DNA from: Labia minor
Lineage: Eukaryota > Arthropoda > Insecta > Dermaptera > Spongiphoridae
NCBI GenBank assembly: GCA_963082975.1
Contig: OY720344.1
Span: forward strand, 17,719,580 to 17,783,579
DNA length: 64,000 nt
Reading direction: 5' to 3'
Below, in pieces: positions 1 through 64,000 of the stretch (position 1 is its first letter; each line of letters begins with the position of its first letter). The notes beneath the pieces are model-generated. The model did not search any database. It had not been told where the DNA came from and worked only from the letters and a program-made list of their open reading frames with translations. The position numbers were made by a program, and so were the translations under genes.

Positions 1-29
1 GGCTCTATGGAACTCGAAAGTTCTTACCT
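1..29 (-). mobile_element. Terminal fragment of a LINE 3' end
   Basis: The first 29 bases match, with few differences, the 3' end of the LINE whose last bases lie at 58742-58770 (shared core GGAACTCGAAAGTTCTT). The orientation is the same, so the LINE would read on the minus strand. Homology stops after about 29 bases; the rest may lie outside the window. Confidence 0.5.
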
Positions 30-159
30 ATTAGGATTACAGTACCTAATAACTAGTTAGATTAGGATTGTTATTTATATGACTTTCCTGAACACTAACT
101 GCTAAGCTTATGAATGTAAAATATAAAATGAAATGTTACTAGATAAATTTTCTTAGATG

Positions 160-466
160 CCAGTAAACATGTTCTGGGCCACTTCGTTGACCCCACCCGC
201 TTCAGCAGGCGAAGGGAATATCATATTTTCAATGTCAGAATATCTCATGACCTGGAGAATCCAAATATGACTTTAGAATTTTTCATGCCTGTCTGTCTGT
301 CCGTAGCAGACCCAAAATTGACTTGGTCGATTAATATGAAATCACAACATTCTTATATATCCCTGTTTGAATATAGGCTATCAATGTATATCAATATTTA
401 ATCATTATTGAATTTAAAATTAATTGTCTAGGTTCGAAGAGCGCCAAAGGCAGAGCCAGTAGCTAA
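160..466 (+). mobile_element. Degenerate Helitron/HINE-like element
   Basis: The stretch has a short GTCY run (CTGTCTGTCTGTCCG near 290-303) and ends with TCGAAGAGCGCCAAAGGC followed by GTAGCTAAT. That tail is a decayed version of the hairpin-plus-CTAG ends at 3064-3091 and 38695-38722. The final CTAA followed by T fits the Helitron CTRR|T rule. The left limit is not visible; 160 is a guess from a CG-richer block (CCGCTTCAGCAGGCGAAG). No protein is coded. Confidence 0.4.
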
Positions 467-547
467 TATAATAATGATTTATAATTGATATTCTATTAAA
501 TTATAATTTATTTAATGAGAAACCAAGATATTTAACTTAATGTGTGC

Positions 548-791
548 TTTAGTTTCTCCAAATGTCCTCATTAGGTTCCACTGAAATTTTCAGTGTAGAA
601 AATTCATTTTTTAAAAATTAAAAATTTAATTGAAAGTACTAGCAATAGTTAAGTATACCTTGCTATCTTTGAGAATAATCTATGAACCTCAAATAAAACC
701 ATGTTTCTCGATTCATAATTGTGACTTCGATTCTATTAACAAAAACTTTGTAAAATTAGGCCTATTGTGTCCATTATGGGTGCCATTACCT
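548..791 (+). mobile_element. Right-hand part of a TA-flanked MITE (GGTAATGGCACC family)
   Basis: This ends in GGTGCCATTACCT followed by TA, the same end as the complete element at 31225-32322. It also shares the inner text CATTAGGTTCCAC. Its right part (about 595-791) is repeated again at 49620-49816. The left inverted repeat is missing, so this is a 5'-truncated copy. The 60-codon frame across it has no protein features. Confidence 0.55.
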
Positions 792-796
792 TATAT

Positions 797-1339
797 ATCA
801 TATACCAGATGACATATATGACAATAATAGTATACTAGAATAATACTTGAACAAATAAATAGAATTAATAATCAAAAGTCATTAGTCTTGTAATATTCTT
901 ATAAACGATAGGTATATATTTGAATTGTCCAGTTGATATACGTATAAAACTATTTAATAAATTCTAAGCAATTTACAAACAAAATACTCTTTATATTTAT
1001 TTACTAGTATATTTTTTTTTTTGCTCTACATAAATATCTAATATAGCTACAATATAGCTACTTACTTTCAATCCATCTTAAGAAAAGGAAAAAACAATAA
1101 AATATTTTTATTTATATTTAATTTGACATAAAAGTAAAAGTAAATGTGGAAATAATAATCATATAATAATAATAATAATAATGAGATAGTAAAAGACATG
1201 AACAAAATTGGATATATTGATGTGAATATAGAAACCAAGAGAGAGAGGGATGAATAAAGAAGCCACAAGGGCACGTTCTCCAACAAAGTGAAATTATTTC
1301 TGAGCATGAACAGAAACGGTCTTTTCAAATCTTATAAAT
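797..1339. other. AT-rich stretch, nothing recognised
   Basis: AT-rich DNA with an ATA/ATAATA run near 1163-1183. An 86-codon minus frame over 1068-1328 is Leu/Phe/Tyr-rich, as chance ORFs in AT-rich DNA are, and matches no family I know. Confidence 0.5.
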
Positions 1340-1560
1340 AAAAATGACTTTTGTAATTGCATCACTCAATAACGCCTGGACCAATTTTGACAATTCTTTT
1401 TTTAAAATGTTCGTTGAAGTCCAAGGATGGTTTTTCCGGCGAGAAAAAATCGAATAATTGTCGGGAAAACCCTAAAAACAGCCCTTTTCTTTACATTTTC
1501 TTATTGATGACGTCACAGCTAGGGATAAAAAATGATTACCGCCGTTTTTTAAAATAATTA
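1340..1560 (+). repeat. HINE-like core block
   Basis: The block contains CGCCTGGACCAATTTTGACA, which resembles the HINE core (ACGGCTCAACCGATTTTGATG) in the HINE-A copies. It is followed by a purine/CG-rich stretch and GATGACGTCACAGC, also reminiscent of the GACGTCAC blocks inside HINE-A. No clear termini or coding capacity are seen. It is probably a decayed member of a related rolling-circle family. Confidence 0.35.
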
Positions 1561-1596
1561 AATTATTCTATAGATTATAAAATATTTTTAAGATAA

Positions 1597-1650
1597 ATAA
1601 TTAATTTTATCAAATAAATATCTAATTATTTTCAGGTAATTTTATATATA
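1597..1650. repeat. Direct duplication, left copy (partner 2358-2410)
   Basis: About 50 bases containing AAATATCTAATTATTTTCAG recur at 2358-2410 in the same orientation, on the two sides of the HINE-A copy at 1931-2306. The repeat is much longer than any HINE target duplication, so it is more likely a local duplication older than the insertion. Confidence 0.6.
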
Positions 1651-1930
1651 TTTTAATATTATTATTATAGTTTTAATTTTTTTAAGTAATTTCTTTTTAT
1701 TTTAATTTTTATATTTAAGCTAAATATCATTTAATATTTTTTAAATTTATTAATTTAATTAAATACATTTGTTTAAAATTGTTTTTCATAATATCAATTA
1801 GTTTGTATTTCTATTTAAAACGTTTTATTTATTTAATTTAATTTTATTTATTTTTTGATCATTTTATTTGTATTTTTATATTAATAATTGTTTTTTTTAG
1901 ATAATTTAAAACATTTCGATTGCCTTTTTT

Positions 1931-2306
1931 ACCGACCGACGATAGTAAGGGAGGTATTGTTTTCACACCAAATTTCACATGAGGAGATTTTTTTACATAT
2001 CACCACGAATGTATTGGTTTTATCCTCGGGAAAAATCATCTTCATTATGTTTTTCATAATTTAAAATTATATGACGTCACCCAGCCCTTCATGACGTCAC
2101 AGCCTCCTTATTATAATCACGGGCAACGCCGGCTACTTCAGCTATATATTATAAATAAAATAAAATTAAAAATATTTATGTTATATTTATATCTGTTTTT
2201 TATTACATTAATAGATATATTAAAATTATTTGAAATTGTTTCTGTAGCTGGAAATTAATTTATTTCAAACCGTCGGTCGGTTCAGACCTGGCTACAGGTC
2301 AACTTA
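1931..2306 (+). mobile_element. HINE-A copy 1 (central deletion)
   Basis: It starts ACCGACCGACGATAG after a T run and ends AACCGTCGGTCGGTTC, then hairpin GACCTGGCTACAGGTC and AACTTA. The opposed ACCGACCGACG/CGTCGGTCGGT blocks plus a 3' hairpin are the layout of non-autonomous Helentrons. This copy lacks the GTCY microsatellite and the core present in longer copies (for example 62114-62783), so it is internally deleted. It codes for nothing. Confidence 0.75.
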
Positions 2307-2357
2307 TTACTTGATTAATTTTGAATTTTGATTTTATTTATTTATTTACTTAAAAAT

Positions 2358-2410
2358 TTAATTTTATTAAATAAATATCTAATTATTTTCAGGTAAGTTT
2401 ATATATTTTT
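2358..2410. repeat. Direct duplication, right copy (partner 1597-1650)
   Basis: Same 50-base text as 1597-1650 with a few changes, including TTTTCAGGTAAG, which by chance resembles adjoining splice signals. Confidence 0.6.
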
Positions 2411-2446
2411 TATTTTTTAATCTCATTATGCTAGCTAAAATTGTTT

Positions 2447-2496
2447 GTTTGTATTAATGGTTTCGAGGCAGGTTTGTATTAATGGTTTCGAGGCAG
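2447..2496. repeat. Two tandem copies of a 25 bp unit
   Basis: The unit GTTTGTATTAATGGTTTCGA plus GGCAG occurs twice head to tail with no visible difference. It lies just upstream of the LINE fragment and may mark its broken junction. Confidence 0.8.
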
Positions 2497-2529
2497 GAAA
2501 AGTGATGGGGTTTGAAATTAATAGTGATA

Positions 2530-3018
2530 ATGCAAAATAAATAGTATCAGAGCGAATAATATTTGCAAAGAATTTAAATCGAGGTTGCAATCGGGAAATT
2601 ATTATCAAAGGGGATCAAAATTAAAATATATAAAACAATTATTTTTTCTGTTATATTATATGGGTGGGAGGCATGGTCTATAACCCTGGGAGATGAGAGT
2701 AGATTCAGAGTATTTGAGAAAAGGATTCTTCCCAAGATTTATGGGCCAAAGAAAGATGAGGACACCGGGGAATAGCGGAGACTGCATAACAAGGAATTGC
2801 ATGACCTCTATGCATCTCTAGATATAGGTTATAAAATAGAGAATGCTGGGTTCGGCAGGGCACATGGCTAGAATGGGAGAGGAAAAATATATTGGTGGGG
2901 AGTTCGATTGGAAAACGTCCGTGTGGAAGACCAATTGTGAACAGGGAGGACATTGTAGGAAGGAACGTGAGAGAAATGGGACAGGGTAGGAGTTAGATGG
3001 TTATAGCTCAGAATAGGG
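2530..3018 (+). pseudogene. LINE ORF2 3' end relic
   Basis: This matches the complement of the LINE tail at 58742-59260. Shared points are the GGTTGCAATCGGGA block, TTATATGGGTGKGAKGCATGG, TTTATGGGCCAAAGAAAGAT and the end CTCAGAATAGGGACACT. In family terms it encodes the C-terminal part of ORF2 (the ...GRPR..W.D.. stretch before ...AQ.RD.W...), now full of stops and indels. The true terminal sequence (GGAACTCGAAAG...) is missing: at about 3018 it runs straight into a Helitron-type 3' end. Frames on the opposite strand at 2705-3161 are shadows. Confidence 0.7.
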
Positions 3019-3024
3019 ACACTC

Positions 3025-3091
3025 GGGGGGGTACAGGGGGCGGAGCCCCCGTCTAGGTGTGGAGAGCGCCGAAGGCGCTCGGAGCAGCTAG
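3025..3091 (+). mobile_element. Helitron-type 3' terminus (hairpin + CTAG)
   Basis: A first hairpin GGGGGCGGAGCCCCC is followed by a second, perfect 7 bp stem GAGCGCC-GAA-GGCGCTC (3064-3080), seven bases, and then CTAG at 3088-3091 followed by T. A hairpin a few bases before CTRR at an A|T target is the Helitron 3' signature. The same tail occurs at 38655-38722 and in decayed form at 430-466. The 5' TC end was not found. Confidence 0.65.
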
Positions 3092-4224
3092 TTATTAATA
3101 AATCCCCCAAGGGCAGATAGATTATTATCATCACAGTATGTAGTAATGTAATATAGTACATCTATGTAGATATATGAATGGAATATAAATTATAATCTTT
3201 CACCATTTATTAAAATTGAAAGAAACATTTACTAACCAAATGAATTTAAACAAATCATAAATAACAAACTTAGTTGTGTAAGTACTAGTAAGTTCAAAAA
3301 AATTATTCAAATATCATTTATATGTTATATTTTTGGGAAAATTTATGTATTTATGTATTTACCTAATCTAGAAACAATAGTTTTTTGTACATTTCATTTC
3401 ACCTATATCCAATCAACATTATCATGTTCTTTGCAAATAAATTTTCCTTTTCGTTACCAGTATAAATTCTCTGAATGTTCAATTTTAATAATTTTAATTG
3501 TCTTTATTCATTAATGAGTGCTACCCGAATGTATTATTATTTCTTTTCAAAATACTTTTTTTAATCCTATCTAAATTTGTCAAATTTTTTTATTTTTACA
3601 ATTATTTAATCCCTCTTTGTACTCTGATAAAAATGAACCTATTTGAATCACTAATACAAGTATAATTGAATTGGAAAGAATTAAATTAAAAGACGAGAAA
3701 ATAAATAAAAAAATTTGTATATATATATATATATATATATAATTGAATTATTTGATTCCTAAAGGGTTAATTGAGAGCAAGAGAGAGAGAGAGAGAGTTT
3801 AAAGAGGGGAGAAAAGAAGGACAATAAATGAAGAGGGGTTAACATGATGTATATTTTATTAAAGCATTGATTGGTTATTGATTTATAATTTTCTACCCTA
3901 TATATATATATAGGCATTCAACCACCAAAACAACATACACCATTAATGGATTATAATTTTATCAATGTATGGTAACATATAACCTATATATGTATATATC
4001 TAATAAAAAAATTCCATAATTCATTTTCTGTTATTTATATATATATAAATATGCATATATTTTTAAATATATGCATATATATATATAAATAAATGCGAAG
4101 TATTATTAACATTAGTTACAGGCAGTTATAATGCAGAATAAAAATGGCAGTAAACTGAATGATGATGTAGATGATGATTAAAATAATAATGGAAGTGTAA
4201 GTAGTATGAATATTATATTTACTG
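3092..4224. other. AT-rich spacer with simple repeats
   Basis: No gene seen. It holds a TA run at 3718-3741, a GA run at about 3781-3797 and several shorter TA tracts (3900-3913, 4039-4086). Confidence 0.6.
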
Positions 4225-4335
4225 ACTGTTACTCACCTGTTGAACAAGTGGACTTTTGTTGGCCCCTGGGGATTTTTATTAACCCTGCAAACAGGTGGAT
4301 ATACAAGAGCCATCTCTCTCTCTCTCTCTCTCTTT
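4225..4335. other. Higher-complexity, GC-richer island
   Basis: A non-repetitive block (CTCACCTGTTGAACAAGTGG ... AACAGGTGGATATACAAGAG) with three E-box-like CANNTG words stands out from the AT-rich surroundings and runs into a CT microsatellite (4314-4333). No coding frame is supported. It could be a regulatory island, but that is only inference from composition. Confidence 0.25.
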
Positions 4336-4610
4336 CCTCTTGACATCTCAAAAGCTCTCATAGATTGAAAATTATTATTATTATTATTGTTATTATTATA
4401 CTAGGAGATTTAACTCATTTCTTGATGATCTTTTCCTTTATGTTATTATTATTATATCAATAAATTTTATCAAGAGTTAATTAAAATGTATTTTTTTTTT
4501 CTTTTCATTCATATTAGTTTGTAGTGTCAGTGTCATTTCGTTTTTCTATTAGAGGATTGAATTGTATTTTTTCACAGATCAATTCACACTTATGCCCCTT
4601 TAACAAGATA

Positions 4611-5222
4611 TGCGAGGTTTGTTCAAAAGAAAAGGTGAATTTTGAATTATTTCGGTAAGTATCCATTTTGTCTCCCCTTCAAAGTAATTCTCCTCAAATA
4701 TAATGCACTTCCAAACGTCGAAGCACTTCTGAATTTCGGTATGGCCATCAGCTCGTTCTTCGATTTCGACTTTATCTCATCTATTGAGGCAAAACGCTTT
4801 CCTTTCTTGGTCTCTTCAGTTTGGGAATAGGAAAAAGTCGCAGGGAGCCAAATCTGGTGAATATAGTGGTAGAGGCATGATTACGGTGTTATTTTTGGCC
4901 AAAAAATCACGAACAAGCAATGATGTGAGTGTGACCTGGTGCAGAATCCATGATTTGTTTTTCAACAATTTCGATCGTTTGAGCTGTATTGCAAACGTTG
5001 CATAACTTCCTTGTAGTATTCCTTATTTTTTTTAAGTAAAAAATTGAAGAACACACAAAACGTGACTAACTTTTTCAGAAGTCAAAAACAAACTACTCCA
5101 AAATGGCTGGTAATGTCAACATATGAGAAACATGTATCAACATAACAAAAAAAAAAATCGATAATCAAATGTACACAGCACGAGAAAATTCAAAACTCAC
5201 CTTTTCTTTTTCACAGACCTCG
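4611..5222 (-). pseudogene. Mariner family-1 relic, internally deleted
   Basis: Terminal repeats CGAGGTTTGTTCAAAAGAAA (left) and TTTTCACAGACCTCG (right) are opposed, with TA beside each end. Read on the minus strand, the inner part gives a mariner transposase C-terminal half with frameshifts: LLVRDFLAKNN.. then PLYSPDLAPCDFFLFPKL, which carries the last catalytic Asp of the D,D34D triad. The N-terminal half is missing. The plus-strand frames at 4642-5005 are shadows. Confidence 0.8.
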
Positions 5223-5448
5223 TATATAATATTTTAACAGCTGATACACCAAGATTTGAAATGAAAAAAATGGCTTGATTCCGCACAAGTTTTTGTTTGG
5301 AACTCTATAAAATAAAAAAAAAGTTGAAAGAAGTATTTTTGAGCATATTTTACTTTTTTTATTATCTAAAGGTAAAAAAAGGAAAAAGACAAATTTAAAA
5401 TTATAAAATCCTTTGATTGCAATATATATATATATATATATATATATA

Positions 5449-6449
5449 CACCTATCCCCCGATTTACACGGTAGATACGTTCCTGAGAAAAACGTGTAAA
5501 TCGAAAATTAAAAATTTTCAAGTCAAAATCGTGTAAATCGAAAAACTTGCAGAAAATGCATAATTTTGCTAATTAACAGTTGTGATTTTTTTTCAATATT
5601 TTTTGGTATACACAGAAATAAAAATAAAATGCATTGACAGGTTAAAATATGTAATATATTACGGAAACACTGTTTTTTTTTTATTTAATTACAATACATT
5701 AAACAGAAGAACAAAAAATAAAACCAAAGGTGTTTTATTATCCTTCATCACTATCAGAAATTACTCTCATTCTTTTTTTCGGAATAGAAGGTTGGAATTC
5801 ACTTTCATCACTCGAAGTTATTTGTGCCGATTCGATGTTTGAAGCAGAAATATTTACATTCTGAGAGGTGGTAATAAAATCGGTTATTAACAATTGTGCC
5901 CATACTCGTGGTATTGCCAGCTGCAACACTCTTTCTAATTGTGTTTTCATTTGTTCTAATAGTTCTTATTGTAGCTACGTTCATGCTATATGATTTTGCA
6001 ACATCTACTACTCTATCTCCCTTTCGTTAGCGATCCAAAATTTCGATTTTAGTTTCTAAAGAAAGAACTTTTCTTTTAACTTATTTCGACATTATAAGCC
6101 TATAATTTTTTTTAATTTATGTTAATTTATAATAATCTAAATTATGCACTCACTTGTAATTTACGAATATGGAAAATTAAATCTTTCTAAAACTGTGAAA
6201 CTTTCATTCAAATACAATTTTCCGTAGATAAAACTTTAATTTTATGCGAAGAAATACAGACACAGTGTGTATGTGCAGCAAGTCAGCACATAAGCTCGGG
6301 ATTCCCCGTGAGATGTGTACACAGCACACGTGTTCAAACACAGTAGCATTTAGTAGAGTGCGGTAAAAACAAAAAAAAAAACTTATTTGGAAAACCGTGT
6401 AAAAGCGAAAACGTGTAAAACAAGTACCGTGTAAATCGGGGGATAGGTG
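5449..6449 (-). mobile_element. Non-autonomous pogo/Tigger-like DNA transposon
   Basis: Opposed terminal repeats of about 25 bp (CACCTATCCCCCGATTTACA ... and its complement ending GGGGGATAGGTG) bound a 1001 bp element flanked by TA, which sits inside a (TA)n tract. Further inner copies of ACGTGTAAA-type words lie near both ends (5503-5540 and 6395-6430), as expected of transposase-binding repeats. The inside carries only the N-terminal DNA-binding part and the tail of a transposase, so it is internally deleted. Confidence 0.85.
5738..6092 (-). pseudogene. Tigger/pogo transposase remnant
   Basis: From an ATG at 6092 the minus strand reads MSK, stop, then VKRKVLSLETKIEILDR, stop, RKGDRVVDVAKSYSMNVATI and IRTIRTNENTIRKSV. 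This is the helix-turn-helix (Pipsqueak/CENP-B N-terminal type) of pogo/Tigger transposases. It then jumps to an acidic Ser-rich tail ending RVISDSDEG before the stop near 5741, so the CENP-B and DDE domains are gone. Two in-frame stops are visible. The open part (5738-5950) is the tail of this broken gene. Confidence 0.7.
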
Positions 6450-6474
6450 TATATATATATATATATATATATAA

Positions 6475-6725
6475 AGCCACTGACTTTGTTTAAATCTTAA
6501 AAGGCTGCGCCTATACCAAGCTAGTTGTCGCCTAAGCGAAGTAAATCAGTAGATTATCTTGATTTACTTGATCGGAATCGCTACTTTTTATTAAGTAACG
6601 AATTGTGATCCTGGAGGCTGTGTGGACTCTATTCTATATTACCCAGCTTGAGAAATTTCCTTTCAAGGCCTGAACCTTGAACTTGGAACTACGAGAATGA
6701 GAGTCAAAGGAATTAAAATACATAT
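6475..6725 (-). repeat. Decayed tRNA-derived SINE
   Basis: The block shares order and wording with the better SINE at 33180-33412: a CGCTACTTTTTAT block, AATTNTGATCC, and near the right end CTTGAACTTGGAACTACGAG, a damaged form of the B-box region on the minus strand. It is strongly diverged, with no clear target duplication. Confidence 0.5.
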
Positions 6726-7505
6726 AGGTTATGTGTTTCTCGTATTAACAAAAATTTTAAATTATTAATTTACTGATACAATTTTTTTTAATTTGAAGTA
6801 TTTAAATGTATTTGTTTTATAAAATGCTCATAGTATCGTTATGATTATATGTTTATATAAGACTTTTTAAAAAAATCCCTTCGCGGAACTATTGCTTTGT
6901 GATTTCTCTTGAAATTTCGAAATAAAAATATACCAAAGCTCATCTACTGATATTAATCTAAATAAATTTGTTCACATTCAATTTTGTTTTGTTTTTCACA
7001 ATATCAAGGGCTAATAAATTTTATTAAATAGCTATTAAATAGCTTGGAAACGACCGATAGATCTGCTAAGAGGAGGGGTGACTCGGTTTATAAGGGCAAT
7101 AAAGGGATCGAGAGGTCAGAGAGATAACATCCCGTTTCGAATAGCAAGAGTGATATAATCCCCAATCGATTCCAGGTATAGATAATCCAACGGAGTATCC
7201 CATGTCTCTTCAGATAATTACTGATTTTACTATATTGCCTGGATGAAGAACTTGGAAGCACTATTGTAATACTGGATTTGAACACCCAGACACTCGTCTG
7301 AAGGATCAGATTTCATTCCTGAACTCTATACAATTTAATAAACAACTAAGTGGTCGACGATTAACAATTGTCATTGCTTATAATGATAATTAATAATATA
7401 CAATAAATGATCTGTATTTTTTATTTGTTTTATAAATTGTAATTCACCAATTAATTAATTTTTCATCAAACTCAGCCCATACATAGCCTCCAATACCCGA
7501 CAATA
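6726..7505. other. No recognised feature
   Basis: Mostly AT-rich. A somewhat less AT-rich block at 7040-7320 (GGAAACGACCGATAG..., GGGATCGAGAGGTCAGAGAG) contains a 65-codon minus frame that matches nothing I know. Confidence 0.5.
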
Positions 7506-8396
7506 CACCCTCCAATCCAAAAGAAACCTTTAAAAAAAAACAAAAAAACAATGTTCATTTTGGAACAAATCATTTTTATTAATCAATGTATTCCCCTTCT
7601 GCATCGATACACAAATTTGCACGCTCCAACAAGTTGTCAAACGACTTCTCCATGTCCTTTATTGGAATGGTCTTTCAGTCGTCGGTCGTCGCCTTCTCAA
7701 TGGCGCTTCAATCGATGCGTGCCACTTTACTTTCATCGCCAAATGCAGCTTAGAGAACAGAAGAAGTCTCACGGAGCCAGATCTGGTGAATAGGGCGAAT
7801 GATGCAAAGGAATAATTATGACCAAAAATTCAGTTACAAGTCGCGAACGATGTGATGGTGCATTATCGTGCAAAAGAGTCCAAATGCCGATTTCTCGATA
7901 TTCTGGCCGAAATCGACGAATTCTTGCCAGCAAACGCTTCATGACGCCCAAGTAAAACACTCCAGTGACTGGCCGGGTGGAACAAATTCTTTGTGGATAA
8001 TTCCTTTTGAATCGTAAAAATCCGGTTCTGGGACGGCCTGATCTTTCGTCATCATCCAGCGTCTCTCTACCCGATTTGAATAGCCCGAACCACTCATAAG
8101 CTTGCGTACGGGATAGACAATCATCACCATATGCATTTTAATGTGCAGTAAAAATTTTACCAAGTTTAACACAAAAATCAATTGCAGCTCTTTGTTTGAA
8201 ACTCATTTTCCGACCGATGAACAAAACGCACTGACATTTGAAACGCAATAACTTTTGTTATATGCATCCAAATGTCATGAAATTTATACCAGTTGTCAAA
8301 GAGGGACTAAGCCATCTACGGGTAAAATATTATAACAGATGGCATTAGTGGTACTATTTTTTTTTAAAATTTCGGTTTCTTTTGGAATGGAGGGTG
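7506..8396 (-). pseudogene. Mariner family-2 element, deleted copy
   Basis: Ends CACCCTCCAATCCAAAAGAA and TTCTTTTGGAATGGAGGGTG are opposed and flanked by TA (7504-7505, 8397-8398). The minus strand from about 8208 reads MSFKQRAAIDFCVKLGK, a stop, then NAYGDDCLSRTQAYEWF and GRETLDDDERSGRP (mariner N-terminal HTH and linker). A gap follows, then DSKGIIHKEFVPPGQ, LLHDNAPSHRSRLV and HSPYSPDLAP (catalytic core). At 891 bp it is shorter than a typical ~1.3 kb mariner because the middle, including the first catalytic Asp, is deleted. Frameshifts separate the pieces. Confidence 0.85.
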
Positions 8397-8459
8397 TATA
8401 TACAATAACAATATTTTCCGTACAGCTAATGACTCAGCAGAGAAGAGGCTGGAGAACTG

Positions 8460-8890
8460 ACAATTTTAAAGGTATTTTTAAGCTGAAACTCTGTACATGG
8501 ATCAGCATCTCTAAAGGTTTGTTATTAGCTGGCGTGGTGACCTCAATCTTTTTGTATGAAACACCTATTTGGAGGAGTGTACTGCTCAGTGAGGTCTCTT
8601 TAAGAAGGCTGAAGTTGCTGCAATATCTGACTGCAGTAAGTTAGCTATTGCATTTAGGACAATCTCGTCAAATGCCGTACTTCTGATTGAGGGGATGATT
8701 CATATTATCATTCTGGCGGTTGAAAGAGCTTCTATATACGCAGCTCTTAATGGCTGCTTCAGAGTGTATCTTAAAAGGTTTGGGCATGACAACAATCTGT
8801 ACTGTCCATCCTCTGGTGAGATGGTGGAGGACGCGGAAAATTAATTGTTTTATTGCCCGCGTTTTCAGGAAGGAAGGCGTTTGTTACCCA
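8460..8890 (+). pseudogene. R1/Jockey-type LINE ORF2 C-terminal relic
   Basis: The frames give LLLAGVVTSIFLYETPIW, then AIAFRTISSNAVLLIEGM, ILAVERASIYAALNG, and GCFRVYLKRFGHDNNLYC with CPSSGEMVEDAEN and LFYCPRF. The order of a 'YGAPIW' type block, an 'AYRTVS...A..V.AG..P' block and a terminal C..C...H...C knuckle is that of R1/Jockey-clade ORF2 C-termini. The knuckle His position reads Asn here. The original reading is broken into three frames, and the RT core is absent. Confidence 0.7.
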
Positions 8891-9414
8891 CCCATTTGGT
8901 TTGGGGTATTGGGTGGAGCTTGAGTTATTCGCAGAATAGACATTAACTTAATTAAGACGCCTGGTTGTCTGATCATCCTTAGAGAAGATATCCTTGAATA
9001 CATGATTATTTTGGAAATCTGCTGAACAAAACTACGCCTGAAAATGATCAAGGAAATACCTTCAAACATTTCAATAATAGAAGAACACAACTTAGACAAG
9101 ACAAAATTCCAAAAGTCGCCCAATACAATAATTTCTCTCTCTTTCTATTTCTATATCTATTTTATTAAATATACCTACTTTGAAATGAAAAGTTACAAAT
9201 ATATGTATATCACAAAATTTAATATTAATTTAAAATAATAATATGTGACTATATTTTTATTTATCAATTACCTAATCTTTGATTTATGCTAATTATTATA
9301 TACCTTTATATATATATATATATATATATTATACCTATATTATATCAATAATATGTAGAATAATAGATTATAGATACCAAGATAGATAAAAAGATAGATA
9401 GCTAGACATATATA
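8891..9414. other. AT-rich, nothing recognised
   Basis: Short TA tracts (9308-9331) and GATA-rich text around 9375-9415. Small frames here have no family features. Confidence 0.5.
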
Positions 9415-9600
9415 TCTATCTGAATTGAATGGATTTTGTGGTTTGTATTTACAATCGAATGACCACATTAACCTGGCTAATGGATGTGGGTGGTTTATGA
9501 GGGATTGATAAATAGATAGATAGATAGAAGGAGTGTGAGAGATTGAGAGTGGTTGCCAAGGCTTGGTATGGCGAGGGAAGGAAATGAAGACTAACTAGAA
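9415..9600. other. GC-richer non-coding island
   Basis: Complex sequence including TTGTGGTTTGTATTTAC and ATTAACCTGGCTAATGGATG, followed by a GATA run (9508-9527). The TGTGGTTT and TGTATTTAC words resemble Runt and Forkhead sites, but short matches are cheap. No ORF is supported. Confidence 0.25.
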
Positions 9601-9771
9601 TAGATCAGTTAATGAAATATTAAATAAAACTACACCCCCTCATCTTATTACTTCTTTTGCAGTGACTCCCCTCAGTAAGCAAAATAAAATAAAATGATTA
9701 ATAAATTCATCACATATTTGTTTATCTACCCATATTATATATGTATATGACATATCTTATAAGAAAGTATA

Positions 9772-10184
9772 CGAGGGTGGGGTTTTCCGGCCTGACCAAG
9801 AAAAACGATGTTTTTAAATTTTTTTTTTGCTTTATTTTTCAAAAATCAAGATAGCTGAGACCTCTATGTGTGCGAAATATTTTGTACTATTTTGGAAAGC
9901 TGTGTGCAACCTGGGTGCCGTGTTTGCTAACGTTAGACCAAAAACTGCTTCGAAAGACCATTTCTACCAACAATTTGGCGGCGTAGGCGTAATCCAAACG
10001 AATTTTTGCGTCGATTCATAACTGTTGATAAGACTTAAATTAAATTAAATCAAATTTAATTAATTAAATTAATTAGAACACCGTTATGAGAAATGTATCA
10101 GTGTTGTTGGAGATTATGTTGAAAAATTTAGCAAAAAAAAAAAAATTATTTTGGTCAGGCCGGAAACTTTTCACCCCACCTTCG
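9772..10184. mobile_element. 413 bp MITE with TA duplication
   Basis: Left end CGAGGGTGGGGTTTTCCGGC..., right end ...GCCGGAAACTTTTCACCCCACCTTCG. The shared inverted text includes TTCCGGCCTGACCAA. TA flanks both sides (9770-9771, 10185-10186), which fits the Tc1/mariner superfamily. The inside holds a 64-codon frame without recognisable domains, so no transposase can be claimed. Confidence 0.75.
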
Positions 10185-10363
10185 TATATATACATATATA
10201 TATATATATATTTATTATAATACAAATGAAAAAATTCACGATCACCTATAATCATTTATTTTCATTTTAATTTCTATTTCATTTAAATTAATTATTATAA
10301 TTATTAATTTTAATTTATTTTTAAATAGATTCTAATTACTTATATTTTTTTTTGTTTTTTTCC

Positions 10364-10976
10364 AACCGACGATAGTAAGGGAGGTATTGTTTTCACACCA
10401 AATTTTACATGTGGGGATTTTTATATATACCCACGAATCATGCATTTTCTTAACAGAAAAAAGTATTTTTAGCATGATGTCAGTCCGTTCGTTCATCCGT
10501 CCGCTGGATGTCCGTATAGATGTGTACAGCTTGAACGGCTCAACGGATTTTGATGAAATTTAGTAGATTTACTTAATACATCAGTATGATCAACTTTTGG
10601 TGCAAATCCGGAAACCGGAAGTGGTAGTATTAGCGATGGACGATAGGAAGTGAAGGGTTATTTTCACACCAAATTTCACATGAGGAGATTTTTTACATAT
10701 TTCCACGAATCATGCACTTTGTATTGATCTTATCCTCGGGAAAATCATCTTCATTAGTTTTTTCTTAATTTAAAATTATATGACTTCACCCAGCCCTTCA
10801 TGACGTCACTTACTTATATATTATAAATAAAATAAAATTAAAAAAATGTATGTTATATCCCATATCTGTTTTTTATTGCATTAATAGAAAGATTTAAATT
10901 ATTTGAAATTGTTTCTGTAGCTGGAAATTAATTTATTTCAAACCGTCGGTCAGTTCTGAGCCTGGCTACAGGTCAA
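10364..10976 (+). mobile_element. HINE-A copy 2
   Basis: Start AACCGACGATAGTAAGGGAG. GTCY-like run at about 10480-10515, core ACGGCTCAACGGATTTTGAT, two TTCACACCAAATTT blocks, and end ACCGTCGGTCAGTTCTGAGC with CCTGGCTACAGG before TCAA. It is a full-length copy of the family, with a mutated hairpin flank. Confidence 0.75.
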
Positions 10977-11998
10977 TTTTTGTATGTATATAATAAAATT
11001 TTATATTTTTGTTTTTTAAATGTTTACTTCAATTTTCTTTTTAAAAAGTAGTATTTTCGTTACCAAGAAACCTATCTTCGATCTTTACATGGTTAGCTAT
11101 AGAAAATCTTAATTCACTTTGTGTCGTGTTCTTTTGGAACGTAACTCCGACGCAAAGTGAGGTATTGGTGTAATATTTTTATATTAGTATTTATCTACAT
11201 ATTAATTCATATATACTTTAATTAATTTTCCTTCTTTTAATCTCTATCACGAATATTATTATTTCTCCTAAATTTTACAAATTAAAAATATAATACTTAT
11301 TTTATAATATTAGATAAATACTTATTTTGTATCTTGACTAAATACCTATATAAGATTTTATCAGTTATAATCAAATTTACTGTGTTTGTTATTATTGTTA
11401 TATATATAAACGTATCACAAAGGTCTACATGTTTGTGTGTATTTGTGTGAAGAGGAGGGGAAGAGGTGAAGTAGGTACCTATTTCATAATAATTCCTTTA
11501 GAAAATAGAAGGGCTCATTTAATGTAAAACAATCTTGTAATTTATCTTGATATTGACATATAGAATATAAACTCTTGTATATATTTTGGAATCTTAGTCA
11601 TGTAGCAAATGTTTTCATCTAATAAAGTGGAAAGAGAGAGAGAGAGAGAGAAAGAAGGAGAGAGGAATGCGAATTTAAGAGGGTTAAAATGAACCAATAA
11701 CAGTATTGAAATTTCTTTAAGATTTCTACATACTTGCTGTTTCTGTCGTATGAACCCTCCTTTCCTCTTCCCTCCCTCTCTCTAATCGTATTTAAAGTCT
11801 CTCTTGTGCTTTATTTTTTTTCATAAACAACTTCCATTTCCTTTCATTCTATCTCACTTTTCTTTTTCTTCCTCTCTCTCTCTCTCTCTGTGTGTGTCTC
11901 TCTTTCTCTTTTATACAAGTATATATTCTTTGACGACACTTTTAGTTAAAAATTCTTAATTATTTTTTGTTTTGTTTTCCACTTTATATTTTAAAATA
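10977..11998. other. AT-rich spacer with GA/CT microsatellites
   Basis: No gene seen. GA run 11634-11652; CT runs around 11750-11790 and 11868-11912. A TTTCGTTACCAAGAAACC block near 11050 is unassigned. Confidence 0.5.
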
Positions 11999-12640
11999 AG
12001 CTGGAGTGTCTCCACTTGACTATCTCGCAATTTGAATTGGATTAATTAATATATATTGTATTTAAATTATATAATATTATAAATTAAGTCTAAATAAATT
12101 AGAAAAATTAATTAATTAATTTAAAAAAAATTAAATTACAGTATAGTATTGTTATTCATTTAAATTAATTAATTAACATATATAAAATTTAAATTAAAAA
12201 CCTGTCATTTTTATAAATTAAAATTAATAAATAATATTTATTAAACCAGCGCAAGTTTGACTCATTGTTGATGGCACCGTGTCACGTGCTGGCGCGTAAT
12301 TTGCAGTCGTGTTAAAAAATTAATTCCGGTACTTTCAGCGATTCAATCAAGCTGAAATTCTATTATATAGCAGTTTTATACAATATTTAATCATGTGAAA
12401 AACTATCAAACATATATATTTATTTTTACGGTCACTTTAGAGGAAAAAAATGAAAACGTGGTAGGTAATGACCCTTTTACGGATGAGCTACATTTCTCAA
12501 AAGTTGATAGAAAACTACGAATTTTGAATAAGGCCCGTATACCAAATTTCATGATTCTAGCTAGCTCAAACCGTTTTTGCGTAATCTTGTCTACATACAC
12601 ACAAACACACATACATATGTCTCTGGCTAGATAGTAAAAA
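11999..12640 (-). mobile_element. HINE-B copy 1
   Basis: On the plus strand it begins CTGGAGTGTCTCCAC (short hairpin), then GACTATCTCGCA, and ends CTGGCTAGATAGTAAAA. Read on the minus strand the opposed ACTATCTAGC/TGCGAGATAGT blocks are followed by the hairpin, the same architecture as HINE-A. Inside, an ACACACAAACACAC microsatellite adjoins CTCAAACCGTTTTTGCG, and TACCAAATTTCATGATTCTAG, the family's version of the HINE core. It lies at the left end of the duplicated segment 11999-13625. Confidence 0.75.
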
Positions 12641-12662
12641 GAATACCACTAACTTAATTTTT

Positions 12663-13281
12663 ACCGACCGACGATAGTAAGGGAGGTATTGTTTTCACAC
12701 CAAATTTCACATGTGGAGATTTTTTACATATCTCCACGAATCATGCATTTTCCTAACAGAAAAAAGTATTTTTAGCATGATGTCCGTCCGTCCGTCTGTC
12801 CGTCCGTATAGATGTGTACAGCCTGAACGGCTCAACCGATTTTGATGAAATTTGGTATATTTACTTAATGCATCAGTGGGATGAATTGATCAATTGGTGC
12901 AATTCCGAAAACCGGAAGTGGTAGTATTAGCGATCGACGATAGGAAGGGAAGTGTTATTTTCACACCAAATTTCATATGAGGAGATTTTTTTATATATCA
13001 CCACGAATCATGCACTTTGTATTGGTTTTATCCTGGAGAAAAATCATATTTATTAGTTTTTTCTTGATTTAAAATTATATGACGTCATCCAGCCATTCAT
13101 GACGTTACAGCCTGGTCTTACATATATATTATAAATAAAAAAAATTAAAAATATTTATGTTATATTAATATCTGTTTTTTATTACATTAATAGATATATT
13201 AAAATTATTTGAAATTGTTTCTGTAGCTGGAAATTAATTTTTCAAACCGTCGGTCGGTTCGGACCTGGCCAGGTTAACTTA
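12663..13281 (+). mobile_element. HINE-A copy 3 (filled site)
   Basis: Complete copy: ACCGACCGACGATAGTAAGG at the start, GTCY run 12782-12810, core, GATGACGTTAC-type block, and the end CCGTCGGTCGGTTCGGACC with a hairpin shortened by a small deletion (ACCTGGCCAGGT). It splits a segment that is uninterrupted at 36014-36022. There AACTTAA-TTTTTTT-CTAAG is the empty site; here five T precede the element and four follow it. Confidence 0.85.
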
Positions 13282-13625
13282 TTTTCTAAGAAACTAGACT
13301 CAACTATTATTTTATTTCTTTTCAAATATGATTTAGAATTATAAGAAAAATATTTGATAATTTATTAATATTATATTTTTATTGAGTATAGATATATTCG
13401 ATAACACAATTTATTTACATTCATCTGAAATATTTTCCACAAAAAAATATATAAAATATTATTAAATTTGGTAAGTTAACAAAAATAATAATTAAAAAAT
13501 TATATATTTATAATATAGGTACCTGCGGGTGAGATATAATTTTAAATTTAATGTAAATATTTATAACAACTAAATAGGGTAAGTATTATAAATGGTGAGA
13601 GTTTAGTCTTACCTTGATTGGGATG
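13282..13625. repeat. Duplicated segment, right arm (partner 36019-36360)
   Basis: TTCTAAGAAACTAGACTCAA through TCTTACCTTGATTGGGATG matches 36019-36360 closely, in the same order beside HINE-B in both places. The duplicated unit is therefore HINE-B plus about 350 flanking bases, either a segmental duplication or a longer composite element. Confidence 0.8.
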
Positions 13626-14240
13626 TAGTAATTTCTGATTTTGTCCTACAATTTGCCATAATGGCGTTGACACACAGTGTGAGAATGTTCCCTATTTTTC
13701 ATGAAGCCAAATATTCAAAGAAGAAGGATCAATGATAAATTTTCGCACACTTTAGAGGTGTTCATCGTTCGTGCAAGCTTTGATATTTTTCTGCAATATA
13801 ATCAATTTTATTATGATGAGCTTCATCAGTCATTCGTCTCGAATAATAACAATATTTAAATTCGAATTCTGGACGATAATAATGTTGAACGTTAACCAAC
13901 TTGTAGGGATGGAACTTCAACTCACACTTTATCATTTGTTAAATTAAAGAACGATTAATGTTTAAAGCCGGAGCAACATATTTGGATTCTGGACAAATGC
14001 TACTTTTACTCCGGAATTGTTTCATGATGTTGTACGTTGTTTAAAAAGAATTGACTCAATTCATTATAATTTTACAATTAAGAACAGCACCATGATCACC
14101 AATTTTGAAGCAACGACTATCACTTATTCCTTGTTTTCACAGATATGTCGTACATAAACACACGACGAACAACATCCTACCAACTCAATGGTAGTAACCT
14201 CTTCTCTATTATCCATTCCTTCTACAAGTCCCGCCTACTT
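13626..14240 (-). other. Unassigned coding-like relic
   Basis: This stretch is less AT-biased than its surroundings. Broken minus-strand frames contain TNDELHHNKIDYIAEKYQ and similar text, separated by stops and frameshifts. That texture suggests a decayed gene or transposase, but I cannot name the family. Confidence 0.3.
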
Positions 14241-14384
14241 TGGACTCTATTCTCATAAGCCATCATCCTAATGACATAGTAGGGTTGGCATATATGTGTA
14301 AAACAAACATTATGTTAGCTCATCCCTTTTATCATTAGTCTCCATAATTGTAAATAAAAATATTTTATCTTATCTTATTATACT

Positions 14385-15105
14385 AGCAAAAATTGTATAT
14401 ATATATTTGTATTTTTGAAATATTAAACCTCTCTAAGGTTTTTTTTTTTTGAAATTCACACCTTAGATAATTTTTAAAAATCGATCTGTATTCGTTTCAG
14501 CCTCGGAAAAAAATCATCTTTATTAGATTCTTCTTAATTTAAAATATGAAATTTAAATAGCGTCAGCAACTACGTCAGCCTTATATACAAAATATATTAT
14601 AAATAAAATAAAATTAAAAATATTTATGTTATATCCAAAACTGATTTTTATTGCATTAATACATACATTTAAATTATTTGAAATTGTTTCAGAACGTTTT
14701 TAAATAGTTTTTAGTTTAGTTTTTTTTTTTAATTTAAAATTTAAAATATAAAATATAAATGATGTCATCAACTACGCCAGACAGTGTTTCCGTAAATACA
14801 AACTAACTTTATTATATTAAATCAAATTATGAAATATATATTATTTTATATCTACAGGCCATACTTTTCTGCCTTTCAGTGCACTAATAAGTACCTTAAA
14901 GGGCTGTTTGTTTTATTACTTTTTTTTTAATTTATGTTCTTTTAAATTATTTGAACGGTGGCTCGTTGAACCAGCTATTAATATTATCAGCCAAACCCGA
15001 TAATAAGGAATAATTTTTTTTAATGACCGAGGGGCGGCTCGGTGAACCAGGTCTTATATATTATGTTATATCCACAGGTCATATTTTTCTGTACCGATGA
15101 ACTAG
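14385..15105 (+). mobile_element. HINE-C copy 1 with repeated 3' ends
   Basis: It begins ACTAGCAAAAATTGTATATA and carries a TTTGAAATTCACACCTTAGA block, CGTCAGCAACTACGTCAGCC, and two versions of a 3' end: GAACGGTGGCTCGTTGAACCAG (about 14953) and GACCGAGGGGCGGCTCGGTG (about 15024), the latter a 6 bp stem ACCGAG/CTCGGT. The whole is repeated in inverse orientation at 29195-30125. A duplicated ACAGGYCATAYTTTTCTG block (about 14857 and 15075) shows a further tandem step. Confidence 0.6.
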
Positions 15106-16062
15106 ATACTCAATATAATAATCTATATTAGTATTTGATCGATGCTTTTATACAATTACTCTATCTCCTTCATTCAATTACAACTTTTCTTGATAATAAC
15201 TTTGACGATGTTTAAATAAATAATTAATACTAAATAATTTTCTAATATAGAGGAATAAGATATTTAAAATAAATAGAAAATTATAGGTGTGTATTATATT
15301 TTTTTTATTTTATTCTATAAAACAATCTATTGATTTCAAACAATAAAATATAAAAAAATCTGAATATGTAGTATATAATGAAGAATGAAAGAGGACGAGA
15401 GATAAAGATCGTTATATATACATTTAAAAAAATTGATATTTAATTCTCTTTATAATAGAATTTTTGTTATCTACCTTTCATATCCAATAAATGATAAGCT
15501 TAAATTTTATCAAAGGGATTTTCTTTTCATAAATTTATATATTATAGTATTAGATATCAATTCAATAAGCTTTTATAATTTGAAAACCTAATTTTTACTT
15601 TCATTTATATGTACCTCTATATAATAGTATTAATATTAATAATTTAAAAACATCATCAAACTTTATACTTTATGCATACCTACCTAAATATTACATGTGT
15701 ACATATATATCATAGAATTATAGATACGTAAAGTAGAGTTATGCAATGTAAATGGAATCGATTCAAAAAATTAACTCAAAATACTGCTCCAGGGAATACA
15801 TTTTAAAAGCAAAGAGGAGATAATTAAAAACAGAAGATATCTCTGATGGAGGCTTATTTAAATCTTAATACCAAAAATTAATAACCTTACTTTTAAAGAA
15901 TGGTTAAAGGGCATCACATAAATGGTGTATTTCAGTATTTTCTCAAGAATAATTTAAATAAAATAATTAATTTTAAAATTTATATTTAATTTTTCCGGAT
16001 CAAATTATTAAAGGAAATTTAGTATAATAAATAATGTATGTTTAGAAATATAAGATCATGTA
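15106..16062. other. AT-rich, nothing recognised
   Basis: No gene, no clear repeat boundary. Scattered short TA tracts. Confidence 0.5.
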
Positions 16063-16994
16063 CGAGGCTTGCTCAAAAGGAAAGGTGAATTTTGAATTTT
16101 CGCCGGCTGTGTTGGTAAACATATGTTGCTGATATGTTTACATTATCAGCCATTTTGGATTAGTAGTTTGTTTTTGACAACTGAAAAAGTTAGTCACGTT
16201 TTGTGGGTTCTTCAAATTTTTACTTAAAAGGAAAAATTAAGGAATACTACAAGGAAGTTAAGTAACGTTTGCGTGAAGCAATATGATTCAAACGATCGGA
16301 ATTGTGGAAAAACAAATCATGGATTCAGCATCACGATAATGCACCAGCTCACACATCATTGCTTGTTCGTAATTTTTTGGCCAAAAATAACACCGTAATC
16401 ATACCTCTACCACTGTATTCACCAGATTTGGCTCCCTACGACTTTTTCTTATTCCCAAAACTGAAGTGACCAATGAAAGGAAAGCGTTTTGCCTCAATTG
16501 ATGAGATAAGTAAAAAATCGAAGTGACTAACTTTTTCAACTTTGTCAAAAATAAACTACTAATCCAAAATGGCTGATAATGTCAACATATGAGAAACATA
16601 TGTGTACCAACATAACAAAAAAAAAGAAAACAGTGAGCAAAACCTCATCGTCATCAACATTTTCTTGGCCCTCTGTAAACCGCTTGTATCACTTATAAAC
16701 ATTTTTTTGAGACAAAGTAGACTCGTTGAATACCACAGTCAACATTTTAAGTGTGTTGAAGCACTTTATTTCATTTTTAACGCAAAATTTAATACAGATT
16801 CTTTGATCCATTTTTTTTAAGTAAAAAATCAAAGAAAACTTTTTCAATTGCCAAAAACCAACCACTAATCCAAAATGGCTTATTATGTCAACATATGAGA
16901 AACATAAGGGTACCGCATAACAAAAAATTTCGATAATCGAATGTACACTGCCCGCGAAAACTCAAAATTCACCTTTTCTTCTGAACAGACCTCG
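16063..16994. pseudogene. Mariner family-1 relic, rearranged
   Basis: It starts CGAGGCTTGCTCAAAAGGAA after TA and ends TTCTGAACAGACCTCG. The left half reads on the plus strand (ACATCATTGCTTGTTCG..., YSPDLAPYDFFLFPKL around 16415-16465). From about 16520 the text turns over to the minus orientation, with two copies of the CTAATCCAAAATGGCT terminal region (16558 and 16866) and an HTH segment in reverse. It looks like two fragments joined head to head. No intact ORF remains. Confidence 0.7.
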
Positions 16995-17740
16995 AATACT
17001 GTATTTATTATTGTAATTTCTCCTGACATATTATATTTTACAATTCACTTTACTTCTACTTTCAAATATTTCAAATATTTATTCTGAATATGTTATTCTA
17101 AAAAGACATCTTCCATTCTAAATTTAATTCATTTTCTGGTTTATTATTAAACGCTGGGGAAGGTAATTCTTAATATTTAATTCAAATTATTATTTTATTT
17201 TTTATTTTTTCCTTTATTGATATTTTTTTCAAAGTTAAAAATATAAAGATACAAAATACTATAGGTAAATTTAATTTAATTTTTTATTTGTGTATCATCA
17301 CATATACAAATTACATATATATATGGAAATAAAAATATAGAAAAATAAATGAAACTAAAGACGATATGCTGAGGTCAACTTACAAACCTAAACCGATAAA
17401 TTTTATTACAATAATTCTAGATTGGAATTGCTAGAATTTATATTTACTATCTGGCATGTATGGACAGGTGTAAGTAGGGATCGGATCAGCAAACATTTTT
17501 ACATAAATTTATATTAAAGAATTTGTATTAAAAATTAATTTCTTAATACAGTACTTTAAATAAAGTAATAAAAGACACCATCTAGTCAGAGTGGAAACAA
17601 AATACAGGTCCCAGACCTGACAAGAGAATTTTCTCTAGCTGAGGCCTATGGGAACTGGCAATTTTATAAAGTAGTATAATAATCCCAGTTTAAAGTATAC
17701 ACATTTTTAAATGTTGTTGAGGAACCAGGTACTATATATA
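16995..17740. other. AT-rich spacer with a SINE scrap
   Basis: Nothing coding. At 17600-17660 CAGGTCCCAGACCTGACAAG and TTTTCTCTAGCTGAGG resemble the middle of the SINE at 33180-33412 on the opposite strand. Confidence 0.4.
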
Positions 17741-17831
17741 CGAGGCATGTTCAAAAGAAAAGGTGAATTTTGAGTTTTCGTGGGCACATTCGATTATCGA
17801 TATTTTTTTTATGTTGGTATACATATATGGT

Positions 17832-17868
<37 letters not shown>

Positions 17869-18057
17869 CAGCCATTTTGGATTAGTAGTTTTTTTTTTTT
17901 TTTTTGAAAAAGTTAGTCACGTTTTTGTGTGTTCTCTATCTCTATTAAATTTTGCGTTAAAAATGGAATAAAGTGCTCCAACACACTTAAAATGTTGACT
18001 GTGGCGATCGGGGAGTCTACTTTGTCTCAAAAAAATGTTTATAAGTGGCACAAACGC
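17741..18057 (+). pseudogene. Mariner family-1 relic, left part (split by the PLE array)
   Basis: Starts CGAGGCATGTTCAAAAGAAA after TA. The frame later reads MLTVAIGESTLSQKNVYKWHK, a mariner N-terminal HTH, and breaks at 18057 where the PLE array begins. It resumes at 26599 with the same TGGCACAAACGC. A (TA)n run (17829-17864) and a poly-T disrupt the 5' untranslated part. Confidence 0.85.
18046..18057. repeat. Target-site duplication of the PLE array, left copy
   Basis: TGGCACAAACGC here is identical to 26599-26610. Joining the mariner text across the array with one copy removed restores a continuous mariner transposase region, so the 12 bp are duplicated target DNA. Confidence 0.95.
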
Positions 18058-18477
18058 ATTTATTAAAGCTTTTGTGGTTATTTTGATAATTATTAAGAGA
18101 ATTTTTATTAAAAGACCACATTATTTGTATAAAATTATTTATTAAATTAAAATAATTGTACAACGTTTCAACTGCTTATTCTGCAGTCGTTTTCAAGTAA
18201 CCGTACGCTTGCTCCGATTCAAGCGGACTGATGCATGTCGGGACACGTCACCTCTTATATAGGCAGTGATATTGGCGCCAATTTTTGGCTCCAATTTTTA
18301 CCGCCAATTCTTAATCTCAACATGAAGTCAGCAGCAATTGTCAAAGCAAGCGTTTACAATCAAGAAGTATGATAGTGCATTATGTCTCTAAAATGAAGAT
18401 ACTAAATTATTTCCATAATCAAGATATATACACAAATACACATTAGATTAATTATATTTAATTTAATTTGACAAATT
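18058..18477 (-). repeat. PLE pseudo-LTR, left outer
   Basis: In element orientation it holds the 3' untranslated region followed by the start of a next unit: TATATAAGAGGTGACG, the hairpin at 18162-18191, and the first codons of the ORF (ATG complement at 18119-18121). It is the same text as 20787-21206. Confidence 0.9.
18162..18191 (-). ncRNA. Hammerhead-like hairpin in PLE pseudo-LTR
   Basis: In element sense: AACG-ACTGC-AGAATAA-GCAGT-TGAAA-CGTT. The order CTGNNGA, short stem, GAAAC, GTT resembles the minimal hammerhead ribozymes known from PLE pseudo-LTRs. The first core box reads CTGCAGA instead of CTGANGA, so activity is doubtful. Identical copies lie at 20891-20920, 23768-23797 and 26497-26526. 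Confidence 0.4.
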
Positions 18478-20850
18478 TTACTCATCCAACACTATGTTCC
18501 ACATCTTATTAAGTCTATATCCATCCTCTTTGTTAATATTATTGGGATGATTATCAATTTCTATAGATTCTTTTATTTTTCTTTTCCACCAATTATTTTC
18601 AATATGAAGTGTTTCTACATTATCTAAATTTATTTTATGTCCTGTTGTTAAGGCATGTTCTGCAATTGCTGATTGATTTGGATGTTTCAATCTAATGGCT
18701 CTCTCATGTTCAGACAGTCTTGTAGAAATCTTTCTACTTGTTTCACCAATGTATACTTTTTTGCATTCACAAGTTACCTTATAAACTCCATTATTTTCGT
18801 TTTTAATTTTGTCTTTTATATTTGAGGTGAGAGAAGACATTTGTTTATGAGGTTTATATGTTACTCTGATGTTGTGTTTCCTCAATTTTGACGCTATTTT
18901 TTCTGTTGTTCCTTTTATATAAGGTAATGTTATTTGTGATCTGTATATTGGTTTTTCATTTTCATTTTTGATTTCTGTCTTTTTTGTTTTACTGAATTTC
19001 CTAATTTCATATTCCGAGAAGCCATTGTTTATGAAAGCTTCCTTCAATCGTTGTTTTTCTTTTTTAATGTTTTCATTTGAGCATATCTCTTCGGCTCTTT
19101 TGTGCAGTGTTTTTATCACTCCATATTTTTGTGATGGATGGTGGTGGGAATCTGCGTGGATATATCTGTTGGTGTGAGTTGTTTTCCTGAAAATATCAAA
19201 CCTCAATCTATTCTGTTTCTTTTTAATTAATACATCAAGAAACGGTAACTCTTCATTTATTTCCCATTCAACGCTTAGTTTTATATTTTTATGTAAATTA
19301 TTTGCTGCTTCTACAAATTTAACTAAAGAATCCTTACCATGAGGCCAAATCATCAAAATATCATCCACATATCTAAGAAACAGTTTTGGTTTCTTTATTG
19401 CATTATTGACCAATTTTGATTCAAATTCTTCCATGAATATGTTAGCGAATACTGGGCTTAGTGGACTACCCATAGCACATCCTTCTTTTTGCTTATAAAT
19501 CTTTTTATCATAAATAAAGTATGTAGATTTTTGGCAAAATTCTATTAATTCGAGAGTATTTTTATCTAATGTAATGTTTGATTTTATAATCTCAATGGTC
19601 TCGTCAATAGGAACATTTGTGTACAAGGAGTCCACATCCAGACTCACCAATATATCATTTTTTGTAATTTCTACTTTTGATAACATTTCTACTAAGTGGG
19701 TGGAATTTTTAACGTATGAAAAATTAGTACCTGTAAATGGTTTTAACAAATGTGCTAGATATTTTGATGAGTTGTAAGTCACTGAATTGATTTGACTAAC
19801 TATTGGTCTTAAAGGTTTGTTGGTTTTATGGATTTTGGGATTACCGTATATTTTTGGTATTTGTGGATCTTTCGGTTTTAATTTATCTTTATCTTTTTCC
19901 TCAATAGGTAGATTCTTTATTATTGATTTTAGTTTTCTACAGAATTTATCCGTTGGATCTTTTTTCTGTATTTCGTAGGTAGAAGAATTCAAAATATTTT
20001 CCATTTTTTGTTTATAATCCGCTGTATTCATTACAACAGTGGCGTTACCTTTGTCGGCAGGGATAATCTTTAGAGAGTCATCGTTTCTAATTTCCTTCAG
20101 AGCACGCATCTCAGATTTGGTCAAATTTGGTTTGGGTGGTTTAGCATTTTTCAGTATGTTAATCGTATCAAATCTAATTTCCTCTGCAATGTTGTTTGGT
20201 AAGTTATATAAGGATGATTCAATTGAACTAACTATCTCAATTTTTGGAATTTTATTCGGTGCTATGGAGAACTTTGGTCCTTTTGCTAACACTGAGATGG
20301 TATTTTTGTCAAGACTTTTATTTGATAGATTGACTACTAATTTGTTATTATCAAAATTCTGAATAGATGTTTTAGTCTTATTGAATGAAAGTTTATCAAA
20401 TTTTGATTTTTGAATATCGGTTTGTTTTTTATGTGTAAATTTAAAGTGTGTCTGGGATACGTGCTGCAAATAAGAAATTTCTTCCTGGGTTAAAACAGAT
20501 TTTAGATTATTATATATATTGAATAAATCAGTGTCTAATGTAAATAAAACTTGCCTGATATTTGTGATGCGTTCTCGTAACAGAGCCAAACTAGCATTAT
20601 TATATATGCTAGTCGCTCTTTTTGTGTATACAACTCGCTTAATATAAAAGCCTTTTGGTATAATATCTTGATCACGACATCTTTTTAAGAAATTCAAAGA
20701 ACTTAATAATTTTGCTTTTTTAACAATTAATCCATCATAACTCCTTACCTGCTTTTGAATTTTTAGGTTATATTTCTCATAAATGTATTTATTAAAGCTT
20801 TTGTGGTTATTTTGATAATTATTAAGAGAATTTTTATTAAAAGACCACAT
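18478..20850 (-). CDS. Penelope-like reverse transcriptase with GIY-YIG endonuclease (full copy, minus)
   Basis: Intact 790-residue frame from the first ATG (20850, MWSFNKNSLN); the open frame extends 14 codons further up to a TTG at 20892. Numbered from that TTG, the N-terminal region has the PLE block PADKGNATVV (278-287). The RT palm carries SLDVDSLYTNVP (417-428), GCAMGSPLSP (471-480) and catalytic YVDD (508-511). The C-terminal GIY-YIG nuclease shows GVY (702-704), YIG (714-716), the catalytic Arg 725, and the Cys-x-Cys and His residues of its zinc-binding motif (CEC at about 708-710, H729). PLE proteins nick DNA and reverse-transcribe their RNA at the nick. The length is usual for the family. 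It is identical to the plus copy at 23838-26210. Confidence 0.95.
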   Translation of the reverse strand: MWSFNKNSLNNYQNNHKSFNKYIYEKYNLKIQKQVRSYDGLIVKKAKLLSSLNFLKRCRDQDIIPKGFYIKRVVYTKRATSIYNNASLALLRERITNIRQVLFTLDTDLFNIYNNLKSVLTQEEISYLQHVSQTHFKFTHKKQTDIQKSKFDKLSFNKTKTSIQNFDNNKLVVNLSNKSLDKNTISVLAKGPKFSIAPNKIPKIEIVSSIESSLYNLPNNIAEEIRFDTINILKNAKPPKPNLTKSEMRALKEIRNDDSLKIIPADKGNATVVMNTADYKQKMENILNSSTYEIQKKDPTDKFCRKLKSIIKNLPIEEKDKDKLKPKDPQIPKIYGNPKIHKTNKPLRPIVSQINSVTYNSSKYLAHLLKPFTGTNFSYVKNSTHLVEMLSKVEITKNDILVSLDVDSLYTNVPIDETIEIIKSNITLDKNTLELIEFCQKSTYFIYDKKIYKQKEGCAMGSPLSPVFANIFMEEFESKLVNNAIKKPKLFLRYVDDILMIWPHGKDSLVKFVEAANNLHKNIKLSVEWEINEELPFLDVLIKKKQNRLRFDIFRKTTHTNRYIHADSHHHPSQKYGVIKTLHKRAEEICSNENIKKEKQRLKEAFINNGFSEYEIRKFSKTKKTEIKNENEKPIYRSQITLPYIKGTTEKIASKLRKHNIRVTYKPHKQMSSLTSNIKDKIKNENNGVYKVTCECKKVYIGETSRKISTRLSEHERAIRLKHPNQSAIAEHALTTGHKINLDNVETLHIENNWWKRKIKESIEIDNHPNNINKEDGYRLNKMWNIVLDE

Positions 20851-21206
20851 TATTTGTATAAAATTATTTATTAAATTAAAATAATTGTACAACGTTTCAA
20901 CTGCTTATTCTGCAGTCGTTTTCAAGTAACCGTACGCTTGCTCCGATTCAAGCGGACTGATGCATGTCGGGACACGTCACCTCTTATATAGGCAGTGATA
21001 TTGGCGCCAATTTTTGGCTCCAATTTTTACCGCCAATTCTTAATCTCAACATGAAGTCAGCAGCAATTGTCAAAGCAAGCGTTTACAATCAAGAAGTATG
21101 ATAGTGCATTATGTCTCTAAAATGAAGATACTAAATTATTTCCATAATCAAGATATATACACAAATACACATTAGATTAATTATATTTAATTTAATTTGA
21201 CAAATT
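20787..21206 (-). repeat. PLE pseudo-LTR, left inner (5' region of the minus copy)
   Basis: Repeats 18058-18477 with an offset of 2729. It lies upstream of the full minus ORF and includes its start, so it would carry the promoter. The TATATAAGAGG word about 160 bases before the ATG (complement near 20985-20998) is a possible TATA-like element. Confidence 0.9.
20891..20920 (-). ncRNA. Hammerhead-like hairpin in PLE pseudo-LTR
   Basis: Same 30 bases as at 18162-18191. Here it sits just upstream of the full minus ORF. Confidence 0.4.
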
Positions 21207-22074
21207 TTACTCATCCAACACTATGTTCCACATCTTATTAAGTCTATATCCATCCTCTTTGTTAATATTATTGGGATGATTATCAATTTCTATAGATTCT
21301 TTTATTTTTCTTTTCCACCAATTATTTTCAATATGAAGTGTTTCTACATTATCTAAATTTATTTTATGTCCTGTTGTTAAGGCATGTTCTGCAATTGCTG
21401 ATTGATTTGGATGTTTCAATCTAATGGCTCTCTCATGTTCAGACAGTCTTGTAGAAATCTTTCTACTTGTTTCACCAATGTATACTTTTTTGCATTCACA
21501 AGTTACCTTATAAACTCCATTATTTTCGTTTTTAATTTTGTCTTTTATATTTGAGGTGAGAGAAGACATTTGTTTATGAGGTTTATATGTTACTCTGATG
21601 TTGTGTTTCCTCAATTTTGACGCTATTTTTTCTGTTGTTCCTTTTATATAAGGTAATGTTATTTGTGATCTGTATATTGGTTTTTCATTTTCATTTTTGA
21701 TTTCTGTCTTTTTTGTTTTACTGAATTTCCTAATTTCATATTCCGAGAAGCCATTGTTTATGAAAGCTTCCTTCAATCGTTGTTTTTCTTTTTTAATGTT
21801 TTCATTTGAGCATATCTCTTCGGCTCTTTTGTGCAGTGTTTTTATCACTCCATATTTTTGTGATGGATGGTGGTGGGAATCTGCGTGGATATATCTGTTG
21901 GTGTGAGTTGTTTTCCTGAAAATATCAAACCTCAATCTATTCTGTTTCTTTTTAATTAATACATCAAGAAACGGTAACTCTTCATTTATTTCCCATTCAA
22001 CGCTTAGTTTTATATTTTTATGTAAATTATTTGCTGCTTCTACAAATTTAACTAAAGAATCCTTACCATGAGGC
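21207..22074 (-). pseudogene. 5'-truncated PLE copy (minus)
   Basis: The last 289 codons of the PLE protein (from PHGKDSLVKFVEAANNL to the stop) are repeated exactly, but the RT catalytic motifs, including YVDD, are absent. The copy breaks at GAGGC (22070-22074), where the central patchwork begins. The ATG at 22076 is not a PLE start codon. With the full copy downstream it forms the tandem that supplies a pseudo-LTR. Confidence 0.9.
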
Positions 22075-22131
22075 AAATCAATTCAGTGACTTACAACTCA
22101 TCAAAATATCTAAGAAACAGTTTTGGTTTCC
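22075..22131. other. Patchwork junction at the centre of the PLE palindrome
   Basis: Bases 22075-22112 copy the plus-strand text found again at 22164-22201 (CAAATCAATTCAGTGACTTA...). From about 22106 the text switches back to the minus copy (ATATCTAAGAAACAGTTTTG, as at 19370-19393) and then folds at GGTTTCCAAAACC into the plus copy (22132, equivalent to 24861). Each switch sits on short shared words (CAAATCA, ATCAAAATATC, GGTTT/AAACC). This is the mark of strand switching during reverse transcription or repair. Confidence 0.85.
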
Positions 22132-23481
22132 AAAACCAACAAACCTTTAAGACCAATAGTTAGTCAAATCAATTCAGTGACTTACAACTCATCAAAATAT
22201 CTAGCACATTTGTTAAAACCATTTACAGGTACTAATTTTTCATACGTTAAAAATTCCACCCACTTAGTAGAAATGTTATCAAAAGTAGAAATTACAAAAA
22301 ATGATATATTGGTGAGTCTGGATGTGGACTCCTTGTACACAAATGTTCCTATTGACGAGACCATTGAGATTATAAAATCAAACATTACATTAGATAAAAA
22401 TACTCTCGAATTAATAGAATTTTGCCAAAAATCTACATACTTTATTTATGATAAAAAGATTTATAAGCAAAAAGAAGGATGTGCTATGGGTAGTCCACTA
22501 AGCCCAGTATTCGCTAACATATTCATGGAAGAATTTGAATCAAAATTGGTCAATAATGCAATAAAGAAACCAAAACTGTTTCTTAGATATGTGGATGATA
22601 TTTTGATGATTTGGCCTCATGGTAAGGATTCTTTAGTTAAATTTGTAGAAGCAGCAAATAATTTACATAAAAATATAAAACTAAGCGTTGAATGGGAAAT
22701 AAATGAAGAGTTACCGTTTCTTGATGTATTAATTAAAAAGAAACAGAATAGATTGAGGTTTGATATTTTCAGGAAAACAACTCACACCAACAGATATATC
22801 CACGCAGATTCCCACCACCATCCATCACAAAAATATGGAGTGATAAAAACACTGCACAAAAGAGCCGAAGAGATATGCTCAAATGAAAACATTAAAAAAG
22901 AAAAACAACGATTGAAGGAAGCTTTCATAAACAATGGCTTCTCGGAATATGAAATTAGGAAATTCAGTAAAACAAAAAAGACAGAAATCAAAAATGAAAA
23001 TGAAAAACCAATATACAGATCACAAATAACATTACCTTATATAAAAGGAACAACAGAAAAAATAGCGTCAAAATTGAGGAAACACAACATCAGAGTAACA
23101 TATAAACCTCATAAACAAATGTCTTCTCTCACCTCAAATATAAAAGACAAAATTAAAAACGAAAATAATGGAGTTTATAAGGTAACTTGTGAATGCAAAA
23201 AAGTATACATTGGTGAAACAAGTAGAAAGATTTCTACAAGACTGTCTGAACATGAGAGAGCCATTAGATTGAAACATCCAAATCAATCAGCAATTGCAGA
23301 ACATGCCTTAACAACAGGACATAAAATAAATTTAGATAATGTAGAAACACTTCATATTGAAAATAATTGGTGGAAAAGAAAAATAAAAGAATCTATAGAA
23401 ATTGATAATCATCCCAATAATATTAACAAAGAGGATGGATATAGACTTAATAAGATGTGGAACATAGTGTTGGATGAGTAA
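22132..23481 (+). pseudogene. 5'-truncated PLE copy (plus)
   Basis: Carries the last ~449 codons, from KTNKPLRPIVSQI through SLDVDSLYTNVP, GCAMGSPLSP, YVDD and the whole GIY-YIG domain, and matches the full plus copy at offset 2729. The frame is open but has no proper ATG start at its upstream end (a TTG at 22123 lies in the junction). It lacks the N-terminal third. It is longer than its minus counterpart, so the two inner copies were truncated at different points. Confidence 0.9.
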
Positions 23482-23869
23482 AATTTGTCAAATTAAATTA
23501 AATATAATTAATCTAATGTGTATTTGTGTATATATCTTGATTATGGAAATAATTTAGTATCTTCATTTTAGAGACATAATGCACTATCATACTTCTTGAT
23601 TGTAAACGCTTGCTTTGACAATTGCTGCTGACTTCATGTTGAGATTAAGAATTGGCGGTAAAAATTGGAGCCAAAAATTGGCGCCAATATCACTGCCTAT
23701 ATAAGAGGTGACGTGTCCCGACATGCATCAGTCCGCTTGAATCGGAGCAAGCGTACGGTTACTTGAAAACGACTGCAGAATAAGCAGTTGAAACGTTGTA
23801 CAATTATTTTAATTTAATAAATAATTTTATACAAATAATGTGGTCTTTTAATAAAAATTCTCTTAATAA
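23482..23869 (+). repeat. PLE pseudo-LTR, right inner
   Basis: 388 bases identical in wording to 26211-26598, running from the stop of the truncated copy into the first codons of the full plus copy. Contains TATATAAGAGGTGACGTGTC (about 23698-23717), a possible TATA-like site about 130 bases before the ATG, and the hairpin at 23768-23797. Confidence 0.9.
23768..23797 (+). ncRNA. Hammerhead-like hairpin in PLE pseudo-LTR
   Basis: Same motif as 18162-18191, on the plus strand, 41 bases before the ATG of the full plus copy. Confidence 0.4.
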
Positions 23870-26210
23870 TTATCAAAATAACCACAAAAGCTTTAATAAA
23901 TACATTTATGAGAAATATAACCTAAAAATTCAAAAGCAGGTAAGGAGTTATGATGGATTAATTGTTAAAAAAGCAAAATTATTAAGTTCTTTGAATTTCT
24001 TAAAAAGATGTCGTGATCAAGATATTATACCAAAAGGCTTTTATATTAAGCGAGTTGTATACACAAAAAGAGCGACTAGCATATATAATAATGCTAGTTT
24101 GGCTCTGTTACGAGAACGCATCACAAATATCAGGCAAGTTTTATTTACATTAGACACTGATTTATTCAATATATATAATAATCTAAAATCTGTTTTAACC
24201 CAGGAAGAAATTTCTTATTTGCAGCACGTATCCCAGACACACTTTAAATTTACACATAAAAAACAAACCGATATTCAAAAATCAAAATTTGATAAACTTT
24301 CATTCAATAAGACTAAAACATCTATTCAGAATTTTGATAATAACAAATTAGTAGTCAATCTATCAAATAAAAGTCTTGACAAAAATACCATCTCAGTGTT
24401 AGCAAAAGGACCAAAGTTCTCCATAGCACCGAATAAAATTCCAAAAATTGAGATAGTTAGTTCAATTGAATCATCCTTATATAACTTACCAAACAACATT
24501 GCAGAGGAAATTAGATTTGATACGATTAACATACTGAAAAATGCTAAACCACCCAAACCAAATTTGACCAAATCTGAGATGCGTGCTCTGAAGGAAATTA
24601 GAAACGATGACTCTCTAAAGATTATCCCTGCCGACAAAGGTAACGCCACTGTTGTAATGAATACAGCGGATTATAAACAAAAAATGGAAAATATTTTGAA
24701 TTCTTCTACCTACGAAATACAGAAAAAAGATCCAACGGATAAATTCTGTAGAAAACTAAAATCAATAATAAAGAATCTACCTATTGAGGAAAAAGATAAA
24801 GATAAATTAAAACCGAAAGATCCACAAATACCAAAAATATACGGTAATCCCAAAATCCATAAAACCAACAAACCTTTAAGACCAATAGTTAGTCAAATCA
24901 ATTCAGTGACTTACAACTCATCAAAATATCTAGCACATTTGTTAAAACCATTTACAGGTACTAATTTTTCATACGTTAAAAATTCCACCCACTTAGTAGA
25001 AATGTTATCAAAAGTAGAAATTACAAAAAATGATATATTGGTGAGTCTGGATGTGGACTCCTTGTACACAAATGTTCCTATTGACGAGACCATTGAGATT
25101 ATAAAATCAAACATTACATTAGATAAAAATACTCTCGAATTAATAGAATTTTGCCAAAAATCTACATACTTTATTTATGATAAAAAGATTTATAAGCAAA
25201 AAGAAGGATGTGCTATGGGTAGTCCACTAAGCCCAGTATTCGCTAACATATTCATGGAAGAATTTGAATCAAAATTGGTCAATAATGCAATAAAGAAACC
25301 AAAACTGTTTCTTAGATATGTGGATGATATTTTGATGATTTGGCCTCATGGTAAGGATTCTTTAGTTAAATTTGTAGAAGCAGCAAATAATTTACATAAA
25401 AATATAAAACTAAGCGTTGAATGGGAAATAAATGAAGAGTTACCGTTTCTTGATGTATTAATTAAAAAGAAACAGAATAGATTGAGGTTTGATATTTTCA
25501 GGAAAACAACTCACACCAACAGATATATCCACGCAGATTCCCACCACCATCCATCACAAAAATATGGAGTGATAAAAACACTGCACAAAAGAGCCGAAGA
25601 GATATGCTCAAATGAAAACATTAAAAAAGAAAAACAACGATTGAAGGAAGCTTTCATAAACAATGGCTTCTCGGAATATGAAATTAGGAAATTCAGTAAA
25701 ACAAAAAAGACAGAAATCAAAAATGAAAATGAAAAACCAATATACAGATCACAAATAACATTACCTTATATAAAAGGAACAACAGAAAAAATAGCGTCAA
25801 AATTGAGGAAACACAACATCAGAGTAACATATAAACCTCATAAACAAATGTCTTCTCTCACCTCAAATATAAAAGACAAAATTAAAAACGAAAATAATGG
25901 AGTTTATAAGGTAACTTGTGAATGCAAAAAAGTATACATTGGTGAAACAAGTAGAAAGATTTCTACAAGACTGTCTGAACATGAGAGAGCCATTAGATTG
26001 AAACATCCAAATCAATCAGCAATTGCAGAACATGCCTTAACAACAGGACATAAAATAAATTTAGATAATGTAGAAACACTTCATATTGAAAATAATTGGT
26101 GGAAAAGAAAAATAAAAGAATCTATAGAAATTGATAATCATCCCAATAATATTAACAAAGAGGATGGATATAGACTTAATAAGATGTGGAACATAGTGTT
26201 GGATGAGTAA
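23838..26210 (+). CDS. Penelope-like reverse transcriptase with GIY-YIG endonuclease (full copy, plus)
   Basis: Intact frame from ATG 23838 to TAA 26210, 790 residues; an in-frame TTG at 23796 would add 14. Same domains as the minus copy: an N-terminal PLE region, RT fingers/palm with SLDVDSLYTNVP, GCAMGSPLSP and YVDD, then RKTTHTNRYIHADSHHHPSQ, typical of PLEs, and a C-terminal GIY-YIG nuclease (GVYKVTC, KKVYIGETSRKISTRLSEH). No intron, stop or frameshift is visible. It is flanked by pseudo-LTRs 23482-23869 and 26211-26598. Identity with the minus copy implies recent formation or homogenisation of the two arms. Confidence 0.95.
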   Translation: MWSFNKNSLNNYQNNHKSFNKYIYEKYNLKIQKQVRSYDGLIVKKAKLLSSLNFLKRCRDQDIIPKGFYIKRVVYTKRATSIYNNASLALLRERITNIRQVLFTLDTDLFNIYNNLKSVLTQEEISYLQHVSQTHFKFTHKKQTDIQKSKFDKLSFNKTKTSIQNFDNNKLVVNLSNKSLDKNTISVLAKGPKFSIAPNKIPKIEIVSSIESSLYNLPNNIAEEIRFDTINILKNAKPPKPNLTKSEMRALKEIRNDDSLKIIPADKGNATVVMNTADYKQKMENILNSSTYEIQKKDPTDKFCRKLKSIIKNLPIEEKDKDKLKPKDPQIPKIYGNPKIHKTNKPLRPIVSQINSVTYNSSKYLAHLLKPFTGTNFSYVKNSTHLVEMLSKVEITKNDILVSLDVDSLYTNVPIDETIEIIKSNITLDKNTLELIEFCQKSTYFIYDKKIYKQKEGCAMGSPLSPVFANIFMEEFESKLVNNAIKKPKLFLRYVDDILMIWPHGKDSLVKFVEAANNLHKNIKLSVEWEINEELPFLDVLIKKKQNRLRFDIFRKTTHTNRYIHADSHHHPSQKYGVIKTLHKRAEEICSNENIKKEKQRLKEAFINNGFSEYEIRKFSKTKKTEIKNENEKPIYRSQITLPYIKGTTEKIASKLRKHNIRVTYKPHKQMSSLTSNIKDKIKNENNGVYKVTCECKKVYIGETSRKISTRLSEHERAIRLKHPNQSAIAEHALTTGHKINLDNVETLHIENNWWKRKIKESIEIDNHPNNINKEDGYRLNKMWNIVLDE

Positions 26211-26598
26211 AATTTGTCAAATTAAATTAAATATAATTAATCTAATGTGTATTTGTGTATATATCTTGATTATGGAAATAATTTAGTATCTTCATTTTAG
26301 AGACATAATGCACTATCATACTTCTTGATTGTAAACGCTTGCTTTGACAATTGCTGCTGACTTCATGTTGAGATTAAGAATTGGCGGTAAAAATTGGAGC
26401 CAAAAATTGGCGCCAATATCACTGCCTATATAAGAGGTGACGTGTCCCGACATGCATCAGTCCGCTTGAATCGGAGCAAGCGTACGGTTACTTGAAAACG
26501 ACTGCAGAATAAGCAGTTGAAACGTTGTACAATTATTTTAATTTAATAAATAATTTTATACAAATAATGTGGTCTTTTAATAAAAATTCTCTTAATAA
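26211..26598 (+). repeat. PLE pseudo-LTR, right outer
   Basis: Starts directly after the stop of the full plus copy and ends at CTCTTAATAA, where the target duplication begins. Includes the hairpin at 26497-26526 and the ATG of a would-be next unit (26567). Confidence 0.9.
26497..26526 (+). ncRNA. Hammerhead-like hairpin in PLE pseudo-LTR
   Basis: Fourth identical copy of the motif; it would lie near the 3' end of a transcript from the full plus copy. Confidence 0.4.
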
Positions 26599-26610
26599 TG
26601 GCACAAACGC
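26599..26610. repeat. Target-site duplication of the PLE array, right copy
   Basis: TGGCACAAACGC, identical to 18046-18057. Confidence 0.95.
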
Positions 26611-27172
26611 TTTAAAAAAGTTCGATCAAATGTGAAGGTTTTGCTCACTGTTTTCTTCGATTACAATGCCGTGGTGCATCACGAATGAGTTCTTGCCAAC
26701 AGGTCGTACTGTTAATAAGGAATACAATACAAGGAAGTTATGCAACGTTTGCGTGAAGTAATACGGCTCAAACGATCGGAATTGTGGAAAAAAAATTAAT
26801 GGATTCTGGATCACAATTATGCACCAGCTCATACATCATTGCTTGTTCGTGATTTTTTGGTCATAAACAACACCGTAATCATGCCTCAACCACAATATTG
26901 ACCAGATTTGGCTCTCTGCGACTTTTTCCTATTCCCAAAACTGAAGAGTCTAATGAAAGGAAAGCGTTTTGCCACAGTTGATGTGATTAAAGTCGCAATC
27001 GAAGAACGATCTGATGGCCATACCGAAAAGCACATTTCAGAAGTGCTTCGACGATTGGAAGTGCATTATATTTGAGGAGAATTACTTTGAAGGGGACAAA
27101 ATGGATATTGAGGAATAAATAAATACTTTTCGAAATAATTCAAAATTCACCTTTTCTTTTAAACAAACCTCG
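26599..27172 (+). pseudogene. Mariner family-1 relic, right part
   Basis: Continues the mariner cut at 18057. In broken frames it gives text like GRTVNKEY, MHQLIHHCLFV, DQIWLSATF and KSKNDLMAIPKST, matching the transposase C-terminal half of the copies at 4611-5222 and 50673-52412. It ends with the terminal repeat ATTCACCTTTTCTTTTAAAC and CCTCG at 27172; the expected TA after it reads TT. No functional frame remains, so this host was dead or dying when the PLE landed. Confidence 0.85.
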
Positions 27173-27202
27173 TTTGTTTTGGGATACTACAATAGTATAT
27201 AC

Positions 27203-27913
27203 CAGGGGTGGCGAATCAGGTACCACACGCGTATGAAAAATTTGAAAGAAAGAAAAAATTATTTTTTTTTATTATCCTAACTTTTTTCCAATAGAAACAA
27301 ATTAAAATTTAATAATCCACAATTATGATTACTTTATCATATAAATTTGTAGAACTTAATATTTATTTATTTATTTATCTATCTTTTAGTAGGTTAACCA
27401 AAACCGACAAATTGTTCAATTTATTAATGAAATATAGCTTGAATTTGCTCGTAGTATAAATCATCTATAATACATACAATTTCCAGTGTATACATTTTGG
27501 ACTTGCGTGTTGAAACAAGAAAAAATTCTTTTAAAAACGTAAAATTGTGAATTTGCCCCAAATTCAGTTAATTATTAGAAATAAAAATCAGTGATTCTAC
27601 AATCTAAAATCAATTAAAAATAAAAAATTATTCGAAATTTTTTACCAAAAATAAATTTTTATCACCAATTCATACGAAATTTTTAATTAATCATTTTACT
27701 TCTTTGATATAAAGTTTAATATTTAAAATTATAACACTTTTGTATTGGATAGTTATAAGTTATACATAGAGATATCAGATAATACATATATTAAAGATAA
27801 ATGGGACAGAGAAACAAATCATGACAATTTTATTGTATCACCTTAATTTCTACATAAAGATTTTGTATAACTTAGTGACACAGACATTCAAAAAATATGG
27901 TTCGCCATCCATG
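27203..27913. mobile_element. hAT-type MITE
   Basis: Left end CAGGGGTGGCGAATC, right end GGTTCGCCATCCATG; these are hAT-style imperfect inverted repeats. The 8 bp flanks GTATATAC (27195-27202) and GTATATTA (27914-27921) agree at six positions, as an aged hAT duplication would. The inside is AT-rich and non-coding. Confidence 0.7.
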
Positions 27914-28380
27914 GTATATTAAATAAACTTATACCTTCCTGAATTATATTATTTATTATGATTTTTAAAATTTTTATTTTTAATAAAATTAAAAAAATAA
28001 TTTTTTTATTTTTAATAAAATTAAAAAAATAATTTATTTATTTTTAATCATAGAATCTATTTATTATATAATATACTTGATAACTGAAATTTAAATAAAA
28101 TGATTATTATTGTTTTGATTAGGCCATTCTTAGTCAAAGTTTATAAAGACTTTTCAATTCTTCATTTATTTGTACATAAATTAAATTAGTAGTCATTTAA
28201 TTCAAAAGTAAATGAAATTTAAATTCATAGAGACATTCAACCCATCCAATCAATAATTATAATAATTTTAATTTGTTTTCTTATAATTAAATAAAATCAC
28301 TAGTAACGAACAAAGAAATTATGCAAAAAATATAAGTTTTCAATATAAATTTCATTCACTAGATAGGTATGCAATAATAA
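27914..28380. other. AT-rich, short local duplication
   Basis: Two adjacent copies of TTTTTATTTTTAATAAAATT with flanking text lie at about 27970-28030. Nothing else recognised. Confidence 0.5.
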
Positions 28381-28500
28381 GGGGACAAAATGGATATTGA
28401 GAAATAAATAAATACTTTTCGAAATAATTCAAAATTCACCTTTTCTTTTGAACAAACCTACTACAATAGTATATACCAGGGGTGGCGAATCAGGTACCCC
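28381..28500 (+). repeat. Duplicated mariner end plus hAT end (partner 27096-27222)
   Basis: GGGGACAAAATGGATATTGA to the mariner terminal repeat, then CTACAATAGTATATACCAGG and the first ~22 bases of the hAT MITE, reproduces 27096-27222 with a 17-base gap at the mariner end. The copy therefore spans the junction of two unrelated elements, which shows it arose by DNA duplication and not by transposition. Confidence 0.85.
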
Positions 28501-28724
28501 AATAATAATATATGAATTATTAAAATTTCATTTTCCTTCTAAATTAAACGAAATTAATTTAAAATTTTTTGAAAGTAAATGTTAAGTAATAATAGTTTGT
28601 AGATTGTTACCTACGATTTAAGAGTCATATCTTTTACTAACATAGTTAATCAATTGTTTATATTTATTTAGATTAATGAAAGTAATATAACTTGGGAGAG
28701 AATGTTTCATTTGGATATAGTCCC

Positions 28725-28870
28725 CAGGGATAGATAGGCACGTGCTCAAATACGATCGATAAAGAATGACTGTGTGGGTCACCGGCTGCTGCCGGCTGCC
28801 TCCACCGTCATCGCGCCACCGCCCATAACACCTGCGTCTTCTTCATCATGATCAAGACAAAAGTATCTTT
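28725..28870. other. GC-rich non-coding island
   Basis: GTGTGGGTCACCGGCTGCTG, CACCGTCATCGCGCCACCGC and CCCATAACACCTGCG stand out sharply from the AT-rich surroundings. No long frame or repeat partner is seen. A cis-regulatory element or part of a non-coding transcript is possible. It is followed by a TA/TG microsatellite at 28921-28970. Confidence 0.3.
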
Positions 28871-28921
28871 CTATTCTAGAAGATGGCTAAGTGAGTGGGA
28901 ATGAGGAGAGGAAAGGAAATT

Positions 28922-28952
<31 letters not shown>

Positions 28953-29194
28953 TTGTGTGTGTGTGTGTATTTGTGTTGGTTTGTGGTGGGGGATACGTCT
29001 TGAGAGACTTAAACCATATTCTTATAATCAATGTCATATGATATAAAAGATTAATCAAAGCAGTTTAAAATATACCTATCCATTTTCAATTACTTAATAA
29101 GAATGAAAATAATTACAAATATAATTATTTTTAATTATAAAATTTTTTAATTAATATATAAAAATATTCCTAACCAAACAATTCATACTTAAAT
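28871..29194. other. AT-rich with TA/TG microsatellite
   Basis: (TA)n from 28922 passing into (TG)n to about 28970; otherwise nothing. Confidence 0.6.
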
Positions 29195-29662
29195 AAATAG
29201 TACCTGGTTCACCGAGCCGCCGATCGGTCATTAAAAAAAATTATTCCTTATTATCGGGTTTGGTTGGTAATAATAATAACTGGTTCACCGAGACGCCGTT
29301 CAAATAATTTAAAAAAAACATAAATTGAAAAAAATAGTCATAAAACATATAACCATTAAACGTACGTTTAATGCACTGAAAGACAGAAAAGTATGGCCTG
29401 TGGATATAACATAATATGTATTTCGTAATTTGATTTTATTTATATTTAAATTTTGTATTTAAAAAAAAAAAGCGATGTCTGACGTAGTTGCTGACGTCAT
29501 TTAAATGTCTTATTTTAAATTAATAAAAAACTAATAAAGGTGATTTTTCCCGGCGCTAAAACCAATATAGATCGATTTTTCTTTATAAAAATTATCTCTG
29601 GTGTGAATTTCAAAAAAATCCTTCGAGCGGTTTAAGATTTCAATAATACAAATAAATATACA

Positions 29663-29834
29663 TACAATAAAGTGCGTGAAATTTTCGCAAAACTAAAGGA
29701 AGTTGATTATGGTGAAACGACGGTTTCCTCTAATTTTTTCATTGATCTTTTCCTCCAGTTCATTTTTTTCACCGTCGTTTCACCATAACCGAACTTTCCT
29801 TCAGTTTTCCGCAAATTTCACGCACATTATTGTA
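29663..29834. mobile_element. Fold-back MITE, 172 bp
   Basis: Opposed arms of about 60 bp (TACAATAAAGTGCGTGAAAT ... and ATTTCACGCACATTATTGTA) with an inner shared ATGGTGAAACGACGGT fold back over a short centre. TA at both ends fits a Tc1/mariner-type duplication. With arms of this length the transcript would form a strong hairpin, so it is a possible small-RNA source. Confidence 0.85.
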
Positions 29835-29879
29835 CGAAATTGTTTCTCAAAAGTTAGGTTGTTATAAGTTTTGTGCCAG

Positions 29880-30090
29880 GTGGGTACCACACTCAGGCGG
29901 CGGATTTCTATACGGAGGGAATTTCGAAGCTCGTTTATCACTCCGATAAATGTCTCAACTTTTTTTTGGCCATTATGTAGAAAAATAGTATTTTAGTTGC
30001 TCTTTCAAATGTATATAATAAAAAACATTTTCCTGTACTAGTTTTGTCTTAATTCCAAAACGTAACCTACTTTGAGAATTGCCCTCGTAT
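29880..30090 (+). pseudogene. Mariner transposase C-terminal scrap
   Basis: GGDFYTEGISKLVYHSDKCLN in frame, followed by an untranslated tail and an end TTTGAGAATTGCCCTCGTA, resembles the end of a mariner (…YxxGIxKLxxRxxKCI…). The left part is missing. It is unlike family-1 and closest in style to the 37069-37560 element. Confidence 0.6.
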
Positions 30091-30125
30091 ATATATATAT
30101 ATACAATTTTTGCTAATTAGTATAA

Positions 30126-30654
30126 TAAGATAAGATTAAAGATACATTAAATTATCAAAAAAAAAAAAATAATTTTCAGTTAAAAATTTATTATAATTTA
30201 AAATATTAACGGTATTTAATTTTTATAAATGGTTTATAAAATTAATATAAATAAAAATTAACGTTACATTTTTAAATAAAATCATTAAATCAAAATACGA
30301 GATCTAATATTTATTATCAGATATATAGCTATGTTTATAATCTATTCGTATATATAAATAAATTGTAATTTTTCAATTAAATGATAATTGAAGGGGCTAA
30401 TATAGAATAAATAAATAATTAAATGTATCAAAGGATCTAACTAATCATTCATTCATTCATTCTCTCTCTCTCCCTCTAAATCATTTTAAAATAAAAGTAA
30501 AAAGAGATAGAAAAATAAATAGATATCTACATCGATACATTTATTCAAAGCTAACTGGAAATTTTAATTATTTATTTAATCAACTCTTGGGGCTATTACC
30601 ATACATGTATATATGGTACATATATATATATATATTCTAAATTTATATTTTTTA
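30126..30654. other. AT-rich, nothing recognised
   Basis: A GACATTCATT-like TTCATTCATTCATTCTCTCT run near 30448-30472; no gene. Confidence 0.5.
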
Positions 30655-31224
30655 ATTTAATGTTTAATCAATCAATGTTAACATCGCTTTTGTTATTACA
30701 TCACACACAACTATCAAAACTATACTAAATAATACAGTTACATTTAAAATATTTAATAAAGTATCTCTCTTAAATTTCATTTTCTAAATATAATACTTAT
30801 ACTTATTGTAAATGTGAATGAAAGATCTTTTATTAATTATTTTGATTGATTATTATAATATTTTTAAATAACTTTAACGAACTTTAACACAAAAACAAAA
30901 ACGATAGTTAAATCCTATTCTTCCTAGGTCCCCCAAATTGATCTAGTATCCTATGAATACTATTCAATTTGATAGAATATAATGTCTATATGTAAACCTG
31001 TAAAAATCATCATAGTTCATTAACAAAAAAATGAGCTGTGACCAGGCACAGAATCGACTGACGATTTGAAATAAATTAATTTCCAAACAATTAATCAATC
31101 AATGTTAACATCGCTTTTGTTATTACGTCACACACAACTATTAAAACTATACTAAATAATAGTTACATTTAAAATATTTAATAAAGTATCTCTTTTAAAT
31201 ATCTATAATTTCATTTTCTAAATA
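30655..31224 (-). repeat. HINE-A downstream block 'W' (two passes) with a secondary HINE 3' end
   Basis: On the minus strand it carries the tail CGTCAGTCGATTCTGTGCC + CTGGTCACAG (31031-31095), then TACAGGTTTACATATAGACA ... AGGAAGAATAGGATTTAACT, then a second pass of the ACAAAAGCGATGTTAAC block (30675-30700; first pass about 31105-31125). The same order, unbroken, is at 40944-41460 on the plus strand. Confidence 0.7.
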
Positions 31225-32322
31225 AGGTAATGGCACCTAATGACACTTTTGAATTTAAACTAAAAAAATAAGCAAATTTTAAAACATAACCGGAATTTTT
31301 TTTTTTAAATGATAGTTTTGTTTTTCCACCTCCTGAGATATCCTACAAAAATACAATAAGTCGCCCTATTTTTTTCTTTTAACTTGAAAAGCAGACCGGA
31401 TCGTCAACAATTGATTTTTTCAACAAATCTTAAAGATAATCTTAAGGGAAGTAATGTTCTTAATTAGTATTTTATATTTTTATTTTCATATTCATCAGTA
31501 ATTTAATAACTACATTATAAAATAGACTTAATATAGATATAAATCACTTCAATTTAAACACCTAATTTTTAAAAGTATCTTTTTTATCAACCGTATTATC
31601 TATAGGTGCCCCTAAAAATTGTTTTTCCTATAGATGACACCAATGTCTGTAAAGAAAAGATAATTTTATATAATTCCACCAAGTTGCATGTCTGAATTGA
31701 TATGGGAACCTAAAGGTGACACTGTTTTATCTTTAGGTTTCTCATTGTCAGAAAATTTTTTCTGTTCCAGGACTTCAAACACTATTTTTTTGAAAATGTT
31801 TTTAAATTACTCTGTTCTCAATGTACATATATTTAAAAATGCATAATTAAAACAAGATTTGTTTAAAATCAATTTTTTATAATAATCAGCTAAAAATAAA
31901 ATCAATCACAATAAATATATCTAATGTATCATGATATGAAACCTGATTTTTTTATTATAACTAAAGTTAAAGCAGCAACAAGGTGTTGGAAAGATGTTTT
32001 ACTTTGTAAATAAATAAGTTGAAGATAAAGAGAGCAAGCGAAGTGAAAAAAAGTAGATGTCATCTTTGGGTTCCATAATTGTCATCATTAGGTTCCACCA
32101 AAATTTTTGGTGTCATCTATAGGTGCCATTTGATTACTTTGAAAAAAAATTATATTTCCTCTTAAACTCATATAAAAGTTTAAAATATTTATCCTGGTGA
32201 TAAAAGGTAAGATAAGCTTTATAATAACCAAAAGATTTTTTTTGTGAGAAGTATAGTTTCAGTTTTATAAAAGAAAATAGTGGCAAGAGCGCTTAAAATG
32301 TCATCTATTGGTGCCATTACCT
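31225..32322. mobile_element. 1.1 kb TA-flanked DNA transposon (GGTAATGGCACC family)
   Basis: Ends AGGTAATGGCACC and GGTGCCATTACCT are perfectly opposed, each beside TA (31223-31224, 32323-32324). The interrupted W repeat is whole at about 30789-30800 (TTCTAAATATAATACTTATA), giving an empty site. The inside repeats the end words at intervals: TATAGGTGCC (31601), TATAGATGACACC (31630), TAAAGGTGACAC (31711), TTAGGTTCCACC (32089), TATAGGTGCC (32119). No transposase frame is seen. The superfamily is unknown; Tc1/mariner-like by the TA. Confidence 0.8.
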
Positions 32323-32487
32323 TACTTATACTTATTGTAAATGTGAATTAACGATCTTTTATTAATTATTTTGATTGATTATTATAATATTAGTAAATAA
32401 GTTTAACAAAAACAATATATAAATAAATATGTATTATAAATAGTCAGTTAAAAAAAGAATTTGAGACATTGAAATATTAATATTAAA
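32323..32487 (-). repeat. Continuation of block W
   Basis: ACTTATACTTATTGTAAATG onward continues the W text split by the transposon at 31225-32322 and joins the HINE-A 3' end at 32488. It matches the complement of 40944-41095. Confidence 0.75.
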
Positions 32488-33010
32488 AATGAGCTGTGGC
32501 CAGGTACAGAATCGACCGACGATTTAAAATAAATTAATTTCCAAAAACATTATATAAATATATATAAAAAAAAATTTAAAACTTGAATTAAAATGACTAA
32601 ATTATATTATCTTAGTTTTTATTTTTAGTTTAATTACTCAATTATTAATTACTACTATATTTTAAGTGAATAATTTCCGACAATGAATATAAAATTAATA
32701 CTTTGGAAACTACCACTTTCGGTTTCGGGATATAAATATATCAAAAATTAATGAATTCAAGCTACTGGTGCATTAAGTAAATACATATATCAAATTTTAT
32801 CAAAATCCGTCGAGCCATTCAAACTGTACTCGTCTATACCGACACACAACGGACGGACCGATGGGCGGATGGCCGGACAGACGAACAGACATCATGCTAA
32901 AAATACTTTTTTCTATTAACAAATTGCATGATTCGTGGAGATATGTAAAAATCTCCACTTGAGAAATGTGGTGTGAAAACAATATCTTCCTTCCATATCG
33001 TCGGTTGGTA
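32488..33010 (-). mobile_element. HINE-A copy 4 (subfamily A2)
   Basis: Reads on the minus strand from ACCAACCGACGATATGGAAG (near 33010) through the GTCY run (complement of 32862-32890) and core, to TCGTCGGTCGATTCTGTACC + CTGGCCACAGCTC (32488-32515). The A2 subfamily differs from A1 after the core: GTGGTAGTTTCCAAAGTATT then TTCATTGTCGGAAATTATTC. Frames at 32800-33094 are chance. Confidence 0.75.
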
Positions 33011-33179
33011 AAATAATAAAGAATAATATTGAAAGTGAAAAATGAATACATTTAGTTTTTTACACTTGTTAAAAAAATTTGTTTTCATTTTCATAATTTA
33101 ATAAAATTAATAAAAAAAAACCTCTGACTTTTGAACATCCTACGTAAGGATAACGCCTATCATCAGCATTATATCAATT

Positions 33180-33412
33180 AGGTATCCTATGATCAGTAAA
33201 ACGGGTCTTGTCAACCTTTATCTTGATTTTCTTGATTGGAGCCGCTACTTTTTATCAAGAAGCTAACCAATTTTGATCCCAGATTGGGTTGACTCCGTCC
33301 CTTAGTCCCTAGCTAGAGAAAATCCCTTGCCAGGTCCGGGACTTGAACCCGGGACCACGAGAATATGAACTAGCTACGCTGTCCCTTACCGTGTGGCGCC
33401 TCCATAAATAAA
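33180..33412 (-). repeat. tRNA-derived SINE
   Basis: On the minus strand it starts TGGCGCCACACGGTAAGG (A-box-like) and has GGTCCCGGGTTCAAGTCCCG (B box GGTTCAAGTCC) about 50 bases on, the spacing of an RNA polymerase III promoter. A non-tRNA body with GGACTAAGGGACGGAGTC and AAAAAGTAGCGGCTCC follows. Related scraps occur at 6475-6725, 17600-17660 and possibly 63370-63520. It does not fold as a full tRNA cloverleaf that I can see. Confidence 0.7.
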
Positions 33413-33951
33413 ATTAATAGATCATTTAAATCATTATATTCTTTTGAAATGGTATATGATAATATTTATTAACTACTGGATCTACATTTATTCTAGTACA
33501 TATTTACCTACTACCCATTATTGCGTCAATGGTCTAAACACCATTGTTATACAAATTTCTCACTCATATTTTGATGAACTATCCAATCCTAAATTTTTTC
33601 ATTTTTTTTTTTGTGATTTCATCCATTTCTTCTTAATTTCATTAAAAGTCTATCAATTTAATTTGAATTAAACTTTCAATGATAATTATATGTAGATATA
33701 TTCTTTTTTTTCTTTTTTTTAATCACAATAATTGGCAAATATATATTTATACTTACCTATATAATACTTTTAATAAACAACCCCTTTTATTTACTATTTT
33801 TATTTAATTTATTTATATTCTTCTATACATTTACATATCTTGTTTTTTTTTATTTATTTTTAAGTCTTAATACAAATGGAAATGATATTTTCATTTAATT
33901 AAAATGAATACTTGAACATGTCTTCTGATTTATACATAAAATGGGTAAAAG

Positions 33952-33988
<37 letters not shown>

Positions 33989-34493
33989 TAGTGCAGAAAG
34001 GTATATTAATATTTCCATTTCCTTTTAAAGCTAAGTAAAAAAAATAATAAAAAAAACTCGGCTTCCTCTCTTTATCATATTATTTATGGATACGCCCACA
34101 CCACAGGTTGGTTTGGTTGTCTGCTTTGTCTGTCTATTTGTCCATCCATTTACCCATTTATATACTTATATATTTATATATGTATATATAAAGCAAAATA
34201 AAAAAAATTTTAATTAATGATTAACAAGAAATTTAAATGAGAATTCATTTATTCTGTAAATTTACATTTATTATTAAATAAATATTGTAAATACTAAATC
34301 TTAAAACTAAATAATTCTAAACACACATTATACTGCTATCATTTGTAAAAGTGAAGATAATATTTGATTTTTGTAGATATAAACTAATATATACCAGTAC
34401 TTATATATAATTATCTAAATTAGAATATCTAGACTAGTTAGATGTGGATATAGTAGTCAAGAATAAGAATGACACAACTGGCTCTTTATTATA
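33413..34493. other. AT-rich with TA run; small GC-richer patch
   Basis: (TA)n at about 33956-33984. A less AT-rich patch at 34085-34150 contains GCCCACACCACAGGTTGG. A 75-codon frame at 33444-33671 is Phe/Ile/Ser-rich without features. Confidence 0.5.
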
Positions 34494-35241
34494 CTGAGTG
34501 TCCCAAAATTTACGCCAGATTTGAATTTGCGTTTATCTTTGCTAAAAGCTGTTGGTAACCCTGAAAAAAGAACAGTTGTAAAGTTGAGAATTTAGGATTA
34601 GTGAAAATGGACCTTTATACGATACAACGTGTTTTCAATATTGAAAAATATTTGAAAATAATGAAAGTTTGTCAGGAGTAAAGTAATCCTAAGTGAAGAA
34701 GCACATTTTCATTTCGTTGGCTAAGTTAATCGCCAAAATTGCCGTATTTGGGGTTTGGAGAACCAACCTGTGATTGGCGAAAGAGAAATTCACCTAAAAC
34801 GTGTCACTGGTGCTGATTTTGGGCAGGTGGCATCATTGGACCATATTTTTTTGAAACAGCCAAAGAAACAATTCAATTACTGCAAGAGAAATTTCCTGGT
34901 TGTGTACTCGTTTAGCCTCCTAGATTATGTGATTTATCTCCATTAGATTTCTTCCTATGGGGTTATTTGAAGTCAAAGGTCTTTGTCAACAAAGCCACAA
35001 CCACACGTGCATTACAAGAGGAAATTAAACGTTGCATCGACGAAATTCTGCCACAATTATGCAGGAATGTAATGAAAAATTTCGACGAAAGGATCCGCAT
35101 CTGTCAGCAAAACTAAAAATCTTATTCCATAAATAACTTTATCGTTTATACTTTATGATTCAATAAAAAAAATAATAATCTAAACACTAAAACCTCTCTT
35201 TTAAATTTAATTTAAATCTGTCGTGAATTTTTGGGACAATC
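34494..35241 (+). pseudogene. Mariner family-3 relic
   Basis: Ends with GTGTCCCAAAATTTACG and GTGAATTTTTGGGACA are opposed, next to TA. The broken plus frames give VNRQNCRIWGLENQPVIGER, HLKRVTGADFGQ, then LCDLSPLDFFLWGYLKSKVF and RALQEEIKRCIDEILPQLCR. This is a mariner-type transposase with the CDLxPLDFFLWG catalytic block. A long internal deletion follows the 'GADFGQ' block, and the N-terminal HTH half is missing (only the start near 34590 remains). Confidence 0.8.
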
Positions 35242-35500
35242 TATATCTATTAGATTTGTATATTTTATGATATCAACCAGTCCCAATTAAATAATCAAAA
35301 AATGGGTTTACTCACGAACGTTATTAGTTTTTTATGTAAACTGAGACAGTTTCATGTCCCAGTGCATTCTGTGGGGACACTGGAATAATAAAAAAATGGA
35401 ATTTATGAAATTCCTAAGTCAGTAAATGAATGAGTATCATTTATTCATCAAAATAAAAAATTTGGTTTTTATAATGTAAAAAAACAAGTTGTAAAAAAAA

Positions 35501-36000
35501 TCTGGAGAGTCTCCACTCGAATTTGAATTGGATTAAATAACATAAATTTTAATTTAATTTTAATTAATTAAATTATAAATTAAAATTAATAAATAATATT
35601 TATTAAACCAGCTCAAGTTTGGCTCTTTGTTAATGGCACCATGTCACGTACTGGCGGGTTATTTGCAGTGGTGTTAAAAAATTAATTCCGGTACTTTCAG
35701 CGATTCAATCAAGCTAAAATTCTATATATAGCAGTTTTATACAATCTTTAATCATATGAAAAATTATCAAACATATATCTTTATTTTTACGGTCACTTTA
35801 GAGGAAAAAAAATCTAAACGTGGTAGGTAATGACCCTCTTCCGGTTGAGCTACATTTCTCAAAAGTTGATAGAAAACTACGAATTTTGAATAAGGCCCGT
35901 ATACCAAATTTCATGATTCTAGCTCAAACCGTTTTTGCGTAATCTTGTCTACATTCACATATACACACATACATATGTCTCTGGCGAGATAGTAAAAAGA
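35501..36000 (-). mobile_element. HINE-B copy 2
   Basis: TCTGGAGAGTCTCCACTCGA at the left (the ACTATCTCGC word is deleted) and CTCTGGCGAGATAGTAAAAA at the right. The inside closely follows copy 1 (11999-12640), with which it shares 350 further bases on the right. Confidence 0.75.
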
Positions 36001-36370
36001 ATACCATTAACTTAATTTTTTTCTAAGAAACTAGACTCAACTATTATTTTATTTCTTTTCAAATATGATTTAGAATTATAAGAAAAATATTTGATAATTT
36101 ATTAATATTATATTTTTATTGAGTATAGATATATTCGATAACACAATTTATTTACATTCATCTGAAATATTTTCCACAAAGAAAAAATATAAAATATTAT
36201 TAAATTTGGTAAGTTAACAAAAATAATAATTAAAAAATTATATATTTATAATATAGGTACCTGCGGGTGTGATATAATTTTAAATTTAATGTAAATATTT
36301 ATAACAACTAAATAGGGTAAGTAAATGGTGAGAGTTTAGTCTTACCTTTTCTTGATTGGGATGTAGTAGG
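36001..36370. repeat. Duplicated segment with the empty HINE-A site (partner 12641-13625)
   Basis: GAATACCATTAACTTAATTT runs directly into CTAAGAAACTAGACTCAACT at 36014-36025, whereas at 12663 a HINE-A lies between these words. Similarity ends near GATTGGGATGTAGTA (36356-36370). Confidence 0.85.
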
Positions 36371-36744
36371 CTGCCATTTGGAAGATTCGTTCCGTTTGGC
36401 TGCTTTTGTAAAACAAGTAATAAAGAAACAAACACAAATGCAAAAGAAATACACATCACTCACTCCTTTTGAGAAATCACACAATAGATTGAATGTTAAA
36501 ATATATTTCTATTCCATTTAAATAATAATCAGAGTCAATAATCCTCTTTTAGAATTTCTTTTTTTTTTACTAATAGGATTATCATTTTTTTTAATAAAGA
36601 ATCTAAATGAATTATATAAAAATATCAGTCAATTTTACTTGTTACTGGCTACTCGCACTTAGACAACGGGCTCCGCCCCTGAACCCATTTTATCGTTAAT
36701 ATACTATATAATCGAGAGAAAGAGAATATCTTTGTATAATTTGT
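36371..36744. other. AT-rich, nothing firm
   Basis: GGCTCCGCCCCTGAACCC at 36670-36687 faintly recalls the GC-rich Helitron tail on the opposite strand. No gene. Confidence 0.35.
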
Positions 36745-37020
36745 AACTATCCTGAACAAAAGTGTTCTACTTCAAGTCTCATCCATTGTGATAATTCGAC
36801 GGATAAAGTCTCTTTTATTCTTCTTAGAACGCTTGCTGGCTAGTCGCATCCGAATGTGTTTTTGCTCCATCGTTAGAGAATGAGGCATCCATTTTGCACA
36901 TAGTTTTTTGAAACCCAAATTAACACTCAAAATATTGCTCACTATGCCCAATGAAATGCCTAAAGCCTCTGTTAAATCTCTTTCAGTCTAATATTGACGA
37001 ATAGATGGCGCTCCGCGAAC
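36745..37020 (-). pseudogene. Mariner transposase N-terminal linker relic
   Basis: Minus-strand frame: TERDLTEALGISLGIVSNI, LSVNLGFKKLCAKWMPHSLT, MEQKHIRMRLASKRSKKNKR and ITMDET before a stop. This is the second HTH and linker of a mariner transposase up to the first catalytic Asp (MDET). No termini are seen. It sits 50 bases from the 37069 element, but on the other strand. Confidence 0.75.
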
Positions 37021-37068
37021 TTCACAACCTAGTATCTTAAACAGGTTTTAAACTGTGGAATATGTATT

Positions 37069-37560
37069 CGAGGGTAGGTCAATAAGTCGGTAACTTAATG
37101 ATATGACAACACTGCTCCTGTCAGCAGGCAACTATCAGCTGACGTGTGTCGAAATTTGAACCAACTTGGCCTTTTAGTTTTTGTTTGACATCCATTAATA
37201 GCAACCTATTTCGTGATTTGAGAAGAAAATGGGAAAATTGAATTTCCATGAAAATTGGCACACGAATTGCTCCCTCCTCCGCCCTATTCTCCGGATTTAG
37301 CCCCGAGTGACAATTTCTTGTTTCCAAACTTGAATAAATGGCTCGGCGGAAAAAGATTTGACTCAAATGAAATCATCTCACAAACAAATCTATTTTTATG
37401 TCCTCGGCAAATCTTATTTTTTGAAAGGGATAAAAAAATTGTAGAAGCGTTAGACGAAGTGTATCTAGCTTAAAGGAGACTACATTGAAAAGTAAAATAA
37501 TTTTTTATCCAAAAACCTGTGTTTCATTAAAAAAACTTCGGACTTATTGATCTGCCCTCG
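37069..37560 (+). pseudogene. Mariner family-4, internally deleted
   Basis: Ends CGAGGGTAGGTCAATAAGTC and GACTTATTGATCTGCCCTCG are opposed. The plus frame 37255-37473 reads AHELLPPPPYSPDLAPSD, NFLFPNLNKWLGGKRF and so on, a transposase C-terminal third with the last catalytic Asp in APSD; the rest is deleted (492 bp in total). The right flank is TA, the left TT. The minus frame at 37121-37366 is a shadow. Confidence 0.8.
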
Positions 37561-38654
37561 TATAATTAATTAGTAAAAGTGTATTAGTTAATTTTCAATG
37601 ATGAAATAAATTTATTCAAGCATATAATATAAAGCAAATATTATAGAACATATATTCTTCACTCGAAATTGTTCTATTTGATATTCAACTTTTACAGTCT
37701 TTTGATCAGAAAAATTGATCTTTCGAGATATCATTTTTTGACTCGTTTTAATTAAAGTAATTAATTAACATAAATATCAAAGAATATTCAACTATTTCAC
37801 TGATGTCTTATTATTTATAAAGATAATTATTATTTAATTTTTAATTTTCTTAATAATTCGTTTTGATAAAATACAGAATTTTTTATTGTTTTTTTATATA
37901 AAATATGAATTTTCACGAATCTTGTTTACATAATGGAAATCACGAAAACTTGGGCGTTCCATAGATAGTTTGCGCGTATTTCTATTCTCTTTTTAAATTT
38001 GGGTCAATTTTTTAAATTTGTTTTAAATCCAAATGATTATATATTCTTTTATAATTTATTTAAATATTTTCTTTTTTGTTATTTATTATGTTTAATAAAT
38101 TCTCTTTTGTAAATCAACTTATTAGTTCAATTATATTACTTTAAAATTTGTATATTTATTTATAAAATTTCATTATAAAATTATATCTTGAAAAATTTAT
38201 AAAAATAATTGTCATATTAATAATACTATAATAATACTATTCGTATATTTATAATTATAATTTTTCTCTCTCTCGGTCTCTATTTTAAAATTTAAAAAAT
38301 CGGAAATTGTTCTAGCCAAATTTAGAAATTTAGATGTCTCATCATGATAGGTAAATAAATTGGACAATTTATAAGTTACTTCTAATCGCAGTAGAATATC
38401 AATGCAGATTTACACTGAATCGGACAACATTAGATCAAATCTAATCTCGCTAAGAAAATTCAATATTTCTGTATACCAATTATTATGACTCAGTTTGAAT
38501 TATATTTAAATTAAAAAGATAAATATTAGAATTTCTTTAAATTTTGTATAATTGTGAATTACTAAATGAGTTAAAAATATTAGTTTTAGTTTTATAAATC
38601 ATATAAATGAAAACTGATTACATACAGACTTTCAACCAAATAATGTATATTACT
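37561..38654. other. AT-rich, nothing recognised
   Basis: No supported gene or repeat in about 1.1 kb; a few CT-rich words near 38264-38282. Confidence 0.5.
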
Positions 38655-38722
38655 TCGGGGATACAGGGGGCAAAGCCTCCTGCCTAGATACGAAGAGATC
38701 CGAAGGCGATCTCAACATCTAG
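38655..38722 (+). mobile_element. Helitron-type 3' terminus, second copy
   Basis: CGGGGATACAGGGGGCAAAG, then GAGATC (38695-38700) paired with GATCTC (38708-38713), five bases, CTAG at 38719-38722 and T. Compared with 3025-3091, the stem has changed on both sides (GAGCGCC/GGCGCTC to GAGATC/GATCTC), so pairing is kept. The body upstream is not recognisable. Confidence 0.6.
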
Positions 38723-40439
38723 TTCGTATATACATAATTTGATATTTATTAACAATAATTTTAATATTTAATCTAAAATTAATTATAAAAAATGTTACTA
38801 TTTCTATTTTTTAAATGTAAAAATAAATTATATTTTTCGCTTTAAAATAAATTATATTTTTCGCTTTAAAATAAATTAATAATTTTTAATTTAATAATTA
38901 TATAAATTCTTTGTATCCAAAATCTGAGCAAGAATTTTAAAAATTGAGGTAGTAATGATAAGTGCGTCAATTACGAATAAGAGAAGAAAATAATAGTGAT
39001 TGATTGAGGAGAAGGAGAATAGAGGATAGGGAAAAGAAACAATATAAAAAAATATGACAGGATTAGGAGAAAGTACGAATTGAATGAAGGTGGCTCAAGA
39101 TAAAGATGGTTGGATTAAAGGGATTGTTGCCGTCAAGAATTTTTCAGTTCATAAGTGCCACATTTATCTTAACATTTTATAAAGAGTTATTTTTGAAATT
39201 TATTTAAAATATTTATAAAATAAAAGAATAAACACTTAATTATAAAATTATTTTTATTTGCTGGTGGGTAATTTAGGATTGTTAAACTCAGTGAGTGGGG
39301 TAAAACAACAAGAAGGAAAGTAAAATTGGATATGATGATGGAATTACGAGAGAAATATAATTGGTACAAGGTAGGTTTTTTTCGAGATCAGTCGCGCCAT
39401 AAAAGATTTTTATCAGTGAATTTGTTAGAATTAATGAGATAAGAAAAACTTATAAATAAAATTACAAATAATATTTTAATTACAAAGACGCCACAGAGTT
39501 TGTGGGTCAACACATTTAACATCTTCGTGAAAATTGAAAAGCTTCTTGATAAAATAGCGTCTCTGAATAAGAAAATCAAGACAAAGTTTGATAAAATCCG
39601 TTCTATTGATCATAGAACACCTTTACCTCGCTTATGCGCCAAATGATTTAATAGGCGCTGTACTATGTTAGAGAATTTATTTATCTTTTTATAATTCCAA
39701 AGTATTATATTTTTAAGATATAATATTCATAATAAAATGAATGATAAACTAAATTTAAATTTTATATATGGGAGTATTCTCTTAATTTTATGATATACAT
39801 ACTATTTAAATTGTCTCCTAAATTAATGTTGATAAATTCTCTTAATATTCTACCTTTGTTATTTGATTGTATCTATTCTAATACAAGTTGATGGAGTATC
39901 TCTCCCTCTCACACTGTCTGCTTGATTATCAATGAATTGCCTTCGGCTAGTATCTGTCTCTCTACACACTACAATTTCTGGTCTTGACTTTAGAAGCACT
40001 CCAATCCTATTCCATTGCATCTTTGAATGTCAATGAAGGTATATTAATAAAAGACCTATTCAATGATATGATGGGTTTCACATATTATTTATTATTATTT
40101 TTAGATTAAGAATAATAAAAATAAATAAATCACATTTTGATAAAATCTTTGTAATTATTCGGATAGTAATACATATAGAAATGTGAGATTTTTAGTTATG
40201 TGAAATAAAAATAATTAAAGGTATTTTAGAGAAGTTATTTTGAAAATTTTTCATTTATGGTCTTCAAAATACTTCAAAGTGAGTAACTTCTTGATGGATT
40301 GAAAAATTTAGGGAAAAAATCAAAAAGTTTAAAATCATTGATGTAAAGTGGCACTATAATTCAGCCAATTTTCGCGAAAAAATAACTATAACGACATCTA
40401 TCGTTCAATGAGGAAATTCGATTTTGCAAATTTTTATTG
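38723..40439. other. Long stretch without recognised gene
   Basis: AT-rich with a purine-rich part (38940-39120) and a GC-richer, non-repetitive block at 39870-40050 (TCCCTCTCACACTGTCTGCT, TGCCTTCGGCTAGTATCTGT). A doubled ATTATATTTTTCGCTTTAAA word lies at 38828-38875. Minus frames at 39187-39579 look like chance. Confidence 0.5.
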
Positions 40440-40943
40440 ACCGAGGATAGGAAGGGAAGGTATTGTTTTCACCCCAAATTTCACATGTGGAGATTTTTAC
40501 ATATCTCCACGAATCATGCATTTTCTAAACAGAAAAAAGTATTTTTAGCATGATGTCTGTTCGTCTGTCTGTCCATCCGTCCATCTGTCCGTCCGTGTAC
40601 AGTTTGAATGGCTCGACGGATTTTGATAAAATTTGGTATATGTATTTACTTAATGCATCAGTAGCTTGAATTAATTAATTTTTGATATATTTATATCCCG
40701 GAACCGTATGTGGTTTCCAAAGTATTAATTTTATATTCATTGTCGGAAATTATTCACTTAAAATATAGTAGTAATTAATAATTGAGTAATTAAACTAAAA
40801 ATAAAAACTAAGATAATATAATTTAGTCATTTTAATTCAAGTTTTAAATTTTTTTTTATATTTTATATATTTATATAATGTTTTTGGAAATTAATTTATT
40901 TTAAATAGTCGGACTATTCTGAGCCTGGCCACAGCTCATTTTT
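40440..40943 (+). mobile_element. HINE-A copy 5 (subfamily A2)
   Basis: ACCGAGGATAGGAAGGGAAG start, GTCY run 40556-40597, core TTTGAATGGCTCGACGGATT, A2-specific middle, and end TAGTCGGACTATTCTGAGCC + CTGGCCACAGCTC. Block W follows directly. Confidence 0.75.
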
Positions 40944-41460
40944 AATATTAATATTTCAATGTCTCAAATTCATTTTTTTACTGACTCTTTATTTATAATA
41001 CATATTTATTTATATATTTTTTTTGTTAAAGTTATTTAATAATATTATAATAATCAATCAAAATAATTAATAAAATATTGTTAATTCACATTTAGAATAA
41101 GTATAAGTGTTTAGAAAATGAAATTATAGATATTTAAGAGAGATTATTAAATATGTTAAATGTAACTGTATTATTTAGTATAGTTTTAATAGTTGTGTCT
41201 GATTTAATAACAAAAGCGATGTTAACGTTGATTGAATAATTGTTTGGAAATTAATTTATTTCAAATCGTCAGTCGATTCTGTGCCTGGTCACAGCTCATT
41301 TTTTTGTTTATGATCTATGATGATTTTTTTAATTATGATCTATGATGATTTTTACAGGTTTACATATAGACATTTTATTCTATCAAATTAAATAGTATTC
41401 ATAGGACACTAGATCAATTTGGGGGACCTAGGAAGAATAGGATTTAACTATTTTAGTGAG
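40944..41460 (+). repeat. Block W with secondary HINE 3' end
   Basis: TTAATATTAATATTTCAATG ... ACAAAAGCGATGTTAACG (about 285 bases), then a second HINE-A-like end (TTTCAAATCGTCAGTCGATT, GTGCCTGGTCACAGCTC, 41229-41300), then TACAGGTTTACATATAGACA to AGGATTTAACTA. It matches the complement of 30905-32487 apart from the transposon inserted there. Confidence 0.75.
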
Positions 41461-42022
41461 AAGTCTCCGTCTTATGTCCCAGATAGAGGCACTCCAAACG
41501 AAATTGTCCCTTGATGAGCTTTGATGCTTCACAAGACTTGGTACTTGATTTACTGTAGTGGATTGTAATATATGACAAAGTCTCGAGATTCCCAAGAAGA
41601 CTAAAGAGATCTTGAAAATTAAGAAGATTATTAGTGAAAGAAAAAAAAATATAAAATGATGATAAAAATAAATATTTTATAACAGGAAAAAGTTTTTTAA
41701 GAAAATTAAGAAAAGGGAATCTGATTTTTGATCACTGGAAATTATTCCTCAAAATGATACCATCCTTTTATAATGACAATGAAGACGAGGCTATAAATAA
41801 GAATAGTTGGTAAAATTTGAGCGGAAGAAAATTACAAAGTGATTTGTTTGGTAAATTATTAATAAGAATAAGTTGATTCTAAAAATTGATTCTATTAGGT
41901 TTACTTAATGGGCTAGCATTGGAAGACATTCCGGTTATTGATCATCAATTGAGATAATTCTTCAAATTTCAATCATCTATATCAAAAGTATCCTATATAT
42001 CTATATCTATCTATATTAAAAA
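41461..42022. other. No recognised feature
   Basis: Moderately AT-rich, non-repetitive (for example CCCAGATAGAGGCACTCC); a TATCTA run at 41995-42015. No coding frame stands out. Confidence 0.45.
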
Positions 42023-42651
42023 AGCTGGAGTGTCTCCACTCGACTATCTCGCATTTGAATTGGATTAATTAACATATATTATATTTAAATTAAATTTAAT
42101 TAATTATAAATAATAAATTAAAATTAATAAATAATATTTATTAAACCAGCGCATGTTTGGCTCTTTGTTGATGGCACCACGTCACGTGTTGGCGCGTGAG
42201 ATTTGCAGTGTTAAAAAATTAATTCAGGTACTTTCAGAGAGTCAATCAAGATGAAATTCTATATATAGGAGTTTTATACAATTATTAATCATGTGAAAAA
42301 TTATCAAACATATATCTTTATTTTTACGGTCACTTTAGAAGAAAAAAATGAAAACGTTTTAGGTAATGACCCTCTTCCAGTTGAGCTACATTTCTCAAAA
42401 GTTGATAGAAAACTATGAATTTTGAATAATGCCCATGTACCAAATTTCATCATTCTAGCTCAAACCGTTTTTGCGTAATCTTGGTTACATACATACACAC
42501 ACACACATATATATACACACACACACAGAGAGACATTTTTCTCAACGTTAATGAAAATGATTCAGGAACCTTCAAAACGAATAAAAACATCAAAATCTCA
42601 ACATCGAAAATTTTCGTGATCGCAATTCTATCTCTGGCGAGATAGTAAAAA
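42023..42651 (-). mobile_element. HINE-B copy 3
   Basis: AGCTGGAGTGTCTCCACTCG + ACTATCTCGC at the left, and CTCTGGCGAGATAGTAAAAA at the right. An AC microsatellite (about 42488-42528) adjoins CTCAAACCGTTTTTGCG. It is a good full-length example: about 630 bp, no coding. Confidence 0.8.
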
Positions 42652-43139
42652 TTGGATAGTAATTGTAGTATTTTGCCGAAAGATTTCCCTTTGTTTATTT
42701 ATTAAACGTCATTTTAACCCTATATATAGTATTTATTTTTTTAAATAGGAATAGCAGATAGTAACATGAACATAAGTAATAAATATTAATTAATAAACTA
42801 AACTTGTTGATAACTTCTATATCCATTTATATTATTTTTAACTTTTTAATGTATTTGTTTTTTTTATTCATTCATTCAATGGCTCCCTAGATAATTGCAT
42901 GTCTGAACTAAAAAAAAAAACAAAAAACAATCATTTCCTCTCCTTCCCCCCCTATCAATTTAGATCCTATTCCTCTTTATTATCACATAAATATTTCTTT
43001 CTTTTATTTACAAACAAATTTCACATTTTTGTTAGAAATTGACCGAGGGTGGTGAATTACTTAAATATTTGTGTTAATATAATAATAAATATATTTTATT
43101 AAATTTAGGTAATATTTAAATAAGAATAATTAGAAAAGA
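42652..43139. other. AT-rich, nothing recognised
   Basis: Poly-A/T and pyrimidine-rich words; no gene. Confidence 0.5.
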
Positions 43140-43540
43140 TTAAAAATGAGCCGCTTTAGAGAGGCAAAGAGAAAAAGAAATGATAGCGAATAAAAAAAAA
43201 GGATGAAAGACAGTTTGTAAATAACGAGTTAATAGTTCTGAATATTCTGACTCCAGTTTTAAAATATCACAAAGATGAAAATAATTGTCTTGAAGTCAAT
43301 GATGAGGATCAGACGGCTCTAAATTTCAATGGTTGCTAATTCAAAAAAGAAAAACAAATACGTGGTGTTTTTTAATATGGTAGATTACTTTCCTGAAAAA
43401 ATTATACAATTTACTGAAGAAGAAGCTACGATTTTATCTATGGAGAATACAGAAGATTTATGGAAATGTCCAAAAACTTCTGACATCCTTGATTATAAAT
43501 GGAATAGCGTAGTAGGCATCTCGAACAATTCCCGATAAGT
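43140..43540 (+). other. Unassigned broken coding-like stretch
   Basis: ATGAGCCGCTTTAGAGAGGC opens MSRFREAKRKRNDSE and stops. A shifted frame reads FVNNELIVLNILTPVLKYHK, then DENNCLEVNDEDQTALNFNG and stop. The next frame (43329-43538) gives 69 residues with VVFFNMVDYFPEKIIQFTEE and LWKCPKTSDILDYKW. Charged, mixed composition unlike the chance ORFs suggests a decayed gene or retrocopy, but I do not recognise a family. Confidence 0.3.
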
Positions 43541-43799
43541 ACTATAAATATAAAGAATAATTAAAATAAATTATAAGAAATTATATATAAAATATATTAA
43601 TAAAATCAATCATTCATGCATTTTATTCCATTTATTTATTTTAAACCCATTTTTGGTTGATGGTCAATTACTAGAACAAAAAATACGTTTAGAAAAAATT
43701 TTTAAAAAATATTGAAATATACATTAACTCAGTATTTTCCATTCTGTGGGGCGCCCCCCCCCCTGGGGGCGTGAGACTGTTGTATGGGGGCGCGAATGT

Positions 43800-43890
43800 A
43801 TTAGTATCGAAAATTTTCGATGTTGAGATTTTGATCTTTTTATACGTTTTGAAGGTTCCTGAATCATTTTCATTAACGTTGAGAAAAATG

Positions 43891-43935
<45 letters not shown>

Positions 43936-44372
43936 CCAAGATTACGCAAAAACGGTTTCAGCTAGAATGATGAAATTTGGTACATGGGCATTATTCAAAA
44001 TTCATAGTTTTCTATCAACTTTTGAGAAATGTAGCTCAACCGGAAGAGGGTCATTACCTACAACGTTTTGATTTTTTTTCCTCTAAAGTGACCGTAAAAA
44101 TAAAAATATATGTTTGATAGTTTTTCTCATGATTCAAAATTGTATAAAACTGCTATATAAAGAATTTTAGCTTGATTGAATCACTGAAAGTACCAGAATT
44201 AATTTTTTAACACTGCAAATCTCACGCGCCAACTCGTGACGTGTGCCATCAACAAAGAGCCAAACATGCGTTGGTTTAATGAATATTATTTATTAATTTT
44301 AATTTATAATTTAATTATATGTTATTTAATCCAATTCAATTTTGCGAGATAGTCGAGTGGAGAGAAAAAAAC
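43800..44372 (+). mobile_element. HINE-B copy 4 (5'-truncated)
   Basis: Starts in the GATGTTGAGATTTTGAT part (the ACTATCTCGCC start is gone), runs through a (GT)n microsatellite (43893-43933) and the core, and ends GCGAGATAGTCGAGTGGAGA without the last hairpin bases. ORFs of His-Thr repeats on the minus strand are microsatellite artefacts. Confidence 0.75.
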
Positions 44373-44567
44373 GAAAATTTCAAAAAATTAAAAAAATTAA
44401 AGACTCGAACCCGATACAACGCAACATCGAAAATCCAACGACGCTCAGTGAAAATGAAATTAAAATTAATTAAGTACTAATTAAGCAGAGACGCAACTTC
44501 AAAAAACGAAACGACGCAAATTAAATTGTGTACTGAAAAAATAATTTATACTTAGATAAGTAATAAT

Positions 44568-44766
44568 TTTTAACACTGCAAATCTCACGCGCCAACACGT
44601 GACGTGGTGCCATCAACAAAAAGCCAAACATGCGTTGGTTTAATAAATATTATTTATTAATTTTAATTTATAATTTAATTAATTAAATTTAATTTAAATA
44701 TAATTTATGTTATTTAATCCAATTCAAATTTGCGAGATAGTCGAGTGGAGAAACTCCAGATTTTTT
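44568..44766 (+). mobile_element. HINE-B copy 5 (3' part only)
   Basis: TTTTTAACACTGCAAATCTC ... GCGAGATAGTCGAGTGGAGA + AACTCCAG repeats the last 200 bases of copy 4. Between the two lies a unique spacer (44373-44567) with ACGCAACATCG/CGACGC words. This is a tandem of 3' ends. Confidence 0.75.
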
Positions 44767-45170
44767 TCTAAAATCTATAATAATCTATAATATGTTTTTG
44801 CTTAATTGAAGGTGTGTGGGTGTGTAATGTGTATCTGTTTTATTTTGTAGCCCATTAAATAAATTACTATATTATGTGATTATTTATGAAATTAGATTAA
44901 TACAGAAATTTATGGGGCGAGAGAATTTTTTTTTAAAAAAAAGGGGGCGCCAGTACAGAAAGTTTGGAAACCACTGCATTAACTGAATATTTGTATAAAA
45001 TTAAAAATAGTTATACAATATGTTAGCACTTGTTTTGTTGTTATTCTCACTTTTGTTACAGAGTAATGGTGTTTTTTTATGATAATTTCTCTTAAGGCGT
45101 TCAACTACTGGTACATTTACCCTTATTTAAAACTTTCGGACTGTTTTAGAAATAATCATATTGTATTATA

Positions 45171-45900
45171 TTAGGTTGTCAAGGATGAAATTTGTAGCTA
45201 GTAATATGGCCAACCTTAATAGCTTATAACTTGACATTGGCTGAATATTTTACCGTTATTTTTTTTCTGTCAATTTACACAGCTTGCTTGTTTGAAAGAA
45301 TTATTATAATCCCTAAAAAGTGTAAAACGGTTTTTTTTTAAATCAATTTTGTTTAAAATGGAAAGGTTGGATAAGTGGGTTCCACGCAGGTGTAATCCAT
45401 TATGAGTTCATGAAACCTGGCTCATCGATTACAGCAGACATATACTGCAACCAACTGGACGAAATGAAGCAAAAACTTAAAGAAAAACAGCCCAGATTGG
45501 TCAACAGATCGACACCTATCCTTTTGCATGATAACGCTAGACCACACACTGCACAAATGACTTTGGCAAAGATACAGGAATTGGAGTAGGAACTTCTCCA
45601 TCATCCACCATACTCACCAGACCAAGCCCCCACTGACTACCACTTCTTCCGAAATTTGGACAACTTTTTGATAGGAAAAAAGTTTAATTCCGATAATGCA
45701 GTTAAACTGGCCTTCCAGGAATTCATTGACTCCCGTTCACCAGGGTTTTATACTAACGGCCTGAATAACCTCCCACTTAAATGGCAAAAGTGTGTAGACA
45801 ATATGGGTGCATACTTCGATGATTAGAATAACTCCTTATGTTTGTAAGTTATCAATAAACTTTGTGTTTTTTTCTACAAATTTCATACTTGACGACCTAA
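45171..45900 (+). pseudogene. Mariner family-5, deleted copy
   Basis: Perfectly readable ends TTAGGTTGTCAAGGATGAAA and TTTCATACTTGACGACCTAA are opposed and flanked by TA. The plus frames: MERLDKWVPRR, then after a deletion GVIHYEFMKPGSSITADIYC, NQLDEMKQKLKEKQPRLVNR, STPILLHDNARPHTAQMTLA, a TAG at 45586, then LLHHPPYSPDQAPTDYHFFR and on to MGAYFDD. Two of the D,D34D residues are visible (HDNA and APTDYHF); the first is deleted. It resembles SETMAR-type transposases. Minus frames here are shadows. Confidence 0.85.
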
Positions 45901-46009
45901 TATTTTGTATTTTTGATTTTATTAAAAATTATTTGCCTCCTTTACTTTCTTTCATTCTTTCTTTTTATTTTTATTTTTATTTGAAGAGGATGAAGAGATG
46001 GGTTGAGAG

Positions 46010-46430
46010 TGGATTATTTTTTCTCATTCTCTTCTTTGGATTGGTAACAATTGTTTGTAGAGTAAGTGGGTGGATGGATACAATATAGGAGTGTGAGAGA
46101 GCGAGAGAGAGAGGGAGTAATATATGAAATTGGTCTGATGGGTTATTGATTGTCAACAAGCAGCAATGTTGGGTGGGTTATGGGTGAATGTATATGGGGA
46201 AAGAGAGAGAGAGATGGGTGGTTGGCTTTTCAGAGGAAGGGGTGGAAGGGGGATCGTCGAGCACAGTTGCCTCCCGGCCACCGTTCAATATCTGTGCAAA
46301 AGTGTGTTGCTCGCGTTGGTGGTGATGGTGGCGATCCCGCGGGAACTGCCACGCGTTGATTTAATAACGGCCAAACGGCCAACTTAACTTCAACTTTGCC
46401 CGACCACCACAAAGACTTCTCTCTCTCTTT
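46010..46430. other. GC-rich island
   Basis: A 400-base block with GAGA-rich margins (46090-46115, 46198-46215) and a GC-rich centre (46245-46400: GTTGCCTCCCGGCCACCG, GGCGATCCCGCGGGAACTGC, ACGGCCAAACGGCCAACTT). Three overlapping frames on both strands stay open for 60-73 codons, as expected of GC-rich DNA, and none has protein features. GAGA factor-like words beside a CG-rich core suggest a promoter or enhancer, by inference only. Confidence 0.35.
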
Positions 46431-47148
46431 CTCTTTTTTTTCTCTTGCTCTATCATTTTATTTTTTTTTTTTCATTTTCCACAATAAAAAAAAAATGAAA
46501 TCAAATTAAATATTAAATTATATTTAGATTACCAAATCATAATAATAATCATCATCGTTATTTTACTTTCGGTGAAATCATTTTTTAGAATAAAATCGAT
46601 TCAATTAATATATATATATATATTTGATGTTGATTTTTTTACTTTTTTTTTTTTTTTATTCAATTGATGAAAACCATTAAAATTCTCTCATTTTACAAAT
46701 ACACAAAATGTTGAATGTAAATAATTTTCTCCAGTAATGATATTTTAACCAAATAAATTAACTGCTTTATTAAATAATTCAAATACCAAAATTATGGTTG
46801 AAAATTGGTATTTTGGTATGATATGATTCAATTCTGGAAAATAATCTAATGTAGTTGATTTGAGATTATAAATATCATAATAATCATGTACATAGAGAAC
46901 ATATACATATACATATATATATATATATATATATTTAGGTATGTAACAAATTATTTCATTAATAAATGAGATTTATTTTTTTTTTATTGTATGATTATTA
47001 CTTATATAAATTGAAATTGAATATTTTTATCAGGTTAGGATTTCTAAAAAAAAATATTTTACTTTTAAATGAATCAAATATAATATTTATTTTTAGAATT
47101 GCAATTATAATACAATATATAAAAAAATTTACATTAAATTTCGTTCTT
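46431..47148. other. AT-rich, simple repeats
   Basis: CT run 46416-46440, poly-T and TA tracts (46609-46623, 46905-46934). No gene. Confidence 0.55.
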
Positions 47149-47640
47149 TTTACTATCTCGCCAGAGAAAGTATTGCGATCACAAAAATTTTCCATGTTGA
47201 GATTTTGATGTTTTGAAGGTTCCTGAATCATTTTCACTAAGGTTGAGAAAAATGTCTGTCTCTCTCTCTCTCTCTCTGTATGTGTGTGTGTATGTGTGTG
47301 TATGTATGTAAACAAGATTATGCATAAACGGTTTGAGCTAGAATCATGAAATTTGGTACATGGGCATTATTCAAAATTCGTAGTTTTCTATTAACTTTTG
47401 AGAATTGTAGCTCAACCGGAAGAGGGTCATTACCTACAACGTTTTAATTTGTTTTCCTCAAAACTGACCGTAAAAATAAAGATATATGTTTGATAGTTTT
47501 TCTCATGATTCAAAATTGTATAAAACTGCTATATATAGAATTTCAGCTTGATTGAATCGCTGAAAGTACCAGAATTAATTTTTTAACACTTCAAATCTCA
47601 CGCACCAACACGTGACGTGGTGCCATCAACAAACAGCCAA
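47149..47640 (+). mobile_element. HINE-B copy 6 (3' truncated)
   Basis: TTTTTACTATCTCGCCAGAG start, CT/TG microsatellite 47257-47306, core GGTTTGAGCTAGAATCATGA, and break after GACGTGGTGCCATCAACAAA. The hairpin end is lost. Confidence 0.75.
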
Positions 47641-47785
47641 AAAAATAAAAAATGAATACGTGTGAGGTAATAACCCTCTTCCTAATGAGCTACATTTCTC
47701 CAAAGTTCATATAAAACTACGAATTTTGAATAATGCCCGTGTACCAAATTTCATTATTCTAGCTCAAACCGTTTTACTTTGGAAC
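47641..47785 (-). repeat. Inverted HINE-B scrap
   Basis: GTGAGGTAATAACCCTCTTC and ATTATTCTAGCTCAAACCGT belong to the HINE-B interior but in the opposite orientation to copy 6, which it abuts. The two pieces form a head-to-head pair. Confidence 0.65.
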
Positions 47786-48842
47786 ATTAAGAAAATACGA
47801 GTTATTTTAGTTGACTTAATGAAAATATAATGCAGTAGACTTTTTGAAGTAGAACTTGACTAAAATCAACAGGTTCGCGTGGTTAGTGAAGAGAAATGGG
47901 GGGTTTTCATCTCGCCAGAAAAGAGTAAAATGATGTGAGAATTGAGTAAAGTTGTCTGACTGATTGTTGTAGTTAAGTCACGTTAAGTTTCTAAACGTCT
48001 CTCTAATGATTACTAACTTAAGACTGAACATGGATTTAAGTGTTTTCTCTGAAATTTTATTCAAAATATTTTTTAAAATTATAAAAATCAATAATGAAAT
48101 TTAACAATGTAAATTTAATTGATTTAAATCCTAAATAAAAATGCTATATCCTTAAAATTTACGAAAATTTATGAAAATCAAAATTAATTAAAATACTCTT
48201 CTTTTGTAAAATACTAGTAAATCCTAACTTTATCGAAGATTATATTTAAAAAAGAATGTAAACCATTGACTTAAAAAAAATACATATATTTGAAAATTTT
48301 ATTATAATATATACTCTTGTTCATTTAAATACAAAAATGTCATAAAAATAAACGTAATTATTTAGTTAATTAAGTTTATAATAATAGGGTTTTTTTAAAA
48401 AAAGAAAATATGTATTTTTAAATAAGATTACACACAATTAATGATTAATCAAATTTATAAAAATATTAAAGTTGTGAATCAATGTTAAAATTTCTTATCA
48501 ATCGATTTAAAACTATTATAAATGTTTATATATATATTGTATATCCACATTGTCATATAAAGTAAAATTTTGAATAAATTTATTTTAATATATTTTTTTA
48601 TAAATCCATATACCCGTATAATTTGAAAGATTGTTTACGAAATCTTCGATAAGTTCCAGATGATAATTTCAGCATTTTAGAATCACTAATCTCACTAAAA
48701 AATACAAACAAAAAGAGATATAATATATCTTATAGATAATAATACATAATTTAAAATGAAATAATATAAATAATACATAGAGAAAGTTTGCAATCGAAAT
48801 GATGCTTAAAGAAAATAGAAGAAACTAGAAGAGACTATTATT
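47786..48842. other. AT-rich, nothing recognised
   Basis: CATCTCGCCAGAAAAGAG at 47909 is a small echo of the HINE-B start. Otherwise no gene. Confidence 0.5.
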
Positions 48843-49610
48843 ATCCGATTAATTATGAAATACTATTTCATTCAAATGGCTGCCTCGGCTGGCCTTGCGG
48901 TCCAATTTTTGAGTACATTTGTGATGGTATACGGCTCTATTTTAGCTATGGCTGCACGAATGTTGTCCTTCAAAGCTTGAATTTTCTCTGGTTTGTCTGC
49001 ATAACATTTGTCTTTGACGGCTCCCCACAAATAATAGTCTAACGGTGTCAAATCGCAGCTCCGAGGCGGCCAAACGACATCAGAATTTCTGCTGATAATT
49101 CAGTCTCCGAAGACAGTGCGCAAAAGATCGATTGTAAGTTTAGCTGTGTGACAAGGAACCAAATGTTGTCCAAGTCTTCCTCTTCAAGTTTCGGGAACAA
49201 CCAATCAGGTCGCCATTAACCGTAACGGCGGCTCCTGCCTCATTTTCAAAGAAAAATGGCCCAATGATGCCGCCAGACCAAAATCCGCACCAAACCGTCA
49301 CTCTCTAAGGATGCATTGTCTTCTTCATGATAACGTGTCGGTTTTTCGTCCCCCAGATGCGGCAATTTTGTTTGTTGACATATCCGCCAATAAGGAAATG
49401 CGCCTCATCCGAAAAGATGATTTTTTGCCAAAATCGGCGTCTCCTTCAATGGCGTACAGCAAGGCCAACCGAGGCAGCCATTTGAATGAAATAGTATTTC
49501 ATACATAATCGGAAGGTCTATACTTCACTATGAAAAAATAAATTTGAAAATTCATCCAACCGTTTTTGTTTTATTACATTTTAAAAAAAATGTTACATGG
49601 CGGTCCCTGT
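48843..49610 (-). pseudogene. Mariner family-6 fold-back relic
   Basis: From about 49455 leftward the minus strand reads IIFSDEAHFLIGGYVNKQNC, RIWGTKNRHVI, VTVWCGFWSGGIIGPFFFEN, EAGAAVTVNG, then PPRSCDLTPLDYYLWGAVKD and KIQALKDNIRAAIAKIEPYT, a nearly complete mariner catalytic region with frameshifts (first Asp in FSDEAHF, last in LTPLDYYLWG). Beyond 49459 the text turns over: 49459-49513 repeats 48843-48897 in inverse, both coding the C-terminal GSHLNEIVFHT-type end. ATGGCGGTCCCTGTATA at 49597 is the likely terminal repeat. Confidence 0.8.
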
Positions 49611-49619
49611 ATATACAAG

Positions 49620-49816
49620 TGCAGAAAATCAATTTTTTAAAAATTAAAAATTTAATTTAAAGTAGTAGCAATAGTTAAGTATTCCTTGCTATCTTTGAGA
49701 ATAACCTATGAACCTCAAATAAATCCATAAGTTTCTCTATTTATAATTATGACTTCCATTCTAAGAACAAAAATTTTGAAAAATTAGACCTATCGTCCCG
49801 CTGCCATTATCTTATA
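49620..49816 (+). repeat. Fragment of the GGTAATGGCACC-type MITE (partner 595-791)
   Basis: AAAATTAAAAATTTAATTTA, GCAATAGTTAAGTAT, TTTGAGAATAACCTATGAAC and the end CTGCCATTATCTTATATATG repeat 595-796 with point changes. The terminal repeat is mutated. Confidence 0.75.
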
Positions 49817-50079
49817 TATGTATATATGTAAATTATGAACTGGGTAGTGAAGTTGGTGCATGTTGATAAATATTAAAGTTCACTCGAATTCATTATTTAT
49901 TAATTTATTTATATTAGAATATATAAGTGTTGTAAAAATAAAATATATGGTAAATGACATTTATTCAACACTAATATTTTTTAAGTAAATAATTTATCTT
50001 TTAATTAAATATTTTGTAATTTATTCAATATTAATAATAAACTAATATTTCTAGCAATCGATTACTGTCTACTTTATTT

Positions 50080-50212
50080 TATAAAATGGCTATTCTTTGA
50101 GGTACACTTATTGACCTTAAAAATACGTATAAAGTTTACATCTACGGAGAATTTATGAAAGCCAATTTTTGGAGCCGGCCCATCGAAAGCAACCTTCCCC
50201 TATATATATGAG
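50080..50212 (+). repeat. Dispersed repeat (partner 53879-54030)
   Basis: GGTACACTTATTGACCTTAA, a middle block, and GAGCCGGCCCATCGAAAGCA + ACCTT..CCTATATA match GTGTACGCTTATTGACCATA ... GGAGCTGACCCATCGATAGC in order. No termini or family recognised. Confidence 0.65.
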
Positions 50213-50672
50213 AAATATTGATTTTAAAATTAAATAAAAATTATATTAACATATTTAAAAAAATAGATAAATAATTGAAAATATATAACAAATAACTTGT
50301 CCTAATATAAAAAACAATATGTACAAGGAATGAAATTAATTAAATGATTTTAATGAAATGGTTTTTATAAAAATATTGAGAGATTTTTTATACTAGATGA
50401 GAGAGAGAGAGACGTTAAACAGTATCATATTCCTAGTAATCATGGTACTCATAATATTATAGTAATATTAGATATATTATTTAAAAGATGTATATCATGT
50501 AGAATTTTTTGAAAAAATACATATATTGTTTGATTATTTTGACCCAAAGTTACAAAAGAAATTTTATATATTATAATTTTATAATTTTAATTATATTAAA
50601 AAAATTAATTAATATAAAAATAAAAATTATTGAAAGCACATTATAATTGTGTTATCTTATCAAATACTTAAA
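50213..50672. other. AT-rich, nothing recognised
   Basis: A short GA run (50399-50413). No gene. Confidence 0.5.
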
Positions 50673-52412
50673 GGAGGACTGTTCAAAAGAAAAGGTAAAT
50701 TTTGAATTTTCTCGGACTTTGTAAATTCAATTATCGAATTTTTTTGTTATGTTGGTACACATATGTTTCTTATATGTTGATAATATCAGCCATTTTGGAT
50801 TAGTAGTTTTTTCACAACTGAAAAAGTTAGTCACGTTTTTGTGTGATCTTCGATTTTTACCGACCGACGATAGTAAGGGAGGTATTTTTTTCACACCAAA
50901 TTTCACATGTGGAGATTTTTACATATCTCCACGAATCATGCATTTTCTTAACAGAAAAAAGTATTTTTAGCACGATGTCTGTTCGTCTGTCCGTCCGTTG
51001 TGTGTCCGTATAGACGTGTACAGATTGAATGGCTCGACAGATTTTGATAAAATTTGGTATATGTATTTACTTAATGCATAAGTAGCTTGAATTCATTAAT
51101 TTTCGATATATTTATATCCCGGAACCGTATGTGGTAGTTTCCAAAGTATTAATTTTATATTCATTGTCGGAAATTATTCTCTTACGGACATCATGTCTGT
51201 CCGTCCGTCCGTATAGATATGTACAGCCTGAACGGCTCAACGGATTTTGATGAGATTTGGTATATTTACTTAATGCATCAGTGGGATGAATGGATCAACT
51301 TTTGGTGCAAATCCGGAAACCGGAAGTGGTAGTATTAGCGATCGACGATAGGAAGGGAAGGGTTTTTTTCACACAAAATTTCACATGAGGAGATTTTTTT
51401 ATATATCACCACGAATCATCATGCACTTTGTATTGGTTTTATCCTCGGGAAAATCATATTTATTAGTTTTTTCTTGATTTAAAATTATATGACGTCATTC
51501 AGCCATTCATGACGTCACAGCCTGGTCTTGCATATATATTATAAATAAAATAAAATTAAAAATGTTTATATTTATTATTTATGTATGCCTATCTGTTTTT
51601 TATTACATTAATAGATATATTAAAATTATTTGAAATTGTTTCTGTAGCTGGAAATTAATTTATTTCAAACCGTCGGTCGGTTCGTACCTGGCCACAGGTC
51701 AACTTATTTACTTAAAAAATGATGGATCAAAGAATCTGTATTAAATTTTGTGATAAAAATGAAATAAAGTGCTCCCCAAAACACTTAAAATGATGACTGT
51801 GACATTCGGTAAGTCTACTTTGTCTCAAAAAAATGTTTATATACTTTACTTTACAAAAGAGAAGATGTTGATGACGATGAGCATTTGCTCACTGCTTTCT
51901 TCGATTACAATGCCGTGTGGTGCATCATGAATTCTTGACAACAGGTCGAAGTGTTAATAAGGAATACTACAAAGAAGTTATGTAACGTTTGCGTGAAGTA
52001 ATACGGCTCAAACGATCAGAATTTCGGAAAAACAAATTATGGATTCTGCACCAGGTCACATCTTTGCTTGTTCGTGATTTTTTGGCCAAAAACAACACCG
52101 TAATCAACACCTCAACCACCGTATTCACCAGATTTTGCTCCCTGTGATTTTTTCCTATTGCCAAAACTGAAGAGACCAATGAAAGGAAAGCGTTTTGCCA
52201 CAATTGATAAGATAAAGTCGCAATCGAAGAACGAGCTGATGGCCATACCGAAAAGCTCATTTCAGAAGTGCTTCGACGATTGGAAGAAGCGCTAGCATAA
52301 GTCCATTATATCTGAGGGGAATTACTTTAAAGAGGACAAAATGGATATTGATGAATAAATAAATACTTTTCGAAATAATTCAAAATTCACCTTTTCTTTT
52401 GAACAATCCTCG
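50673..52412 (+). pseudogene. Mariner family-1 relic split by HINE-A
   Basis: GGAGGACTGTTCAAAAGAAA start (first base changed) and ACCTTTTCTTTTGAACAATCCTCG-type end. The left 180 bases, up to TTCGATTTTT, continue at 51710 after the HINE-A. The transposase pieces read MTVTFGKSTLSQKNVYKWY-like text near 51795, KREDVDDDEHLLTAFFDYN, then, after frameshifts, LLVRDFLAKNNTV.. and FSPDFAPCDFFLLPKLKR-like text around 52060-52180. With the insert removed it is the most complete family-1 copy in the window, yet several stops and frameshifts kill it. Opposite-strand frames are shadows. Confidence 0.85.
50859..51706 (+). mobile_element. HINE-A copy 6, mosaic of A2 and A1
   Basis: Begins ACCGACCGACGATAGTAAGG after TTTTT. 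The first 320 bases, including the A2-only TTTCCAAAGTATTAATTTTA and TTCATTGTCGGAAATTATTC, are A2. At 51180 (CTTACGGACATCATGTCTGTCC) it restarts at the GTCY block as A1 and ends CCGTCGGTCGGTTCGTACC + CTGGCCACAGG. The element therefore carries two cores and two GTCY runs. Confidence 0.8.
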
Positions 52413-52545
52413 AATATGCAGAATATACATAGATTATTAGTATATTTTTCTTCTAAAAATTTTGATATCATCTTAAGAAATTATATAAACATTATTAACA
52501 ACTATGAAATTACTATAAAAAAACCTAGAGGTTGTGAATAGGCCT

Positions 52546-52860
52546 TTATAAAATAAATTTAATTAATATTATAAATGAGAAAATATTTAGGGGTAGGTTG
52601 CTATCGTTGGCCAACTTAAAGGGAATTTGTAATAAAATCCTTGAATAATTGTATGTATGTAATTTATATATATTAGTTAATGAAATAGATACGTTATTTA
52701 GCAAGGCTACAGTCCTAATATGAGATGCTCTCCCCAGTCTCTGTGTGATCTGACTTCCATGCGAATTCCCTATCAGAGCCCCGGCCAACCCAAATGACTC
52801 CATGGGCCTCTTTGATTAGGAATGCTACAGGAGCCGCATTTTAGGAAAACGCCCAACAAT
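52546..52860 (-). other. Unassigned GC-richer block with 85-codon frame
   Basis: 52700-52860 is GC-richer. The minus frame opens MESFGLAGALIGNSHGSQIT + QRLGRASHIRTVALLNN and then becomes an AT-driven hydrophobic tail, so only the first ~45 codons look protein-like. No family recognised; no repeat partner in the window. Confidence 0.25.
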
Positions 52861-53149
52861 GTAATACTTTCTTGATGCTTAATGTTCAATGTTTTTATTT
52901 ATTATTTTTCGGCTACTTTTTTTAAATAAAAATAATAATATAACAATTTAAAATAGAAAAATATATTCTCTATTAATTACTTTTATTTCTAACTTTTTTC
53001 TTCCTTTTTATGGAATCAAATATGTAGTTTAAAAATTGTAGGACGTAGTTTAAATAAAAAAATTAATTAATTATAATTATTTCAATTATTTTCTCTGTTT
53101 TTGAATATACAGACGAGAAATGAAAGTTACAAAAGAAATATAAAGTTAA

Positions 53150-53205
53150 CTGGCGGGCCGCACAATTTATCACGGTGGGCCGCGGGTTGGCCAGTCCTTA
53201 TGATT
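53150..53205 (-). mobile_element. hAT-type right end
   Basis: GGCGGGCCGCACAATTTATC and GGTGGGCCGCGGGTTGGCCA + GTCC, read in reverse, give a hAT-style end (GGACTGGCCAACCCGCGGCC). No partner end was found between 52413 and 53150. Confidence 0.45.
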
Positions 53206-53878
53206 TCTAGAAATAAACTCTAGAAAGGAAACAACAAATCACCTCTTTTCACAATCCCTGACGCGAACAATAAGCAAAATATTAACTGTTCTCAAGAAGT
53301 AAACAAATGTTTTTCTACTCCCTTTTCAAAACAATCTATAAAATTTCAGGTAACTTTTTTCACAATCAAATTTTTTTGAAATTGTTCATTAGGTTATGAA
53401 GTTTCCACTCTTTTTTTCCAAGTTTTACTTAATTTTCATTTTTTAAATTTTTATAAAAATTTTTTTATTTTAAATTCTAAAAAAATTATAAATTGTAAAA
53501 TTCCAAATTTGTAACAAACTTCATAATATTAGACATTTCATACATATATACATACATAGGAAATTATATATATTGATGATTGTGTTTCTTTTTAATTTGT
53601 TTATTATGAATCTCGGTAGTTTTGAAAAAGCACGCAGAGTGGCACATTTTAGGCAACTGGCACTGCATCACTCAGCCATCCTCAGTTTATGGCATATTGT
53701 GAATATGACAAAATATCGACAATTAATCGATTTTTAAAATATTGCCTGCATAAATTCCAATTACTATTAAATTCTTGTTTCATTCCTTAACACTAGTAAA
53801 TTACAAGCAACATAATAAAATTTTTCTTTCAATCACAGAGCTCGATCTGTCTACTTGAAATAACACTCAAAACTAAAA
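53206..53878. other. No recognised feature
   Basis: AT-rich with one moderate block (GCACGCAGAGTGGCACATTT, 53630-53650). No gene. Confidence 0.5.
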
Positions 53879-54030
53879 TAGATATTCTTTGGGAACACGG
53901 TGTACGCTTATTGACCATAAAATACACGTAACACGTATACACGTATCTACTGACAATTTAAGAAAGCTTTAAGCCTAATATAATAAACATTTTAGGAGCT
54001 GACCCATCGATAGCAACTTTGTCCTATATA
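53879..54030 (+). repeat. Dispersed repeat (partner 50080-50212)
   Basis: See partner. GCTGACCCATCGATAGCAAC is the most conserved part. Confidence 0.65.
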
Positions 54031-54954
54031 ATATACCAGATATTGAATAAATCATATTTGTTTAATTTTCTTCTTACATTGTACATAATTCGATTATTTT
54101 TATATTTTGTTGTACATATTTAAATTTAAATTAAAAAAATAAAAAAACACTATTTTTTTTTCAAAAATCTAATAATAAATTTCTTTTCTAAATTATATAG
54201 AAATTTTATTTAAATTTATTTAAAATAGAGTAAATTATACGTATACTTTATATAAAGTTTATATCAAAATTGATCATTTGTATTAATAATTAAATAAATT
54301 TTGATTTACACTTACCCTGTTTTATAATATTTGTTAAATTTATTCAATGAGGAAAATTGTTTCTATAATTGAAATTACAAAACTTTAGAAACTCATTTAG
54401 AAGCACTAGGAAAGGCGAATGTTATCTCTTAATTTTTTTTTTATCAGCAACCAAAACAGAATCTTTTATCAATTCATTGGTTTCATCATGAATCAGAAGA
54501 AGAGCTTCACTTAGTTGAACTATTATTTTTTTAAACCGATTCTCTTGCTGAAAAATTAAATAATTTTTGTTTTGACTGAGAAGTTTTATCTCGGTCATTA
54601 CATAAGTCTCTTAAAATGGTTTAAAGTTAATTTTAAAATCAGTTTAGATGTGAAAATTATATGGTTCAGGGGAACTCGGAAGTTGCAGTAGCAATCAAAT
54701 AAAGTCGTTTGGATATATGACTATTATTAAGTATAATTTAGAGTAAGAAAAAAAAAAACTTTAATCTTTAGCCAAAAAATCTCTCAATACTTTTTTGAAT
54801 TTTCAAAAAAAATCTATCACATTTAATTTGGATCGAAAGCTTCTATTTTCTTATAATAATAATTATTATATATTCCTATTAAAATAATTTAATGTGTGGA
54901 AATTAATAACTAATTGAATAAATATTGTACTTTAAATCATTTGATTGAATTTTT
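54031..54954. other. AT-rich, nothing recognised
   Basis: Homopolymer-rich DNA without repeat or coding evidence. Confidence 0.5.
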
Positions 54955-55350
54955 ACCGACCGACGATAGGAAGGGAAGGTATTGTTTTCTCACTAAATTT
55001 CACATGTGGAGATTTGTACATATCTCCACGAATCATGCACTTTATTAACAAAAAAAAAGTATTTTTAGCATGATGTCTGTTCGTCTGTCCGTCCATCGGT
55101 CCATCTGTCCGTCCGTTGTGTGTCTGTATAGACGTGTACAGTTTGAATGGCTCAACGGATTTTGATAAAATTTGGTATATGTATTTACTTAATGCATCAG
55201 TAGCTTGAATTCATTAATTTTTGATATATTTATATCCCGAAACCAAAAGTGGTAGTTTCCAAAGTATTAATTTTATATTCATTGTCGGAAATTAATCACT
55301 TATATATATAGTAGTAATTAACAATTGAGTAATTAAACTAAAAATCAAAA
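54955..55350 (+). mobile_element. HINE-A copy 7 (A2, 3' truncated)
   Basis: ACCGACCGACGATAGGAAGG, GTCY run 55079-55120, core, A2 middle, then a break after AACTAAAAATCAAAACTTC. A second small 5'-type scrap (TATGTGAAGATCTCCACGAT, 55352-55412) follows in the same orientation. Confidence 0.75.
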
Positions 55351-55412
55351 CTTCATATGTGAAGATCTCCACGATTCATGCTTTTTATTAACAAAAAAAA
55401 GTATTTTTTAAC

Positions 55413-55872
55413 CTCCCAAGTAATTCTTAATCCATATAAATTAGACATTATTAAGCTTTCTGAAAATTTTAATAAATTAGAATTAAAAAAAAATAGTTTT
55501 CGAATATATTTATAGCATTAGTATAGCATCTTCAATATAATTTATTTATAGTATTAACTGTCCTTAATTAAAGAATTCTTTTAAGGTAACATTTATACAT
55601 AAACCTTTCATCAAATATTCTTAATGTTAATAATTTAAAAAAATATTCCTATTTCTTTACATTATTAATATTTACTTGAATTAATAATTTACAAAAATAT
55701 ATTTATTAATATTAGACTTCGCTATAATTAAAATTTTTTTATTCTTTAATAATTTTCTAAAGTAATATTAAAAATATAAAATGTATTAAATATAGAAAAT
55801 ATAAATTTATATATTAAGACTGGTACACGTGGATCGCTATTTTGTTAAAAAAAAACACCCTAAACATTTTTT
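55413..55872. other. AT-rich, nothing recognised
   Basis: No gene or repeat boundary between two HINE-A copies. Confidence 0.5.
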
Positions 55873-56347
55873 ACCGTCGATAGGAAGGGAAGGTATTGTT
55901 TTCACCCCAAATTTCACATGTGGAGATTTTTGCATATCTCCACGAATCATTGCATTTTGTTAACAGAAAAAAGTATTTTTAGCATGATGTTTGTCCGTCC
56001 GTCCATTGTGTGTCCGTATAGACGTGTGGTTCAACGTATTTTGATATATTTACTTAATGCATCAAAAGCATGAATTCATCAACTTTTGATGTATAACCGG
56101 AAACCGAAAGTGGTAGTTTCCAAAATATTAATTTTATATTCATTGTCCGAAATTTTTCACTTAAAATATAGTAGTAATTAATAATTGAGTGATTAAACTA
56201 AAAATAAAAATCAAGATAATATAATTTAGTCATTTTAATTTAAGTTTTAAAAATATTTTTTTTGTTGATATTTTATATATATATATAATGTTTGGAAATT
56301 AATTGATTTCAAATCGTCGGTCGGTTCTGTGCCTGGCCACAGCTCAT
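55873..56347 (+). mobile_element. HINE-A copy 8 (A2)
   Basis: ACCGTCGATAGGAAGGGAAG start, short GTCY run (55991-56005), A2 middle, and end AAATCGTCGGTCGGTTCTGT + GCCTGGCCACAGCTCATTTTT. Part of the core is deleted (about 56025-56045). Confidence 0.75.
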
Positions 56348-56472
56348 TTTTATTATATGTAACACAATTTCAACTTTGAATGCATATGTATCAAATTAAT
56401 ATGTGTAGGAGGGGATTATAATTAAATATTTAACATGCCAGTTAATAATTGTTATTTTTCATGATAAAAAAA

Positions 56473-56856
56473 TTAATAAAAATATAAATACCAATTTATT
56501 TTCATTAAATCATCTTGAAATGCTTCCGGCCATTGATTCTTTCTATTATAATAATTAATTTGTTGCAATGATAATTTTTTTACAATTTCGAAATAACCTC
56601 TGCCTCTGACAGTATCCTCATCACGTTTTAATTCCATTAACAAGAAATCATCACGTTGAATCCACATACGATTACGGAAACGTTTTTGTATTGTAGCTAC
56701 ATAATATTTGCCAAATGCATCTTCAACTTCGTACCGATTATTTCCACGATTACATAAAGACTTGACGATAAATTGAAAAGGAGTAGGGAAATCCAATAAA
56801 ATATTATTATTATTATTAATATCATTATTATTATTGTTATTATTTGCGAGTGCCAT
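56473..56856 (-). CDS. EIF1AD-like protein with eIF1A/S1-type OB fold
   Basis: 127 residues from ATG 56856. Residues 5-18 are an Asn-rich low-complexity run encoded by an imperfect ATT/AAT microsatellite. Residues ~28-100 follow the eIF1A-type OB fold: RGNNRYEVEDAFGKYYVATI, QKRFRNRMWIQRDDFLLMEL. The tail WPEAFQDDL matches the typical 'WPEAF' of EIF1AD and supports EIF1AD over eIF1A itself. EIF1AD proteins are nuclear RNA-binding relatives of eIF1A, now linked to late 40S maturation. Human EIF1AD has about 165 residues with an acidic tail; here the frame ends soon after WPEAF, so the tail is absent or in another exon. TTTTATTTTACAG lies just upstream, a fair 3' splice site for a 5' UTR intron. 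A retrocopy is the alternative. Confidence 0.6.
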   Translation of the reverse strand: MALANNNNNNNDINNNNNILLDFPTPFQFIVKSLCNRGNNRYEVEDAFGKYYVATIQKRFRNRMWIQRDDFLLMELKRDEDTVRGRGYFEIVKKLSLQQINYYNRKNQWPEAFQDDLMKINWYLYFY

Positions 56857-56959
56857 TATTTGTTTATTAACTGTAAAATAAAAATAAATTTAAATTAATG
56901 ATTAAATTATGATCAAAAATATAATAAAATAAAAATTGATGTTGACTCCTGGAAATTAA

Positions 56960-57176
56960 CACATTGACTGCCACGACCATTCTCAGAATTCCGGTCTAAA
57001 AAGCCAATTGCATTTAATCATTTTATATTATTAAAGACTATAATTATATTACATAGTATTACATAGTAATCATCAAAAAGCATAGAAAATGTATTTTTAA
57101 AAAAAAAATAGGCCTACGAATTAACTCGTAGTCGTAACGGAATATACGAGTTATCTCGTAGTTGGCAGTCAACGTG
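56960..57176. mobile_element. piggyBac-type MITE, 217 bp
   Basis: CACATTGACTGCCA at the left and TGGCAGTCAACGTG at the right are inverted (13 of 14 agree), flanked by TTAA at 56956-56959 and 57177-57180, the piggyBac target rule. Inner words ACTCGTAGTCG and ATCTCGTAG repeat near the right end. Non-coding. It lies about 100 bases upstream of the EIF1AD-like ATG, within reach of its promoter or first intron. Confidence 0.9.
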
Positions 57177-57180
57177 TTAA

Positions 57181-58711
57181 GAACAATCAATCAGAAATAT
57201 CATGGATTAATTATTAAAATACTCTTTGTTAATCATTCTAAAAATAATGTCAGGGACTGAAAACCAAAATGCCATTAAAATGATAAATGCTATAGTTTAC
57301 TTAAAAATTTCATTTCATTTAGAGTGGTTGGAAAGAGAAATAATAATTTTATTGATTTATAGATTTCTCACAAAGTCATGCCCAATATTCTAATTTCTTG
57401 ATAGATTGTAAATGTAATTTGGAAAATAAAAAAAAAATAATAAAAAATTAATAATTTTTTTTTACACACATTTACATATTAAAGAAACTATAATTTTAAA
57501 AGATAATTTTAAGCAACTTTATAAATAATAAATAATATATAACTAAATAAATAATTTATAAATAAATATCTTTGAATGAGAAAAATCATTACAATTTCTT
57601 TTGAAATATATAAAATATATTAAAATTTATTTATATATTAAAAAAATATTCAATTTCAACTATATTTATTAAATTAAATTATTATTATCTGAATTTTTAA
57701 TTAATAACATATTTACCTTAAATAAATAAGAAATGGAGAGAAAAAAACAAATAAAATAAAATTTTGATTAAACAATCAGTATTCAAATAAAATGGAATAT
57801 AGTTTCTCAAATCACAAAAAAAAAAATAAAAATTAATTTAATAAACTATTAATAAATAGATAAATAAATAGATTAAGAATTTAAAATAAATGTTGATATT
57901 TTTTTTTTATTTTTAGAAATGGATAATCCTCTTATATATTATTATATAAATTTTAAATAATAATTTATATAAATTTTATATCGTATTACTACGATAACGT
58001 TAATAAGAATGCCAATTTAAGAATTAAATTTTTTAATATAATAGAAACCATTTAATGTTATAAATGATTAAAATTACTTAAATTAGTTAATTTTATATCC
58101 CAGGGCGAGGGGGGGGGGGCAATCAAAAAATTTTAAAATTATTTAATTTTTTTTTCTTGATTAAGATTAGTTGGAAAGCTATGTGCATATCTGCCTATGT
58201 TCATGGATATAATAGTAAAATTTTAACACTACTTAAAGTCTGATACATTTTATGATAGATGTGTGAGAGATCCAAAAAGAAATAAAATATTTTTAGAAAA
58301 TTATATGTTAATTAATTTAAAAATTATAATTATGGTATAGTTGTAATTGGTTTTTATGAGTATAGTTACATTAATTTTCAGGTCTATTTAAATGAAATGT
58401 AATGAATAAATTTTTAATATTAAATTTATTTTAAGTAGTAAATATATTCTATAATAGGAAAAGAGAATAATTAGATATTATTTTATCGACTTTCTACTTA
58501 AATGAATACATTTTCAACTTTCTCATTTTATACGTATATATATATATATATATTACAAATTTAATTAAATCTTTTAGGATATAAAATTGAAATTCTATTT
58601 AAACCTATATATACATATTTTATAATATATAATGAGATAGTAAAATTTATAAGTATAAGTATAATAAGAGAGAGAAAAAAATTAGAATATGTAAAAAGAC
58701 TATTATAGGCA
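57181..58711. other. AT-rich, nothing recognised
   Basis: 1.5 kb of AT-rich DNA with a poly-G word (58107-58119) and TA tract (58534-58551). No gene. Confidence 0.5.
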
Positions 58712-58726
58712 TTTAAGTATTTATCT
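58712..58726. repeat. LINE target-site duplication, left copy
   Basis: TTTAAGTATTTATCT equals 60112-60126. The pair brackets the 5'-truncated LINE. Confidence 0.85.
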
Positions 58727-60111
58727 ATCTATCTATCTCTGTGGCTCTACGGAACTCGAAAGTTCTTGGCCGCAGCAACCACACTTCTCCAAGTGTCCCT
58801 ATTCTGAGCCACCTTCCAATCCCTATCCTCTCCCATTTCTCTCGCGTCCCTTTCTACATTATCCACCCACCGCGTCCTTGGTCTTCCAAGCGGGCGTTTC
58901 CCACTCGGTCTTCCCCCCAATATATTTCACGCCATTCTTTCGTCCCCCATTCTAGCCACATGTCCTGCCCACCGCAGCCTTCTCGATTTTATAATTCTAA
59001 CAATATCTGGAGGTGACCTCATCTTTCTTTGGCCCATAAATGCTTCGCAGAATCATATTCTCAAATACTCTAAATCTATTCTCGTCTCCTAATGTCAAAG
59101 ACCATGCATCACACCCATATAATACAACCGGAAAATAATTGTTTTATATATTTTTTTTTTATCCCCTTTGATAATATTTTTGACGCGATAAGCCCCTTTA
59201 CGACATGATAACAGGCGCATCCCGATTGTAACCTCGCTTTAAACTCTTCTCGAATATTATTATCTTTCATTATTACAGAACCTAAGTATTTAAATTTTTC
59301 TACATTTTCAAATTCTTTATTTTGTATGTTAAGACTGTGTGTTAATACTATTCCTCTCTGTTACTAAATACTTTGTCTTAGCACTATTAATTTCCAGCTC
59401 CATCTCTTTTCCTGCTTCGATTAATTTTTCTACTCTATCTTTAATTACACTTGCCGTATCTCCTATTATATTTAATTCGTCTGCGTAACCTAATACTTGA
59501 ATTTTTTTGTTTAATTCGATTTCGTTTGATTTTTCCCCAATTTGTCTAATTACATATTCCAGAACTAAATTAAATAGAATTGGTGATAATGCGTCTCCTT
59601 GTTTTAACCCATTCCGAATTTCGAAAGTTTCTGATAGTTGACTCCCGCATCTTACTCTTCCTTTACTACCTACAAAACAAATTTGAATCATAGGTACTAG
59701 TTTTTTTGGAATTCTCATTAAGATCAAGATTTGAAAAAGTTTTTCCCGGTCTATCGAGTCATATGCTTTTGTAAAATCTACAAAAATTTGGTGAACAGAG
59801 ATATTGAATTCGCGTTTTTTTTCTAATATCTGCCTTAATGAGAATATCTGGTCTACAGTTGATCGGTTTGGCCTGAATCCGCACTGATATTCTCCTAATA
59901 TTTCCTCTGCATATGGTCGTAATTTCATTGAGATAATATTCGAGAGAATCTTATACGATGTCGTCAAAAGAGAAATTCCCCTGTAGTTATTGCAGTTGGT
60001 TCTATTACCCTTCTTAAAGAGTGGGATAATAACTGCCTCCTGCCATTCTAAAGGAATCTTTTCCTTATGCCAGATCGAAAGAACTAATTTATGCATACAC
60101 TTTTAAGTATT
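58727..60111 (-). mobile_element. 5'-truncated non-LTR retrotransposon (LINE)
   Basis: Minus-strand element starting at 60111 within ORF2 and ending at 58741 in a (GATA)n tail (58726-58740), bracketed by a 15 bp target duplication. After the RT frame (59329-60096), further frames carry FENVEKFKYLGSVIMKDN and, near the end, DWKVAQNRDTWRSVVAAAKN, i.e. the usual ORF2 C-terminus, with several frameshifts. 5' truncation, short-repeat tail and clean duplication show target-primed integration. Confidence 0.9.
59329..60096 (-). pseudogene. LINE ORF2 reverse transcriptase, partial
   Basis: 255 codons, already inside the RT domain: EWQEAVIIPLFKKGNRTNCN, NYRGISLLTTSYKILSNII, GEYQCGFRPNRSTVDQIFSL, FVDFTKAYDSIDREKLF (motif A with the first Asp), NGLKQGDALSPILFNLVLEY (motif B), LGYADELNIIGD (motif C). 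Motif C reads YADE where active enzymes have YADD, so a catalytic Asp is changed to Glu. The frame then stops early (59329), and downstream ORF2 is in other frames. The endonuclease domain was never copied. Likely dead on arrival. Confidence 0.85.
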
Positions 60112-60126
60112 TATCTTTATTTTATT
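60112..60126. repeat. LINE target-site duplication, right copy
   Basis: Identical to 58712-58726. Confidence 0.85.
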
Positions 60127-60463
60127 TTCAAATAACACTTTAAAAACGTTTTTTTTTAACCAAGAAATGTCTTCAAAATAAAAGTATTATTTTATGTATA
60201 ATTTTAATTATCAAAGAGGGTTTTATAACAATTTGTATATATTTATTTTATTTTTATATTATCGCAAGGGTGGCCATCCTGTCGCTATTTGAAGGATTAT
60301 TTGTGGCTCTCGATAAATGTACTTGTGTTCTCTTTTCATTTTTAAGTTATTATATTTTAAAAAATTATTATTTTCACTATTTGAAGGATTATTTGTGGCT
60401 GTGGCTTGTTTCAAAATGACTTACTGAAAAGAAATATGAAAGACAAAGTGCAACGTTGTAATC
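60127..60463. other. Spacer with a doubled 24-base word
   Basis: CTATTTGAAGGATTATTTGT + GGCT occurs at about 60282-60305 and 60379-60402. GGGTGGCCATCCTGTCGC (60267-60284) resembles a hAT-type end, without a partner. Confidence 0.45.
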
Positions 60464-60698
60464 CAGGGCTTCTCAAAGTGATGGGCCGCGGCCCCCTAGC
60501 GGGGGTGACACAAATTATAATAATCAAATAAGGTCATTGTTAACATTAGTAAATGCATGTATTGACTATAAAAAGTTTGCATATAGAAATTTAAAATTAT
60601 AAATTTAAGCAATCTAAACTAAAAAAAAAAGTGGGCCGTGACTTATTGATTTGCGTTCCAAGGGGGGGCCGTGATTTCAAATAGTTTGAGAAGCACTG
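60464..60698. mobile_element. hAT-type MITE, 235 bp
   Basis: CAGGGCTTCTCAAAGTGATG and the right end TAGTTTGAGAAGCACTG are inverted. GGGCCGCGGCCCC and GGGGGGGCCGTGA lie inside each end, as in many animal hAT MITEs. The expected 8 bp duplication is poor (TTGTAATC against TTGGTTTG), so it is an old insertion or one flank is altered. Confidence 0.65.
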
Positions 60699-61503
60699 TT
60701 GGTTTGTAGATTTGTTTGATCCGAGAGCTGCATTTCTAAAAGAAAAGTAAATAACCTATTCAGATTTAGACAATTCGAGTGGTTACAAGAATTAATGTTT
60801 TTGACTGACGAAACATTTATAAATACTGAATTTACAAAAGCTGGGGAAAGATAAAATAATATCTAACTTCTCACAGTGTATATTTAATTTCCAAACTAAA
60901 TTATAACTTTTTCAAAAGGAAATTAAAAATAAAACATTTTGTCATTTTGTCAATTATTCCAATATTAAACAAAAAAATCTCAACGAGTATATAAAAAGTC
61001 AGAAGGAATAATGATGGAATTCCAAAATGGTTTTCAAGATTTGAAATATTTTAAAATGTCTCTTAATTTTTTTCTGAATTTATTTGATATAAACATAATT
61101 CAAGATGAATTTTCGATTTCTATTAATTTTTATGACTCTAAAAGCATCCGGAGAATTATTAATAGATTCAAGAAGATCAAGTTCTACAATTAAAATATAA
61201 GTAGATTTCGATTTTGGAAATCTGTACCAAAATCGAAGTATCCTGAATTGAATAAATGCTACTTATCGAATTATTTCATTATTCGGAACAACATACTTAT
61301 GCGAATATTTTATTCCCCTTTAAAATTAGTGAAATCCTAACACCGATTAGTATTAATATTCTGAGAAGTAAAAAATATGTGTTTAATTTATAATATTTAA
61401 ATTCAAAACACACATATATTGTATTTTATTGATATATATATTTTCCATAAAAATATAATTTCTGTAAAAAAAAAAATTAATATATATACCATTTTTTGCA
61501 TAT
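60699..61503. other. AT-rich, nothing recognised
   Basis: A 60-codon frame (61011-61193) is Phe/Ile/Asn/Lys-rich with no family match. Confidence 0.45.
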
Positions 61504-62108
61504 ATTTACTATCTCGCCAGAGATAGTATTGCGATCACAAAAATTTTCGATGTTGAGATTTTGATGTTTTTATACGTTTTGAAGGTTCCTGAATCATTTT
61601 CACTAAGGTTGAGAAAAATGTCTGTCTGTGTGTGTGTGTGTGTATGTATGTAGACAAGATTACGCAAAAACGGTTTGAGCTAGAATGATGAAATTTGGTA
61701 CATGGACATTATTCATAATTCATAGTTTTCTATCAACTTTTGAGAAATGTAGCTCAACCGGAAGAGGGTCATTACCTACAACGTTTTGATTTTTTTTCCT
61801 CTAAAGTGACCGTAAAAATAAAGATATATGTTTGATAATTTTTCACATGATTAATAATTGTATAAAACTGTTATATATAGAATTTCAGCTTGATTGATTC
61901 GCTGAAATTACCAGAATTAATTTTTTAACACTGCAAATCTCACGCGCCAACACGTGACGTGGTGCCATCAACAAAAAGCCAAACATGCGCTGGTTTAATA
62001 TTTATTATTTATTATTTATAATTAATTAAATTTAATTTAAATATAATATATTATGTTATTTAATCCAATTCAAATTGCGAGATAGTCGAGTGGAGACACT
62101 CCAGCTAA
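61504..62108 (+). mobile_element. HINE-B copy 7 (full length)
   Basis: Best copy of the family: TTTACTATCTCGCCAGAGAT start, (TG)n microsatellite 61627-61643 before AAGATTACGCAAAAACGG, core GAAATTTGGTACATGG, CACGCGCCAACACGTGACGT palindrome-rich part, then GCGAGATAGTCGAGTGGAGA + CACTCCAG hairpin. HINE-A copy 9 begins six bases further on. Confidence 0.8.
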
Positions 62109-62113
62109 TTTTT

Positions 62114-62783
62114 ACCGACCGACGATAGTAAGGGAGGTATTGTTTTCACACCAAATTTCACATGTGGAGATTTTTACATATCTCCACGAATCATGCATTT
62201 TCTAAACAGAAAAAAGTATTTTTAGCATGATGTCTTCCGTCCGTCTGTCCGTCTGTCCGTCTGTCCGTCCGTCTGTCCGTCCGTCTGTCCGTCTGTCCGT
62301 CCGTATAGATGTGTACAGCCTGAACGGCTCAACCGATTTTGATTAAATTTGGTATATTTACTTAATGCATCAGTGGGATGAATTGATCAACTTTTGGTGT
62401 ATATCCGGAAACCGGAAGTGGTAGTATTAGCGATCGACGATAGGAAGGAAAGGGTTATTGTCACACCAAATTTCACATGAGGAGATTTTTTTATATATCA
62501 CCACGAATCATGCACTTTGTATTGGTTTTATCCTCGAGAAAAATCATATTTATTAGTTTTTACTTGATTTAAAATTATATGACGTCATCAAGCCATTCAT
62601 GACGTCACAGTCTGGTCTTACATATATATTATAAATAAAATAAAATTAAAAATATTTATGTTATATTCATATTTGTTTTCTATTACATTAATAGATATAT
62701 TAAAATTATTTGAAATTGTTTCTGTAGCTGGAAATTAATTTTTCAAACCGTCGGTCGGTTCGGACCTGGCCACAGGTCAACTT
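62114..62783 (+). mobile_element. HINE-A copy 9 (A1, full length)
   Basis: ACCGACCGACGATAGTAAGG start, the longest GTCY run of the window (about 62235-62305), core GAACGGCTCAACCGATTTTG, second TTCACACCAAATTTCACATG block, ATGACGTCA blocks (62580, 62598), and end ACCGTCGGTCGGTTCGGACC with GACCTGGCCACAGGTC hairpin and AACTTA. Use it as the reference copy. Confidence 0.85.
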
Positions 62784-63369
62784 ATTTTATATAGATATTT
62801 CATTTCAAATTTCGAAAAATGGCTCGTACTTGGTCACCCCTATAAATTATCTATTATTATTATAAATAAGAATATAATTTCATAGTATTAGTCTCTCTCC
62901 CAACGTACAAAATAACAGACCTCGCTAATATAAAAGGCAATATTCGAAAACCCAAAGCAACGAGATATTGCAAACTTAGCCTGAAAAGGTATTAGTTGCG
63001 AGGTCCAAAGGGATTTCCAAGACAAAGTGCTTAACTGATGAAAATATTAGAACATTAGGAAAGTATATGATGCTATATTGTCTTCTATATTTTCCATAAT
63101 AATTTTTTTTTATTGATTATATTTTCAAGATATAATACTTATTCCTTTAATTTTAAAAAATTTTGTCTTTCGTCAAATTGACAATGATATGTATTTCCTA
63201 TTTTCTTTTGTGCGTATTGTGGATTGCCATATCATTTACATCTCATCAAAATATTTGTTTTATTTAACAATCCGCTACAGATTCGATTTATTTGTATATG
63301 ATTCTGTTTGTTATTAAAAAAAAGTAAAAGGTAAACCCCTAAATAATCCTTTTAAAGGAAGGGTCTTTC
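62784..63369. other. No recognised feature
   Basis: AT-rich with one mixed block (62920-63040). No gene. Confidence 0.45.
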
Positions 63370-63520
63370 AAGTCGGTTGCCTCATAGACGGGTTAGTGGT
63401 TTTATATAATCAGTACAACGCTTCCTTTCAACTTTGTCTTGATCTTTTACTCATATATTAATTAGTAAATTACCTCATGCCTGAGAATCGAATCTGGATT
63501 TTCGCGTGAGGGAGTAATTT
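63370..63520 (-). repeat. Possible second SINE relic
   Basis: Minus strand gives AGATTCGATTCTCAGGC (B-box-like GATTCGATTC) and, further along, words like AAGATCAAGACAAAGTTG that match the SINE body near 33220. Very diverged. Confidence 0.3.
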
Positions 63521-63649
63521 ATAAAGAAGTAATGTGTATATTTTCTTTTTAATAAAACATTTCTTCCTAATGTTTTAAATTTATTAATTTATTTTTTTGT
63601 ATTAAAGAATATCCAATTTCAACTATATTAAGATTATTTATTAAAATAA

Positions 63650-63850
63650 AATAAAAAGTAAAGAATGCAAGCGCACGTAGAAAGAATGTCAGATGACCAA
63701 CTGGCGAAGTATGGTATAGGATGATTAACAATCAGATCGTAATAAGAAGCAGAGAAAGAAAAGAAGAAGTCACATAAGAAAAGATGATCGACAATTTGGA
63801 GGAAACATGTCTTAAAACAAGAACAAGAAGAATAAGATTTTATTTTTTGT
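63650..63850 (+). pseudogene. Possible LINE ORF2 tail relic
   Basis: Plus-strand frames give QAHVERMSDDQLAKYGIG, then RSRERKEEVT and KMIDNLEE in other frames, recalling the '..GHVxRMxDxRLxK... GRRxRGRP...W.DNLEEDL' end of ORF2 proteins. The 97-codon minus frame over it is a shadow. Confidence 0.35.
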
Positions 63851-64000
63851 GTAGTCAGATTTTTCTTAACCTTTTTACTCTCGAAAAAATAAACCTTGAT
63901 TCTACAAGGTAATACTGATTGAAACAATGTTACTGTTGGATTATTATCGATTATTTTTTTACTCTAATATCAATTACCGTAAATGAAAGTAGTGTGAAGC

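What the first reader, a model, noticed from the sequence alone, without database searches (positions are those of the whole stretch)
18058..26598. Head-to-head inverted dimer of a Penelope-like element with intact identical ORFs and one target duplication
Seen: full minus copy, truncated minus copy, 57 bp junction, truncated plus copy, full plus copy. Both full ORFs encode the same protein, and one 12 bp duplication (TGGCACAAACGC) brackets all 8541 bp. Known: PLEs form tandem and inverted arrays. Inference: the whole array entered in one event, or grew at one site with later homogenisation. Two facing intact RT/GIY-YIG genes with four pseudo-LTRs form a near-perfect palindrome that could give self-complementary RNA.
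Basis: partly seen in the sequence, partly recalled or inferred. Interest (0 to 1): 0.9.

Follow-up and report, generated by a model that had tools for sequence, protein, structure and literature searches.

The report
Two-sided insertion of a Penelope retrotransposon
A jumping gene of the Penelope type has landed as two mirror-image copies inside one target site, and comparison with dozens of sister insertions in the same genome suggests that each jump often starts copying from both cut DNA strands at once, one strand using each of two fixed start points in the RNA.

Summary
Window 18058-26598 is a head-to-head PLE dimer with one 12-bp duplication. Its arms are identical over 3,985 bp, both encode the same 790-aa ORF, and a 57-bp patchwork joins them. 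The same architecture recurs at many other targets, and the joined mariner flanks match 247 places in the genome (up to 3 mismatches).

I examined the 72 clusters behind the first 100 listed pLTR hits (exact matches, chromosome C1, 0-71 Mb). Of these, 40 have two arms, 3' ends outward; none is bounded tail-to-tail.

The new point is a pairing rule. The element RNA has two reverse-transcription start sites 31 nt apart: N (no tail) and T (with tail). Of 38 two-armed insertions with a target duplication, 36 have one N and one T end, 1 is N/N, 1 is N/downstream, none T/T. One further locus elsewhere was also T/N. Arms of one insertion share source variants in 31 of 32 informative cells (15% when partners are shuffled); 30 of 30 inner junctions differ.

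Best explanation: two-sided target-primed reverse transcription. Both 3' ends of a staggered cut prime on one RNA (or sister RNAs), one at N and one at T; the cDNA ends are then joined.

The parts
18046..18057 (.). target-site duplication, left copy (TGGCACAAACGC)
   Evidence: exact repeat; the joined flanks with one copy match 247 places
26599..26610 (.). target-site duplication, right copy; its first T also fits the element end
18058..22074 (-). T arm: cDNA whose 3' end lies at the T start site; one full unit plus truncated unit (inner end u1473)
18058..18088 (-). 31-nt tail, the stretch between the N and T start sites, present only at this outer end
18478..20850 (-). intact 790-aa RT/endonuclease ORF, minus copy
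22075..22131 (.). junction filler: + piece u1024-1062 (22074-22112), 7-nt overlap ATATCTA, - piece u1449-1425 (22106-22130)
22132..26598 (+). N arm: cDNA whose 3' end lies at the N start site; truncated unit 22132-23870 plus full unit from 23871
23838..26210 (+). intact 790-aa RT/endonuclease ORF, plus copy
24855..25424 (+). reverse transcriptase domain (Pfam RVT_1, residues 340-529)
   Evidence: E 4e-16
25899..26033 (+). GIY-YIG-type endonuclease motif region (GVYKVTCECKKVYIG ... AEH)
   Evidence: motif reading on the alignment with six relatives; not detected by Pfam
17740..18045 (.). left part of a decayed mariner-like copy into which the array inserted (terminal repeat 17740-17776)
26611..27173 (.). 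right part of the same mariner-like copy (terminal repeat 27137-27173)

Best explanation
This is one insertion of a Penelope/Poseidon-type retroelement made by two-sided target-primed reverse transcription. The endonuclease makes a staggered cut (modal 12 nt, 3' overhangs). The 3' end of each strand primes reverse transcription of element RNA with a few base pairs of microhomology. One strand starts at site N, the other at site T, 31 nt further 3'. Both cDNAs run towards the RNA 5' end (here through a tandem transcript, hence full plus truncated unit), stop at different points, and are joined in the middle by microhomology or templated-filler end joining. Filling the overhangs gives one duplication. 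Shown by sequence: head-to-head layout, one duplication, N/T pairing, shared variants between arms, unrelated inner junctions, priming microhomology. Inferred: that N and T are used once each because both cDNAs are drawn from one RNA molecule (N first, T second with displacement), and that host end joining closes the centre.
For: Two-armed insertions with a duplication: first sample 29 of 30 T/N, 1 N/N; held-out rest of the 72 clusters 7 of 8 T/N, 1 N/u138; one extra locus at 93.26 Mb T/N. For 36 of 37 pairs with both ends in the N or T zone p = 2.8e-10 against independent choice. With zones narrowed to 10 nt either side, the first sample gives 25 T/N, 1 N/N and 4 outside. By pLTR order 17 head-to-head, 0 tail-to-tail clusters of 72. 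Arms share recurrent variants in 31 of 32 cells against mean 15% shuffled, 0 of 5,000; young long arms 11 of 11 (29% shuffled, 1 of 5,000 reached it). Arm length class agrees in 24 of 28 (Fisher p = 2.7e-4). Priming microhomology 2.3 (T) and 2.2 (N) nt against 0.7 with swapped flanks. 30 of 30 inner junctions distinct. Independent biochemistry: Frangieh et al. 2024 (PMC11167929) report that an Anolis PLE protein cuts and extends both strands and starts at two adjacent internal sites that match the genomic tail.
Against: L061 is N/N; L080 pairs N with u138; L054 pairs T with about u388 and has no clear duplication; L030 is T/N but its duplication was not found. The N and T zones (u2700 to u11; u20 to u60) were set after seeing the first sample; 4 of its 30 pairs have one end more than 10 nt from its site (L016, L025, L047, L058). 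Single-armed insertions exist: with a clear duplication, 12 N and 4 T in the first sample. The shared variants show a common source, not strictly one molecule; two RNAs from one locus would look the same. Frangieh et al. [quoted passage not shown] Copying an RNA a second time needs strand displacement, not shown for this enzyme. Only one family in one genome was sampled, and only exact pLTR matches on one chromosome arm's worth of sequence.
Confidence: 0.8

Rival explanations
1. Two RNAs from the same source locus are loaded on an asymmetric protein dimer, one subunit being set to start at N and the other at T.
For: Fits pairing, shared variants and the predicted PLE protein dimer in Frangieh et al. 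2024.
Against: No direct evidence for an asymmetric dimer; needs both RNAs to come from one locus in nearly every case.
Confidence: 0.3
2. Self-priming or fold-back: one cDNA (or an antisense RNA) folds back and is copied into its own complement, giving the mirror arms (self-priming on an antisense template was proposed for rotifer Penelopes by Arkhipova et al. 2013).
For: Explains head-to-head layout and variant sharing; small fold-backs at a 5' end do occur here (L018, L057).
Against: A copied arm would be expected to carry the same start site at its end, but 36 of 38 pairs with a duplication have one N and one T. Inner arm ends differ and junctions are mostly microhomology or filler, not perfect hairpins.
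Confidence: 0.07
3. Two separate insertions at one place, or stepwise growth followed by gene conversion between arms.
For: Arms of the window copy are identical over 3,985 bp.
Against: One duplication per array, matches to the unfilled site with a single copy, no tail-to-tail arrays, and old arms with unconverted private differences.
Confidence: 0.03
4. Retrotransposition of a read-through RNA from an already inverted source copy.
For: Would give shared variants and a T end opposite an N end.
Against: All 30 inner junctions examined are different, whereas copies of one source would share its junction.
Confidence: 0.02
5. Assembly artefact.
For: Large perfect palindromes are hard to assemble; some fetched loci carry runs of N (L003, L031).
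Against: Many short dimers (about 200-430 bp in all) show the same structure with distinct target duplications.
Confidence: 0.02

Closest known systems
Poseidon from Anolis carolinensis (PAc), Penelope/Poseidon clade
   Same: RT plus C-terminal GIY-YIG, pLTR tandems, optional 30-40-bp tail explained by two RT start sites; cuts and extends both strands in vitro (PMC11167929). An A. carolinensis protein, P0006, is 40% identical over 98% of the query; that P0006 is PAc itself is my assumption.
   Different: No canonical hammerhead core found here; pairing of the two start sites across the two strands is not reported in the parts I read, which state no start-site difference between strands.
Adineta vaga Pen families (Pen2a_Av etc.)
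   Same: Head-to-head inverted pLTRs, partial tandems, 8-10-bp duplications, 31-bp tail optionally at one inverted pLTR (PMC3846280).
   Different: Authors proposed self-priming on an antisense template; I saw no count of end pairing in the passages and Discussion that I read.
R2 and LINE-1 target-primed reverse transcription, including L1 twin priming
   Same: Nicked target primes cDNA; 5' truncation; microhomology (general knowledge).
   Different: From general knowledge: L1 twin priming divides one RNA into non-overlapping parts, whereas here both arms copy the same stretch and both outer ends are RNA 3' regions.

Membership tests
Penelope-like elements, EN-containing (Penelope/Poseidon) | reverse transcriptase domain | tested here: met
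   Pfam RVT_1, E 4e-16
Penelope-like elements, EN-containing (Penelope/Poseidon) | C-terminal GIY-YIG endonuclease | tested here: inconclusive
   GVY...YIG motif aligned with six relatives, but Pfam gave no GIY-YIG hit at E up to 5 for this protein, its last 200 residues or P0006, so this rests on motif reading
Penelope-like elements, EN-containing (Penelope/Poseidon) | partial tandem units giving pseudo-LTRs | tested here: met
   2,729-bp period in both arms; an arm of 3.05 units in L035
Penelope-like elements, EN-containing (Penelope/Poseidon) | optional 30-40-bp tail | tested here: met
   31 nt between N and T ends
Penelope-like elements, EN-containing (Penelope/Poseidon) | AT-rich target, variable short duplication | tested here: met
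   duplications 11-23 bp, mode 12, in 29 T/N insertions; AT-rich sites. The window's own target is less AT-rich
Penelope-like elements, EN-containing (Penelope/Poseidon) | hammerhead ribozyme motif (common, not defining) | tested here: not met
   no Rfam hammerhead up to E 1; no CTGANGA...GAAA core in the unit
Penelope-like elements, EN-containing (Penelope/Poseidon) | placement in the clade by phylogeny | not tested
   only similarity search and alignment were run
Target-primed reverse transcription | cDNA starts at a nicked target end, with 5' truncation and a staggered-cut duplication | tested here: met
   sequence signature only:
Target-primed reverse transcription | enzyme activity on both strands | not testable with these tools
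   known for PAc in vitro (PMC11167929)

The most novel reading that the evidence does not exclude
The normal integration cycle of Penelope-like elements is a coupled two-strand reaction in which a single RNA is reverse-transcribed twice, once from each cut strand, with two start sites 31 nt apart each used once. The 'optional tail' is then not noise but the mark of which strand started at the downstream site, and inverted dimers are the default product, not an aberration.
Probability: 0.5. Interest if true: 0.8.

Novelty: new variant of a known kind. Interest (0 to 1): 0.68.

Why it matters
How Penelope-like elements make head-to-head inverted inserts, and why only some ends carry the tail, was left open in the papers I read; self-priming on antisense RNA was one published proposal. 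This genome, with over a thousand close pLTR matches, allows a statistical test. The result favours a coupled two-strand mechanism and makes clear predictions for the purified protein. It also explains how intact palindromic dimers arise in one step, and it is relevant to anyone using such enzymes for DNA writing, since two-sided priming would yield mirror-image double inserts. The element itself is a new member of a known family; the novelty lies in the integration rule.

Tried and rejected
Hammerhead ribozyme: looked for with Rfam and a core pattern, none found; the two Rfam rows, both below the gathering score, were judged chance. RNA hairpin around the N site: stem GUGGU/ACCAC predicted, but the 88-nt stretch folds no better than shuffles (z -0.25); a 141-nt stretch gave z -2.12 and a 221-nt one z -1.66, so no claim is made. 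Target asymmetry between the T-primed and N-primed strands: only a weak shared preference (T two bases after each cut), no clear difference; T lies on the left in 22 and on the right in 14 (p = 0.24). Independent PLE family in the same genome: the protein search never got an answer, so generality is untested. Gene conversion, serial insertion and inverted-source retrotransposition were considered and rejected (see rivals).

Rows dropped and limits: L031 (N gap) was not scored for a duplication and L018 gave none; L043, L054 and L058 (multi-piece or odd end) were left out of the variant comparison (29 of 32 two-armed loci used); L043, L054, L058 and L061 were left out of the arm-length table (28 used). 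The duplication score has high chance values in AT-rich flanks: with the right boundary shifted 20 times, the best control exceeded 6.5 in 24 of 58 loci (maximum 10.7); the real score beat its own control maximum in 47 of 49 accepted cases and in 30 of 30 two-armed ones. Arm lengths and T/N labels were typed by hand from the outputs; one search recomputed the labels from stored values and agreed. In one search the window's own junction was counted as simple with a 1-base gap because the aligner bridged its 57-bp filler; the count is corrected in the report.
Full report
Observation. The window holds a duplication TGGCACAAACGC at 18046-18057 and 26599-26610 and nowhere else. Between them lie a minus arm (18058-22074), a 57-bp junction and a plus arm (22132-26598). 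Each arm is a full 2,729-bp unit plus a truncated one; the arms are identical over 3,985 bp, and the plus arm's truncated and full units are identical over 1,738 bp. Both arms carry the same ORF, 790 aa from the first ATG, with an RVT_1 domain and a C-terminal GVY...YIG motif shared with relatives at 37-41% identity, one of them an Anolis carolinensis protein. Pfam itself did not report GIY-YIG.

Target. The flanks are two halves of a decayed mariner-like copy with terminal repeats at 17740-17776 and 27137-27173 (89% over 37 bp); joined at one duplication copy they read through a transposase-like frame (the likeness is read from memory), and other copies of the same repeat lie in the window. 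The joined 32-mer, allowing 3 mismatches, occurs 247 times in the 604-Mb genome (best 1 mismatch), the reversed control 0 times. The 100 listed places carry one copy of the 12 bp by construction of the pattern; I did not inspect them singly. The plain reading is that the whole 8.5 kb entered as one insertion and the 12 bp were single before.

Sampling. A 44-base pLTR stretch (at most 1 mismatch) occurs 633 + 642 times, control 0. The tool lists 100 places; all 100 are exact matches on C1 between 1 and 71 Mb, so copies with a mismatch in the 44-mer and the rest of the genome are not in the sample, and young copies are favoured. They form 72 clusters: 53 with one pLTR hit, 17 minus-then-plus (head-to-head), 2 direct only, 0 plus-then-minus. 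Every locus was compared with the window's unit, numbered so that an end without tail falls at u2729 (N) and an end with the 31-nt tail at u31 (T).

Anatomy of the 72. First sample (60): 32 two-armed, 14 with an N arm only, 11 with a T arm only, 2 with an N arm plus an internal piece, 1 not scored (L031, N gap). Duplications scored above 6.5 in 49 of 58 scored, and the 49 are all different; shifted controls also passed 6.5 at least once in 24 of 58 loci, but the real score beat its own control in 30 of 30 two-armed loci. Among 29 two-armed T/N copies lengths run 11-23, mode 12. Two-armed with a duplication: 29 T/N, 1 N/N (L061). Two more two-armed: L030 (T/N, no clear duplication) and L054 (T and about u388, none). 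The zones used (N: u2700 to u11; T: u20 to u60) were set after seeing this sample; with 10 nt either side of each site the count is 25 T/N, 1 N/N, 4 outside. Two T/N cases (L043, L058) are multi-piece. Held-out 12: 8 two-armed, all with a duplication, 7 T/N and 1 N/u138 (L080); the others are L077 N, L083 N, L078 T, L081 N plus internal piece. One more locus at 93.26 Mb, picked because its hits might have made it T/T, proved T/N. Over the 72 clusters that is 40 two-armed; of the 38 with a duplication 36 are T/N, 1 N/N, 1 N/downstream, 0 T/T. For the 37 with both ends at N or T, 36 discordant has p = 2.8e-10 if the two ends were chosen independently at even odds, the setting most favourable to discordance.

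Same source. In 29 two-armed insertions, variants seen in at least two loci were compared between arms: both arms carry the variant in 31 of 32 cells where either does; with partners shuffled the mean is 15% and none of 5,000 shuffles reaches the observed value. For nine insertions with long shared arms it is 11 of 11, against 29% (1 of 5,000 reached it). Part of this reflects age: old and young copies differ by subfamily, so sharing shows a common source and time, not one molecule. Older copies keep private differences between arms (L019: 6 of 112 positions), so later homogenisation is not the cause there. Arm length class agrees in 24 of 28.

Junctions and primers. All 30 inner junctions of the first sample differ. 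Of 22 simple ones (the window's own taken out), 10 overlap by 1-9 nt, 3 are blunt and 9 have 2-16 nt or a single base of filler; the rest are multi-piece. In the window the filler is a plus-strand piece u1024-1062, a 7-nt overlap, and a minus-strand piece u1449-1425, a pattern like end joining with templated filler (inference; the host enzyme is not identified). At the outer ends of 29 T/N insertions, target and RNA match by 2.3 (T) and 2.2 (N) nt on average, against 0.7 with flanks swapped between loci (maxima of 300 swaps 1.3 and 1.6). Frangieh et al. [quoted passage not shown]

Transcript starts. Of 90 element segments of 90 bp or more in 58 loci (internal pieces included), 15 stop at u2580-2594 and 23 at u2543-2570. 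The first group lies at ATCAGT about 30 nt after TATATAAG, which looks like a transcription start (motif reading from general knowledge); the 44-mer used for sampling begins at u2595, so ends further 3' are under-sampled for single-armed copies.

Mechanism. Head-to-head layout with one duplication means that both strands of a staggered cut were extended with RNA 3' regions at the target. This agrees with Frangieh et al. 2024 (PMC11167929; I read parts 1 and 2 of 4, i.e. the main text and the start of the methods), who find that the Anolis enzyme cuts and extends both strands and starts at two adjacent internal RNA sites that explain the tail. They report no start-site difference between strands; the present data agree that either strand can take either site (22 against 14, p = 0.24) but add that within one insertion the two strands take different sites. 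Arkhipova et al. 2013 (PMC3846280; passages and Discussion read) describe head-to-head as the most frequent form, a 31-bp tail on one inverted pLTR, and suggest self-priming. Self-priming would be expected to give equal ends, which is not seen. One RNA with two sites used once each is the simplest account; an asymmetric dimer with two sister RNAs is the main rival.

Literature limits. Searches and 64 of the open library gave no listing or abstract that reports the pairing; full texts other than those named were not read. Subscription papers and preprints (e.g. the early Drosophila virilis work, and a 2021 survey that one search showed is not held) were not seen, so an earlier notice is possible. 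For PMC12910113 I saw passages only.

The 5' ends of both genes point to the centre, so the genes diverge. A self-complementary RNA would need read-through and was not tested. The window is not the only such dimer: L036 also has two 790-aa ORFs in opposite arms, and L035 has three in one arm.

Noticed in passing
L061 (G000:C1:43859012-43863012): The only N/N two-armed insertion, with a 16-bp duplication; an exception to the pairing rule.
   Followed up: partly
L080 (1-1201) and L054 (221-4225): Two-armed insertions in which one arm starts well downstream of T (u138 and about u388), as if another downstream site can replace the second one.
   Followed up: partly
L010, L027, L039, L041, L065, L066: Single T-ended arms without a clear duplication; of 11 T-only copies in the first sample 4 have a clear duplication (a fifth, L057, is borderline), against 12 of 14 N-only copies.
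   Followed up: no
L018 (1706-3336), L057 (2939-3372): Short fold-back of 32-63 bp at the 5' end of a single arm, perhaps true self-priming events.
   Followed up: no
L035 (577-8887): One arm of 3.05 units with three 790-aa ORFs, opposite an arm of only 123 bp.
   Followed up: partly
L037, L068, L081: N arm followed by an inverted internal piece of the element (136-178 bp), as in template switching during closure of the centre.
   Followed up: no
window 4613-5228, 16132-16998, 50674-52412: Further decayed copies of the mariner-like repeat that served as target; the window is rich in repeated fragments.
   Followed up: partly
L017 (3100-3142, 3736-3865), L018 (1094-1136): Older, about 85% identical relatives of the element, with the tail sequence recognisable.
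   Followed up: no
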